IMG/VR virus record: IMGVR_UViG_3300046557_000370
Coordinates: 1 to 35,303 of that record
Source of the DNA: a virus
Length of the DNA: 35,303 nt
Direction: 5' to 3' (one strand)
The first letter of the stretch is position 1, and the number at the start of each line of letters is the position of its first letter. The notes below the pieces were generated by a model that was given only the letters and a program-made list of their open reading frames with translations, did no database searches and was not told where the DNA came from. The translations under genes were made by a program, and so were the position numbers. Positions 1-35,303 of the stretch are shown in pieces.

Positions 1-59
1 GTCGGCGCCCCGGGCGGGGGCGCCCCCCCCTTTTGGGGCGCGGCCCCCCCCCGCGACCG
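1..59. other. Low-complexity G/C-run sequence at the window edge
   Basis: The first 59 bases consist almost only of C and G runs with one block of four T. No codon structure or clean hairpin is seen. It looks like an unreliable contig end rather than functional sequence, and nothing is called in it. Confidence 0.5.
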
Positions 60-284
60 TTAGGCCAGGCGGTACACGGGGGTGTCGAGCGTGCAGTAGC
101 GGCTGGCGACGTAGCCGGTGCCGTACAGCAGCAGCTCGACGCTGGTGCCGTCGCGCAGGTTGCTGGACGCGGTCAGGAAGTGGCTGTTGTGCCAGATGCG
201 CATGCCGGGCATGACTTGGCAGGCGTTGATCTCCTCCACGGGCTCCCCGAGGGCGGCGCGGCATGCGGCCTGGTACTCGGGCAT
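60..284 (-). CDS. Small hypothetical protein, about 74 aa
   Basis: Unrecognised minus-strand gene. From the ATG at 284 the codons are strongly GC at third positions, as expected for this genome. The protein is mixed polar/hydrophobic with three Cys, and no signal peptide or membrane segment is seen. The reading frame stays open upstream to a GTG at 452, and an ATG at 416 has a good AGAGGA ribosome site. However, codons between 416 and about 350 (AGA, AGG, CCT, CTT) are unlike coding sequence here, so the shorter form is preferred. It lies left of the integrase and could be host or phage. No function is proposed. Confidence 0.5.
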   Translation of the reverse strand: MPEYQAACRAALGEPVEEINACQVMPGMRIWHNSHFLTASSNLRDGTSVELLLYGTGYVASRYCTLDTPVYRLA

Positions 285-359
285 GTTCCGGGGTCGCGGC
301 GTGCATTCGGCGGGGCACGTCGCGAGTGAGCCGGGGATGAGCCCCGGCGGCTGGGCGGT

Positions 360-400
360 AAGAGAAGGCTCAACTCCGCCAGGGCGGCGAGGCCTTCTCT
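360..400. other. Nested inverted repeat (hairpin)
   Basis: Outer arms AGAGAAGGC and GCCTTCTCT enclose inner arms CCGCC and GGCGG around a 2-base loop. There is no T-run on either side, so it may be a transcript-folding element or attenuator in front of the minus-strand gene rather than a classical terminator. Role unknown. Confidence 0.45.
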
Positions 401-452
401 GCGATGCGTGGAGCATCACAGTCCTCTCGTGGTCTCTTGAATTGTTGATCAC

Positions 453-719
453 CCACCGATGTGGGCAGGCTACCTACGGTATGCCCGGCAGAGGCCTGAT
501 GGAAGCCTTCGGCGACGTGTCCCGGTGGTGCGGGGAGGATACGCGCGCCGGAATAACGAAGGCCCCGCACTAAGGCGGGGCCTGCGATCGCCACCGGCCG
601 TCGACGGACTCCGGGGCGCCTCGGGGGGAGAGCGCCTTGCGGGTGGCGGACGACGGATCCGTAGACACCACCGAACCAACGGGACGATGCGATGAGCATA
701 CCGCGCCCCGCCGACAGCC
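453..719. other. Intergenic stretch, 267 bases
   Basis: No convincing gene on either strand. It holds the terminator at 560-583 and a small dyad CCCAC-CGAT-GTGGG near 460. Nothing else is recognised. The integrase attachment site could lie here or at 1100-1188, but a serine-integrase core cannot be picked out by eye. Confidence 0.4.
560..583 (-). terminator. Rho-independent terminator, probably for the 720-1097 gene
   Basis: A perfect 9-bp stem, AGGCCCCGC with GCGGGGCCT, and a 6-base loop. Read on the minus strand it is followed by TCGTTATT, so it most likely ends transcription of the minus-strand 125-aa gene upstream. It is the common actinobacterial terminator shape. Confidence 0.7.
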
Positions 720-1097
720 TCAGTCCTCAACGACGCGGTACATCTCACCGTCCACGAACACGACCAGCGCGCCGTGACCGATCGCTGCAATCGCCTGCGC
801 GTACTCCTCCGCGCGCTTGCCGCCCGCCATTTCGCCGTAGCCCCGCAGCGTCTCGATAACCCGCTCCCGGCTGTCCTCGGTGACGAGGTACTGCCTCGGG
901 CGCGGCTCGCCGACGACGCGGTACACGGCGTGCTTCACCCGCACCTCGAGCGCGCCGGCCTTCACGGCCGCGATAGCCCGCTCGAACTCGGCCGCGCGCG
1001 GCGGCTTGCCGTGGGGCTCGGTGCGGTCGGCCTTGGACTGCTCGAGCTCGGCCAGGATCATCTCGCGGCTGTGCTCGAGAACTGAGTGGTGTCTCAT
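720..1097 (-). CDS. Hypothetical 125-aa protein with an internal duplication
   Basis: Unrecognised. The protein is two copies of a roughly 50-residue unit (residues about 10-64 and 76-125). Each starts with Ser-Arg-Glu and a helix, then an EF/EY-x-R/Q-AIAA helix, and ends in a beta-like stretch finishing Y-R-V-V. The ATG at 1097 has no Shine-Dalgarno. A TACGCT -10 box ends exactly 6 bases before it, so the mRNA is probably leaderless. It is divergent from the integrase with a 91-base gap, which would also fit a small regulator. It may be host DNA beyond an attachment site or a phage control gene. Confidence 0.7.
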   Translation of the reverse strand: MRHHSVLEHSREMILAELEQSKADRTEPHGKPPRAAEFERAIAAVKAGALEVRVKHAVYRVVGEPRPRQYLVTEDSRERVIETLRGYGEMAGGKRAEEYAQAIAAIGHGALVVFVDGEMYRVVED

Positions 1098-1103
1098 GCC
1101 CGG

Positions 1104-1109
1104 AGCGTA
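1104..1109 (-). promoter_or_regulatory. Probable -10 box, leaderless promoter of the 125-aa gene
   Basis: TACGCT on the minus strand, six bases before the ATG, fits the actinobacterial TANNNT -10 box with transcription starting at or next to the start codon. The -35 (around CGGTGT, 17-base spacer) is poor. Confidence 0.45.
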
Positions 1110-1176
1110 GCGCGGTGGACGCCCGACACCGCTGGAGTCTGTGTGCTTTTCGCATCCACTCCGTAGTGTGAAGCTC

Positions 1177-1182
1177 TAACAT
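1177..1182 (+). promoter_or_regulatory. Probable -10 box, leaderless promoter of the integrase
   Basis: TAACAT ends six bases before the integrase ATG and there is no Shine-Dalgarno. This fits an actinobacterial leaderless promoter. No good -35 is visible, which may mean weak or activator-dependent expression. Confidence 0.5.
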
Positions 1183-1188
1183 GCACAC

Positions 1189-2589
1189 ATGTCGAGTACT
1201 GACAAAGGCCCCACCCGAGCTGCACTGTACTGCCGGATGTCCGTCGCCGACATGGGCGACCTGGAGAAGGTCGAGCGGCAGGAAGAGGACTGCCGGGCCG
1301 TCTGCGACCGCATGGGCTGGATCCCCGCCGAGACGTTCGTCGACAACAACAAGTCGGCGTGGCGACGGAACCGCAAGCGGCCCCGCTGGGACGCGATGCT
1401 CGAAGGCGTCGGCGCAGGCCGCTTCGACGCGATCGTGGTCTACCACGGCGACCGCCTGATCCGGCAGCCACACGACCTGGAGAAGCTGCTGAGCCTGGCT
1501 GACGGCAGCGGGATCCGCCTGGCCTCGCCGACCGGAACCCGGGACCTGGACAGCCCCGACGACCGGTTCATCCTGCGGATCGAAGCTGCGCAGGCATGCC
1601 GTGAGTCCGACAACACCTCGCGCCGGGTGCGCCGCGCGAAGGAGGCCCGCCGCGCGGAGGGCATCGCCACCCGGGGCGGCACCCGCGCATTCGGCCGCAA
1701 CGACGACGGCTCGATCTTTGAGGCCGAGGCTGAGGCGATCCGGGACGTCTTTGCGCGGCTGCTGTCGGGGGAGACCGTCACGTCACTGTGGTCGGACTGG
1801 TGCACCGACGGCGTTCCGACGGTCAAGGGCGGCCGGTGGCTGTACGGCAGCTTCCGCCAGATGCTGGCGCGGCCGGACCTGGCCGGCCTGGTGGCGTACA
1901 GGGGCAAGCCGATCGGCGTGGCGAAGAACCTGAAGCCGATCGTCGAGCGGGAAACGTGGGATGGCGTACAGGCGCTGCTGGTGAAGCCGGGTGCGGAGCA
2001 GGCGGGGCAGCCGCGTCCGCGCAAGCATCTGCTGTCGGGGATCGCGGTGTGCTCAGGCTGCGGGACCGGCCTGTATCCGGCGGTGACCGTCTCTGGTGTG
2101 CAGCGGTACCGGTGCGTCACCCCGGAGTGTCCGCGCCCGACGTCGCGGAACATGCTGCTGCTGGACGAGTTCGTGATCGCCTTCGTGCTGCGGCGGCTGT
2201 CGGATGAGCGGCTGTGGCGTCGGCTGGAGCAGCGGCGCGAGGTGGTGGCGTCGGGCAGCGAGGACACGGCCCGGGAGCTGGCCGGGCTGCGGGCGCGGCG
2301 CGAGAAGGTGGCTGAGGACTTCGCCGACGACGACGATATGGATCCGGCGCTGCTGCGCAAGATGCTGGCCCGTCTGGATCAGCGCATCGAGGCTGTGCAG
2401 TTGCGCGCCGGTTCGCAGCGGTCGGTGAGCGTCCTGGACGGCCTGCGGGGTCTGGGCCGCGATGGCTGGGACGACCTGCCGCTGGATCGGCGCCGGGCGG
2501 TGGTGCGGGAGCTGTGCACGGTGACGGTACGGCCGTCGGCGAAGGGTCCGCGGTTCGACGAGAAGTCGGTGGACGTCGAAGACGCTTGA
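1189..2589 (+). CDS. int: Large serine integrase (site-specific recombinase)
   Basis: Catalyses attP x attB recombination through a covalent serine link. The 466-aa length is typical. The N-terminal resolvase domain (about 9-150) carries the Y-C-R-M-S motif with the likely nucleophile Ser18. The recombinase domain follows at about 160-270. A zinc ribbon uses Cys288, Cys291, Cys309 and Cys314, and is followed by an Arg/Glu-rich coiled coil at about 335-400, which in this family controls directionality. It is transcribed toward the immunity region and probably from a leaderless promoter. The attachment site should be close, probably upstream. Directionality would need a separate recombination directionality factor, which cannot be identified here. 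Confidence 0.97.
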   Translation: MSSTDKGPTRAALYCRMSVADMGDLEKVERQEEDCRAVCDRMGWIPAETFVDNNKSAWRRNRKRPRWDAMLEGVGAGRFDAIVVYHGDRLIRQPHDLEKLLSLADGSGIRLASPTGTRDLDSPDDRFILRIEAAQACRESDNTSRRVRRAKEARRAEGIATRGGTRAFGRNDDGSIFEAEAEAIRDVFARLLSGETVTSLWSDWCTDGVPTVKGGRWLYGSFRQMLARPDLAGLVAYRGKPIGVAKNLKPIVERETWDGVQALLVKPGAEQAGQPRPRKHLLSGIAVCSGCGTGLYPAVTVSGVQRYRCVTPECPRPTSRNMLLLDEFVIAFVLRRLSDERLWRRLEQRREVVASGSEDTARELAGLRARREKVAEDFADDDDMDPALLRKMLARLDQRIEAVQLRAGSQRSVSVLDGLRGLGRDGWDDLPLDRRRAVVRELCTVTVRPSAKGPRFDEKSVDVEDA

Positions 2590-2628
2590 GGCCGCCCGCG
2601 ATGCAGGGTCCGAGCATCGGCGGCGGCC
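2590..2628 (+). terminator. Hairpin after the integrase gene
   Basis: Arms of 15 bases (2590-2604 and 2614-2628) pair at 13 positions around a 9-base loop, beginning at the integrase stop codon. There is no T-run, as often in high-GC genomes. It probably ends integrase transcription before the opposed minus-strand operon. Confidence 0.6.
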
Positions 2629-2652
2629 AACCGGGGAGTGCTTCTGAAGGGG

Positions 2653-2889
2653 CTAGCCAGCCAAGGCGGCGTGGGGCTGGCTCGCGGACTTGCAGGCCTT
2701 GAGGAAGACCTCGAACGCCGAGGCCCGAGCCTCGGGGTCGTCGTCGAGCACTGCCTTGTCAAATATGCAGTACTGCTGACCATCAGGGGTCTGAACTTCG
2801 ACGGCGTATTCGCTGCCGAGGTCTGCGATGTAGATGTGAATGACTGGATCGGATGGTTCGCCGCGCACGATGGGTCCTCCCGTTTTCAT
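2653..2889 (-). CDS. Small protein under a LexA box; candidate antirepressor
   Basis: A 78-aa acidic protein of unknown family, predicted as beta strands in the first half and a helix near 50-68. It follows the repressor gene on the same strand. A perfect SOS box (2964-2979) and a 9-codon leader lie between the two. The leader stop overlaps this ATG (ATGA), so translation may be coupled. An alternative GTG start at 2868 has a good GGGAGGA site. In phages 186 and Gifsy, LexA-controlled antirepressors work this way, and the visible repressor cannot self-cleave. The antirepressor role is inferred from position only. Confidence 0.7.
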   Translation of the reverse strand: MKTGGPIVRGEPSDPVIHIYIADLGSEYAVEVQTPDGQQYCIFDKAVLDDDPEARASAFEVFLKACKSASQPHAALAG

Positions 2890-2915
2890 CCGCGCTCTCG
2901 TGAGAGAGGACCCAT
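2886..2915 (-). CDS. Nine-codon leader ORF coupled to the small SOS gene
   Basis: An ATG at 2915 is preceded by AGGAG with a 4-base gap. It encodes nine residues (M-G-P-L-S-R-E-R-G) and stops at a TGA overlapping the ATG of the next gene. A short CTCTC/GAGAG dyad lies inside it. It may be a translational-coupling leader or simply a fortuitous short ORF. Confidence 0.4.
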   Translation of the reverse strand: MGPLSRERG

Positions 2916-2963
2916 GTTTCTCCTGTTCAGACGGTGGCGCAAGGCTTTGGCGCCGCGCATCTG

Positions 2964-2979
2964 TCGAACGTCCGTTCGA
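2964..2979 (-). promoter_or_regulatory. Perfect actinobacterial LexA (SOS) box
   Basis: TCGAACGTCCGTTCGA matches both half sites of the mycobacterial/actinobacterial LexA operator TCGAAC-N4-GTTCGA exactly. It starts 18 bases after the repressor stop and 48 bases before the leader start, both on the minus strand. The only downstream target on that strand is the 78-aa gene. On the plus strand no gene starts until 3663. Confidence 0.85.
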
Positions 2980-2997
2980 TGTCCGCTAATGAGTTTC

Positions 2998-3465
2998 TCA
3001 CGAACGCGCTTCAGTTCCCTGAGATTCGTCCTGATGCCTCGTTGCGACCTCAATGCCGTTGCGGCGGAGGACTTCGAAGGCAGCCCTACGAGCTTTGTCG
3101 TACTGCTCTAGGGGCGCTCCGGGCGCGCCGGCAATGAAGGCCGCGTACAGCGCGTCCTCGACGACAGCGGCGAGCTTGCCGGGCGTGATGGCCTCGCGGC
3201 GGTAGCGCGCCTCAAGGTCGTCATCCACGTTCCCCGCGAGGTAGTCGTCGAAGTAGCCGCCGGGCCAGCCGAGCGCGGCTTCGACTTTGGACCAGGTGCG
3301 CCCGCGTTTCTTGGCGAACTCGCCCTGCTCCATTCTGATGATCGTATTGACGCCCACTGTTGCTAGGTCGGCAAACTCTTGCTGGCTTAGTCCCATTTCA
3401 TCGCGTCGTGCGCGCACTCGGTTGCCAAGCATTACGCGAAGGTCCGAGCTGCCCTCGGTACTCAC
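2998..3465 (-). CDS. Cro/CI-type phage repressor (HTH_XRE), likely immunity repressor
   Basis: The protein is 155 aa from a GTG at 3465, chosen because AGGGAG sits 7 bases upstream. The frame is open to an ATG at 3525, but that start has no ribosome site. Residues about 10-65 form an XRE helix-turn-helix with the L-S-Q-Q-E-F-A and T-I-I-R-M-E-Q-G signature. The rest is helical and acidic, ending in a low-complexity tail. No S24 peptidase Ser-Lys motif is seen, so RecA-driven self-cleavage as in lambda CI is unlikely. It is divergent from the small HTH gene at 3663 across a 197-base control region, the classic lysis/lysogeny switch arrangement. Confidence 0.9.
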   Translation of the reverse strand: MSTEGSSDLRVMLGNRVRARRDEMGLSQQEFADLATVGVNTIIRMEQGEFAKKRGRTWSKVEAALGWPGGYFDDYLAGNVDDDLEARYRREAITPGKLAAVVEDALYAAFIAGAPGAPLEQYDKARRAAFEVLRRNGIEVATRHQDESQGTEARS

Positions 3466-3662
3466 GGCATGTCTCCCTATTCGCTGAGTAACCCCACCGT
3501 CACTCATCCTCCGGGAGTTTGCCATAGATCACCAGTACCTACCACCAACGTGCGGGGTACTTGGCGGAAACTTGGCAATCCATGGGAGCTCTTGGTGGTG
3601 CCATGAGACCCTTCCGAGCTTTACGGTTGTTGAATGGTAGATCCTGGGTGTAGGTTCCACTC
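3466..3662. promoter_or_regulatory. Divergent immunity control region with candidate operators
   Basis: This lies between the repressor and the Cro-like gene. An inverted pair ACCACCAA (about 3542-3549) and TTGGTGGT (about 3593-3600) and the related stretches TTTGCCATAGATCACC and TTGGCAATCCATGG could be operator sites. The plus-strand promoter is at 3627-3656. The repressor promoter is not clear. Which repeats are real operators cannot be decided by eye. Confidence 0.55.
3627..3656 (+). promoter_or_regulatory. Promoter of the Cro-like gene, probably leaderless
   Basis: -35 TTGTTG (3627-3632), an 18-base spacer and -10 TAGGTT (3651-3656), which fits the actinobacterial TAGRRT form. The ATG follows after 6 bases, so the mRNA probably starts at the start codon. 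It likely drives the early operon. Confidence 0.65.
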
Positions 3663-3893
3663 ATGAACCTCCACGGACCTACCATCCGGGCCCGCCGGCT
3701 GGCGCTGGGGATGACCCTCAAGGACGTGACGGCCGCGACCGGCATCGACGACAGCAACCTGTCGAAGATCGAGCGCGGCCAGCTCCCGGGGGCCGCACAC
3801 CGCAAGGCCGTGGCGCTGGCCGACTGCCTCAAGCTGCCCCTCGACAAGATCTCGCCCGAGTTCGAAGAGGTCCAGCGTCTGGCGGCGAAGTGA
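3663..3893 (+). CDS. Small HTH_XRE protein, Cro-like
   Basis: A 76-aa protein made almost entirely of an XRE helix-turn-helix (residues about 5-62), with the T-L-K-D-V-T-A-A-T-G turn and the N-L-S-K-I-E-R-G recognition helix. It is first in the early operon, divergent from the repressor, so it is likely the Cro counterpart that shuts off repressor synthesis. It has no Shine-Dalgarno and a promoter -10 six bases upstream. The next gene starts inside its stop codon (GTGA overlap). Confidence 0.88.
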   Translation: MNLHGPTIRARRLALGMTLKDVTAATGIDDSNLSKIERGQLPGAAHRKAVALADCLKLPLDKISPEFEEVQRLAAK

Positions 3894-4069
3894 CCAGCCC
3901 CGAGCGCCACCAGCGCGAGCTGGCCCGGATACGCGCCGCCGGTGCGGCCGTCGCCGACGCCATGCCGCCGCTGAGCGAGGAGCGCATCGAACGCCTGGCG
4001 TTCATCCTCGCGCCGACCACCGCCAGCATCACGAAGCTCACCACGACCGCGCTTCCGCAGGCGGCATAG
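3890..4069 (+). CDS. Small hypothetical protein, 59 aa
   Basis: A short basic-helical protein starting at a GTG that overlaps the previous stop codon by 4 bases. The N-terminal half is an Arg/Ala-rich helix and the centre carries L-S-E-E-R-I-E-R-L-A. It resembles the many small actinobacterial helical proteins annotated only as hypothetical. Coupling to the Cro-like gene suggests a regulatory or early role, but there is no motif to support one. Confidence 0.7.
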   Translation: MTSPERHQRELARIRAAGAAVADAMPPLSEERIERLAFILAPTTASITKLTTTALPQAA

Positions 4070-4072
4070 AAG

Positions 4073-4106
4073 AAGGCCCCGCTCTCGCAGGAACGAGACG
4101 GGGCCG
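4073..4106 (+). terminator. Terminator or attenuator in the early operon
   Basis: Stem GGCCCCG-(C)-TCTCG against CGAGACGGGGCC with one bulged base and a 6-base loop, starting 5 bases after the stop of the 59-aa gene. There is no T-run. It may limit read-through from the immunity region into the early operon, making it a possible antitermination point. Confidence 0.65.
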
Positions 4107-4145
4107 GGACCAACCAGAGATCCATCAGCAGGAAGAGGTTGACCA

Positions 4146-4691
4146 GTGACCAGAGTATCAAGACTCCTCCACCTCGACGACGGCGAGTTCCCCGAGCTCC
4201 GTGCGCAGATCGAGGCCAAGCCCATCCGCGTGGGCATCCACGAGCCGCTCCCGCCGCTTCTCCTCGGTGCTCCGGCCCGCGCCGTCGCCGGTCTCGCCGA
4301 GCTGCGCGACGCCGAGCCGTCGCCGGTCGAGCAGGTCCGCGCCGCCTACGACCAGACGATGCGCAAGATCTGGGCGATCTGGCACATGGGCCCGCTGAAC
4401 ACCGACTGGTCCGCGCGCCTCGCCGACGACTGGACGCACATCGCCGACCGCTTCGACAGCGCGACCAAGGCGCTGTACGACGCGAAGGCGCAGGTGGCGA
4501 AGCCGGAGGCCGCCAAGCCCAGCCGACTCCCCAACTGCGACTGCGGCGCCCCGCGCTTCGACGCCGGCATGCCGACGTGCACGGACTGCGACGAGGCCGC
4601 CTACGCCGAGTGGTGGAACGCGCAGGCCAGCCAGCCCAGCGACGCCGAGACCGAGCTGGCGCTGTACGACACGCCGGAGGCCGGACGATGA
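4146..4691 (+). CDS. Hypothetical protein with C-terminal zinc ribbon, 181 aa
   Basis: Starts at GTG with AGGAAGAGG upstream. Residues 60-115 are predicted helical. Near residue 130 is a C-D-C-G-A-P ... C-T-D-C-D pair, a compact four-Cys zinc ribbon, followed by an acidic tail. No catalytic motif is seen. It is the first gene after the early terminator and overlaps the next gene by 4 bases. It probably binds nucleic acid or a protein partner; the function is unknown. Confidence 0.75.
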   Translation: MTRVSRLLHLDDGEFPELRAQIEAKPIRVGIHEPLPPLLLGAPARAVAGLAELRDAEPSPVEQVRAAYDQTMRKIWAIWHMGPLNTDWSARLADDWTHIADRFDSATKALYDAKAQVAKPEAAKPSRLPNCDCGAPRFDAGMPTCTDCDEAAYAEWWNAQASQPSDAETELALYDTPEAGR

Positions 4692-4873
4692 CCGCCGCAT
4701 ACCCGCATTCCGTCTCCACCGGCCGCTACACCCTCGACCAGCTCGAAGGCGAGGCCTGCGCGTGCTGCGGGCGCCCGTTCGCCATCGGCGAGCCGTCGCG
4801 TCCGTCCGAGCGGATCCTGTGCCACCAGCTGTTCGTGCACGTCAAGTGCCTGAAGGTGGGTGCGTCACGATGA
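4688..4873 (+). CDS. Small Cys/His zinc-motif protein, 61 aa
   Basis: Starts at the ATG overlapping the preceding stop (ATGA). It carries C-A-C-C-G-R, then C-H and H-V-K-C, enough for one or two zinc sites. No other domain fits in 61 aa. The next gene starts within its stop codon. Role unknown. Confidence 0.75.
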   Translation: MTAAYPHSVSTGRYTLDQLEGEACACCGRPFAIGEPSRPSERILCHQLFVHVKCLKVGASR

Positions 4874-5142
4874 CCGCTCTCATCATCGACGGGGTCGAGC
4901 TGTCGCAGACCGCCGCCGCCGAGCTGCTGGCCCTCGCGCCCGACGTCCCGGCCGATACCGCCAACATGCCCGCAGATACCGCGCTGGCCACGATTCACCA
5001 GGTGCTGGCTGGCCACGACGGCGACACCGCCCGCTGCCTGTCGGACCTGGCGTTTGAATACGGCGAACACCCCGAGGCTACGGCAGCCCGTATCGCTCGC
5101 TGCCGCCCCGTCGCCGCCCGCCTTATCGGGGGTGCGCCGTGA
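4870..5142 (+). CDS. Hypothetical protein, 90 aa
   Basis: Starts at an ATG overlapping the previous stop. The protein is acidic and Ala-rich, with an N-terminal beta strand (T-A-L-I-I-D-G-V-E-L) and later helices; one region repeats P-A-D-T-A with spacing. No motif is recognised. The 4-base overlaps on both sides place it firmly in the early operon. Confidence 0.75.
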   Translation: MTALIIDGVELSQTAAAELLALAPDVPADTANMPADTALATIHQVLAGHDGDTARCLSDLAFEYGEHPEATAARIARCRPVAARLIGGAP

Positions 5143-5591
5143 AGAAGCCCACCCTGCGTGAGCGACTGCTGTCGAAAGCTGCCATTAACTGGGAGACCGG
5201 CTGCTGGGAGTGGACGGCCAGCATGAATGGTCATGGGTATGGCCGAATCCGAATCGACAGTCGAGGGCATGGGGCACACCGCGTTGCCTACGAACTGATC
5301 GAGGGCCCGATACCTGCGGGGCTGGACCTTGACCACCTGTGCCGGAACCGCGCGTGCATTAACCCTGCGCACCTGGAGCCGGTGACGCGGCGCGATAACA
5401 CCTTCAGGGCGCCGTACAACACCGCAGTATTCAATGCGGCAAAGACTCACTGCGATCACGGCCACGAATACACGCCGGAAAATACGTGCTGGTCGCGCGG
5501 CTGTCGCTACTGCCGCGAGTGCAACCGTCTTCGTGCACAACGCAACAGGGCGAAGCGGCGCGCCGCCGGGATCGCTGGGACGACCCCGTGA
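5139..5591 (+). CDS. HNH endonuclease
   Basis: A 150-aa protein starting at GTG. The HNH core is L-D-H-L-C-R-N-R-A-C-I-N-P-A-H (residues 63-78), with the D65-H66 pair, Asn75 and His78. This is the phage/homing HNH family that often carries an N-terminal DNA-binding segment. Residues 105-128 add a Cys/His cluster that could hold a second zinc. Codon use is clearly less GC-rich than its neighbours, so it may be a recent insertion, although it keeps 4-base overlaps on both sides. It is probably a free-standing mobile-type nuclease rather than the packaging HNH, which lies near the terminase. Confidence 0.9.
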   Translation: MKKPTLRERLLSKAAINWETGCWEWTASMNGHGYGRIRIDSRGHGAHRVAYELIEGPIPAGLDLDHLCRNRACINPAHLEPVTRRDNTFRAPYNTAVFNAAKTHCDHGHEYTPENTCWSRGCRYCRECNRLRAQRNRAKRRAAGIAGTTP

Positions 5592-5863
5592 CGCGCCGCA
5601 TCACCAACCCCGCCAGGCCGTGCGAGAACCCGCGCTCGGCGAACGCCGCCCTGCTGATGGCGAACCTGGCCGCGATCCAGGCCGCCGGACAGCACGCGAT
5701 CGTCGAGCTGCGCGGATTCGGCCTGCACGACCTGGCCGACTCGCTGCTGGCCGAGATCCAGAAGGTCCGCGTGATCCACACCGCCGCCGGGGCCAGCGTC
5801 CAGGCCGATGCGTGGATCGCCGACGCCGAGAACGCCATGAAGGGAGACGACGATGCCCACTGA
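5588..5863 (+). CDS. Hypothetical protein, 91 aa
   Basis: Starts at a GTG overlapping the HNH stop. The protein is helical, with N-A-A-L-L-M-A-N-L at the start of a long helix, and ends in an acidic tail. GC-rich codons return here, in contrast to the HNH gene. No domain is recognised. It overlaps the next gene by 11 bases. Confidence 0.75.
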   Translation: MTRRITNPARPCENPRSANAALLMANLAAIQAAGQHAIVELRGFGLHDLADSLLAEIQKVRVIHTAAGASVQADAWIADAENAMKGDDDAH

Positions 5864-6206
5864 CCGCTGGAACGTCGAGCTGGACGACCCGGGCCGCCGC
5901 TACTACCCGACCTCGGTCATGCTGTCCGGCCTCGGCCTCGACGACCACAACCACAGCCTGCTGATGGACCTGGCCGAGTCGATCCTCGACGGCGACGGAC
6001 GCGCCGAGGCCTGGGCTGACTTCATCGTGGCGCTGGGGAACCTGCGCACCGACTCCAGCGAGGCCGCTCAGGACGCCATGGCCGACGCCTGGGACGCGCT
6101 GGCGACGGAGTTGCCGTCGGCGCTGCGGATGCCGCTGCCCGAGGCGCGGTACGTGGCGCACCTGCTCGACGAGGCGGCCGGGCGCGTCGGAATCGAGGCG
6201 CCGTGA
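5853..6206 (+). CDS. Hypothetical protein, 117 aa
   Basis: The ATG at 5853 follows GGGAGACGACG, a usable ribosome site. The protein is acidic and helical with a hydrophobic core, and has no Cys motif or membrane segment. It ends inside the start of the exonuclease gene, so it is translated together with the recombination pair. Function unknown. Confidence 0.75.
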   Translation: MPTDRWNVELDDPGRRYYPTSVMLSGLGLDDHNHSLLMDLAESILDGDGRAEAWADFIVALGNLRTDSSEAAQDAMADAWDALATELPSALRMPLPEARYVAHLLDEAAGRVGIEAP

Positions 6207-7102
6207 CCACCACCACGGACGCGCCGACGCTGGAGTTCGAGGACTTCGCGGTGACCGGCCCCGGCGTCTACGACATCCCCGAGGACGTGTACCACGCCGA
6301 CCCGGTCCCCGGCGGCTCGCTATCCAGCACCGGCGCCCGGCTGCTCATCGAGCCCGCCGGCCCGGCGAAGTTCGATTGGGCCCGGCGTCACAACAAGCTG
6401 CCGACCGAGGCCATGGAGTTCGGCACCGCCGCGCACCACCAGATCCTTGGCACCGGCGCGGAAGTGGTGCCGATCGAGGCCGAGAACTACCAGACAAAGA
6501 AGGCACAGCAGGCCCGCGACGAAGCCCGCGAACGCGGTGCGGTGCCGATGCTGCCGCACCAGCTCGACGCACTCGGCGCCATGGCGAAGGTGCTCCGCGA
6601 GCACCCGCTGGCCTCGGCGCTGCTCACCGGCTGGGGCCGTCCGGAGCAGTCCGCGTTCTGGCGCGACAAGGAGACGGGCGTCATCTGCCGGTCCCGGTAC
6701 GACGTGTTCCCGACCGGCAAGACCGTCCTGGGGCGCGTGCTGGTACCGGACTACAAGACCGCGAAGGACGCCGGCCCGGAGGCTTTCGCCAAGGCCGTGA
6801 ACGAGCGCGGATACCACCAGCAGGCGCCGTTCTACCTGGACGGGCTGCGTGCGCTCGGGCTGGCTGATGAGGATGCGGCGTTCGCGTTCGTCGTGCAGGA
6901 GAAGACTCCGCCGTACCTGGTGGCCGTCTACCAGCTCGACGCCGCCGCGCTGATGATCGGCGCCTACCGCAACCGCAAGGCCCTGCGCACCTACGCCGAG
7001 TGCACCGCTTCCGGGCGCTGGCCCGGCTACTCCGAAGACATCGAGACCGTGAGCCTGCCCGCGTGGGTGGAGAAGCGCGCATGGGAGGACGAGGAACTGT
7101 GA
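6203..7102 (+). CDS. RecE-like PD-(D/E)XK exonuclease
   Basis: A 299-aa protein of the phage PD-(D/E)XK exonuclease type (YqaJ/RecE-like, DUF3799 group). Visible features are the G-T-A-A-H-H motif (residues 75-80), an acidic pair near Asp167, the catalytic V-P-D-Y-K-T (Asp183, Lys185) and the helix with Y-H-Q-Q-A-P-F-Y (204-211). It would resect double-stranded ends to give 3' single strands. It lies directly upstream of a RecT-like gene with a 4-base overlap, the usual exonuclease-annealase pairing used in phage recombination and replication. Confidence 0.9.
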   Translation: MTTTTDAPTLEFEDFAVTGPGVYDIPEDVYHADPVPGGSLSSTGARLLIEPAGPAKFDWARRHNKLPTEAMEFGTAAHHQILGTGAEVVPIEAENYQTKKAQQARDEARERGAVPMLPHQLDALGAMAKVLREHPLASALLTGWGRPEQSAFWRDKETGVICRSRYDVFPTGKTVLGRVLVPDYKTAKDAGPEAFAKAVNERGYHQQAPFYLDGLRALGLADEDAAFAFVVQEKTPPYLVAVYQLDAAALMIGAYRNRKALRTYAECTASGRWPGYSEDIETVSLPAWVEKRAWEDEEL

Positions 7103-7932
7103 CCGAGATCGCCATCCACGAGAGCAACGCGCCCGCCGAGATCGTGCGGCAGATGCCCGCTCCGTCGCCGCTGACGCTGTGGGCCGCCGAGGCACACGAG
7201 GCCAGCATGGTTGCCAAGGCGCTGGCCCGGACCTCGTTCGTACCCGCCAGCATGCGCGGCCGGGACAACGACCCCGACAAGGCCAACGAGATCACCATCG
7301 GGAACGTCACTGCGGCGATCCTCACCGGCCAGGAACTCGGACTGCCGCCGATGGCTGCGCTCCGCTCCATGGACATCATCCAAGGCGTCCCGGGGCTGCG
7401 GGCGCACGCCATGCGCGGACTGGTCCAGTCCCGTGGCCACAAGGTGCAACTCGTCGGAAAGCCGACGACGACGCTCGTCGTGATGCGCGGCAAGCGCAGG
7501 GGGGAGCGCGAGTGGCAGGAAGTCGAGTGGACCATCGAGCGCGCTCGCCTGCTCGGCCTGACCGGCAAGGACCAGTGGAAGAAGCAGCCGCTGACCATGC
7601 TGATCGCCCGAGCGACGGGCGAGATCTGCCGCCTCGTCGCCTCCGACGTGCTGCATGCGGCGCCGTACTGTGCCGAGGAGCTCGACACCTTCACGGGGGC
7701 TGTGACCGGCTCCGCTGCGGCGTCAGTGACGACCGAGGAGATCCTGGGCGCCATCGAGCCGACCGCAGTCATCCCGGCGGCCAGCGCCGAGGCAGACCTC
7801 GACGAGTACGACGGCCAGAACGAGGACGACGTACTGGTGCACGACGACCATCCGGACGGCCAGTACGACCCATGGTGCCGCGCGTGCACCGCCGAGTCCG
7901 CCGCCGCTGACCGGGAGGCGAACGCGCGATGA
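7099..7932 (+). CDS. recT: RecT-like single-strand annealing protein
   Basis: A 277-aa protein from the GTG overlapping the exonuclease stop. The core (about 20-200) has the phage RecT features G-Q-E-L-G-L-P-P-M-A-A-L-R and G-V-P-G-L-R-A-H-A-M-R, which bind single-stranded DNA and promote annealing. The C-terminal 70 residues are acidic and variable, with one C-x2-C near the end, fitting a protein-contact tail. It works with the adjacent exonuclease in homologous recombination. Confidence 0.9.
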   Translation: MTEIAIHESNAPAEIVRQMPAPSPLTLWAAEAHEASMVAKALARTSFVPASMRGRDNDPDKANEITIGNVTAAILTGQELGLPPMAALRSMDIIQGVPGLRAHAMRGLVQSRGHKVQLVGKPTTTLVVMRGKRRGEREWQEVEWTIERARLLGLTGKDQWKKQPLTMLIARATGEICRLVASDVLHAAPYCAEELDTFTGAVTGSAAASVTTEEILGAIEPTAVIPAASAEADLDEYDGQNEDDVLVHDDHPDGQYDPWCRACTAESAAADREANAR

Positions 7933-8360
7933 CACGCCGCCTGCTCTCCCTTATCGAGCTGACCCTCTTCACCGAAGCCCTCGCCTTCGCGCTCGGGCTG
8001 CTCGCACACGCCGCCAACGTCGGCCACGCACAGTGGGCCGACCCGGCGATGGCCGGCGTCGTCACCGCCCTGTCGCTGCTGGTGCCGACGACGCTCGCGG
8101 CGCTGCTGCGGGCTGCGTGGCTCGGCACCCCGCCGATGCTGCGGGCTGTCCGGGGCCGCGTGCACGACTGGCGGCAGTGGCGCGGTATCCAGCGCGTCGA
8201 TGCGGCTCCGGTGCGTCCGGTGCGGGACACGATGGCTGTGCGGCCACGCGCCGCGCACGCCGCACACGCCGCACAGCCTGCGCGCGACGGGCTGACGCAG
8301 GCGATGCCGGTCGCCGAGGCGGGACTGTGGCGGCCACGCGCGGTCGGAGGTGGGAGGTGA
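7929..8360 (+). CDS. Membrane protein with two predicted helices, 143 aa
   Basis: Residues about 8-30 and 42-65 are hydrophobic stretches typical of membrane helices. The remainder is basic and Pro/Ala-rich, with an H-A-A-H-A-A-Q repeat coded by repeated CACGCCGCA. It is probably an inner-membrane protein with a cytoplasmic tail. It lies between the recombination and methylation genes with 4-base overlaps. A superinfection-exclusion role is possible but only a guess. Confidence 0.75.
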   Translation: MTRRLLSLIELTLFTEALAFALGLLAHAANVGHAQWADPAMAGVVTALSLLVPTTLAALLRAAWLGTPPMLRAVRGRVHDWRQWRGIQRVDAAPVRPVRDTMAVRPRAAHAAHAAQPARDGLTQAMPVAEAGLWRPRAVGGGR

Positions 8361-9325
8361 ACGGCTTCAAGTCCATCGAGCTCTGCGCCGGTGCAGGCGG
8401 ACAGGCCCTCGGCCTGGAACGCGCAGGCTTCAGGCACTCCCTTCTCGTCGAGAACGACCCGGATGCCTGCGCCACGCTGCGGCTGAACCGCCGGGAGTGG
8501 AGAGTCTTCGAGACGGACGTCCGCAGCCTGCGTGTCGCAGAGCGCTTCGATTGCCGGAACGTCGACCTGCTCGCCGCCGGCGTGCCGTGCCCGCCGTTCA
8601 GCATCGCCGGACAGCAGCTCGGCGCCGACGACGAGCGGGACCTGTTCCCGGCGCTGCTGCGGCTCGTCGGCGAGATCCGGCCGTCCGCGGTGATGGTAGA
8701 GAACGTCAAGGGCCTGCTCCAAGCCCGGTTCGCCGGGTACCGCGGGCAGATTCTCCAGCAGCTCAAAGAGCTCGGCTACGTCCCGGTGATGTGGGAGGTG
8801 CTGTACGCCGCGGACTACGGCGTGCCGCAGCTCCGCCCGCGCTCGGTGCTGGTGGCGCTGCTGCCGCAGTTCGCCGACGCGTGGGTGCCGCCGCAGCCGT
8901 CCGGGGCGCGGGTGACCGTTGCCGAGGCGCTGGCGGAGTCGATGCACGGGCGCGGCCTGCACCATGCGGAGCTGGCTGCGTGGGCGACGAAGGCCTGGGC
9001 GGTTGCCCCGACGCTAGTCGGAGGCTCGAAGAAGCACGGCGGCCCGGACCTCGGCCCGACACGTGCCCGGGCCCGGTGGGCCGAGCTGGGCGTAGACGGC
9101 GGCAGCGTCGCCGACGACAAGGAGCCCGCGACGCTCGACGGGCCCAAGGGCCTCGGCCCGCGGCTGACGGTCGAGCAGTGCGCGATCATCCAGGGCTTCC
9201 CACCCGAGTGGCAGTTCGCCGGCAAGAAGACCGCACGTTACCGGCAGGTAGGGAACGCCTTTCCTCCGCCGGTTGCGCAGGCAGTCGCCGAGCGGATCGC
9301 TGCGGCGCTCAGGAGGCCCCGATGA
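8357..9325 (+). CDS. C5-cytosine DNA methyltransferase
   Basis: A 322-aa protein from the GTG with GGAGG directly upstream. All key motifs are visible: motif I S-I-E-L-C-A-G-A-G-G (S-adenosylmethionine binding), motif IV G-V-P-C-P-P-F-S with catalytic Cys78, motif VI E-N-V (115-117), motif VIII Y-G-V-P-Q-L-R-P-R, and motif X R-Y-R-Q-V-G-N-A-F-P-P. The target-recognition part is short. No restriction enzyme is nearby, so it is an orphan methylase, probably protecting phage DNA from host restriction. Confidence 0.95.
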   Translation: MNGFKSIELCAGAGGQALGLERAGFRHSLLVENDPDACATLRLNRREWRVFETDVRSLRVAERFDCRNVDLLAAGVPCPPFSIAGQQLGADDERDLFPALLRLVGEIRPSAVMVENVKGLLQARFAGYRGQILQQLKELGYVPVMWEVLYAADYGVPQLRPRSVLVALLPQFADAWVPPQPSGARVTVAEALAESMHGRGLHHAELAAWATKAWAVAPTLVGGSKKHGGPDLGPTRARARWAELGVDGGSVADDKEPATLDGPKGLGPRLTVEQCAIIQGFPPEWQFAGKKTARYRQVGNAFPPPVAQAVAERIAAALRRPR

Positions 9326-9681
9326 CTCGCCCCGGCCCCGACACCCTTCTCCAACCCCTCTTTGAGGAGACCCCCGTGCCCCCGTCCATCCGCCCTCCGC
9401 TCGGTGCCCCGAAGTCCTGGGAGCGCATCATCGTCACCCGCGCGCAGCTCCAGTGCGAGTGCGCCGGCCAGTGCGGCGTGACGCACAAGCAGACCGCGGG
9501 CCGCTGTCCGCGCCGCCATGAGGGCCGCCACAACAAGCGCACCACGCTCCTCGTCGTCGCGCCCCGGCCCGAGCTGCTCGCGCTGCCGCTGCACAAGGTG
9601 GTGGCGCTGCCGGACGACAAGCTCATGGCCTGGTGCGGCGAGTGCGAGACCCGCGCGAAGAAGCTGGCGGCCACCCAATGA
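9322..9681 (+). CDS. Hypothetical zinc-binding protein, 119 aa
   Basis: Starts at an ATG overlapping the methyltransferase stop. Residues 44-66 contain C-E-C-A-G-Q-C-G and R-C-P-R-R-H, and residues 105-108 add C-G-E-C, enough for one or two zinc sites. It is a small HNH-like or ribbon scaffold without a clear catalytic H-N-H. It resembles actinophage proteins with a C-x-C-x3-C-G start that are listed as hypothetical. Position suggests an accessory role in early DNA metabolism. Confidence 0.75.
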   Translation: MTRPGPDTLLQPLFEETPVPPSIRPPLGAPKSWERIIVTRAQLQCECAGQCGVTHKQTAGRCPRRHEGRHNKRTTLLVVAPRPELLALPLHKVVALPDDKLMAWCGECETRAKKLAATQ

Positions 9682-9887
9682 ACGCCGGACAGAAGGCCGC
9701 CGAGGGCTGGGGCCTGATTCGCCCCGGCGATCGCAAGGCGCACTACTACCGCGACGCCGAGTCGCTGTGCCGCCGCGTGGGCTTCTACTTCAGCCAGCTG
9801 GAGCCGGACACGTCGCCGAGCCGCGACGACTGCGCGGCCTGCCGCAAGGTACTGACGCGCGAGGCGGCGCGAACCGCACCCGCGTAG
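9678..9887 (+). CDS. Small zinc-motif protein, 69 aa
   Basis: Starts at an ATG overlapping the previous stop. H-Y-Y-R-D ... L-C, then D-D-C-A-A-C-R, forms a His/Cys site of a type common in small actinophage proteins. It is the last gene before the hairpin-rich stretch at 9888-10113, so the transcript may end or be processed there. Confidence 0.75.
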   Translation: MNAGQKAAEGWGLIRPGDRKAHYYRDAESLCRRVGFYFSQLEPDTSPSRDDCAACRKVLTREAARTAPA

Positions 9888-9889
9888 AG

Positions 9890-10080
9890 ACCGCCGCCGC
9901 GCCCACGCCGGTACCTCCCGGCACGTCGCGGCGGTGCTAGGGCCGGCTGCTCACCCCCTGGCAGCCGATGGTCCTAGCGGCCCGGTGCCGCCTGGAAAGC
10001 GGTGCCGGGCAATGGACCGGCCGATGTGGCTCCGTCGGCGTTGAGGCCGCCTCGCTCGCCGAGGGTCGAGCGAGGCGGCC
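9890..10080 (+). ncRNA. Candidate structured RNA of consecutive hairpins
   Basis: No gene lies here. On the plus strand at least five hairpins follow with 1-5-base linkers. They are: 9890-9935 (outer ACCGCCGC/GCGGCGGT, inner GCCGG/CCGGC); 9937-9977 (CTAGG/CCTAG then CGGCTGC/GCAGCCG); 9980-10010 (GCCCGG/CCGGGC and CCGC/GCGG); about 10020-10039 (GCCGA/TCGGC); and 10045-10080 (14-bp perfect stem). This could be a phage non-coding RNA, a leader element for the next gene, or a processing/termination region. It does not fold as a tRNA. Confidence 0.5.
10045..10080 (+). terminator. Perfect 14-bp hairpin, terminator-like
   Basis: Arms GGCCGCCTCGCTCG and CGAGCGAGGCGGCC with an 8-base loop. It is the strongest stem in the gene-free stretch and sits 33 bases before the next start. 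There is no T-run, so it is either a high-GC terminator or a stabilising 3' end of the structured RNA. Confidence 0.6.
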
Positions 10081-10113
10081 GACCAACACAGACTTCGAGA
10101 ACAGGACATAGCG

Positions 10114-10530
10114 ATGGCTACACCGAACGTGGCGCTGCTGAAGCAGACGCTGGAGCGCATCAAGAACAACCCCGAGACCTGGGACCAGGCCAACTGGTGC
10201 GGGACCGCCCAGTGCTTCGCCGGATGGGCCGTGACGCTGGCCGGGATGCGCGCGAACATCCTCCGCGAAACCGTCGCCGTCGATGACATGCCGAACGAGC
10301 TGGCGACAGCGGTTGGTCCCGACGTCGAGGAGATCTCGGTGCGGGAAGCGGCCGTCATCGCGCTGGGCATCGCGGACGTCGAGTTGCCCGACGTCGACGA
10401 CGAGTGGCCCGACGTCGAGCCCGAGCTGATTTCGGCAGCTTCGGTCCTGTTCTACTCGGGCAACACGCTGGAGGACCTGGAGCAGTACGTCGCCGAGCTG
10501 TGCGGCGAGTCCGCCGAGGCCACCCCGTGA
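10114..10530 (+). CDS. Hypothetical actinophage-type protein, 138 aa
   Basis: The ATG at 10114 has AGGA upstream. The protein begins with a helix containing L-K-Q-T-L-E-R-I-K-N-N-P-E-T-W, followed by W-C-G-T-A-Q-C-F-A-G-W-A-V. This pattern recurs in hypothetical proteins of actinobacterial genomes and phages. The middle is acidic. No enzyme motif is seen. It starts a new run of overlapped genes after the hairpin region. Confidence 0.8.
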   Translation: MATPNVALLKQTLERIKNNPETWDQANWCGTAQCFAGWAVTLAGMRANILRETVAVDDMPNELATAVGPDVEEISVREAAVIALGIADVELPDVDDEWPDVEPELISAASVLFYSGNTLEDLEQYVAELCGESAEATP

Positions 10531-10700
10531 CCGCCCGCGCCGAGCTGATCACCTGGTGCCGGATCTTCGCTACCGGCCCGGCCTGCGCCAAGCCGTGCGA
10601 CGACTGCCGCCGCACCAGCGCCCTCAACGCCAAGATGCCCGATGACCTGCGGGTCACGCTGGCTGCCGCCAAGGCTGAACGCGAAGGAACCTCCCCGTGA
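10527..10700 (+). CDS. Small Cys-rich protein, 57 aa
   Basis: Starts at a GTG overlapping the previous stop. Four Cys (W-C, A-C, P-C, D-D-C) within 25 residues could bind zinc. It starts V-T-A-R-A-E, like the 75-aa protein at 14513 (M-T-A-R-A-E), a weak hint of a shared origin. Unknown function. Confidence 0.7.
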   Translation: MTARAELITWCRIFATGPACAKPCDDCRRTSALNAKMPDDLRVTLAAAKAEREGTSP

Positions 10701-10942
10701 GCGCCCCCCTGATCATCGTCGCGCACCCTGCCGATCCGCCCGCCGTCACCGCCCGCAGAGCCGACCGCGCGCTGGAGGGCTCCGGCGTCCACGTCTGGTA
10801 TGACTCCGACAGCAACACCGTGTGGATCATGGGGCGCAACAGGGCCATCGGCGACGCCGAGCCCTTCGGGCCGGGGCAGCAGCTGGTCGTGGAGAGCGGC
10901 GGCGCGTGGCGGATCGAGGACGTGCCGGCGGTGACGTCGTGA
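10697..10942 (+). CDS. Hypothetical protein, 81 aa
   Basis: GTG start overlapping the previous stop. A mainly beta protein (P-L-I-I-V-A-H, V-W-Y-D-S, V-W-I-M-G strands) with no Cys and no known motif. Kept because of codon bias and overlaps on both sides. Confidence 0.7.
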   Translation: MSAPLIIVAHPADPPAVTARRADRALEGSGVHVWYDSDSNTVWIMGRNRAIGDAEPFGPGQQLVVESGGAWRIEDVPAVTS

Positions 10943-11364
10943 GCCGCGGACCCGAACACGGCACCCTCGCCGGCCACGAACGCCACCGACGCGCCAAGGA
11001 GCCGTCGTGCGACCTGTGCATGGCGGCGAAGCGCGGCTACCAGCTCGGAATGCGGCGGCGTAAGGAGAGCGCGCCGGGAATGCCGGACGAGCTCACCGCA
11101 GCGCTGCTGGCAGCTTGCCGGGCGATCGTGCTGTGTCGGCCGACGCCGCATATCCGGGAGCTGGCTGCGCACGCGCTGCGGACCGCAGCTCGGCAGGGAC
11201 CGCGGTACGGGCTCGCCGAGTGCGGCACCCACACCGGATACCAGGCGCACCGCGCCAAGGGCGAGGAGGTCTGCGAGCCGTGCCGGCTGGCGAACGTGCA
11301 GGCGAGCCGGGACAGGCGGGCGGAAGAAGCCCGGAAGCTCCACGCCAGGAAGGAGGCCGCGTGA
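10939..11364 (+). CDS. Protein with two CGT-type zinc modules, 141 aa
   Basis: Starts at a GTG overlapping the previous stop. It contains the module C-G-T-x2-[AG]-[YH]-x2-H-x7-C-x2-C twice. The N-terminal copy has His in place of the first Cys; the copy at about residues 95-115 is complete. The module's Cys-His-Cys-Cys set would hold one zinc. The segment between is helical. It is first of four consecutive genes built on the same module, so the cluster probably arose by duplication. The likely role is nucleic-acid or protein binding. Confidence 0.8.
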   Translation: MSRGPEHGTLAGHERHRRAKEPSCDLCMAAKRGYQLGMRRRKESAPGMPDELTAALLAACRAIVLCRPTPHIRELAAHALRTAARQGPRYGLAECGTHTGYQAHRAKGEEVCEPCRLANVQASRDRRAEEARKLHARKEAA

Positions 11365-11687
11365 TGGCCCAGGAGCTACAGCCTTGCGGCACCCCGGCCG
11401 CCTACCGCCGCCACCTGGCCCGCGGCGAGCCGACGTGCGAGGCCTGCTGCGCGGCCATGGCCGACCGGCAGCGCCAGTACCGGCCGGTGCCGACGATCCG
11501 CGGCCCCTACGGCAAGCCGCAGTGCGGCACGGACAGCGGGCACCAGGTGCACAAGCGGCGGCGTGAGACGCCGTGCGAGCCCTGCCGCGAAGCGCACCGG
11601 GCGTATCAGCAGCAGTGGCGTGCCGAGCGGCGGCGACGCGAGAGGTTCGAGCAGATGCTCGCCGAAGCGTGGATGGAGACAGCGTGA
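11364..11687 (+). CDS. Protein with two CGT-type zinc modules, 107 aa
   Basis: Starts at the ATG just after the previous stop (TGATG); an in-frame GTG at 11361 is also possible. It has two complete copies of the Cys-His-Cys-Cys module, near residues 8-28 and 53-73, each followed by a basic, Arg-rich helix (Y-Q-Q-Q-W-R-A-E-R-R). The pairing of a zinc knuckle with a basic helix suggests DNA or RNA binding. Confidence 0.8.
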   Translation: MAQELQPCGTPAAYRRHLARGEPTCEACCAAMADRQRQYRPVPTIRGPYGKPQCGTDSGHQVHKRRRETPCEPCREAHRAYQQQWRAERRRRERFEQMLAEAWMETA

Positions 11688-11956
11688 TGACCCGCGAACT
11701 GAAGCCGTGCGGCACGAACGCCGCCTACATCCGGCACGTCCGGCGCAACGAGCCGACGTGCCAGCCGTGCCGGGAAGCCCACGCCGAGTACAACCGCGAG
11801 CACGAGGACGGCGGCCGGCCACGCGGCGAAGCCAAGTGCGGGACGCAGGCCGGCTACGACAAGCACCTGCGGCGCAGGCAGGAGACGTGCGCGGAATGCA
11901 GGGCCGCGCACAGCAAGCACGTGGGCAAGTACGCCAAGGCCGCGAGGGCCGCCTGA
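11687..11956 (+). CDS. Protein with two CGT-type zinc modules, 89 aa
   Basis: The ATG follows the previous stop as TGATG (in-frame GTG at 11684). It has two full modules: P-C-G-T-N-A-A-Y-I-R-H with C-Q-P-C, and K-C-G-T-Q-A-G-Y-D-K-H with C-A-E-C, each followed by a helix. It is closely similar to its upstream neighbour, pointing to tandem duplication. Confidence 0.8.
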   Translation: MTRELKPCGTNAAYIRHVRRNEPTCQPCREAHAEYNREHEDGGRPRGEAKCGTQAGYDKHLRRRQETCAECRAAHSKHVGKYAKAARAA

Positions 11957-12123
11957 TGCCCGCGCCGAGGAAGCCGCAGTTGTGCGCGACCGCCGCCGAC
12001 TACCGCGTTGCGGGCTACCACGTCGGGCGGTGTGCGGTGTGCGGGCAGCTGGCGCCGGTATACGGCGGGCGGCTCATCGCGCACCCGACGCTGCGGCGGC
12101 CGGCTGGGCAGGGGGCGGCGTGA
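11956..12123 (+). CDS. Degenerate CGT-type zinc module protein, 55 aa
   Basis: The ATG overlaps the previous stop by one base. It holds one altered copy of the module: L-C-A-T-A-A-D-Y-R-V-A ... C-A-V-C. The module His is replaced by Ala, though His and Cys nearby might substitute. It looks like a diverged or decaying last member of the array. Confidence 0.7.
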   Translation: MPAPRKPQLCATAADYRVAGYHVGRCAVCGQLAPVYGGRLIAHPTLRRPAGQGAA

Positions 12124-12434
12124 TGGTCGACGACCTGGCCGACCGGGTTTACGACGCCCTGGCCGAGTTCGCTGCCGACGATGCGATGAGTGGCTTCACC
12201 GTTCACCGTGGCAGCGATGGCACCGCGGCGGTGACGTTTCGTTCGGGCGCCGTTCCCGCGTATGCCTACGTGCTGCGGCAGACCCTGATGCCGTGGGCTG
12301 AGCGGCTCCGGGAGCGCGGCTTCGCGGTCGAGGTGCAACTGCGTGACGACCGCGGGGAGAAGGACGTACCGCAGTGGCTGAAGATCACGGGCTACCAGCT
12401 TGTGGCTGGCCCTGCCGACGGGGCCGCCGCGTGA
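12123..12434 (+). CDS. Hypothetical protein, 103 aa
   Basis: The ATG overlaps the previous stop. An acidic alpha/beta protein: an N-terminal helix (V-Y-D-A-L-A-E-F), two beta strands with G-T-A-A-V-T-F, a helix, then more strands. No Cys and no motif. It is the last gene of this run and converges on the minus-strand Phd-like gene 14 bases away. Confidence 0.75.
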   Translation: MVDDLADRVYDALAEFAADDAMSGFTVHRGSDGTAAVTFRSGAVPAYAYVLRQTLMPWAERLRERGFAVEVQLRDDRGEKDVPQWLKITGYQLVAGPADGAAA

Positions 12435-12448
12435 TCCCCGGTGCCGCG

Positions 12449-12709
12449 CTAGTCGGCGGACTCGCTGCTGGCGCGGCGCTGCTCGGCCTCGTAGCGCTCC
12501 AGGAACTCGGCGGGGTTGGCCTCGATGACGTCAAGGACCCACGCCGGGACCACGCCCATGACGGCCTTCCTGCGGTGGGTGATGCGCGTCAGCGGAAGCT
12601 CGCCGAGCTCGGGGCGCGACTGCCGGATCGTCTCGCTGATCTGGCCCAGCACCTTGTAGACGTCGCCGGTGGCGTACTCGGTCACGGTCACTTTGGGCTC
12701 CATGGTCAC
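12449..12709 (-). CDS. Phd/YefM-like antitoxin-fold protein, no toxin partner
   Basis: An 86-aa protein (84 from the ATG at 12703). Its order of elements matches the Phd/YefM antitoxin fold: a V-T-V-T-E-Y start, a helix, then L-T-R-I-T-H-R-R-K-A-V-M-G-V-V-P, the place where antitoxins carry G-K-P-V-A-V-L-V-P. The C-terminus is a charged helix, the usual toxin-binding part. No toxin gene is adjacent. The GTG at 12709 lies 6 bases after a TAAGAT -10 box, so the mRNA is probably leaderless. It is divergent from the replication initiator and could be an orphan antitoxin or a repurposed repressor. Confidence 0.6.
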   Translation of the reverse strand: MTMEPKVTVTEYATGDVYKVLGQISETIRQSRPELGELPLTRITHRRKAVMGVVPAWVLDVIEANPAEFLERYEAEQRRASSESAD

Positions 12710-12715
12710 GTCGGG

Positions 12716-12721
12716 ATCTTA
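12716..12721 (-). promoter_or_regulatory. -10 box of the Phd-like gene (leaderless)
   Basis: TAAGAT on the minus strand, six bases before the GTG start; there is no Shine-Dalgarno. A weak -35 (TGGTGT at about 12740-12745) is 18 bases away. The spacer contains the CATTCAG direct repeat. Confidence 0.5.
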
Positions 12722-12723
12722 CA

Positions 12724-12739
12724 CATTCAGATCATTCAG
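12724..12739. repeat. Direct repeat CATTCAG-AT-CATTCAG, candidate operator
   Basis: Two 7-base copies 9 bases apart sit between the -10 and -35 of the Phd-like gene. That is a position where a bound protein would block transcription, for example the gene's own product. Confidence 0.4.
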
Positions 12740-12762
12740 ACACCATAGTCGATAGTACCACG

Positions 12763-12779
12763 AAGTACTAGCAGTACTT
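12763..12779. promoter_or_regulatory. Perfect operator-like inverted repeat
   Basis: AAGTACT-AGC-AGTACTT, 7-bp arms around 3 bases, in the middle of the region between the Phd-like gene and the replication initiator. The size and shape fit a homodimeric repressor site. A further AGTAC occurs 9 bases upstream. Confidence 0.55.
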
Positions 12780-12797
12780 GCAAGACTTGGACTACAC

Positions 12798-12821
12798 GAA
12801 CTTCTTGAAGTCCGCTAGGAT
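12798..12821 (+). promoter_or_regulatory. Promoter region of the replication initiator with an overlapping dyad
   Basis: TAGGAT (12816-12821) is a good actinobacterial -10 box. The bases before it form the near-perfect dyad GAACTTC-TT-GAAGTCC (12798-12813), so a protein bound there would cover the spacer. The -35 is poor. The transcript would carry a leader of about 65-100 bases that includes the first iterons. Confidence 0.45.
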
Positions 12822-12877
12822 GGGTAGCGCACCGCACCACCAGTGAGCTGCACGTCCGCGCAAAACCGCAGGTCGCT

Positions 12878-12918
12878 ATAGCAACTTGCCAATGGCAACC
12901 GATGGCAAAGGATGGCAA
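12878..12918. repeat. Iteron-like repeats before the replication initiator
   Basis: ATAGCAACTTGCCA (12878-12891) is followed by three TGGCAA copies exactly 10 bases apart (12893, 12903, 12913). TTGCCA is the same hexamer inverted. The 14-base element recurs exactly at 13325-13338. Spacing of about one helical turn suggests binding of several copies of an initiator protein. Confidence 0.6.
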
Positions 12919-12927
12919 CCGAAAAAC

Positions 12928-13776
12928 ATGGCATGGGCTCGCCTCGACGACGGCTTCGGAGACCACCCGAAGGTCCTCGAACTCATCGACACACTCAACG
13001 AAATGGCCGGCGCGGCGGCCATTGGGCTGTGGACGCTCGGGCTCTCGTACGCGCACAGCACCATGCGTACAGCCAAGATCCCCGGTTACATTCCGCGATC
13101 GTTCGTCCATCGGGCAAGGGTCCCGGCCGCAGTCGGCGACTGGCTTTACGACGTTGGCCTGTGGGAAAAGGCTGACGGCGGTTGGATCATCCACGACTTC
13201 GACGACTACCTACCGTCATCAGAGCTCAAGGCGAAGCGCGCGGAAGCTGGCCGCAGAGGTGCCGAAGCCCGCTGGGGCAAAAAGGCAGCTCAGGAGGGGT
13301 CCGAGGAAGAAACGCCTGATGGCGATAGCAACTTGCCATCGGATGCCATATGGCAAGAAGGCAAAAAATGCCCCGAACCCGAACCCGAACCCGAACCTAA
13401 GAAGAAGACTTCGTCTTCTTCGAAGCGCGGGACGCGAATTCCCGATGGCTTTGCGATCAACGAGTCCATGGCCGCTTGGTGCCAGAAGGAATATCCACAG
13501 CTCAGCCGACAACGGGCCGAGGCCATCACTGTCGAGTTCGTGGACTACTGGCGCGGAGTGCCTGGCGCCAAGGGCGACAAGCTCGACTGGGAAGCCACCT
13601 GGCGAAACCGCATGCGGGCCAAGCTCGACGATCTCGCTGACGGCTCTGGCCAGTCCGGGACTCCGGCCGTCCGCAACGGACATCCTCCCCGCCGCTCCAC
13701 CACCGACGAACGCATTGAGCAGGCCGACGCCGCACTGGCCGAAGTCAAGCGCCTGATGAACGGGAATGCCGCATGA
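12928..13776 (+). CDS. Phage replication initiator / helicase-loader type protein
   Basis: A 282-aa protein from the ATG giving M-A-W-A-R-L-D-D, the usual family start; an ATG at 12892 in the same frame would run through the iterons. The N-terminal domain (1-110) is winged-helix-like, with D-D-G-F-G-D-H-P-K-V and G-G-W-I-I-H-D-F-D-D-Y. The linker is acidic then P-E repeated. The C-terminal domain (about 175-245) has V-D-Y-W-R-G and D-W-E-A-T-W-R-N-R-M-R, as in actinophage replisome-organiser/DnaT-like proteins. It likely binds the origin and loads host helicase. GC drops in the middle, where origin-like repeats lie, as in lambda O. Confidence 0.85.
   Translation: MAWARLDDGFGDHPKVLELIDTLNEMAGAAAIGLWTLGLSYAHSTMRTAKIPGYIPRSFVHRARVPAAVGDWLYDVGLWEKADGGWIIHDFDDYLPSSELKAKRAEAGRRGAEARWGKKAAQEGSEEETPDGDSNLPSDAIWQEGKKCPEPEPEPEPKKKTSSSSKRGTRIPDGFAINESMAAWCQKEYPQLSRQRAEAITVEFVDYWRGVPGAKGDKLDWEATWRNRMRAKLDDLADGSGQSGTPAVRNGHPPRRSTTDERIEQADAALAEVKRLMNGNAA
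13325..13421. other. Candidate replication origin inside the initiator gene
   Basis: In order: an exact second copy of ATAGCAACTTGCCA (13325-13338), then ATGCCA and TGGCAA iterons (to 13356), an A-rich stretch (GGCAAAAAATG), a run of CCCGAA hexamers (about 13374-13396) and the perfect palindrome GAAGAAGAC-TTC-GTCTTCTTC (13401-13421). Iterons beside a melting-prone stretch within the initiator gene is the lambda-type origin design. The repeats also encode a disordered linker, so they are free to serve as DNA signals. Confidence 0.55.
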
Positions 13777-14516
13777 CCAACGAGACCATCACCCAAGACG
13801 AGACCAATAACCTGCTGAAGGCCGCTGCCGCCCGCGACCAGCGCACCGTCGGCGCCGCGGACATCCTCGCCTGGTGGCAGGACCTCAATATCGCCGCCAT
13901 CCGCTACGCCGACGCCTCCGAGGCGGTCGCCCGGTACTACGCGATTCACTGGCCCAAGCAGCCGCCGAACCAGCGGTTCCGCCTCACCTCGCCGGTGCTG
14001 ATCGAGCTGGTCCGCGAGATCCGCGATGCCAGGCACGTTGCCTCGGGATTCCTGTATGAGCCCGTTCCCGGCGAGACCGGCGCCGAGTACGCCGCCCGGC
14101 TCCAGGGCCAGCTGCGCGCCGTCGGCGACGGGCAGGAGCCCGCGCACACCACCGCCGCGATCGGCATGAACCCCGAGGGCCAGCGGAAGCTGAAGGAGCT
14201 CGTGTCCGGCATGTCGCAGCGGCTGCCGTACCCGCCGGAGATAGCCAAAGTCCTGGAGCAGGCACGCCCGGCCGGATCGCAGATCGGCTGTCCCCGCTGC
14301 CGTGCGAAACCCGGTGTGAAGTGCTCCAACCCTGCCACCGGCAAGCCGATGGAACGGCTGCACGACTCGCGCATCGCGGGCTGGGCGATCCTCTGCGAGG
14401 CCTGCCCGGACTGCCGAGCCGCGATCGGCGACGCCTGCCGCGAGCTCGGCCAGCCCTACCGCGACCACGCGCACCAGGTCCGGATCGACGCCGCACGTCT
14501 GGCGATCGCCGCATGA
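13773..14516 (+). CDS. Phage zinc-finger DNA-binding protein, 247 aa
   Basis: The ATG overlaps the initiator stop. Residues 20-150 are helical without a known motif. The C-terminal 85 residues hold two C-P-x-C units: C-P-R-C-R-A-K-P-G-V-K-C with a following R-L-H, and C-P-D-C-R-A-A-I-G-D-A-C with D-H-A-H. This is the actinophage zinc-binding pattern often seen beside replication genes. It probably assists replication or binds origin DNA. Confidence 0.85.
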   Translation: MTNETITQDETNNLLKAAAARDQRTVGAADILAWWQDLNIAAIRYADASEAVARYYAIHWPKQPPNQRFRLTSPVLIELVREIRDARHVASGFLYEPVPGETGAEYAARLQGQLRAVGDGQEPAHTTAAIGMNPEGQRKLKELVSGMSQRLPYPPEIAKVLEQARPAGSQIGCPRCRAKPGVKCSNPATGKPMERLHDSRIAGWAILCEACPDCRAAIGDACRELGQPYRDHAHQVRIDAARLAIAA

Positions 14517-14740
14517 CCGCCCGTGCCGAGCGTGCCGACCTCCGCGCCGCCGTCATCGGCATCCTGTCGCGACCCGGCGGCATCGAGCAGCAGGCCGACG
14601 AGATTTGCGCCGCCGTCGCACGCGTCGGGAAGAAGGCGGCGGCCGAGGCCACGCCGAAGTGCCAGGCGCCGGACGACCCGCACAGCGGCACCGCGCTCGT
14701 CGGCGGACGCTGCCCGATCTGCCTTTGGAGCCCCGCATGA
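14513..14740 (+). CDS. Small protein with C-terminal Cys motif, 75 aa
   Basis: ATG overlapping the previous stop. A helical N-terminus with L-S-R-P-G-G-I-E-Q-Q-A-D-E-I, then K-C-Q and C-P-I-C-L-W, which could form a small zinc site. No enzyme motif. 4-base overlaps on both sides. Confidence 0.7.
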   Translation: MTARAERADLRAAVIGILSRPGGIEQQADEICAAVARVGKKAAAEATPKCQAPDDPHSGTALVGGRCPICLWSPA

Positions 14741-14850
14741 CCGCCCCCTGCACCCTCCGCCGGTACCGCACCGCCCGCTACGCCCGACGCTGCGCCCCGT
14801 ACCGCAGCAGTGCCAGGACGAGGGATGCGGCGGGGCGTGGCACCTGGTGA
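14737..14850 (+). CDS. Possible 37-aa basic ORF, perhaps frameshifted
   Basis: The ATG overlaps the previous stop and opens a 37-codon, very Arg-rich frame. In the next frame, open to 14873, the end reads Q-C-Q-D-E-G-C-G-G-A-W-H-L-V-T-A-D-E, which looks like real protein. A single-base error or a true frameshift could join the two. It may also be non-coding. Confidence 0.3.
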   Translation: MTAPCTLRRYRTARYARRCAPYRSSARTRDAAGRGTW

Positions 14851-14917
14851 CGGCCGACGAGACGACCGCCTGACCCCGCACGACACGACCGACCGACACG
14901 AGAACTGGAGATACCCG

Positions 14918-15097
14918 ATGACCTTCGAGCCCACCAACCCCATCCCCGGCGAGGACGACGAGCAGCCCGCCACGCAGCAGATGACCGACGACCTCCCCGA
15001 GCGCTACAACCTCGGCCGCAGCTGCGGTGTCACGGCGACGCTGCTCGCCGCCACCGTCGCGCTGCTGACGGCGCTGGTGCGGAAGGCGGGGCGATGA
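14918..15097 (+). CDS. Small single-helix membrane protein, 59 aa
   Basis: The ATG has GGAG 7 bases upstream. The N-terminal 35 residues are acidic and polar (G-E-D-D-E-Q-P). Residues about 38-55 are a hydrophobic helix (V-T-A-T-L-L-A-A-T-V-A-L-L), followed by a basic end. A tail-anchored or single-pass membrane peptide of unknown role. Confidence 0.65.
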   Translation: MTFEPTNPIPGEDDEQPATQQMTDDLPERYNLGRSCGVTATLLAATVALLTALVRKAGR

Positions 15098-15516
15098 GCA
15101 CGAATCCCGGCCACGGCCCCGGCGTTCCCGGCGCCATGCACCTGGAGGCCTTCGGCAGGGCCATTGCCGACGCCTTCGGAAGGTGCCCTTACCAGGTCGG
15201 ATCCTCGGCGACCAGCAAGACGTGGCGCGACGTCGACGTGCGGCTGATCCTCGCCGACGAGAAGTTCCACGCGCTGTTTCCCGGCTTCAAGAACGCGAAC
15301 CACATCGACGCCTTTTGGTCGCTGATCTGCGCGGCGATTTCCGAGCTCGGCCGGGTGCGTACCGGGCTGCCGATCGACTTCCAGATCCAGTCGATGACCG
15401 AGGCGAACGAGAAGTACCCGGGCATGCGGATCCCACTGTTCCTGATCCGCGCCGACGAGGACTGCCCGCCCGTGATGTACGCGACCGACCAGCCCGGACA
15501 GGAGCCGACCCGATGA
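15094..15516 (+). CDS. Nucleotidyltransferase-fold protein, 140 aa
   Basis: ATG overlapping the previous stop. It shows the minimal nucleotidyltransferase signature: G36-S37 then W-R-D46-V-D48-V, with a third acidic residue at Asp95 in P-I-D-F-Q-I-Q. These three carboxylates would bind metal and a nucleoside triphosphate. Similar single-domain proteins occur in many actinophages, but their substrate is unknown. It is too short to carry an antitoxin or CCA-adding domain. It could modify host RNA, protein or small molecules; this is unproven. Confidence 0.75.
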   Translation: MSTNPGHGPGVPGAMHLEAFGRAIADAFGRCPYQVGSSATSKTWRDVDVRLILADEKFHALFPGFKNANHIDAFWSLICAAISELGRVRTGLPIDFQIQSMTEANEKYPGMRIPLFLIRADEDCPPVMYATDQPGQEPTR

Positions 15517-16667
15517 GCGTTCCCGACCCGCAGGCCGTGCGCGAGATCGCAGCCAAGGTCGCCAACATCGCGCTGCATGACGCTGTGCACGTGGACCAGT
15601 GGATCAGTGCCGTGATCGGTAGCGACTTCGGCAACGAGTGCTCGCAGGTGCGGGCTCCGCTCCACGCCGCCGTGGCTCGTCGCATGGCCACCGTCAGACC
15701 GTCGTGGCCGGACGAGCAGCAGCCGGCCGACGTGGTGACCGCCGAGCAGCAGCAGCCGTGGCCGCGCGCACAGCGCATGCCGCTGGCTGTCGTCGGCGGC
15801 CGACCGCAGCCCTGGCATTACCAGGCGATCGCCGAGTACGGGGCGGCGACGGGTACCGCACTGGAGCCGAACCCGACCATTCCCGGCGGCTACACCGCCA
15901 CACAGGTCAACTGGGCCATCACGTGGTGGAACGAGCGCGTGGCGGCCGAGCAGCAGCAGGACGGGGCTGCGGGGCGGTTGTTGGCGTGGCTCGACTTCAG
16001 CCAGCAGAACCGCCCCGGCTACGACCACCTGCGGGACGTCAGCTACACCAAGGCGCCCGTCTGCGATGCCGACCTCCGCGCCGTCCTGGCCGAGCGCACC
16101 GCCCTCGCCGAGCAGCTGGCCGCCGCGACCGCACGCGCCGAGTCCGCCACGGTGCTGCCCGAGCGGTGGCGGGCGCTGATCACCGAGCGGGACGCGGCGA
16201 CCGCACGCGCCGAGAAGGCGGAGGCGGAGGCGACCCGCCTGCGTGCCGTCATCAACGAGGACATCACCGCCTACGAAACCCAGCTGAACGCGATTCACGA
16301 GGCCCGCGACTACTGGCAGGACCAGACCGTCAAGGCAACCGAGGAGCGCGACGAAGCCCGCGAACTCGCCCGCGCCAGCCTCGACATCCTGCGCAACGTC
16401 TCCGACGAGCCCATGCACGAGCTGTTCGAGGTGGACGACATGGACGAGCTGCCCGGCTGGTTCACCGGATACGGGAAGCCGGGCGACACAGAGGCCCCCG
16501 ATGCCTGCCGTAGCTGCGGCGAGACCGAGCGCGTCGCGGGCGATCCGCCGCTGTGCTCGAACTGCGCGGCGTACGGGGCGACGTATCGCGGGGTGGCGTG
16601 TTGGCCCCCGATTGCCGCACCAGACGGCCGGAGCGGGCCCGTGGAGCGCTCGGAGGAACCGCGGTGA
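15513..16667 (+). CDS. Coiled-coil protein with C-terminal zinc ribbon, 384 aa
   Basis: ATG overlapping the previous stop. Residues 1-60 form a small helical domain. About 95-140 contains W-H-Y-Q-A-I-A-E-Y-G-A-A-T-G and A-T-Q-V-N-W-A-I-T-W-W-N, which looks like a compact Trp-rich fold. About 185-310 is a long Ala/Glu/Arg coiled coil. The end has C-R-S-C-G ... C-S-N-C, a four-Cys zinc ribbon. Probably modular by recombination. Function unknown; an oligomeric DNA-associated role is plausible. Confidence 0.75.
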   Translation: MSVPDPQAVREIAAKVANIALHDAVHVDQWISAVIGSDFGNECSQVRAPLHAAVARRMATVRPSWPDEQQPADVVTAEQQQPWPRAQRMPLAVVGGRPQPWHYQAIAEYGAATGTALEPNPTIPGGYTATQVNWAITWWNERVAAEQQQDGAAGRLLAWLDFSQQNRPGYDHLRDVSYTKAPVCDADLRAVLAERTALAEQLAAATARAESATVLPERWRALITERDAATARAEKAEAEATRLRAVINEDITAYETQLNAIHEARDYWQDQTVKATEERDEARELARASLDILRNVSDEPMHELFEVDDMDELPGWFTGYGKPGDTEAPDACRSCGETERVAGDPPLCSNCAAYGATYRGVACWPPIAAPDGRSGPVERSEEPR

Positions 16668-17278
16668 GCGAGACGACGCCGATCTGCGGCACCGAAGAAG
16701 CGCACCGTCGTCACCGCCGGCTTCGTGAGGACTGCGATACCTGCCTCACCTCGCACTACGGCCGCGTGAATAGTCACCGTGCAGCACGCGCTAGCGCCGC
16801 CAAGCTGCGGCGACAGAATACCGAGGCATCCCGCGCCGACCTCCTTGTGCCGGTTGACCGTGACGAAGACGACTGGCGCATGGAGGTCTACAGCGCCCGC
16901 GGCCTGAACACCGCGAAAGAACGCAAGCAGCCCCGACGTGGCGACCAACGTCGAATACTCGCGGTCCAAGGCAACGTGTGCCTGTACTGCGCGATACCGA
17001 TCGGAACCGTCATCGCCCGCCAGATGCACCGCAGCACCGGCTACATCTGGACCACCACGGTTACGTTGCAGCGGAACTGGGACCACTTCGTGCCGTTCGC
17101 GTTCCTGATCCAGAACCCGGATACCAACTGGGTGCTCGCCTGTCACGTCTGCAACCGGGCGAAGAGGAACCAGATGTTCGAGACCGTCAACGACGCCCGG
17201 CGCGTCATCCTCCCGATCCGCGAACAGCGTGGCTACGAGAGCCCCCGCCGCGTGTTGATGCGGCTCGCGTCCGGCTAG
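16664..17278 (+). CDS. HNH endonuclease fused to a CGT-type zinc module
   Basis: A 204-aa protein from the GTG overlapping the previous stop. The N-terminus (residues 8-27) is a copy of the Cys-His-Cys-Cys module found seven times at 10939-12123 (I-C-G-T-E-E-A-H-R-R-H ... C-D-T-C), followed by a basic helix. The C-terminal half is an HNH nuclease: C-L-Y-C, then N-W-D-H-F-V-P, then A-C-H-V-C-N-R-A-K-R-N. The zinc module probably guides the nuclease to DNA, which hints that the free modules also bind DNA. It is followed by a terminator-like hairpin. Confidence 0.85.
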   Translation: MSETTPICGTEEAHRRHRRLREDCDTCLTSHYGRVNSHRAARASAAKLRRQNTEASRADLLVPVDRDEDDWRMEVYSARGLNTAKERKQPRRGDQRRILAVQGNVCLYCAIPIGTVIARQMHRSTGYIWTTTVTLQRNWDHFVPFAFLIQNPDTNWVLACHVCNRAKRNQMFETVNDARRVILPIREQRGYESPRRVLMRLASG

Positions 17279-17295
17279 AAGCAGCCACTTCGGAT

Positions 17296-17322
17296 CGGCC
17301 CGTAGGAGGGCTCCACGGGCCG
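17296..17322 (+). terminator. Terminator-like hairpin after the HNH gene
   Basis: A perfect 8-bp stem CGGCCCGT / ACGGGCCG with an 11-base loop, 17 bases after the HNH stop. No T-run. It may separate two transcription units, since the next sure gene starts about 95 bases later. Confidence 0.55.
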
Positions 17323-17424
17323 ATGTCCGAACCGTCCCAACAATCCCAGATGATGATGAAGGGTTCTGACGTGAGCAACGAAGAAGGCCGCGACGACACG
17401 ACGGAGGACGGACAGCATGGCTGA
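17323..17424 (+). CDS. Possible 33-aa acidic ORF
   Basis: An ATG directly after the hairpin opens 33 codons rich in Ser, Gln, Asp and Glu, overlapping the next start by 8 bases. No clear ribosome site. It may be a leader peptide or chance; an internal GTG at 17371 is another possible start. Confidence 0.3.
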   Translation: MSEPSQQSQMMMKGSDVSNEEGRDDTTEDGQHG

Positions 17425-17788
17425 GGCGATGAGCGAGGAGCGGCTGGCGGAACTGACATGCCGTGCCAATGAGGTCTGCGACTGTGGGGATTCCGACTGC
17501 GAGGGCGGCGCGCAGCTCGTGCTGACGTCGGATGAAGCCCGCGAGCTGCTGGACGAGAATGACCGCCTCCGCGCCACCCAGCCGCCGCTCACCGACGAGT
17601 ACGGCATGCGCATCACCTACGTCAGCACCCGCAGCGTGGAAGGCGCGATCGCCGACACGCTCGCCGGCGCGCTGGAGGCGTTGGCCGCGTTCGACGCCAA
17701 GGGACGCGACGACGTGCTGAGCCGCAAGCTGCGGGTTCGTGAGGTCGGCCCGTGGAAGGACATCGAGGAGGGAGACGATCGTGGCTGA
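17417..17788 (+). CDS. Hypothetical protein, 123 aa
   Basis: The ATG at 17417 has GGAGGACGGACAGC upstream. The first 35 residues contain C-R-A-N-E-V-C-D-C-G-D-S-D-C, possibly a zinc or redox cluster. A helical part with D-E-A-R-E-L-L-D-E-N-D-R-L-R (coiled-coil-like) follows. Similar sequences occur widely as short actinophage hypothetical proteins. Its opening codons (M-A-E-A-M-S) match the next gene. Confidence 0.75.
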   Translation: MAEAMSEERLAELTCRANEVCDCGDSDCEGGAQLVLTSDEARELLDENDRLRATQPPLTDEYGMRITYVSTRSVEGAIADTLAGALEALAAFDAKGRDDVLSRKLRVREVGPWKDIEEGDDRG

Positions 17789-18134
17789 GGCAATGTCCGA
17801 TGAGCAGGAATCGGAGCCCTGCGACGTACATGGCTGGCGCGACTGCAAGCGCTGCCGTAACCGGAACCCGGTGTCCGACTGGGCCTCGGCACAGCGCGAG
17901 ATCACGCGGCTGAACGACGAGCTGCGTACCGTCCAGGTCGAACTGGACCGCCTCCGTGTGCAGCTGGCCGAGATCGGGGAGACGCGGGAGGCGATCCAGT
18001 TCCGTGCCTGCCAGAGCCCTGACGGCCCGCTCATCGACTGGACGGACCTTGTTGTCGGTCAGTCGATGATGATCGCACCATGGCCTGATTCCGCAGGCAG
18101 GGTCCGGCTGGACTTCCGGCAGGCACAGCCATGA
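17781..18134 (+). CDS. Coiled-coil protein with Cys motif, 117 aa
   Basis: GTG at 17781 with GGAGGGAG 6 bases upstream. The N-terminus V-A-E-A-M-S nearly repeats that of the preceding gene at DNA level. It has C-D-V-H-G-W-R-D-C-K-R-C, a Cys/His zinc knuckle, then a heptad-like helix (about 45-80) and a beta-rich end. Role unknown. Confidence 0.75.
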   Translation: MAEAMSDEQESEPCDVHGWRDCKRCRNRNPVSDWASAQREITRLNDELRTVQVELDRLRVQLAEIGETREAIQFRACQSPDGPLIDWTDLVVGQSMMIAPWPDSAGRVRLDFRQAQP

Positions 18135-18235
18135 CCGCCGTCATTCAGGCCGCGTCCAGCCTGAACCCGTTCGCGGCCGTGCTGGCGGCGGCGGTTGGCG
18201 AACTGCGGACACTGCGGGGAGGGGTAGAGCGGTGA
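18131..18235 (+). CDS. Very small protein, 34 aa
   Basis: ATG overlapping the previous stop by 4 bases and overlapping the next GTG by 4. It has a hydrophobic centre (F-A-A-V-L-A-A-A-V) that could be a short amphipathic or membrane helix and a basic end. Kept because of the precise overlaps on both sides. Confidence 0.5.
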   Translation: MTAVIQAASSLNPFAAVLAAAVGELRTLRGGVER

Positions 18236-18507
18236 ACGACCGGGACCCGCAGACCAAAGCGGCCGACGAACGGTTGGACGAAGCGATCCGCGACGCCCTC
18301 GAAGCCCGCGGATTCGACGTCGGCGTCATCGTCGACCGCTTCGTGTGCGTCGCACTCCAGCACTACGACAACGACGGAGACCTGATCTCCAGCATCGCCC
18401 GCATAGTGCCCGGCGAGGAGATCCCGCACTACCGCATGCTCGGGATGCTCGACGTGCTGGCCACGAGGCTGCGGCGCGACTACATGACGGATGGGGAGGA
18501 ACGGTGA
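18232..18507 (+). CDS. Hypothetical actinobacterial protein, 91 aa
   Basis: GTG start in a GTGA overlap. It reads as helix, G-F-D-V-G ... F-V-C-V-A-L-Q-H-Y-D strands, G-D-L-I-S-S-I-A-R-I, then P-H-Y-R-M-L-G-M-L-D. This order is common in hypothetical proteins of actinobacterial genomes and phages. No Cys cluster or catalytic motif. Confidence 0.75.
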   Translation: MNDRDPQTKAADERLDEAIRDALEARGFDVGVIVDRFVCVALQHYDNDGDLISSIARIVPGEEIPHYRMLGMLDVLATRLRRDYMTDGEER

Positions 18508-18608
18508 ACGCGCTCGTCACGTACGCGGCCGGCGCGCTCGGCGGATGGAGCCTGCGCGTGCTGTGGGTCGAGATCAGGGGACCGCGGCGGAAGGCGAGGA
18601 GACGGTGA
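18504..18608 (+). CDS. Very small membrane peptide, 34 aa
   Basis: GTG in a GTGA overlap. Residues 3-20 are weakly hydrophobic (L-V-T-Y-A-A-G-A-L-G-G-W-S-L), then a strongly basic tail (R-G-P-R-R-K-A-R-R-R), as in a positive-inside single-span peptide. Short but bracketed by 4-base overlaps. Confidence 0.5.
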   Translation: MNALVTYAAGALGGWSLRVLWVEIRGPRRKARRR

Positions 18609-18733
18609 GCGGCTTCGTGCAGATCATCTGCGGGATCATTAGCACGGGCTGCGCGATCTTCTCGATCCGCCGCGCCGTACAGGCTCGCGCGGCCGTCAAG
18701 CGGATCAGCCGGTTGCGGGGAGGACGCTGGTGA
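18605..18733 (+). CDS. Very small membrane protein, 42 aa
   Basis: GTG in a GTGA overlap. Residues 3-21 form a membrane helix (F-V-Q-I-I-C-G-I-I-S-T-G-C-A-I-F), followed by a basic cytoplasmic-type tail. Two Cys lie in the helix. It may be the second half of a membrane pair with the 34-aa peptide before it. Confidence 0.6.
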   Translation: MSGFVQIICGIISTGCAIFSIRRAVQARAAVKRISRLRGGRW

Positions 18734-18921
18734 CCGCGAACTACTGGTGGGCTGAGCACGATCCGGACGAAGCACTATTGCCCGACTACCCGTGGCGCCC
18801 CACGCTTCAGACGCACGACAACATGTGCCACTCGTTCGAAGGCATCTCGTTCCGCAGCAAAGAGGACTGCCTGGACTTCATCAGGACACACATCATCGGC
18901 GCCACGCTGGAGGACGAGTGA
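18730..18921 (+). CDS. Small hypothetical protein, 63 aa
   Basis: GTG in a GTGA overlap. Acidic, Trp-rich start (Y-W-W-A-E-H-D-P-D-E), then S-K-E-D-C-L-D-F-I-R-T-H as a helix. No recognised motif. Codon use fits its neighbours. Confidence 0.7.
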   Translation: MTANYWWAEHDPDEALLPDYPWRPTLQTHDNMCHSFEGISFRSKEDCLDFIRTHIIGATLEDE

Positions 18922-19613
18922 CTATCTGCACCATCTGCCGCCGCCCGCTCGACCCCCGGCGCGAGCAGTACCGACACCAGCGCTGTGCCGACCGCCTGCG
19001 CACCAACCTCACCGAGCTGCCCGGGCTGTACGCGCTCATGGGCGCCGTACTCGCACCGGGAACAGCCGGCGGCGGTGCGAGGGTCTCAGGGACACGCACA
19101 GCACCGCTGCCGGTGAGGCTGGAACCGCTGAGCCTGCGGGCACGCGGCGGCATGGTCACAACGCTCGCACTGTGGGAGACGCACGTGCGGGCCGAACGCG
19201 GCCTCAGCATCGGGACCGTGCGAGGCATCAGCGGCCGGGACCTCGCGGCGGTAGTGCTGTCCCTGCGCGCACAGCTACCGTGGATCTGCGACCACTACAC
19301 GCAGGTGGAGAAGCTCGCCACCGACCTGCGGGACATCATCCGCGACTGCCACGCCACCGCCGGGATCCTGCCCACCATGACGCGCATCGGCGACTGCCCG
19401 AACCCGCTCGGCGACAACGAGCCCTGCGGGACCGCGCTGCACGCCGACCCCTACGCCGAGCAGATCCAGTGCCGGTGGTGCAAGCGGACGTGGTTCCGCC
19501 CGCAGTGGGTGCCGCTGGGGAAGAAGCTGCGCGGCATCGAAGACGACGAGACCGGGACCGAGAACGTCGAGAGTGAGACCGAGAACGTCGAGAGTGAGAG
19601 GCTGAGCGCGTGA
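18918..19613 (+). CDS. Two-zinc-ribbon actinophage protein, 231 aa
   Basis: GTG in a GTGA overlap. The N-terminus has C-T-I-C-R-R-P-L ... H-Q-R-C (Cys3-His zinc site). The middle is helical with a long region at about 55-150. Near 155-195 a second zinc ribbon is seen: C-P-N-P, C-G-T-A-L and C-R-W-C. The end (about 215-228) holds two copies of T-E-N-V-E-S-E from an exact 21-base tandem repeat. Homologous proteins appear in many actinophages; DNA binding is likely, exact role unknown. Confidence 0.8.
   Translation: MTICTICRRPLDPRREQYRHQRCADRLRTNLTELPGLYALMGAVLAPGTAGGGARVSGTRTAPLPVRLEPLSLRARGGMVTTLALWETHVRAERGLSIGTVRGISGRDLAAVVLSLRAQLPWICDHYTQVEKLATDLRDIIRDCHATAGILPTMTRIGDCPNPLGDNEPCGTALHADPYAEQIQCRWCKRTWFRPQWVPLGKKLRGIEDDETGTENVESETENVESERLSA
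19557..19598 (+). repeat. Exact 2 x 21-base tandem repeat within a gene
   Basis: Two identical 21-base units (19557-19577 and 19578-19598) encode T-E-N-V-E-S-E twice at the end of the zinc protein. A slippage duplication, length-variable in principle. Confidence 0.85.
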
Positions 19614-19834
19614 CGAAGGACAAGCAGTTCAAGGCCGAGGTGCGCAGGTACGCCGAGGAACACGGGCTTGCCTACGCGGACGCGCGACGGCGGGTGCTGG
19701 AAGCCGACTCCGTGCGGTGCACGCTGTCGAACGGCTCGATTGACGTCCAGGGCGCCGAGGTGTCCGCTGAGGTGATGGAGCTGCTCGTGGCAGCCAACAA
19801 GACGCCCGACTGGGATGAGAGGCTGAGCGCATGA
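19610..19834 (+). CDS. Small protein, 74 aa, HTH-like start
   Basis: GTG in a GTGA overlap. Begins with basic helices (K-Q-F-K-A-E-V-R-R-Y-A and A-Y-A-D-A-R-R-R-V), the pattern of short ribbon-helix or HTH proteins in actinobacteria, then a beta segment. The C-terminal E-R-L-S-A repeats the end of the preceding protein. DNA binding is only a suggestion. Confidence 0.7.
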   Translation: MTKDKQFKAEVRRYAEEHGLAYADARRRVLEADSVRCTLSNGSIDVQGAEVSAEVMELLVAANKTPDWDERLSA

Positions 19835-20097
19835 CCGAATTTGTGATCCGCGTTGATGGCGAGCTCGGGGAACTGCTCGTCGATGGCAAGAAGCCGGAAC
19901 TGTTCGGCGCACTGGTCGCTGTAGACGTGCGTCGTGACGTCCTGCGCATTCCGGGCGATGGCCTGCTCTCTTCCTCCCTCGTCGCGGCCGATCGGCCGAT
20001 CGTCGAGGTCACACTGAGGCTGCCTCTCGGGCCGAACGACCGCCTGACGGTCCTTCACGGAAGCGGCATCACCGAAGTCAACGGGCCGAGCGCGTGA
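19831..20097 (+). CDS. Hypothetical beta-rich protein, 88 aa
   Basis: ATG in an ATGA overlap. The sequence alternates as beta strands (F-V-I-R-V-D, V-T-L-R-L-P-L) with few helices and no Cys or known motif. Codons are less GC-rich than the neighbours. Function unknown. Confidence 0.7.
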   Translation: MTEFVIRVDGELGELLVDGKKPELFGALVAVDVRRDVLRIPGDGLLSSSLVAADRPIVEVTLRLPLGPNDRLTVLHGSGITEVNGPSA

Positions 20098-20360
20098 CCG
20101 AGGAACTGCTCAACGAGCTGGCCGAGAAGCTACTGGCGGCCTACCGGACCTACCTCGAAGCGCAGCGTGCGTACTACGGGCGCGAGGCCCAGATGGACGA
20201 AGATCTGGAACAGGCGGTTGTCGACACGAACAAGGTGTTCGCGTATGCCAACTTCCTGCACGGTCAGGCGCTGATCCTGTTCGCTACGCACCCTGATCCG
20301 AACTCGGACTACATGCGCTTCGCCAGGGAAATCGCGGCCGAGGAAGGGTGGCCGCTGTGA
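20094..20360 (+). CDS. Hypothetical helical protein, 88 aa
   Basis: GTG in a GTGA overlap. Almost wholly helical, starting L-L-N-E-L-A-E-K-L-L-A-A-Y-R, with aromatic residues that would pack as a bundle. No motif. Confidence 0.7.
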   Translation: MTEELLNELAEKLLAAYRTYLEAQRAYYGREAQMDEDLEQAVVDTNKVFAYANFLHGQALILFATHPDPNSDYMRFAREIAAEEGWPL

Positions 20361-20512
20361 GCGAGGAACTGACCGCGCGACACCCGCGCTGCCGCTGCAT
20401 GCCAACGCCCGATACGAGCCCGCCCGCTCCGCTGAGCACCCGGACGCGCGCTGGTGCTCTCGCGGCGCAGCTTGAGCGGCTGCGTAACGCGCTACGACGG
20501 GAGGAGGCGTGA
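20357..20512 (+). CDS. Small protein, 51 aa
   Basis: GTG in a GTGA overlap. H-P-R-C-R-C near the start, a Pro/Ser/Thr-rich linker, then the helix L-A-A-Q-L-E-R-L-R-N-A-L-R-R-E-E. It ends in GGAGGAGGCG, which serves as the ribosome site of the next gene. Confidence 0.6.
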   Translation: MSEELTARHPRCRCMPTPDTSPPAPLSTRTRAGALAAQLERLRNALRREEA

Positions 20513-20919
20513 CTGACATCGTCGAGTTCCTGGCCGCGCGACTGGATGAGGACCAAGCGGATGCCGAGGCCGCCCACGCTGGACCGTGGGTCACGGACCT
20601 CGATGACGAGGTCGACGAGAACGTGACCGACGCGAGCGGTCAGATCGTGGCATGGGTGCGCGCACGGCCTGCCACCGCTGCAACGAGAGCCCACATCGCC
20701 CGCCACGACCCCGCGCGCGTCCTGGCCGAGGTGAAGGCGAAGCGGGAGATCGTGGCCCAGCACAGCGGCACGCACGAGTGCCCATCACCGGAGGAATGGC
20801 AGCTTGGGTACAACACCGACCACGTAACCGAAGACGAATGCATGACGCTGCGGTACCTCGCCGCAGTGGACGACCAGCATTCCGACTACAACCCGGCGTG
20901 GAACGTCAACGCAACTTGA
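20509..20919 (+). CDS. DUF6221-like protein, 136 aa
   Basis: GTG in a GTGA overlap. The opening D-I-V-E-F-L-A-A-R-L-D-E-D and the later H-I-A-R-H-D-P-A-R-V-L-A-E-V-K-A-K-R match the actinobacterial DUF6221 family, frequent in Streptomyces genomes and phages; no function is known. It is the last gene of the early/accessory run, followed by a terminator. Confidence 0.8.
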   Translation: MTDIVEFLAARLDEDQADAEAAHAGPWVTDLDDEVDENVTDASGQIVAWVRARPATAATRAHIARHDPARVLAEVKAKREIVAQHSGTHECPSPEEWQLGYNTDHVTEDECMTLRYLAAVDDQHSDYNPAWNVNAT

Positions 20920-20972
20920 CACCGTGACCTGCACCGAAGAGACTAGATCCATCGTGGTGAACGCATGCCGCG

Positions 20973-20996
20973 AAGCCCCGCCAAAGCGCGGGGCTT
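20973..20996 (+). terminator. Rho-independent terminator closing the accessory operon
   Basis: A 9-bp perfect stem AAGCCCCGC / GCGGGGCTT with a 6-base loop and trailing T (CTTTCGC). It separates the accessory genes from the packaging genes, so the late genes need their own promoter or antitermination. Confidence 0.75.
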
Positions 20997-21015
20997 TCGC
21001 ATGTCCGGAGGTGCC

Positions 21016-21195
21016 ATGCAGACCTTCGCAGTCGAGACACTGGCCCGGCATTACAGCAAGTCGCCCGGCACCATCGGACGCTGGATCTCCGAAGACCGCA
21101 TCGAAGGCGACAGAGACCCCGCCAACAAGCGGCGCAAGCTGTACCCGCTGAACGCAGTGCAAGCCGCATACGACAAGCGCTATGGCACGGCGTAA
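21016..21195 (+). CDS. Small HTH (MerR/excisionase-like) DNA-binding protein
   Basis: A 59-aa protein from the ATG with GGAGG just upstream; in-frame ATGs at 21001 and 20965 are less likely, the latter running through the terminator. The sequence F-A-V-E-T-L-A-R-H-Y-S-K-S-P-G-T-I-G-R-W-I, then G-D-R-D-P-A-N-K-R-R-K-L-Y-P, is a compact winged HTH of the MerR/excisionase type. First gene after the terminator and before the packaging genes, so it could regulate late transcription or act in excision. Confidence 0.75.
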   Translation: MQTFAVETLARHYSKSPGTIGRWISEDRIEGDRDPANKRRKLYPLNAVQAAYDKRYGTA

Positions 21196-21547
21196 GAGGC
21201 TCAGCGTCTGCACTACCCCCGGCTGCCCACACCTCACGCTCGACGGCAAGTGCACAGAGCACAAGCAGGCAGCAGAGCAGCAGCGAGGCAGCGCCGCACA
21301 GCGTGGCTACAGCGGCAAGGCATGGCGTGCAGCACGACGTGCAGTACTGAGGCGAGACCCCATCTGCATCGTGTGCAAGCGCGCGTTCGCCACCGTCGCC
21401 GACCACTGGCCGGACAGCAGGCGCGAGCTGGTGGAGCAGGGCGTTACGAACCCTGACGCACCGAGCAGACTGCGTGGACTGTGTGCCCCGTGCCACGGCA
21501 GCGAGACGGCACGCGAGCAGCCAGGCGGTTGGAACAGGCGCGACTGA
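21182..21547 (+). CDS. HNH endonuclease, packaging-associated
   Basis: A 121-aa protein. The N-terminal C-T-T-P-G-C-P and C-T-E-H form a small zinc site (about 10-27). The HNH core has C62-I-V-C65, then A-D-H-W-P (D74-H75) and L-C-A-P-C-H (Cys101, Cys104, His105). Phage HNH proteins next to the terminase genes work with terminase in cos cleavage and packaging in HK97-like phages. The position before the small terminase fits that role. Confidence 0.9.
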   Translation: MARRKRLSVCTTPGCPHLTLDGKCTEHKQAAEQQRGSAAQRGYSGKAWRAARRAVLRRDPICIVCKRAFATVADHWPDSRRELVEQGVTNPDAPSRLRGLCAPCHGSETAREQPGGWNRRD

Positions 21548-21733
21548 CGTTGCCGTTGCGACCGTGATGATCGCGGCCACATACCCCCAGGGGGCATGAC
21601 CCTAAAAGCGCAGGTCAGAAGACCGCCGGGGAGGTAACTCGCGGCGTCTACGGGTCTGGGAAATCTTTTCGATCTTGGCGCAACGCCTCGATCACCTTCG
21701 AGCCGCAACGGCTCACTGAAGGAGAGTGACCAC
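21548..21733 (+). other. Intergenic region before terminase; candidate cos site
   Basis: 186 bases without a gene. CCCCC-A-GGGGG (21584-21594) followed by CATGACCC is a compact palindrome of the type often seen where packaging genes begin. GC is lower around 21650-21680 (GGAAATCTTTTCGATC). The cos cut cannot be placed from sequence alone. A late promoter may also be here. Confidence 0.4.
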
Positions 21734-22189
21734 ATGGCCGGCATGGGTCCGCCACCGAAACCCTCAGGTCAACGCCGACGCGCCAACGCCACCGTCGCCA
21801 TGACCCAACTGCCCGCCGAGGGCCGCCAGGGCGAGCCACCCGCATGGCCGCTCGCCGCTTCCGCCGCCTATGACGATCAGACTTGGCGCGACCTCTGGTC
21901 GACGCCGCAAGCCGCCGCCTGGGAACGCCTCGGCATCGGCTGTATCCGCATGGTGGCCCGCTACGTGGTCCTGCTCGCTGAGGCCGACGTTGGCGAACCT
22001 AAGGCCGCGATGGAAGTCCGCCAGATCGAAGACCGCCTCGGCTTGTCGCCACTGGCGATGCTCCGGCTGCGCTGGGAGATCGCCGCCGACGAGGTAGCCG
22101 CACAGCGCCCGAAGGCAGCGCACCACAGCACCGCGGCCAGCCGTCGGGAGCGGGTACTGGAGGTCATCGATGGCGGGCGGGCGGGCTGA
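21734..22189 (+). CDS. terS: Terminase small subunit
   Basis: A 151-aa protein; the ATG is preceded by AGGAGAG. The opening (M-A-G-M-G-P-P-P-K-P), L-P-A-E-G-R-Q-G-E-P-P-A-W-P-L and W-R-D-L-W-S-T-P-Q-A-A-A-W-E are the standard marks of actinophage small terminases, followed by an acidic helical oligomerisation part and R-Q-I-E-D-R-L-G-L-S-P. It recognises the packaging site and recruits the large subunit, whose gene overlaps it by 20 bases. Confidence 0.92.
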   Translation: MAGMGPPPKPSGQRRRANATVAMTQLPAEGRQGEPPAWPLAASAAYDDQTWRDLWSTPQAAAWERLGIGCIRMVARYVVLLAEADVGEPKAAMEVRQIEDRLGLSPLAMLRLRWEIAADEVAAQRPKAAHHSTAASRRERVLEVIDGGRAG

Positions 22190-23786
22190 GGCGAAGCGGT
22201 TCGTCTCGCTCGGCTTCGAAGCGATCGAGTGGATCGAGGCCTACCTCTGCCACGGTCCCGGCGATGTGCAGGGCGAGCCGCTCATCATCGACGATGAGAT
22301 GGCCGCCTTCATCGTCCGCGCCTATGAGCTGGACCCTGAGACCGGCCGTCGAAAGGTCAACCGGGCGTTTCTGTCCCGGCCGAAGGGCCGCGCGAAAAGT
22401 GAAATCGCGGGCGCGCTGGTCTGCTTCGAGGCCCTGGGACCGTGCCGCTTCGACGGCTGGGACGCCGCCGGCGAGCCCGTCGGCCGACCGCTGACATACC
22501 CGTTCATCCGGTGCATGGCCACCGAGGAGGGGCAGGCCGGCAACACCTACGACAACGTCACGGTGATGCTCGCGCACCTCGTTGAGCACGCCGGCGATGA
22601 GTTCCCCAGCATTGACCTCGGGCGCGGCGTGCAGACGTCATCGCGGATCTTCATGGAGGGTGGCGGCGAGATCCGCCCCTCGACGGCAAGCAGCGCTTCG
22701 AAGGACGGCGGGAAGGAATCCTTCTCCGTCTTCGACGAGACGCACCTGTACGTCATGCCGGAGACCCGGGCGATGCACAAGATGGTGCTGCGCAACCTGA
22801 CCAAGCGCAAGCTGGCCGATCCATGGGGGCTGGAGACATCCACCATGTACGCGGTCGGCGAGGGCTCGGTTGCCGAGGCAACGCACCAATATGCCGAGGA
22901 CGTCAAGGCCGGCAAACTGCGTGACGGCGGCCTGCTCGTCGACCACCGCCAGGCCCCGCACGTCGAAGATCTCAACGACGACGAGGCGCTACTGGCCGCG
23001 CTGGCCTACGTGTACGGCGACGCCGCGGGCTGGATGGACCTGGAGCGCATTGCCCGGGATATTCGCGCACCGGACGCCGACCCGGAGGACTCCCGCCGCT
23101 ACTTCCTGAACCAGGCCGGTACGCGCGCGGGGAAGGCCTTCGACGCCGGCCGGTGGGCTCAGCTGGTCAAGACCGGCTTTGCGGTACCGAAGAAGGACCT
23201 GATCTCGGTCGGCTTCGACGGCGCCAGGTTCCGCGACGCCACGGCACTAATCGGCACGCACCTAGAGACCGGATACCAGTGGGTACTCGGGGCCTGGGAG
23301 GCGCCGGCGAGGCCTGACGAGGCCGAGGACTGGGAAGTCCCGGCTAACGAGGTGCACGCAGCCCTGGAGTCAACCTTCGATAACTGGAACGTGGTCCGGG
23401 TGTATGCGGACCCTCCCAAGTGGGAGGAGACCGTGGCGGCTTGGGCGGGAAAGTACGGCGAAAAGATCGTCGTTGAGTGGTGGACGCACCGGCCGCGCCC
23501 GATGGCCTACGCCCTGCGCGCCTTCCGCACTGCGCAGACCGAGGGATCGCTCAGCCACGACGGCGACAAGCTGTACGCCCGGCACATCGCCAACGCCGTG
23601 AAGCGCGACGCCAGAGTGCGCGACGAAGACGACAAGCCCATGTGGACGATCCAGAAGGACCGCCACAACTCGCCACGCAAGATCGATGCCGCAATGGCCG
23701 GATGCCTGAGCTGGGAAGCGCGCCGTGACGCCATCACGGCCGGCCTGGCACAACCACGTAAGCGTGGCCGGATCGTCGTCATGTGA
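22170..23786 (+). CDS. terL: Terminase large subunit (ATPase/nuclease)
   Basis: 538 aa. The N-terminal ATPase has a variant Walker A, S-R-P-K-G-R-A-K-S-E (69-78), and Walker B F-S-V-F-D-E-T (D189, E190). The C-terminal nuclease has S-V-G-F-D-G-A-R (D350) and V-Y-A-D-P-P near 409, acidic residues of the RNase H-like fold. It drives DNA translocation into the prohead and cuts the concatemer. It begins inside the small-subunit gene. Confidence 0.95.
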   Translation: MAGGRAEAKRFVSLGFEAIEWIEAYLCHGPGDVQGEPLIIDDEMAAFIVRAYELDPETGRRKVNRAFLSRPKGRAKSEIAGALVCFEALGPCRFDGWDAAGEPVGRPLTYPFIRCMATEEGQAGNTYDNVTVMLAHLVEHAGDEFPSIDLGRGVQTSSRIFMEGGGEIRPSTASSASKDGGKESFSVFDETHLYVMPETRAMHKMVLRNLTKRKLADPWGLETSTMYAVGEGSVAEATHQYAEDVKAGKLRDGGLLVDHRQAPHVEDLNDDEALLAALAYVYGDAAGWMDLERIARDIRAPDADPEDSRRYFLNQAGTRAGKAFDAGRWAQLVKTGFAVPKKDLISVGFDGARFRDATALIGTHLETGYQWVLGAWEAPARPDEAEDWEVPANEVHAALESTFDNWNVVRVYADPPKWEETVAAWAGKYGEKIVVEWWTHRPRPMAYALRAFRTAQTEGSLSHDGDKLYARHIANAVKRDARVRDEDDKPMWTIQKDRHNSPRKIDAAMAGCLSWEARRDAITAGLAQPRKRGRIVVM

Positions 23787-23798
23787 AGGAGGTGGACC

Positions 23799-25223
23799 AT
23801 GGCCGTGAACCTGGACTCCGACCAGTGGCTCACCCGCCTGATCAAGGCGCACGACTCCGATCTGCCCGAGCTGAGGCGGCTGGACAGCTACTACGAAGGC
23901 AAGCAGACGCTGGCGTACATGGCGCCAGAGCTGATGCGGGAGCTGAACCAGCGCCTGCGCCAGCTCGTCATCAACTGGCCCCGGCTGTGTGTCGACGCCC
24001 TTGAGGAGCGCCTGGACGTCGAGGGCTTCCGCTTCTCCGACGACGCCGAGGCCGACTCCGAGCTGTGGGGCATCTGGCAGGCGAACGACCTCGACGAGGA
24101 GAGCCAGCTCGGCCATATCGATGCGCTGGCCCTGCGCCGCTCGTTCGTCATCGTCGGCGCCAATGAGGTCGACGCGCAGAACCCGCTGATCACTGTTGAG
24201 TCGCCGCTTGAGGTGTACGCCGAGCGCGACCCGCGTACCCGCGAAGTCGTCGCCGCGGTGAAGCGCTGGGAAGAGGACGTTCCGAACGCCGAGTCGGTGA
24301 AGCACGCCACCCTCTACCTGCCTGGTCTCACAACGTGGTACATCAAGAAAGACGGGACCTACGTTCCCGACCCGGACATCCCGCCGGATCGCACCACGCT
24401 GGACGCGCCCCCGGTGGAGCCGCTGGTGAACCGTGCTCGGGTCCGGGACCGTGGCGGCGTCTCAGAGCTCGCTGACGTCATCCCTGTTTCTGACGCACTG
24501 TGCAAGATCGCGACCGACATGATGGTATCCGCCGAGTATCACGCGATCCCACGCCGCTGGGCCGCCGGTATGACGGAGGAGGACTTTGTCGCCCCCGACG
24601 GTACGAAGACTTCTACACTCACCGCGCGTATCGGCGGCCTGTGGCTGTCAGAGAACCCCGAGACCAAGTTCGGCCAGTTTGCCGAGGCGCAACTGGGCAA
24701 CTTCCATGACACGATCAATGCTTTGGCGAGGGTCGTCTCCGGCCTGACGGGCCTGCCGCCGCACTTCCTCGGCTACGTCGGCGGCGAGCCGATCAGTGCC
24801 GACGCCATCCGTGCCTCCGAGGCCCGGCTGGTGAAGCGGGCCGAGCGTCGCCAGCGCGCTTTCGGCGGATCGTGGGAGCGCGTGATGCGCCTGGCGATAC
24901 AGATCCGCGACGGCTCCGTCCCGGATAACGCTGCGCGGCTGGAGACCATCTGGCACGACGCCTCCACCCCGACGCTCGCCGCCAGCGCCGACGCCGTGGT
25001 GAAGCTCCATACCGCGAACCTACTTCCCGATGAGATGGCCTGGGAGATGATGCAGTTCTCGCAGGCGCAGATCGCGCGAATGCAGGACATGCAGCAGCGC
25101 CAGGCCGACCGCGGTCTGGGCGCCGAGTTCTCGGCCCTCATCGGTGCTCAGCGGCAGCCGGCCGCGCCAGGCCCTGAGGCTCCCGTCCCGCCCGCGTCAG
25201 TTCCGATCCCGCAGATTCCGTGA
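23799..25223 (+). CDS. Portal protein (SPP1 Gp6-like)
   Basis: 474 aa; the ATG has AAGGAGGTGGACC upstream. Long mixed alpha/beta sequence with L-D-S-Y-Y-E-G-K near the start, D-V-E-G-F-R near 80, and L-T-G-L-P-P-H-F-L-G with S-A-D-A-I-R-A-S-E near 320-350, as in SPP1-type portals. It forms the dodecameric DNA channel at one capsid vertex. It directly follows the terminase. Confidence 0.93.
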   Translation: MAVNLDSDQWLTRLIKAHDSDLPELRRLDSYYEGKQTLAYMAPELMRELNQRLRQLVINWPRLCVDALEERLDVEGFRFSDDAEADSELWGIWQANDLDEESQLGHIDALALRRSFVIVGANEVDAQNPLITVESPLEVYAERDPRTREVVAAVKRWEEDVPNAESVKHATLYLPGLTTWYIKKDGTYVPDPDIPPDRTTLDAPPVEPLVNRARVRDRGGVSELADVIPVSDALCKIATDMMVSAEYHAIPRRWAAGMTEEDFVAPDGTKTSTLTARIGGLWLSENPETKFGQFAEAQLGNFHDTINALARVVSGLTGLPPHFLGYVGGEPISADAIRASEARLVKRAERRQRAFGGSWERVMRLAIQIRDGSVPDNAARLETIWHDASTPTLAASADAVVKLHTANLLPDEMAWEMMQFSQAQIARMQDMQQRQADRGLGAEFSALIGAQRQPAAPGPEAPVPPASVPIPQIP

Positions 25224-26170
25224 CCGACCTGCGGGACGTTGCACGGGCATGGCGCCAGCATCAGGCGCTGATCGCCCGCTCGGCGACCGAGCGAACGGCT
25301 GCCGCCTGGGCAGCCCTGGAACCTGCGGACCTTTCGGGTTCGTGGGCCGCGACCGTGGGCCCGGCAATGGTCCGGACCCTGAGCGCCGCGCAGCGTCTCG
25401 CTACGGCCGGTGCCAGTCAGTACGTGGCTGCCGCAGTGACCGCGCAGAACGGCGACCCTGCGGCAGACGGCATGGTCGCGGCCTCGGCCTTTTCCGGCAC
25501 GGCAGCCGACGGCCGGTCTCTGGCCGGGCTGCTGTACGCGCCGGTGCTCAAGACGAAGATGGCGATCGGCGCCGGCCTGCCTGTACGTGAAGCGCTCACC
25601 TCCGGCGCCGCCGAGCTGTCGATGCTCGTCGGGACCGAGGTTGCCGACGCCGGCCGGGAAGCCGCCGGGGCTGCGATGACGGCCACGCGTTCCGTGCACG
25701 GCTATGTCCGGATGGTCTCCGGCTCCGCGTGCTCGCGCTGCATTGTCCTGGCCGGCAAGTTCTACCGCTGGAGCTCGGGTTTCGAGCGTCATCCGAGGTG
25801 CGAGTGCACCAACATCCCGGCCTTGGAGAACCGCGCCGGTGACCTACGTACTGACCCTCACGCATTCTTCGACCATCTGACGATCGCGCAGCAGGACAAG
25901 CGGTTCGGCGTGGCTGACGCGAAGGCGATCCGCGAGGGCGCAGACATCAACCAGGTCGTCAATGCCCGACGTGGTCTGTACCAGACGCAGGTCTTCGGCC
26001 GCGACGTCCAAGCGACCACCGAGGGCATGACGCGCCGCGGCCTCGCCGGCCAGCGCCTGGCTGGCTCGACCAAGGGGTTGCGGCTGACCGTCCGGCAGAT
26101 CTACATCGATGCCGGCGACGATCGCGACCTCGCGATCAGCCTCCTCAAGCGTTACGGCTACCTGCGCTGA
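25220..26170 (+). CDS. MuF-like minor head protein
   Basis: 316 aa from the GTG overlapping the portal stop. The MuF motif is seen as A-C-S-R-C-I-V-L-A-G-K with H-P-R-C-E-C (Cys171, Cys174, His191, Cys194, Cys196). The N-terminal 160 residues are helical. MuF-type proteins are carried inside the capsid and needed for early head assembly. No C-terminal toxin domain is visible. Confidence 0.85.
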   Translation: MTDLRDVARAWRQHQALIARSATERTAAAWAALEPADLSGSWAATVGPAMVRTLSAAQRLATAGASQYVAAAVTAQNGDPAADGMVAASAFSGTAADGRSLAGLLYAPVLKTKMAIGAGLPVREALTSGAAELSMLVGTEVADAGREAAGAAMTATRSVHGYVRMVSGSACSRCIVLAGKFYRWSSGFERHPRCECTNIPALENRAGDLRTDPHAFFDHLTIAQQDKRFGVADAKAIREGADINQVVNARRGLYQTQVFGRDVQATTEGMTRRGLAGQRLAGSTKGLRLTVRQIYIDAGDDRDLAISLLKRYGYLR

Positions 26171-26225
26171 TCCCAAGTTTCCGACCGCGCAAGGCGGCCG
26201 GCCGACCCCGCAACGGAGTCACCCG

Positions 26226-26822
26226 ATGAACACCCGAACCCTGCCGGGCTGGCGCTTCCTGCTCGACCGGCACGACGACCCGCAGCCGCCCGCGCCCGCC
26301 GCTCCCGTCCCGGCGCCCCCCGTGCAGACGCCGCCCCCGGCGGCCGACCCGGCCGAGCCCGCGGACAAGCCGCTCGGGCCGGCCGGCGAGAAGGCGCTGG
26401 AGGAGTGGAAGAAGCGCGCCAAGGAGGCCGAGGCTGCCGCCAAGACCGCGGCGGACCGCGTCCGCGAGTTCGAGGATCGCGACAAGACCGAGCTGGAGAA
26501 GGCGCAGGCGACTGCCGCAAGGGCAACCGCCGAGGCCGAGAAGGCTCAGAGCGAGCTGGCGCGGACCCGCATCCTCGCCGAACACGGCCTGTCCGAGGCC
26601 GACGCGGAGTTCCTGCCCACCGGCACCGAGGACGAGATGCGCGCGGCAGCCACCCGGCTGGCCGAGCGCCTTGCCGCCGCTGCCCCACCACCCAAGACCG
26701 GCCCGCGTCCCGACCCTTCGCAGGGTTCCGGACGTCCGGTCACCCCGACCGACTTCCGCACGGCCAGTGATGCCGACTTCGCCGCCAAGATGCGCGAGCT
26801 CGGCATCCGCTCCTACCGGTGA
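26226..26822 (+). CDS. Capsid scaffolding protein
   Basis: 198 aa from the ATG with GGAG upstream. A Pro/Ala-rich head, a long Ala/Glu/Lys coiled coil (about 50-125) and a basic C-terminal end, the typical form of a scaffolding protein upstream of a major capsid gene. It organises capsid subunits and is removed during maturation, possibly by the small protease encoded next. Confidence 0.85.
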   Translation: MNTRTLPGWRFLLDRHDDPQPPAPAAPVPAPPVQTPPPAADPAEPADKPLGPAGEKALEEWKKRAKEAEAAAKTAADRVREFEDRDKTELEKAQATAARATAEAEKAQSELARTRILAEHGLSEADAEFLPTGTEDEMRAAATRLAERLAAAAPPPKTGPRPDPSQGSGRPVTPTDFRTASDADFAAKMRELGIRSYR

Positions 26823-27007
26823 TCGAGATCCGTGCACAGCTCGCTGATGGGCTGACGCGCATCGAGGTGGCCGGCCACGAAGGCCACGCCGAGGACGGCC
26901 GCGTCTGCGCCGCCATCTCGGCGATCGCCCAAACCGCTCTGCTCGGCCTGGCTGCCGTCGCCGAGCAACACCCCGACCTCGTCACCATCGACATCACAGA
27001 GGACTGA
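26819..27007 (+). CDS. Short Prp-like cysteine protease, candidate prohead protease
   Basis: 62 aa from the GTG overlapping the scaffold stop. The V-A-G-H-E-G-H-A-E-D-G-R-V-C-A-A-I-S-A-I stretch closely follows the Prp family signature (catalytic His in G-H-A, catalytic Cys in C-A-A-V-S-A). His20 and Cys30 fit, with two residues fewer between them than in bacterial Prp. Bacterial Prp (about 105-110 aa) trims ribosomal protein L27 and can process 80alpha capsid and scaffold. This copy lacks the last 40 residues and sits between scaffold and capsid genes, where a capsid protease is expected. Confidence 0.75.
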   Translation: MIEIRAQLADGLTRIEVAGHEGHAEDGRVCAAISAIAQTALLGLAAVAEQHPDLVTIDITED

Positions 27008-27009
27008 CC

Positions 27010-28311
27010 ATGAAGACCCTGAACCGGTTCCGGTTCGACCTGGGGCGCCACGACCTGCGTGGTGTCCTGCCCGCGGCCCTCCAGCCGATCATGCAGAACG
27101 GGATCCTGGACAGGATCTTCCGGGACGCCCTTCTGCCCCAATTCCTGTACCCGGCGACCGCCTCGGTCGAGCCGGTCGCTCAGGGCATCGGCGCCACCGT
27201 CACCTTCACCCGCGACGGCCTGCTGGCGCCGGTGACCACGCCGACCACCGGCGGCGACCCGTCCCCGCAGACGCTGAGCTACGAGCAGTGGTCGCTGTCC
27301 ATGGAGCAGTACAGCAACACCATGGACACCAACCGGCTGACCGCCCGCGCGACGCTGGCGGACACCTTCGTCCGCAACGTGAAGAAGCTGGGCATCAACG
27401 CCGGTCAGACGCTGAATCAGCTGGCCCGGAACAAGCTCTACGCGGCCTACGGCGGCGGCAATACCTGGGTCGTGACCGCGCAGGGCTCGGCCTCGGCCAC
27501 CTGTGTCGTGAAGTCGGCGGCCGGCTTCGACACCGTCCTCGTGAACGGCGTCCCGACGGCCGTCTCGGCCGGAAACCCGCTGAATGTCACGGTCGCTGGC
27601 GTAGCGAACACGGTCGTCGGCTGCAACCTGGGCACCAACACGCTGACCCTGGGCACCGCCGTGACTCAGGCTGTCGGCGCGGCGGTCGTCTCCTCGGCCG
27701 CGCCGTACTCCCTGCGTCCCGGCTCCGGGGCCACCCGCTACAACCTGACCGGCTCGAACGTGATGACCGCCTCTGTGGCGGAGGACGCCGTGGCGCGGCT
27801 GCGCACCATGAACGTCCCCACGATCAACGGGAACTACGTCGGGCACATCGACCCGGTCACCGAGCGCGAGCTGTTCGCGGATCCCGACTTCAAGCAGGCC
27901 TACCAGGGTCGCGGCGCATCCGACGTGTTCGGGAGCCTGTCCATCGGAACCTTCCTCGGCGTGGACTGGGTCCGCAACAACGAGGCGCCGATCACCGCCG
28001 ACGGCGGTTCCGGCGCGAACCTGACCGTGCACCGCCCGATCTTCATGGGCGCGGACGCCCTGATGGCCGGGCCCTTCGAGGGCATCAGCGACCTGCTCGC
28101 CGACACCGGCGTAGAGGAGGTGCCGATGATCTCGATGATCGGCCCGGCGAACGGCGTCGAAGTCGCGATGATCATCCGTCCGCCTCAGGACCGCCTTCAG
28201 CAGATCATCAGCGCCACCTGGTCCTGGGTCGGAGACTTCGCGGTCCCGTCCGACATCACCACCGGCGACGCGTCCCGCTACAAGCGCGCCGTCGTCGTCG
28301 AGCACGTCTAG
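27010..28311 (+). CDS. Major capsid protein, HK97-like fold
   Basis: 433 aa, directly after the protease-like gene. The N-terminal arm and E-loop region (about 50-110) and the C-terminal half (about 240-433), with I-D-P-V-T-E-R-E-L and L-G-V-D-W-V-R-N, fit an HK97-like coat protein. Residues about 152-236 are Ala/Val/Thr/Gly-rich beta strands unlike the rest and look like an inserted surface domain, with Cys165 and Cys205 that could pair. No coding signal for a separate decoration protein is next to it. Confidence 0.9.
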   Translation: MKTLNRFRFDLGRHDLRGVLPAALQPIMQNGILDRIFRDALLPQFLYPATASVEPVAQGIGATVTFTRDGLLAPVTTPTTGGDPSPQTLSYEQWSLSMEQYSNTMDTNRLTARATLADTFVRNVKKLGINAGQTLNQLARNKLYAAYGGGNTWVVTAQGSASATCVVKSAAGFDTVLVNGVPTAVSAGNPLNVTVAGVANTVVGCNLGTNTLTLGTAVTQAVGAAVVSSAAPYSLRPGSGATRYNLTGSNVMTASVAEDAVARLRTMNVPTINGNYVGHIDPVTERELFADPDFKQAYQGRGASDVFGSLSIGTFLGVDWVRNNEAPITADGGSGANLTVHRPIFMGADALMAGPFEGISDLLADTGVEEVPMISMIGPANGVEVAMIIRPPQDRLQQIISATWSWVGDFAVPSDITTGDASRYKRAVVVEHV

Positions 28312-28323
28312 GAGGTGCCGATC

Positions 28324-28605
28324 ATGCGCGTCTACGTCGAGCACGACATGACCGTGAACCACAGCACGAGCGTGGTCTCCCTGAAGGCCGGTCAGATCAT
28401 CGAGGGCCCGCTGGCGGTGTACCTGGTCGAGTCCAACTGCAACGTCACCATCGAGCAGGACGACCGGCCCGCGCAGGCGGATCCCGCGTCGGCGGTCCCG
28501 GTCGAGGCCGTCGCGCCCACCGGCGAGGAGTCGCACACGCCCGGCAGTGGAGACCAGGACCCCGAGCCGGCCGAGCTGGCCGCCGAGCCCGGGCCGGCCG
28601 AGTAG
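28324..28605 (+). CDS. Small head protein, 93 aa
   Basis: Starts at ATG 28324, with GGAGG 8 bases upstream; an earlier GTG at 28315 lies within that ribosome site. A short beta domain (R-V-Y-V-E-H-D-M, L-K-A-G-Q-I-I) and a long acidic Pro/Ala/Glu tail. Unrecognised. Position after the capsid gene suggests a head accessory or decoration protein. Confidence 0.75.
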   Translation: MRVYVEHDMTVNHSTSVVSLKAGQIIEGPLAVYLVESNCNVTIEQDDRPAQADPASAVPVEAVAPTGEESHTPGSGDQDPEPAELAAEPGPAE

Positions 28606-28608
28606 CCG

Positions 28609-29238
28609 ATGGCTGCCGAGCTGGTCACTGCGGCCGAGCTGTCGGCTTGGGTCGGGAGTACCATCCCGACCCCGCAGGCTGACCTGTTCATCGCGGCGGC
28701 ATCAGCGCTGATCGCCGCCGAGGTCGGCCAGACGCTCACGCAGGTCGCGAACGACACCATCGTGCTCGACGGGACCTCGTCCGAGTGGCTGGCGCTTCCG
28801 CAGCGGCCCGTCACGGCCGTGCACTCGGTGACCATGCAGGACGCCAACCTGTCGCCGATCGTGCTGGACACCTCGCAGTACTCGGTGCGGGGGAACCGGC
28901 TATGGCGGCCCTGGGGCTGGCAGTTCTCGGCGGTGTTCCTGCCGCCGGTGCGGATGCTCGGCTACCAGTACATGACCTATCCGCCTCCGTCGCAGGTCAG
29001 CATCGTCTGCGATCACGGATACCCGGCGGGTGATCCGGGCCTGGAGTTGGCACGCATGGCCGTTTTCACGCTCGGCGCGTCCGTGTTTGCCAACCCGTCC
29101 GGATCCCGGTCGGTGACGGTGGACGACTACTCGGAGAGCTTCGCCGACGCCTATGCCGGAATGCAGCTCCCCCCGGGCACCCGCGCGGCGCTGCGACGCC
29201 GCTACGGACACTCTGTGGGGTCGGTGAATCCGGGATGA
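28609..29238 (+). CDS. Head-tail connector (HK97 gp6-like adaptor)
   Basis: 209 aa. Begins with T-A-A-E-L-S-A-W-V-G and a helix of repeated A/I residues (A-D-L-F-I-A-A-A-S-A-L-I), then L-P-Q-R-P-V-T-A-V beta strands and a late helix, the arrangement of gp6/gp15-type adaptors. It docks below the portal ring. Confidence 0.85.
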   Translation: MAAELVTAAELSAWVGSTIPTPQADLFIAAASALIAAEVGQTLTQVANDTIVLDGTSSEWLALPQRPVTAVHSVTMQDANLSPIVLDTSQYSVRGNRLWRPWGWQFSAVFLPPVRMLGYQYMTYPPPSQVSIVCDHGYPAGDPGLELARMAVFTLGASVFANPSGSRSVTVDDYSESFADAYAGMQLPPGTRAALRRRYGHSVGSVNPG

Positions 29239-29624
29239 GCCTTGCCTCTGTAGTCGCCCGCGGTCAGGCCCGGCACCTGCGTCTGATGGTCGACGCCTGT
29301 ACGGTCACGCGCCCCGGTCCGCGCACCTACGACCCGGTGACGCAGCAGTACACCGACACCACGACGACCGTGTACACCGGCCCGTGCCGCATCAAGATCT
29401 GGCGCGGCCAGGACGAGGAAGCCGCCGAGCAGGAGATCAACGTCCAGCGGTACTACCTCGACCTCCCCCTGTCCGACACCGCGCCGGATGTACGCCGCCG
29501 CGACACGGTCACCATCACCGCCTCGCTGAACGCGGCGCTGGTCGGCCGGGTCCTGATCCTCACCAATGCCGAGGCCGAGACGACCGACACCGCGTTCCGC
29601 ATCACCTGCGAGTTCGCGCAGTGA
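29235..29624 (+). CDS. DUF6093-like head closure (stopper) protein
   Basis: 129 aa, ATG overlapping the previous stop. Pattern D-A-C-T-V-T-R-P-G, Y-T-G-P-C-R-I-K-I-W and L-P-L-S-D-T-A matches the actinophage DUF6093 stopper family, which seals the head after packaging. All-beta. Confidence 0.85.
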   Translation: MSLASVVARGQARHLRLMVDACTVTRPGPRTYDPVTQQYTDTTTTVYTGPCRIKIWRGQDEEAAEQEINVQRYYLDLPLSDTAPDVRRRDTVTITASLNAALVGRVLILTNAEAETTDTAFRITCEFAQ

Positions 29625-30001
29625 GCGAGATGTTCGCCGAGTTCGAGGCGTTCGCGGCCGATCTGGCGGCGGCCCCGGTCCGGCTTGCCGAGCTGCTGCC
29701 ACCGGTGGTGTCCAAGGGCGCGCTGAACATCAAGAACGACTGGCGCGCCAACGCGAGCGGCAACGCCCACGCCCCGCACTACCCGGCGTCGATCACCTAC
29801 GACATCGATGTGCAGCCAGACAAGGCCAGCGCCGAGATCGGCCCGGACAAGGACAAGACGCAGGGCGCGCTCGGCAACATCCTGGAGTTCGGCACGTCGA
29901 AGAACCCGCCGCACAACGACGGCGGCCGTGCGCTGGCAGCCGAGGAGCCGCGCTTCATCGAGGCCTGCGAGGCCGTCGCTGAACAGGCGCTACTGGGATG
30001 A
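29621..30001 (+). CDS. HK97 gp10-like neck protein
   Basis: 126 aa from a GTG in a GTGA overlap. A helix at the start, then L-N-I-K-N-D-W-R, Y-D-I-D-V and L-G-N-I-L-E-F-G-T-S, the pattern of gp10-like tail-completion proteins. It joins the stopper to the tail terminator. Confidence 0.8.
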   Translation: MSEMFAEFEAFAADLAAAPVRLAELLPPVVSKGALNIKNDWRANASGNAHAPHYPASITYDIDVQPDKASAEIGPDKDKTQGALGNILEFGTSKNPPHNDGGRALAAEEPRFIEACEAVAEQALLG

Positions 30002-30417
30002 CCACGCCCGCTTCGGCCGAGCCGCACATCCGCGCGGTGCAGGCCGTACTGGAGGCTGCCCTCCAGCTGCTGCCCACACCGATCCACGCGAAGATCGGCT
30101 CCCGCGACGACACCGAGACGACTGTCGTCGTCATCCACGGCAGCCCCGGCGATGTCACGCCCGGGAGTCTCGGCGACCTGTACTCGGACCTGACGATCCC
30201 GATTCAGCTGACCGCTGTCGGGACCGGTCCGGAACAGGCCTCCGCCTACGCCGATGCCGCCCGGGTCGCGCTGCTGACGGCCCCGCTCACCGTGTCCGGC
30301 CGCAAGGTGTGGCCGCCCCGGCAGACCGGCAACCAGCCGGTGCTGCGCGACGACACCGTCCAGCCGCCGCTGTGGATCTCTACGGCCCAGTACGAGATCA
30401 AGTCCACCCCCGCATAG
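29998..30417 (+). CDS. Tail terminator / completion protein
   Basis: 139 aa, ATG in an ATGA overlap. Short alpha/beta protein with V-V-V-I-H-G, T-I-P-I-Q-L-T-A-V-G and A-R-V-A-L-L strands, as in minor tail-terminator proteins that cap tail length. Assigned mainly from order and size. Confidence 0.8.
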   Translation: MTTPASAEPHIRAVQAVLEAALQLLPTPIHAKIGSRDDTETTVVVIHGSPGDVTPGSLGDLYSDLTIPIQLTAVGTGPEQASAYADAARVALLTAPLTVSGRKVWPPRQTGNQPVLRDDTVQPPLWISTAQYEIKSTPA

Positions 30418-30428
30418 GAGAGGTCTTC

Positions 30429-30767
30429 ATGGCCCTGCTCACCCTTCAGACGATGACGGCCGCCGGGCTCGCCCCGGCGACGGTCGCAGCGACCGGCGGC
30501 GGTGACACCGTGGCGCTGGCCTCGGCGACCGACGACCGCTCGTTTCTTGAAGTCATCAACGGCGGCGGCTCGCCCATCACCGTCACCCTGGCCGACCCGG
30601 GCGCGACCCCGGCCGGCAACTCCGGCACCGCGACCGCGCAGAGCGTCGCCGCCGGTGCCACCAAGCTCTTCCCCCTCAACCCGGCGCTGGTCAACACCAG
30701 CACGGGTCTCATCAGCATCAGCTACTCGGCGGTGACGACTGTGACCGTCGCCGCCATCCGCCGGTAA
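30429..30767 (+). CDS. Small beta-rich head/tail protein, 112 aa
   Basis: ATG with AGGAGAGG upstream. Repeating Thr/Ala/Val strands (G-G-D-T-V-A-L, S-P-I-T-V-T-L, I-S-I-S-Y-S) resemble an Ig-like or trimeric decoration fold. Such proteins are often head decorations or extra tail-tube domains. Function not certain. Confidence 0.75.
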   Translation: MALLTLQTMTAAGLAPATVAATGGGDTVALASATDDRSFLEVINGGGSPITVTLADPGATPAGNSGTATAQSVAAGATKLFPLNPALVNTSTGLISISYSAVTTVTVAAIRR

Positions 30768-30779
30768 GGAGCCCCGACG

Positions 30780-31253
30780 ATGTCCGACCTTTTCGACGAT
30801 GGCAACACACGGGTCAGCTTCGTGTCGTCGATCGCGACCATCTCCGCGCCGACGACCACCGAGCTGAACGCCGGGACCGCCCTGGAGTCCTACATCACTC
30901 CTGCCGGTCTCCAGATCAAGGCGTCCACGGCCGCTGTGGACACCTCGAACATCGCCTCGACCTTCACCACGCAGGGCGTCGGGCGCCGGTCGTTCTCCAT
31001 CACGGTGGAGATGAAGCGGCAGACCCCGACGGACACCGCGTACAACCTGCTTCCGTACCGGACCTCGGGTTACCTGGCGGTGCGGCGCACGAAGGCCGCG
31101 ACGGTCGCCTGGACGTCCGGCGACGTCATCGAGGTGTACCCGGTCACGACCGGTGAGCCGGAGCTGGCCCCGCCCGCGGCGAACGAGGTCGCCAAGTTCA
31201 CCTCTTCGATGATGGTGACCTCCGACCCGAGTACCCGCGCGGTGATCGCGTGA
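30780..31253 (+). CDS. Major tail tube protein
   Basis: 157 aa, ATG with AAGGAGCC upstream. Beta-rich with T-T-T-E-L-N-A-G-T-A-L, Y-I-T-P-A-G-L-Q-I and F-S-I-T-V-E-M-K-R; size and position upstream of the chaperones and tape measure fit the tail tube protein. Confidence 0.88.
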   Translation: MSDLFDDGNTRVSFVSSIATISAPTTTELNAGTALESYITPAGLQIKASTAAVDTSNIASTFTTQGVGRRSFSITVEMKRQTPTDTAYNLLPYRTSGYLAVRRTKAATVAWTSGDVIEVYPVTTGEPELAPPAANEVAKFTSSMMVTSDPSTRAVIA

Positions 31254-31780
31254 CCAAGGGCGTCAGCTTCGACGACGTCATGGCGCTGGCCAAGCCTCGC
31301 GAAACGTCGGTCACGCTGTGTCTGGCGGGCGACCTGGCCGCTGATGCGGACCGGGTCGTCGCGGCGCTGGACGCACTCGATCAGCAGCAGCGGCGGCCGG
31401 GCGCGTCCCTGGCCGACGGTACCGAGCGTGCGCAGCTGACGAAGGAGCTGGAGGAGCTGCGGGAGCTGATGCAGTCCTCGGAGGTCGCCTTCCGCTTCCG
31501 TGCGCTGCCCTCCAAAGAGTACAGCGACATGATCGCCGCGCACCCGAGCCCGGAACCGGGCAAGGAGTTCGACGCGGTCTCGCTTCAGCCGGACATCATC
31601 GCCCGCTGCTGCATCGAGCCGGTGATGACGCGCGAGCAGGTGGACCAGTTGCTCGGCCGCCTCAACGAGCGGCAGCGCGACGAGCTGTTCGGCGGCGCCT
31701 GGTTCGCGAACAACGCGGCCGTCGCCGTCCCTTCCTCGCGCGTCGCCTCCGTGAATCCCCCGCTCTCCGGCGCGAGGTAG
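31250..31780 (+). CDS. Tail assembly chaperone, frameshift donor (gpG-like)
   Basis: 176 aa, GTG in a GTGA overlap. Starts S-F-D-D-V-M-A-L-A-K-P, then coiled-coil E-L-E-E-L-R-E-L-M. It stops at 31780, but the -1 frame stays open past the stop and continues as a zinc-containing domain (to 32097). The slip site is likely T-CCC-CCG at 31756-31762. In long-tailed phages the two products help the tape measure assemble. Confidence 0.9.
   Translation: MTKGVSFDDVMALAKPRETSVTLCLAGDLAADADRVVAALDALDQQQRRPGASLADGTERAQLTKELEELRELMQSSEVAFRFRALPSKEYSDMIAAHPSPEPGKEFDAVSLQPDIIARCCIEPVMTREQVDQLLGRLNERQRDELFGGAWFANNAAVAVPSSRVASVNPPLSGAR
31756..31762 (+). promoter_or_regulatory. Probable -1 frameshift site of the tail chaperone
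   Basis: TCCCCCG lies in zero frame as AAT-CCC-CCG. A -1 slip reads TCC-CCC-GCT and avoids the stop at 31780. It is the longest C-run near the end of the first frame; no strong downstream stem was confirmed. Confidence 0.6.
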
Positions 31781-32097
31781 AGGCGGCGCGGGCCTGGGCC
31801 GTCCCCCGCAGCGTGTTCCTGGGCCGCGTCCCGGTCCCGGGCGAGGCGCTGTGGACGGCTGAGGATCGGGCCTGGGCCATGGCCCTACTGGAGCACGAGG
31901 CCGACACCTGTTCGGGCTGCGGGCAGCCGCGCAGCGAGTCGATGGCCGCCGAGCACGAATTCGACTACCGCCCGACCGCGCTGCGCTGCCACGGCTGCGC
32001 TGCCGTCGCCACGGAGTCGGAGCGCTTCTCCGGACCGAACGCGAACACCAAGGGCCTGATGATCGGGGTCCACCTGGAGGGAGGCCGTCGTGTCTAA
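31757..32097 (+). CDS. Tail chaperone extension reached by -1 frameshift
   Basis: The open -1 frame begins around the slip site with no ribosome site of its own. It continues F-L-G-R-V-P-V-P-G-E-A-L-W, L-L-E-H-E-A-D-T-C and has C-S-G-C-G ... R-C-H-G-C, a four-Cys zinc ribbon common in actinophage gpGT extensions. A GTG at 31813 is in frame but lacks a good ribosome site, so fusion to the upstream product is favoured. Confidence 0.8.
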
Positions 32098-35000
32098 CCG
32101 CACAGTGACCGCGAAGCTCGTCGGCGACTACTCCAGCTACACCCCGAACACGCAGACCGCGGCCAAGGCCACCACGGAGCTCGTCTCCGCGCAGAAGGAG
32201 GCCGCGGCCTCGAACAAGGCCGAGGCTGAGTCCACCGCGAGCTCGGCGACGGCCAAGATCGAGGCCTCGCGCCAGACGCGCCTGCTCACCACGGCACAGC
32301 GCGAAGCCAACGCCGCCGCACGCGAGGCTGCCGCTGCCAACGCCGAGGCGACGGCGACGCTGTCGGCTGCGCAGAAGGAAGTTGCGGCGGCGACCAAGGA
32401 CACCTCCGAGCTCGGCGCTGCCCGTCGCGCCGCCGCTCAGGAGGCACTGTCCGCGGCCGAGAAGGAAGCCGCGGCGGCCGCCGAGACGAAGGCCGCGGCC
32501 GAAGTCCAGGCAAAGTCCGCGACCGCGGCGCTGACCTCGTTCAAGGACGAGACCGCGGCGGCCCGCGAGAACGCCGCGATGCAGGCGACCAACGCCAAGG
32601 CCACCGAGGACGCGGCGGCGAAGCGCACGGAGGCCTACAAGAGCACCAGCAAGGTCGCTCTGGTCGCCGGTGCTGTCCTGGCCGCCGGGTTCTACGAGGC
32701 CGAGAAGGCCACCAGCGACTTCAACAAGAGCCTGTCTACCGTTCAGGCCGTATCCGATGCTTCGGCCTCCGACATGGACAAGCTGCGCGGCGCGGCGCTC
32801 CAGGCGGGCAAGGCCACCGCGTTCACCGCAACCGAGGCCGCCAACGCCGAGGGCGAGCTGGTCAAGGCGGGCGTGTCCGTCAAGGACGTGCTCGGCGGTG
32901 CGCTTCAGGGTTCGCTGTCGCTGGCCGCCGCCGGGAACTTGAACCTCGCGGACGCGGCAACGATCAGCGCGAACGCGATGAACACCTTCGCCTTGAAGGG
33001 TTCGGACGTGGGCCATATCGCCGACGTCTTCGCGGCCGCGGCGAACAAGAGCGCCGCCGATGTGCAGACCCTCGCCTACGCGATGCAACAGGGCGGCCTG
33101 GTCGCCGCGCAGACCGGCCTGTCCTTCGAGGACACCACCGCGGTCCTGGCGGCTTTCGCCGACCGCGGCCTTCAGGGTGCCGACGCTGGTACGTCGCTGA
33201 AGACCATGCTGGAGAAGCTGAACGCGCCCACGTCGCAGGCCTCTGGCCTAATGGCTCAGCTGGGCATCGTGACCTACGACGCGCAGGGGAAGTTCGTCGG
33301 GATCCAACAGATCGCCGGCCAGCTGCACGACAAGCTCGGCACGCTGACCGACGCGCAGCGGAACCAGGCGCTGGCGACCATTTTCGGTAGCGATGCGATC
33401 CGCGCCGCGAGCGTGCTCTACAACCTCGGCGCCGACGGCGTGAAGGGCTATACCCAGGCCGTCAACGACCAGGGCGCCGCTGGCCGGATGGCCGCCGAGC
33501 AGATGAACAACTTCTCCGGTGACCTCAAGCAGCTGAAGGGCAGCATCGACGTCGCCCTGATCCAGGGCGGCTCCGGCGCGAACACTGTGCTGCGCGACAT
33601 GGCACAGAGCGCCACCAAGGCCGTGAATGCTTTCGCCTCGCTGCCCAAGCCGCTCCAGGAGGCGGCGGTCGGCTTCGCAGGCGGCGGCGGTGCGGCGCTC
33701 CTCCTTGTCGGGGGCCTGACCTCGATAGCGGGTAAGGCGGCCTCGACGAAGAAGACGCTGGCCGGGGTGGCGGAGGCGAGCACCGGCATGAAGGGCGCGC
33801 TGGCTTCGGCGGGAAGCTTCATGGCCGGCCCCTGGGGTCTGGCCATCGCTGGCGCCGCCACGGTGATCGGGATCTTCGCCTCGAAGCACCACGAGGCGAA
33901 GGTGGAGGTCGCGTCCTTCACCGACGCCATCAAGGAGGACGGCGACGCGCTCGGCAACGCCACGACCAAGGCCGTCGCGGCCGACCTGGCGTCGAAGGGG
34001 CTTTTCACCACCTTCGAAAAGCTGGGGGTCTCAGCAGCGACCGTTACCGACGCAGCTCTGGGCAACGCGGACGCGCAGTCCAAGTTGGAGGCCGCCACGT
34101 TCGCGGCGTCGAAGGCTCAGGACCTCGGCAGCATGAAGGGCGAGCAGGCCGCCGCAAAGATTATCAAGGCCAAAAACAGCGTCCTCGACTACAGCGGCGC
34201 GCTGAAGGACCAACTGAAGGGGCAGCAGGAGGCGACGGCCGCAACGCAGGACTCCACCGCAGCCACCGGCGCCTCGGCCGCCGAGACCGCGAAGGCCACG
34301 CAGAACGCGAAGGACGCTGCGGCGGCGTCCCTGGCGCAGTCGGCAGGACAGCGCGCCGTTGCCGAAGCTGAGGCGGCCAGCGGCACCGCGACCGCGACAG
34401 CGACCGGCAAGCGGGAGGCCGGCGCGGCGGCCACCGGCAGGCTTGCCAGAGCGATCCGCGAGCAGGCGCTGGCCAGCGACGGCTCAAGCGCGGCCGACAG
34501 GGCCGCCGCCGATGCCGCCGACAAGCACACCCAGTCTCTGTACAAGGCTGCCGACTCGGCGAAGGCGGCAGCCGATGCGGCGTCGAAGAACAAGGATGCG
34601 AACGCGGGCGATGCGAAGGCGACCGCCGACGCGGCGGAAGCCGCCGCTGAGGCCTCCGATGTGCACCAGAGCGGCGTGAAGTGGCTGCTGGCCGTCGCCG
34701 ATGCCGAGGCTGGCGCCGCCGGATCCGCACGCGACCTCGACTCGTCGGTGAAGGATGAGGTCGCGGCGATGAAGGACGCGAAGGACAAGGCGTCGTCGCT
34801 GCGGGACGCCATGGACGCCCTGAACGGGGTCCACATCGCGGCGTCGAAGGCAGCCATCGACGTGCAGCAGAGGGTCGCCGACCTGACGAAGGCGCTGCAC
34901 GAGAACGGCAGGACCTTGGACATCACCACCGAGGCCGGCCGGAACAACATGACGGCGATCGACGACCTCGCGTCGGCGGCCAACAACCACGCGCAGGCGG

Positions 35001-35303
35001 TTGCCGAGGAATCCGGCTCTATCGAGGCGGGGAACAAAGCCTTGGACGCGTCCCGCGATCAGTTCGACGCGGTGCTGAGGTCGGCCGGGCTGTCTACGGG
35101 CCAGATCCAAGAGTTCAACAAGACGCTGCTCAACACGCCGAAGCTCGCGCCGATCACCCTGAAGGTCAGCGCCGATACCTCCTCGGCCAACGCCTCGCTG
35201 AACGCCCTGGCCTCCAAGTTCGCCGGGCTCGTCGTCGGCGGCGGCCCCGGCGGAAAGAAGATCTTCTCTCCCTACGCTACCGGCGGCCTGATCGGCGGTG
35301 TCG
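32090..35303 (+). CDS. Tape measure protein, partial (runs off the right edge)
   Basis: Starts at GTG 32090 (GGAGGGAGG upstream), just inside the stop of the chaperone extension, and remains open for 1071 codons to the window end. Residues about 20-190 are an Ala-rich coiled coil. About 210-430 is the TP901-type tape measure core (F-N-K-S-L-S-T-V-Q-A-V-S, G-L-S-F-E-D-T-T-A-V-L, F-G-S-D-A-I-R-A-A-S-V-L). Membrane-like G-G-G-G-A-A-L-L-L and W-G-L-A-I-A-G-A-A lie near 520-590, followed by repeated Ala/Lys/Glu helices. It sets tail length and may help DNA pass the membrane. Confidence 0.93.
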   Translation, partial: MSNRTVTAKLVGDYSSYTPNTQTAAKATTELVSAQKEAAASNKAEAESTASSATAKIEASRQTRLLTTAQREANAAAREAAAANAEATATLSAAQKEVAAATKDTSELGAARRAAAQEALSAAEKEAAAAAETKAAAEVQAKSATAALTSFKDETAAARENAAMQATNAKATEDAAAKRTEAYKSTSKVALVAGAVLAAGFYEAEKATSDFNKSLSTVQAVSDASASDMDKLRGAALQAGKATAFTATEAANAEGELVKAGVSVKDVLGGALQGSLSLAAAGNLNLADAATISANAMNTFALKGSDVGHIADVFAAAANKSAADVQTLAYAMQQGGLVAAQTGLSFEDTTAVLAAFADRGLQGADAGTSLKTMLEKLNAPTSQASGLMAQLGIVTYDAQGKFVGIQQIAGQLHDKLGTLTDAQRNQALATIFGSDAIRAASVLYNLGADGVKGYTQAVNDQGAAGRMAAEQMNNFSGDLKQLKGSIDVALIQGGSGANTVLRDMAQSATKAVNAFASLPKPLQEAAVGFAGGGGAALLLVGGLTSIAGKAASTKKTLAGVAEASTGMKGALASAGSFMAGPWGLAIAGAATVIGIFASKHHEAKVEVASFTDAIKEDGDALGNATTKAVAADLASKGLFTTFEKLGVSAATVTDAALGNADAQSKLEAATFAASKAQDLGSMKGEQAAAKIIKAKNSVLDYSGALKDQLKGQQEATAATQDSTAATGASAAETAKATQNAKDAAAASLAQSAGQRAVAEAEAASGTATATATGKREAGAAATGRLARAIREQALASDGSSAADRAAADAADKHTQSLYKAADSAKAAADAASKNKDANAGDAKATADAAEAAAEASDVHQSGVKWLLAVADAEAGAAGSARDLDSSVKDEVAAMKDAKDKASSLRDAMDALNGVHIAASKAAIDVQQRVADLTKALHENGRTLDITTEAGRNNMTAIDDLASAANNHAQAVAEESGSIEAGNKALDASRDQFDAVLRSAGLSTGQIQEFNKTLLNTPKLAPITLKVSADTSSANASLNALASKFAGLVVGGGPGGKKIFSPYATGGLIGGV

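What the first reader, a model, noticed from the sequence alone, without database searches (positions are those of the whole stretch)
2653..2979. Perfect LexA box beside a repressor that cannot self-cleave: a candidate SOS-controlled antirepressor
TCGAACGTCCGTTCGA at 2964-2979 matches the actinobacterial LexA operator at every defined position. It starts 18 bases past the repressor stop and in front of a 78-aa minus-strand gene with a 9-codon leader. The repressor shows no S24 peptidase motif, so DNA damage must act by another route. Known LexA-controlled antirepressors (Tum of phage 186, Gifsy proteins) give a precedent for this layout. The 78-aa family is not recognised, so the protein itself could be new.
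Basis: partly seen in the sequence, partly recalled or inferred. Interest (0 to 1): 0.85.

Follow-up and report, generated by a model that had tools for sequence, protein, structure and literature searches.

The report
SOS-switched small gene beside phage repressor
A virus that can lie dormant in an actinobacterium carries, right behind its dormancy-keeping gene, a small unknown gene with a textbook host DNA-damage control site in front of it; this probably lets the virus wake when its host is damaged, by a protein that matches no family searched.

Summary
TCGAACGTCCGTTCGA (2964-2979) is a perfect actinobacterial LexA operator, the only one in the 35.3-kb record (about 0.002 expected by chance), 18 bases behind the repressor stop. 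The decisive new evidence is a relative, IMGVR_UViG_3300025928_000027 (L002), with the same integrase, repressor and Cro-like genes and a perfect box at the same spot. All 12 box-arm bases are kept while the flanks are only 53% identical and the spacer has changed. Behind that box lies a diverged homologue of the small gene (37% identity; 115 versus 111 bases to the start codon). A LexA-controlled small gene is therefore very likely. No S24 or M78 peptidase is encoded in the record, and the small protein matches no family in the libraries searched.

Antirepressor is the most likely function (about 0.45) but is inferred from layout only; an excision factor or an accessory SOS gene remain open. 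Two corrections: the gene probably starts at GTG 2868 (71 aa), and the 9-codon leader is not conserved. The principle (LexA-controlled antirepressor, as in Gifsy and phage 186) is known; the protein family, the actinophage setting and the place inside the immunity region appear new.

The parts
2964..2979 (.). Perfect palindromic LexA operator TCGAACGTCCGTTCGA
   Evidence: Only perfect site in the record; all 12 arm bases conserved in L002 at the same place
2653..2868 (-). Small gene, 71 aa from GTG 2868 (78 aa if from ATG 2889); candidate antirepressor
   Evidence: Homologue in L002 1459-1680, 37% identity, pairwise BLASTP E 5e-13; no Pfam, NCBIfam, PHROGs or PADLOC family
2998..3465 (-). HTH (XRE-type) repressor, 155 aa, no peptidase domain
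   Evidence: HTH_31/HTH_3; no S24, LexA or M78 in the record; 77% identical in L002
2886..2915 (-). 9-codon ORF MGPLSRERG plus stop, not conserved
   Evidence: Read from the sequence; no counterpart in L002
2870..2915 (-). Inverted repeat ATGGGTCCTC/GAGGACCCAT that could mask the ribosome-binding site of the small gene; not conserved
   Evidence: 10-bp perfect arms; -22.3 kcal/mol, z -1.9; a different structure in L002
3466..3662 (.). Divergent control region between repressor and Cro-like gene, with ACCTACCA repeats
   Evidence: Repeats; nearly identical in L002; no LexA-like site
3663..3893 (+). Cro-like HTH protein, 76 aa, first gene of the rightward (early) set
   Evidence: HTH_3; 95% identical in L002
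1189..2589 (+). Serine integrase, convergent with the small gene
   Evidence: Resolvase and Recombinase domains, phrog_95 integrase; 94% identical in L002

Best explanation
This is the immunity region of a temperate actinophage. In the lysogen the 155-aa HTH repressor silences the divergent Cro-like/early promoter, and host LexA sits on the box just behind the repressor gene, keeping the small gene off (by blocking its own promoter, read-through from the repressor gene, or both). After DNA damage, RecA-driven LexA cleavage frees the box and the small protein is made; it binds the repressor, probably its C-terminal part, and releases it from the operators, so the prophage is induced. Shown here: the box, its conservation together with the small gene, and the absence of S24 and M78 domains. 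Established elsewhere: LexA cleavage and LexA binding to such boxes in Streptomyces. Inferred: that the box is used in this unknown host, and that the small protein acts on the repressor.
For: Perfect box, 0.0018 expected per window. Box arms 12/12 conserved in L002 against 53% identity of the flanks, chance about 5e-4. The small gene is homologous behind both boxes, at -111 and -115. The S. venezuelae LexA consensus tCGAAC-N4-GNNCGa and listed positions of mostly -20 to -199 fit; the dnaE2-2 box TCGAACGTCCGTAC differs by one base over 14. No S24, LexA or M78 protein in the record. Gifsy repressors of about 150 aa are not cleaved and are inactivated by small LexA-controlled proteins. The repressor C-terminus (69% identity) and the small protein (37%) diverge much faster than the HTH part (85%). 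In the distant locus L136, with the same integrase-repressor-Cro layout, both box and small gene are absent.
Against: No direct evidence of contact between the small protein and the repressor, and no expression data. Only one relative was found. The gene adjoins the integrase. No promoter was recognised near the box (actinobacterial promoters are poorly covered). The record is probably incomplete, so an antirepressor or protease elsewhere in the phage cannot be excluded. The Streptomyces prophage Samy is not induced by mitomycin C, so SOS induction is not universal in such phages.
Confidence: 0.47

Rival explanations
1. The small protein is the recombination directionality factor (excision factor) of the neighbouring serine integrase, switched on by SOS so that the prophage is cut out when DNA is damaged; the repressor is removed by other means.
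For: It lies directly next to, and convergent with, the integrase gene. Small size suits some known factors (my knowledge). No other gene of the early region that I scanned matched an excisionase family, so the phage's factor is unassigned.
Against: No excisionase-family match for the small protein. The small protein is only 37% identical between two phages whose integrases are 94% identical, whereas an integrase partner should be conserved with it. L136 has the integrase-repressor layout without this gene.
Confidence: 0.2
2. The small gene is an accessory SOS gene of the prophage (for example acting on RecA, cell division or another host target) that does not itself cause induction.
For: The protein has no recognised family and diverges fast (dN 0.63), as accessory genes often do. 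SOS operators also control non-induction genes.
Against: It sits inside the immunity region directly behind the repressor in both phages, and this would leave the non-cleavable repressor without an SOS route.
Confidence: 0.2
3. LexA on the box mainly acts on the repressor transcript (roadblock or end of transcription behind the repressor gene), and the small protein is a repressor partner whose dose shifts under SOS, possibly a co-repressor.
For: The box is 18 bases behind the repressor stop on the same strand, and no terminator was found between the two genes.
Against: The similar box-to-start distance (-111, -115) looks like promoter control of the small gene.
Confidence: 0.08
4. The box is a chance match with no function.
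For: A perfect box alone is therefore weak evidence.
Against: Expected 0.0018 per window, and kept base for base in a relative whose surrounding gap is only 53% identical.
Confidence: 0.04

Closest known systems
Gifsy antirepressors GfoA/GfhA/GftA with repressors GfoR/GfhR/GtgR (Salmonella; PMC3121763)
   Same: Small LexA-controlled gene; phage repressor of about 150 aa with HTH and no self-cleavage domain.
   Different: [quoted passage not shown] here the gene is directly behind the repressor. No family shared; function here untested.
Tum of coliphage 186 (cited in PMC3121763; otherwise my knowledge)
   Same: LexA-controlled phage gene that lifts repression by a non-cleaved repressor.
   Different: Different host phylum and LexA operator; a larger protein with a DinI-like part; no recognised family match here.
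Streptomyces venezuelae LexA regulon (PMC9380542)
   Same: The box fits the published 16-bp motif and the usual distance to the start codon; the regulon includes prophage-like genes (phage tail fibre protein vnz_21525).
   Different: No immunity-region antirepressor appears in the passages I read.
Propionibacterium phage B3 immunity region
   Same: Repressor gp30, then small gene gp29, then a convergent integrase; a LexA-like palindrome TCGTACATGCGTACGA lies between gp30 and gp29.
   Different: gp29 shows no resemblance by eye; the palindrome matches only 10 of 12 positions; the record annotates a different anti-repressor, Ant, on the early side.

Membership tests
Actinobacterial LexA operator (SOS box) | 16-bp palindrome matching tCGAAC-N4-GNNCGa | tested here: met
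   12 of 12 defined bases in the window and in L002; consensus from PMC9380542
Actinobacterial LexA operator (SOS box) | LexA binds it and damage relieves it | not testable with these tools
   Needs a binding assay and RNA measurements
LexA-controlled antirepressor (Gifsy/Tum kind) | Small gene under a LexA operator | tested here: met
   Conserved box upstream of homologous small genes at -111 and -115
LexA-controlled antirepressor (Gifsy/Tum kind) | Target repressor lacks a self-cleavage domain | tested here: met
   HTH only, no S24 or LexA family in the record
LexA-controlled antirepressor (Gifsy/Tum kind) | Protein binds and inactivates the repressor | not testable with these tools
   No complex prediction or assay was available; divergence pattern is only suggestive
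LexA-controlled antirepressor (Gifsy/Tum kind) | Sequence homology to a known antirepressor family | tested here: not met
   No Pfam, NCBIfam or PHROGs family at significant E-value; known antirepressors are themselves unrelated to each other, so this feature does not define the functional kind
Serine-integrase recombination directionality factor | Match to an excisionase or directionality-factor family | tested here: inconclusive
   No PHROGs match, but known factors are very diverse
Serine-integrase recombination directionality factor | Switches the integrase to attL x attR recombination | not testable with these tools
   Needs an in vitro assay
Self-cleaving (S24) phage repressor | Peptidase S24 domain | tested here: not met
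   PF00717 and TIGR00498 absent from the record while control genomes ring
ImmR/ImmA module (protease removes repressor) | M78 (ImmA/IrrE) metalloprotease gene | tested here: not met
   PF06114 absent from the record; the small protein has no HExxH motif
LexA as direct phage repressor (GIL01 kind) | LexA boxes in the lytic/early promoter | tested here: not met
   No site with 9 or more of 12 matches in 3466-3662

The most novel reading that the evidence does not exclude
A previously undescribed family of about 71-aa SOS-induced antirepressors encoded inside the immunity region of actinophages, evolving quickly together with the repressor C-terminus while operators and the repressor's DNA-binding part stay fixed, so that phages with the same operators may differ in which antirepressor wakes them.
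Probability: 0.3. Interest if true: 0.7.

Novelty: new variant of a known kind. Interest (0 to 1): 0.5.

Why it matters
How SOS reaches actinophage prophages is little described in the papers I could search; the prophage Samy of S. ambofaciens was even found not to respond to mitomycin C (PMC11302927). This locus offers a concrete candidate link from host LexA to a repressor without a self-cleavage domain, and mutating one box would test it. If true it adds a new, very small protein that switches off a phage repressor, useful as a damage-responsive control part.

Tried and rejected
Homologues of the small protein or repressor in INPHARED phages and PLSDB plasmids: none for the small protein (only chance-level matches) and only HTH-level matches for the repressor. 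GTDB genome contigs with repressor and integrase: none. Viral contigs with small protein, repressor, integrase and Cro: only one complete relative. Whole-collection scan for TCGAACGNNCGTTCGA: of the 80 loci examined one had a repressor-plus-integrase neighbourhood (L024), and it is unrelated. Fold prediction: the small protein may be beta-beta-beta-alpha-alpha at pLDDT 63, with no significant match (best Z 3.7), so nothing is built on it; the repressor model is too poor to use. Leader peptide/attenuation: the window has a hairpin (-22.3 kcal/mol, z -1.9) but L002 has neither the leader ORF nor the same stem, so it was dropped. Sigma-70 promoter and terminator scan: nothing. LexA as direct repressor of the lytic promoter: no site there.

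Full report
What the record is. The window is an IMG/VR virus record of 69% GC with a serine integrase (1189-2589 +), a repressor (2998-3465 -), a Cro-like HTH gene (3663-3893 +), RecE- and RecT-like genes, and terminase, portal, head protease and head genes. Its terminase matches actinophages at 36-41% identity (best Arthrobacter phage Hum25 and Streptomyces phage Samy). It is a temperate actinophage; the host is not known.

The observation. TCGAACGTCCGTTCGA at 2964-2979 is the only perfect actinobacterial LexA operator in the record. A first-order model expects 0.0018 per window. With a small matrix made from the S. venezuelae SOS boxes of PMC9380542 it is the best site in the window (17.4 bits; 11 of the 13 boxes used scored 12.6-17.5, the other two 10.2 and 5.6). 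It lies 18 bases behind the repressor stop and 111 bases before GTG 2868. The published consensus is tCGAAC-N4-GNNCGa, and listed boxes mostly lie 20 to 199 bases upstream of start codons.

The test by comparison. One complete relative was found, IMGVR_UViG_3300025928_000027 (L002). Its integrase is 94%, repressor 77% and Cro-like protein 95% identical. Between repressor and small gene the two sequences are only 53% identical (62 of 117 columns), yet all 12 defined bases of the box are the same while two of the four spacer bases differ. Under the local divergence that has a chance of about 5e-4. Behind the box L002 has a 73-aa gene at nearly the same distance (-115) that is a homologue of the window's small gene (pairwise BLASTP E 5e-13, 37% identity over the alignment, shared pattern DG..YC..D..V..D.P.AR). 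This lifts the box from a perfect match to a conserved, gene-linked operator. In the distant locus L136 (integrase 39% identical) the integrase-repressor-Cro layout is the same, but no box and no such gene lie in the gap. A scan of viral contigs shows that perfect boxes alone turn up in many unrelated places, so the conservation carries the weight.

The small gene probably starts at GTG 2868 with GGGAGGA 7 bases upstream. The 9-codon ORF (2915-2886) and the inverted repeat that could hide this ribosome-binding site exist but are not found in L002, so a leader mechanism is not supported. The repressor has HTH matches only; S24, LexA and M78 families are absent from the record while control genomes ring. 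No LexA-like site lies in the repressor/Cro control region, so LexA does not hold the lytic promoter directly.

Mechanism. The most economical reading is SOS, then LexA cleavage, then small protein, then repressor inactivation. The first two steps rest on established knowledge of LexA in Streptomyces. The box and the gene are shown here. The action on the repressor is inferred from the precedent of Gifsy phages, whose repressors of about 150 aa are not cleaved and are removed by small LexA-controlled antirepressors, and from the need for some SOS route to a repressor that seems unable to cleave itself. Divergence fits but does not prove it: the control region and the repressor's HTH part are conserved (85% identity), the repressor C-terminus less (69%), the small protein least (37%). 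The box could work as a promoter operator or as a roadblock to read-through from the repressor gene, since no terminator was found between them. An excision factor for the neighbouring integrase, or an accessory SOS gene, cannot be excluded.

Verdict. A conserved LexA-controlled small gene in an actinophage immunity region is very likely (about 0.9). That it is an antirepressor is about 0.45-0.5. The principle is known; the protein family and this arrangement appear new in the sources searched.

Noticed in passing
window 720-1097 (-): The 125-aa protein divergent from the integrase is a tandem duplication of a unit of about 60-70 aa that occurs singly in L002 (3240-3433) and L006 (5741-5959 -), always beside the integrase; no family found. 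It is another candidate for the integrase's partner.
   Followed up: partly
L006 2172-2187: A perfect LexA box TCGAACTGGAGTTCGA lies between a tail-like ORF (ends 2149) and an endolysin-like ORF (starts 2470) of a related phage fragment; possibly SOS control of lysis, possibly chance.
   Followed up: no
L007 3808-3823 (Propionibacterium phage B3): An imperfect LexA-like palindrome TCGTACATGCGTACGA lies between the repressor gp30 and a small gene gp29 that is convergent with the integrase: a parallel layout with an unrelated small gene.
   Followed up: partly
window 2998-3893: Steep divergence gradient against L002: Cro-like gene dS 0.11, integrase 0.32, repressor 0.69, small gene 1.19. The immunity region looks like a hot spot of exchange or fast change centred on the small gene.
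   Followed up: partly
MW584196.1 25205-25220 (Mycobacterium phage prophiGD27-1): A perfect LexA box TCGAACACATGTTCGA lies inside annotated hypothetical gene 67, in a run of small unknown genes.
   Followed up: no

Follow-up and report, generated by a model that had tools for sequence, protein, structure and literature searches.

Where does replication start in a phage whose initiator gene contains candidate binding repeats for its own product, and what besides the repeats marks the site? We addressed this question in IMG/VR record IMGVR_UViG_3300046557_000370, a virus sequence of 35,303 bases (GC 69%) that we refer to in its entirety as the window and that carries integrase (phrog_95), exonuclease, RecT, terminase, portal and head genes. 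To our knowledge, the origins of most actinobacteriophages are unmapped. A first-pass annotation had proposed a lambda-like origin within the initiator gene. Our analysis of the sequence suggests that the window probably represents a temperate actinobacteriophage with an intragenic iteron origin of the lambda design, in which a G-quadruplex/mini-hairpin module lies in a modest AT-rich dip. The features are collected in Table 1.

Table 1. Sequence features at the initiator locus, in window coordinates
Feature	Position	Strand	Remarks
Lowest-GC stretch, between divergently oriented genes	12701..12800	.	Inferred promoter/operator region of the initiator gene
14-mer copy 1, ATAGCAACTTGCCA	12878..12891	+	Best read as an imperfect iteron dyad
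5′ iteron set	12886..12918	+	TTGCCA, then TGGCAA at 12893, 12903 and 12913 (period exactly 10)
Replication initiator gene, 282 aa (phrog_2447)	12928..13776	+	Winged-helix N-domain, disordered linker, helical C-domain
14-mer copy 2	13325..13338	+	Within the initiator gene
Inner iteron set	13325..13356	+	ATAGCAA, TTGCCA, TGCCA, TGGCAA; linker-coding part
C-run tract	13371..13397	-	+ strand CCCCGAACCCGAACCCGAACCC then GAACC; - strand four G-runs with 3-nt loops, a G-quadruplex motif
Hairpin	13401..13421	-	Perfect 9-bp stem, 3-nt loop; - strand loop C(GAA)G
C-terminal domain	13427..13776	+	Module replaced in L002; aa 148-236 match phrog_3992 (primosomal protein)

The initiator starts at ATG 12928, the start codon conserved across its family, with ATG 12892 as a possible earlier in-frame start. 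The product matches phrog_2447 'replication initiation protein' over aa 1-165 (E 1.7e-25) and also phrog_3926, 3992, 1408 and 9474, and the matches in its C-terminal half are to primosomal and initiation families. All 34 aligned family members match both phrog_2447 and phrog_3926. The window protein did not significantly match lambda O or any of the 'replication initiation O-like' families, and 6/34 members of alignment A4 match an O-like family. With L364 as the query, the same N-domain was recovered in 407 phage records, all from actinobacterial phages by organism name.

The predicted structure (mean pLDDT 80, pTM 0.41) comprises a helical/winged N-domain (aa 14-94), a long helix (98-123), a disordered segment (approximately 125-165) and a helical C-domain (179-237). 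According to this model, the inner iterons, the tract and the hairpin lie in DNA that encodes the disordered linker, in agreement with the first-pass annotation. A fold search with the model returned no PDB match at E <= 0.001 (188 at E <= 10) and 15 matches at E <= 0.001 in a viral library, mostly with poor rmsd and including DUF1376 proteins, a replisome organizer and the HTH protein of Propionibacterium phage Anatole. The initiator C-domains are exchanged as modules, with primosomal, DnaD-like and O-like families represented among the 34 members. In L395 and L476 (Gusanita), an HNH nuclease sequence is fused to, or annotated within, the initiator N-domain gene at the linker position.

The neighborhood of the gene was also inspected. 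The minimum-GC 60-mer of the window lies at approximately 12716, in the promoter region, and a number of short palindromes that overlap one another (GTACCACGAAGTAC, AGTACTAGCAGTACT and others like them) occupy positions 12740-12815 of this AT-rich divergent region upstream of the initiator; these are possible repressor operators. The gene on the 3′ side (13773-14516) matches phrog_8924, a family without an assigned function, and its product has C-terminal zinc-finger repeats (Pfam Phage_zn_bind_8). Its profile matches give no recognizable helicase loader, and by position it is a candidate helicase partner. A helicase or helicase loader adjoins the initiator in the relatives Schmidt, TinaLin, Blett and MrSmee, and lies one gene further in 1191A. 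GC skew, which had been put forward as a check on the origin, showed no clear switch at the putative site along the window.

As originally noted, ATAGCAACTTGCCA occurs exactly twice in the 35,303 bases; we found no further match at up to 2 mismatches, and two matches arose in 0/100 dinucleotide shuffles. The pair alone is weak evidence, because 83 different 14-mers are repeated in this 69% GC window. The 14-mer by itself is likewise uninformative, as a scan of viral contigs returned at least 120 stretches; among the matches listed, two copies were present only in L034, the contig of L002. The unusual feature is the clustering of half-sites rather than the 14-mer pair: of all such sites in the window, the two clusters hold 6/14 for TGGCAA/TTGCCA and 7/10 for AT[AG]GCAA. 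An imperfect iteron dyad, ATaGCAA-c-TTGCCA(T), is the best reading of the 14-mer.

The 10-base spacing described for the first TGGCAA set was reproduced. Both sets had been placed inside the gene, which is correct for the inner set (13325 on); the 5′ set precedes the gene, because the family-conserved start codon is at 12928. The 5′ set is not general in the family (25/102, versus 15 and 23 in control regions), and it probably has an autoregulatory or auxiliary role restricted to the lineage of the window.

Downstream of the inner iterons, the CCCGAA hexamers and the 21-base palindrome of the first-pass annotation were both present, the former as four units at 13372-13395 and the latter as a perfect stem and loop. 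Apart from the motif at 13371-13392, the window has no four-C-run motif with loops of 1-4 nt, and the + strand of the window contains no four-G-run motif. Perfect 9-bp stems with loops of 3-6 nt number four in the window, and only the one at 13401-13421 has a triloop; its C(GAA)G hairpin on the - strand has a value of -7.1 kcal/mol. These elements had been recorded and left uninterpreted. The G-quadruplex motif, often accompanied by the hairpin, is the conserved part of the locus.

Two further claims need qualification. The A-rich stretch reported after the second repeat set amounts to just a few bases near the inner iterons (13363-13368), and the window's GC minimum lies elsewhere. A melting-prone region of the lambda type is also missing as a long AT tract; around the tract, across 104 loci of the family, we observed dips in GC of approximately 12 percentage points relative to the contig mean, directly before and directly after it.

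A close relative, L002, shares 75% identity with the window initiator over aa 1-165 and 51% overall, with a different promoter region and C-domain. Loss of the repeats from close relatives had been named as grounds for doubting the origin; L002 retains both iteron sets, the hairpin and all four CCCGAA units. The stem GAAGAAGAC/GTCTTCTTC of the window is GAAGAGGAC/GTCCTCTTC in L002, with one pair changed on both sides, a compensatory change. Homology between the two stops right after the hairpin, and the swap junction of the C-domains (13427-13776 versus L002:6520-6906) falls at this point.

This junction raises the question of whether the repeats serve as an operator or a recombination site, with the iterons as repressor sites of the initiator promoter and the inner repeats as a point of C-domain exchange. 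The position of the 5′ set between the promoter region and the start codon fits such a role, as does the end of the homology after the hairpin. However, the inner repeats and tract lie approximately 400 nt into the gene and recur family-wide with different iteron sequences, and a junction role would also be compatible with an origin. We regard this explanation as very unlikely.

Motif searches recovered further initiators of similar layout. L129, L163, L363 and L364, which were recovered by searching for either the tract or ATGGCAA followed by CCCGAACCCGAACCC within 30 nt, encode initiators with T[AG]GCAA iterons followed directly by CCCGAA units, and 3/4 have a perfect hairpin. As these loci were selected for the motif, they show recurrence rather than frequency. 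The scan for ATGGCAA plus tract returned initiators in 5/6 records, the exception being L144. In genome contigs, the iteron-plus-tract pattern gave 7 matches, none within an initiator gene as judged by eye.

Scans for the tract alone behaved differently. CCCGAA x3 returned at least 119 stretches from viral contigs, mostly in PEPEPE proteins of many kinds, and CCCGTA x3 returned at least 120 stretches, many of them long C-rich arrays in all frames outside initiator genes. No frequency was taken from either scan because the stretches were chosen for the tract, and a custom profile that drifted to low-complexity PEPE proteins was left out of the counts. Among the matches, L243-L362 (e.g., L244, L252, L293 and L307) are long C-rich hexamer arrays of mixed CCCGTA, CCCGGA and CCCGTC units, often exceeding 100 nt, in contigs filed as viral; they are open in three frames and frequently sit at contig ends. 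These arrays look more like intergenic repeats of bacterial chromosomes than like phage genes.

To obtain frequencies, we used loci chosen by the N-domain alone. The first set was derived from a scan with N-domain alignment A3, taking the best 80 of 114 loci, removing 4 seed records (76) and dereplicating to 67. The second set came from a scan with A5 (best 80 of 288 loci), of which 44 were new after dereplication. Both sets represent the nearest relatives of the queries and not a random sample.

A tract of 3-4 C-runs right after the N-domain was present in 64/67 loci of the first set, a figure that includes three-run tracts and tracts just past the stop codon, and in 40/44 of the second. Within the first set, the loci without one were L394 (truncated by the contig end), L395 and L446. 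The second set contained 33 loci with four runs, 7 with three and 4 with no tract (L506, L520, L532 and L533). In the first set, four C-runs were found within the ORF in 54/67 loci with loops of 1-7 nt and in 53/67 with loops of 1-4 nt, compared to 21.5 and 12.4, respectively, in synonymous codon shuffles. The C-side motif occurred in 1/381 control ORFs from the first-set loci (150 aa or longer, spurious ORFs included), as did the G-side motif; among the 67 loci themselves the G-side motif occurred once. For DUF1376 genes, 5/185 genomes had a match (6 matches), and an ORF was recovered in 2, neither with a linker C-tract, a sample too small to bear on actinophage-free groups.

These frequencies bear on whether the tract merely encodes a proline-rich linker and arose by slippage. 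In the window and in L002 the tract does have a period of 6 and encodes PEPEPEPEP, P153/P155/P157 are nearly invariant, and the same CCCGAA repeats occur in many unrelated proteins of viral contigs. Across the family, however, the spacing is mostly that of spacers (2,2,2), a period of 5 (41/64 tracts of the first set and 29/33 four-run tracts of the second), and all three reading frames are used (first C-run 59/32/6). A further 7/104 tracts lie outside the N-domain ORF. The usual period of 5, the three frames and the occurrence of some tracts past the stop codon indicate that the tract is not a protein repeat. Taken with the excess over synonymous shuffles and a hairpin that follows the tract, these observations contradict the linker explanation for the family, and we consider it highly improbable. 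The tract is an unusually clear example of a nucleic-acid element under selection in three reading frames of one gene.

The regularity of the tract might also reflect a different function at the DNA level, in which the tract and hairpin would be single-strand recognition units (5-6-mers) for the initiator or helicase loader and the hairpin a priming or loading site. DnaA-trios, repeated units that DnaA binds on melted DNA, provide a precedent. The strong 5-nt period, with GA as the commonest spacer, is what such units would predict, and the CC-run variants keep this period with two C per unit: CCACT repeats plus a hairpin in L532, and CCAGT repeats in L506 and L533, as judged by eye. On the other hand, spacers vary in length (1-4 nt) and sequence while the C-runs stay constant, a better fit to conservation of the runs. 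Constant runs with variable spacers thus favor the quadruplex, and the near-constant period of 5 favors recognition units, which we consider a somewhat unlikely explanation overall.

The DNA flanking the tract is distinctive in both sets. In the 130 nt before the tract, repeated 7-mers covered a mean of 49 nt in the first set, compared to 13 nt early in the gene and 19 nt in shuffles, and 49 nt in the second set, compared to 14 nt in control DNA; the iteron sequences themselves vary from phage to phage. Within 70 nt after the tract, perfect stems of 7 bp or more (loop 3-6) were found in 29/64 loci of the first set (controls 0 and 0; shuffles 1.1) and 21/40 of the second (controls 0 and 0). Overall, 50/104 loci have such a hairpin and 54/104 do not.

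Loops of the GNA and GNNA types, d(C-GNA-G)/d(C-GNNA-G), belong to a class of extra-stable DNA mini-hairpins. The 50 stems have bottom-strand loops of GNNA (25), GNA (7), TTTA (11) and other sequences (7), and stems of at least 6 bp are closed by C-G in 32/35 and 22/26 cases in the two sets. Stems with a single mismatch (n=9) carry A.C on top, i.e., G.T on the bottom, in 6 cases, G.T on top in 0 and other mismatches in 3. The mismatches and loop types, albeit in small numbers, suggest that the bottom, G-rich strand is the one that folds.

Strand preference is pertinent to the possibility that the element acts as RNA, with a structure in the initiator mRNA or in an antisense RNA controlling termination, translation or an RNA primer. 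Transcription is expected across the tract and hairpin, an antisense transcript would carry the G-runs, and an mRNA stretch rich in C and poor in G is similar to a Rho loading site. Nevertheless, the mismatch count of 6 to 0 favors folding of the bottom strand and hence not of the mRNA, although an antisense RNA would still fit, and the bottom-strand loops are mostly GNNA with a pyrimidine at the third base, unlike the GNRA loops of RNA. An RNA-level element is therefore unlikely in our estimation.

We also examined 28 named actinophage records, taken from the hit lists for diversity and thus non-random. A four-run tract (loops 1-7) follows the N-domain in 20/28: Fruitloop, Schmidt, B22, Footloose, Raleigh, PopTart, Yvonnetastic, Blett, Malibo, Bauer, TinaLin, Melba, Gudmit, LilSpotty, Ali17, MrSmee, prophi62-2, Wocket, Piccadilly and Lysidious. 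In Propionibacterium phage B22, the tract lies past the stop codon, in an annotated intergenic gap. Phage 1191A has three C4 runs after GATAGCAAA/CATGGCAAA repeats that closely resemble those of the window. Gusanita has top-strand G-runs, with C-runs further on in a longer gene, and Jebeks has CC-run repeats. Brujita, found via the C-domain only, has GGGGAACA repeats on top, i.e., G-runs on the other strand. VWB, Taheera, Gancho and Dori had no tract by the criteria used.

A stem of at least 6 bp follows in 7/21 of the named phages with a tract, 1191A included (Footloose, 1191A, Raleigh, Yvonnetastic, Blett, Gudmit and Piccadilly). We note that L475 (Wocket), L479 (Lysidious), L465 (Malibo) and L452 (Fruitloop) have no separate hairpin and instead show, as judged by eye, G-runs approximately 15-40 nt after the C-tract, which could pair with it. 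Words resembling TTACGTA/TTACCTA and CTTCTAGT recur near these G-runs.

For the intragenic origin that we favor, we infer the following series of events. The winged-helix N-domain would bind TGGCAA iterons in the linker-coding segment of its own gene, and the duplex would then open where the DNA around the C/G tract is locally richer in AT. The exposed G-rich bottom strand could fold into a G-quadruplex, joined in about half of the family by the adjacent mini-hairpin. Folding would prevent re-closing and mark one strand for helicase loading or priming, with either the folded or the free strand serving, and the C-domain would recruit the helicase machinery.

We tentatively extend this scheme, at somewhat less than even confidence, to many actinobacteriophages, which may share an origin type in which intragenic iterons are coupled to a one-strand folding module, a G-quadruplex often joined by a GNNA/GNA mini-hairpin. 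If true, such an origin would be held open by the folded strand, which would also steer helicase loading or priming to one strand, and bacterial viruses would have an origin coded in DNA structure. A selected G-quadruplex beside the iterons of a small origin would also make the role of such structures in origin firing testable. If the reading holds, the origin could be located from sequence alone in many genomes; hosts of phages among the 407 N-domain records include Mycobacterium smegmatis, Gordonia and Streptomyces, and these phages can be grown in laboratory strains.

Searching the open-licence PMC literature, we found no description of a G-quadruplex motif or such an element at a phage origin. 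The nearest known counterparts are the actinophage 'RepA-like / replication initiation protein' genes (Fruitloop gp67, Schmidt gp46 and Blett gp42), which have the same N-domain family and the same linker C-run tract. Their database annotations name the protein only, with no origin feature annotated in the regions examined. For the RepA prophage replicons of cluster A mycobacteriophages, one study suggests, by analogy to lambda, an origin in or next to repA (PMC7157519). The same study reports no repeated motif there, unlike the window (PMC7157519).

Lambda O, like the window initiator, has a DNA-binding domain at its N-terminus and a C-domain for helicase recruitment, and its gene likewise carries iterons in the middle, where the linker is encoded (nt 349-433 in lambda versus nt 398-429 of the window gene). 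Lambda O belongs to a separate sequence family and has no C3 or G3 repeat run. The comparison rests on lambda itself, and 80 near-identical records of O relatives form no independent control. The lambda iterons adjoin an AT-rich tract required for opening (PMC7466680). The window has a C/G tract and hairpin in a modest AT dip instead. What is supported of the proposed lambda O/ori design is the placement of iterons between the DNA-binding and C-terminal domains, an arrangement kept in L002; O homology and a long AT tract are not supported.

For the folding module, similarities are found outside lambda. Animal origins contain G-rich elements (OGRE/G4), with a quadruplex motif beside initiation sites; the window differs in being a phage sequence with a dedicated initiator and iterons. 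The early promoters of phage N4 and ssi sites are single-strand promoters or priming sites with C(GNA)G mini-hairpins. The window hairpin resembles them in having a short stem with a predicted extra-stable DNA loop on one strand.
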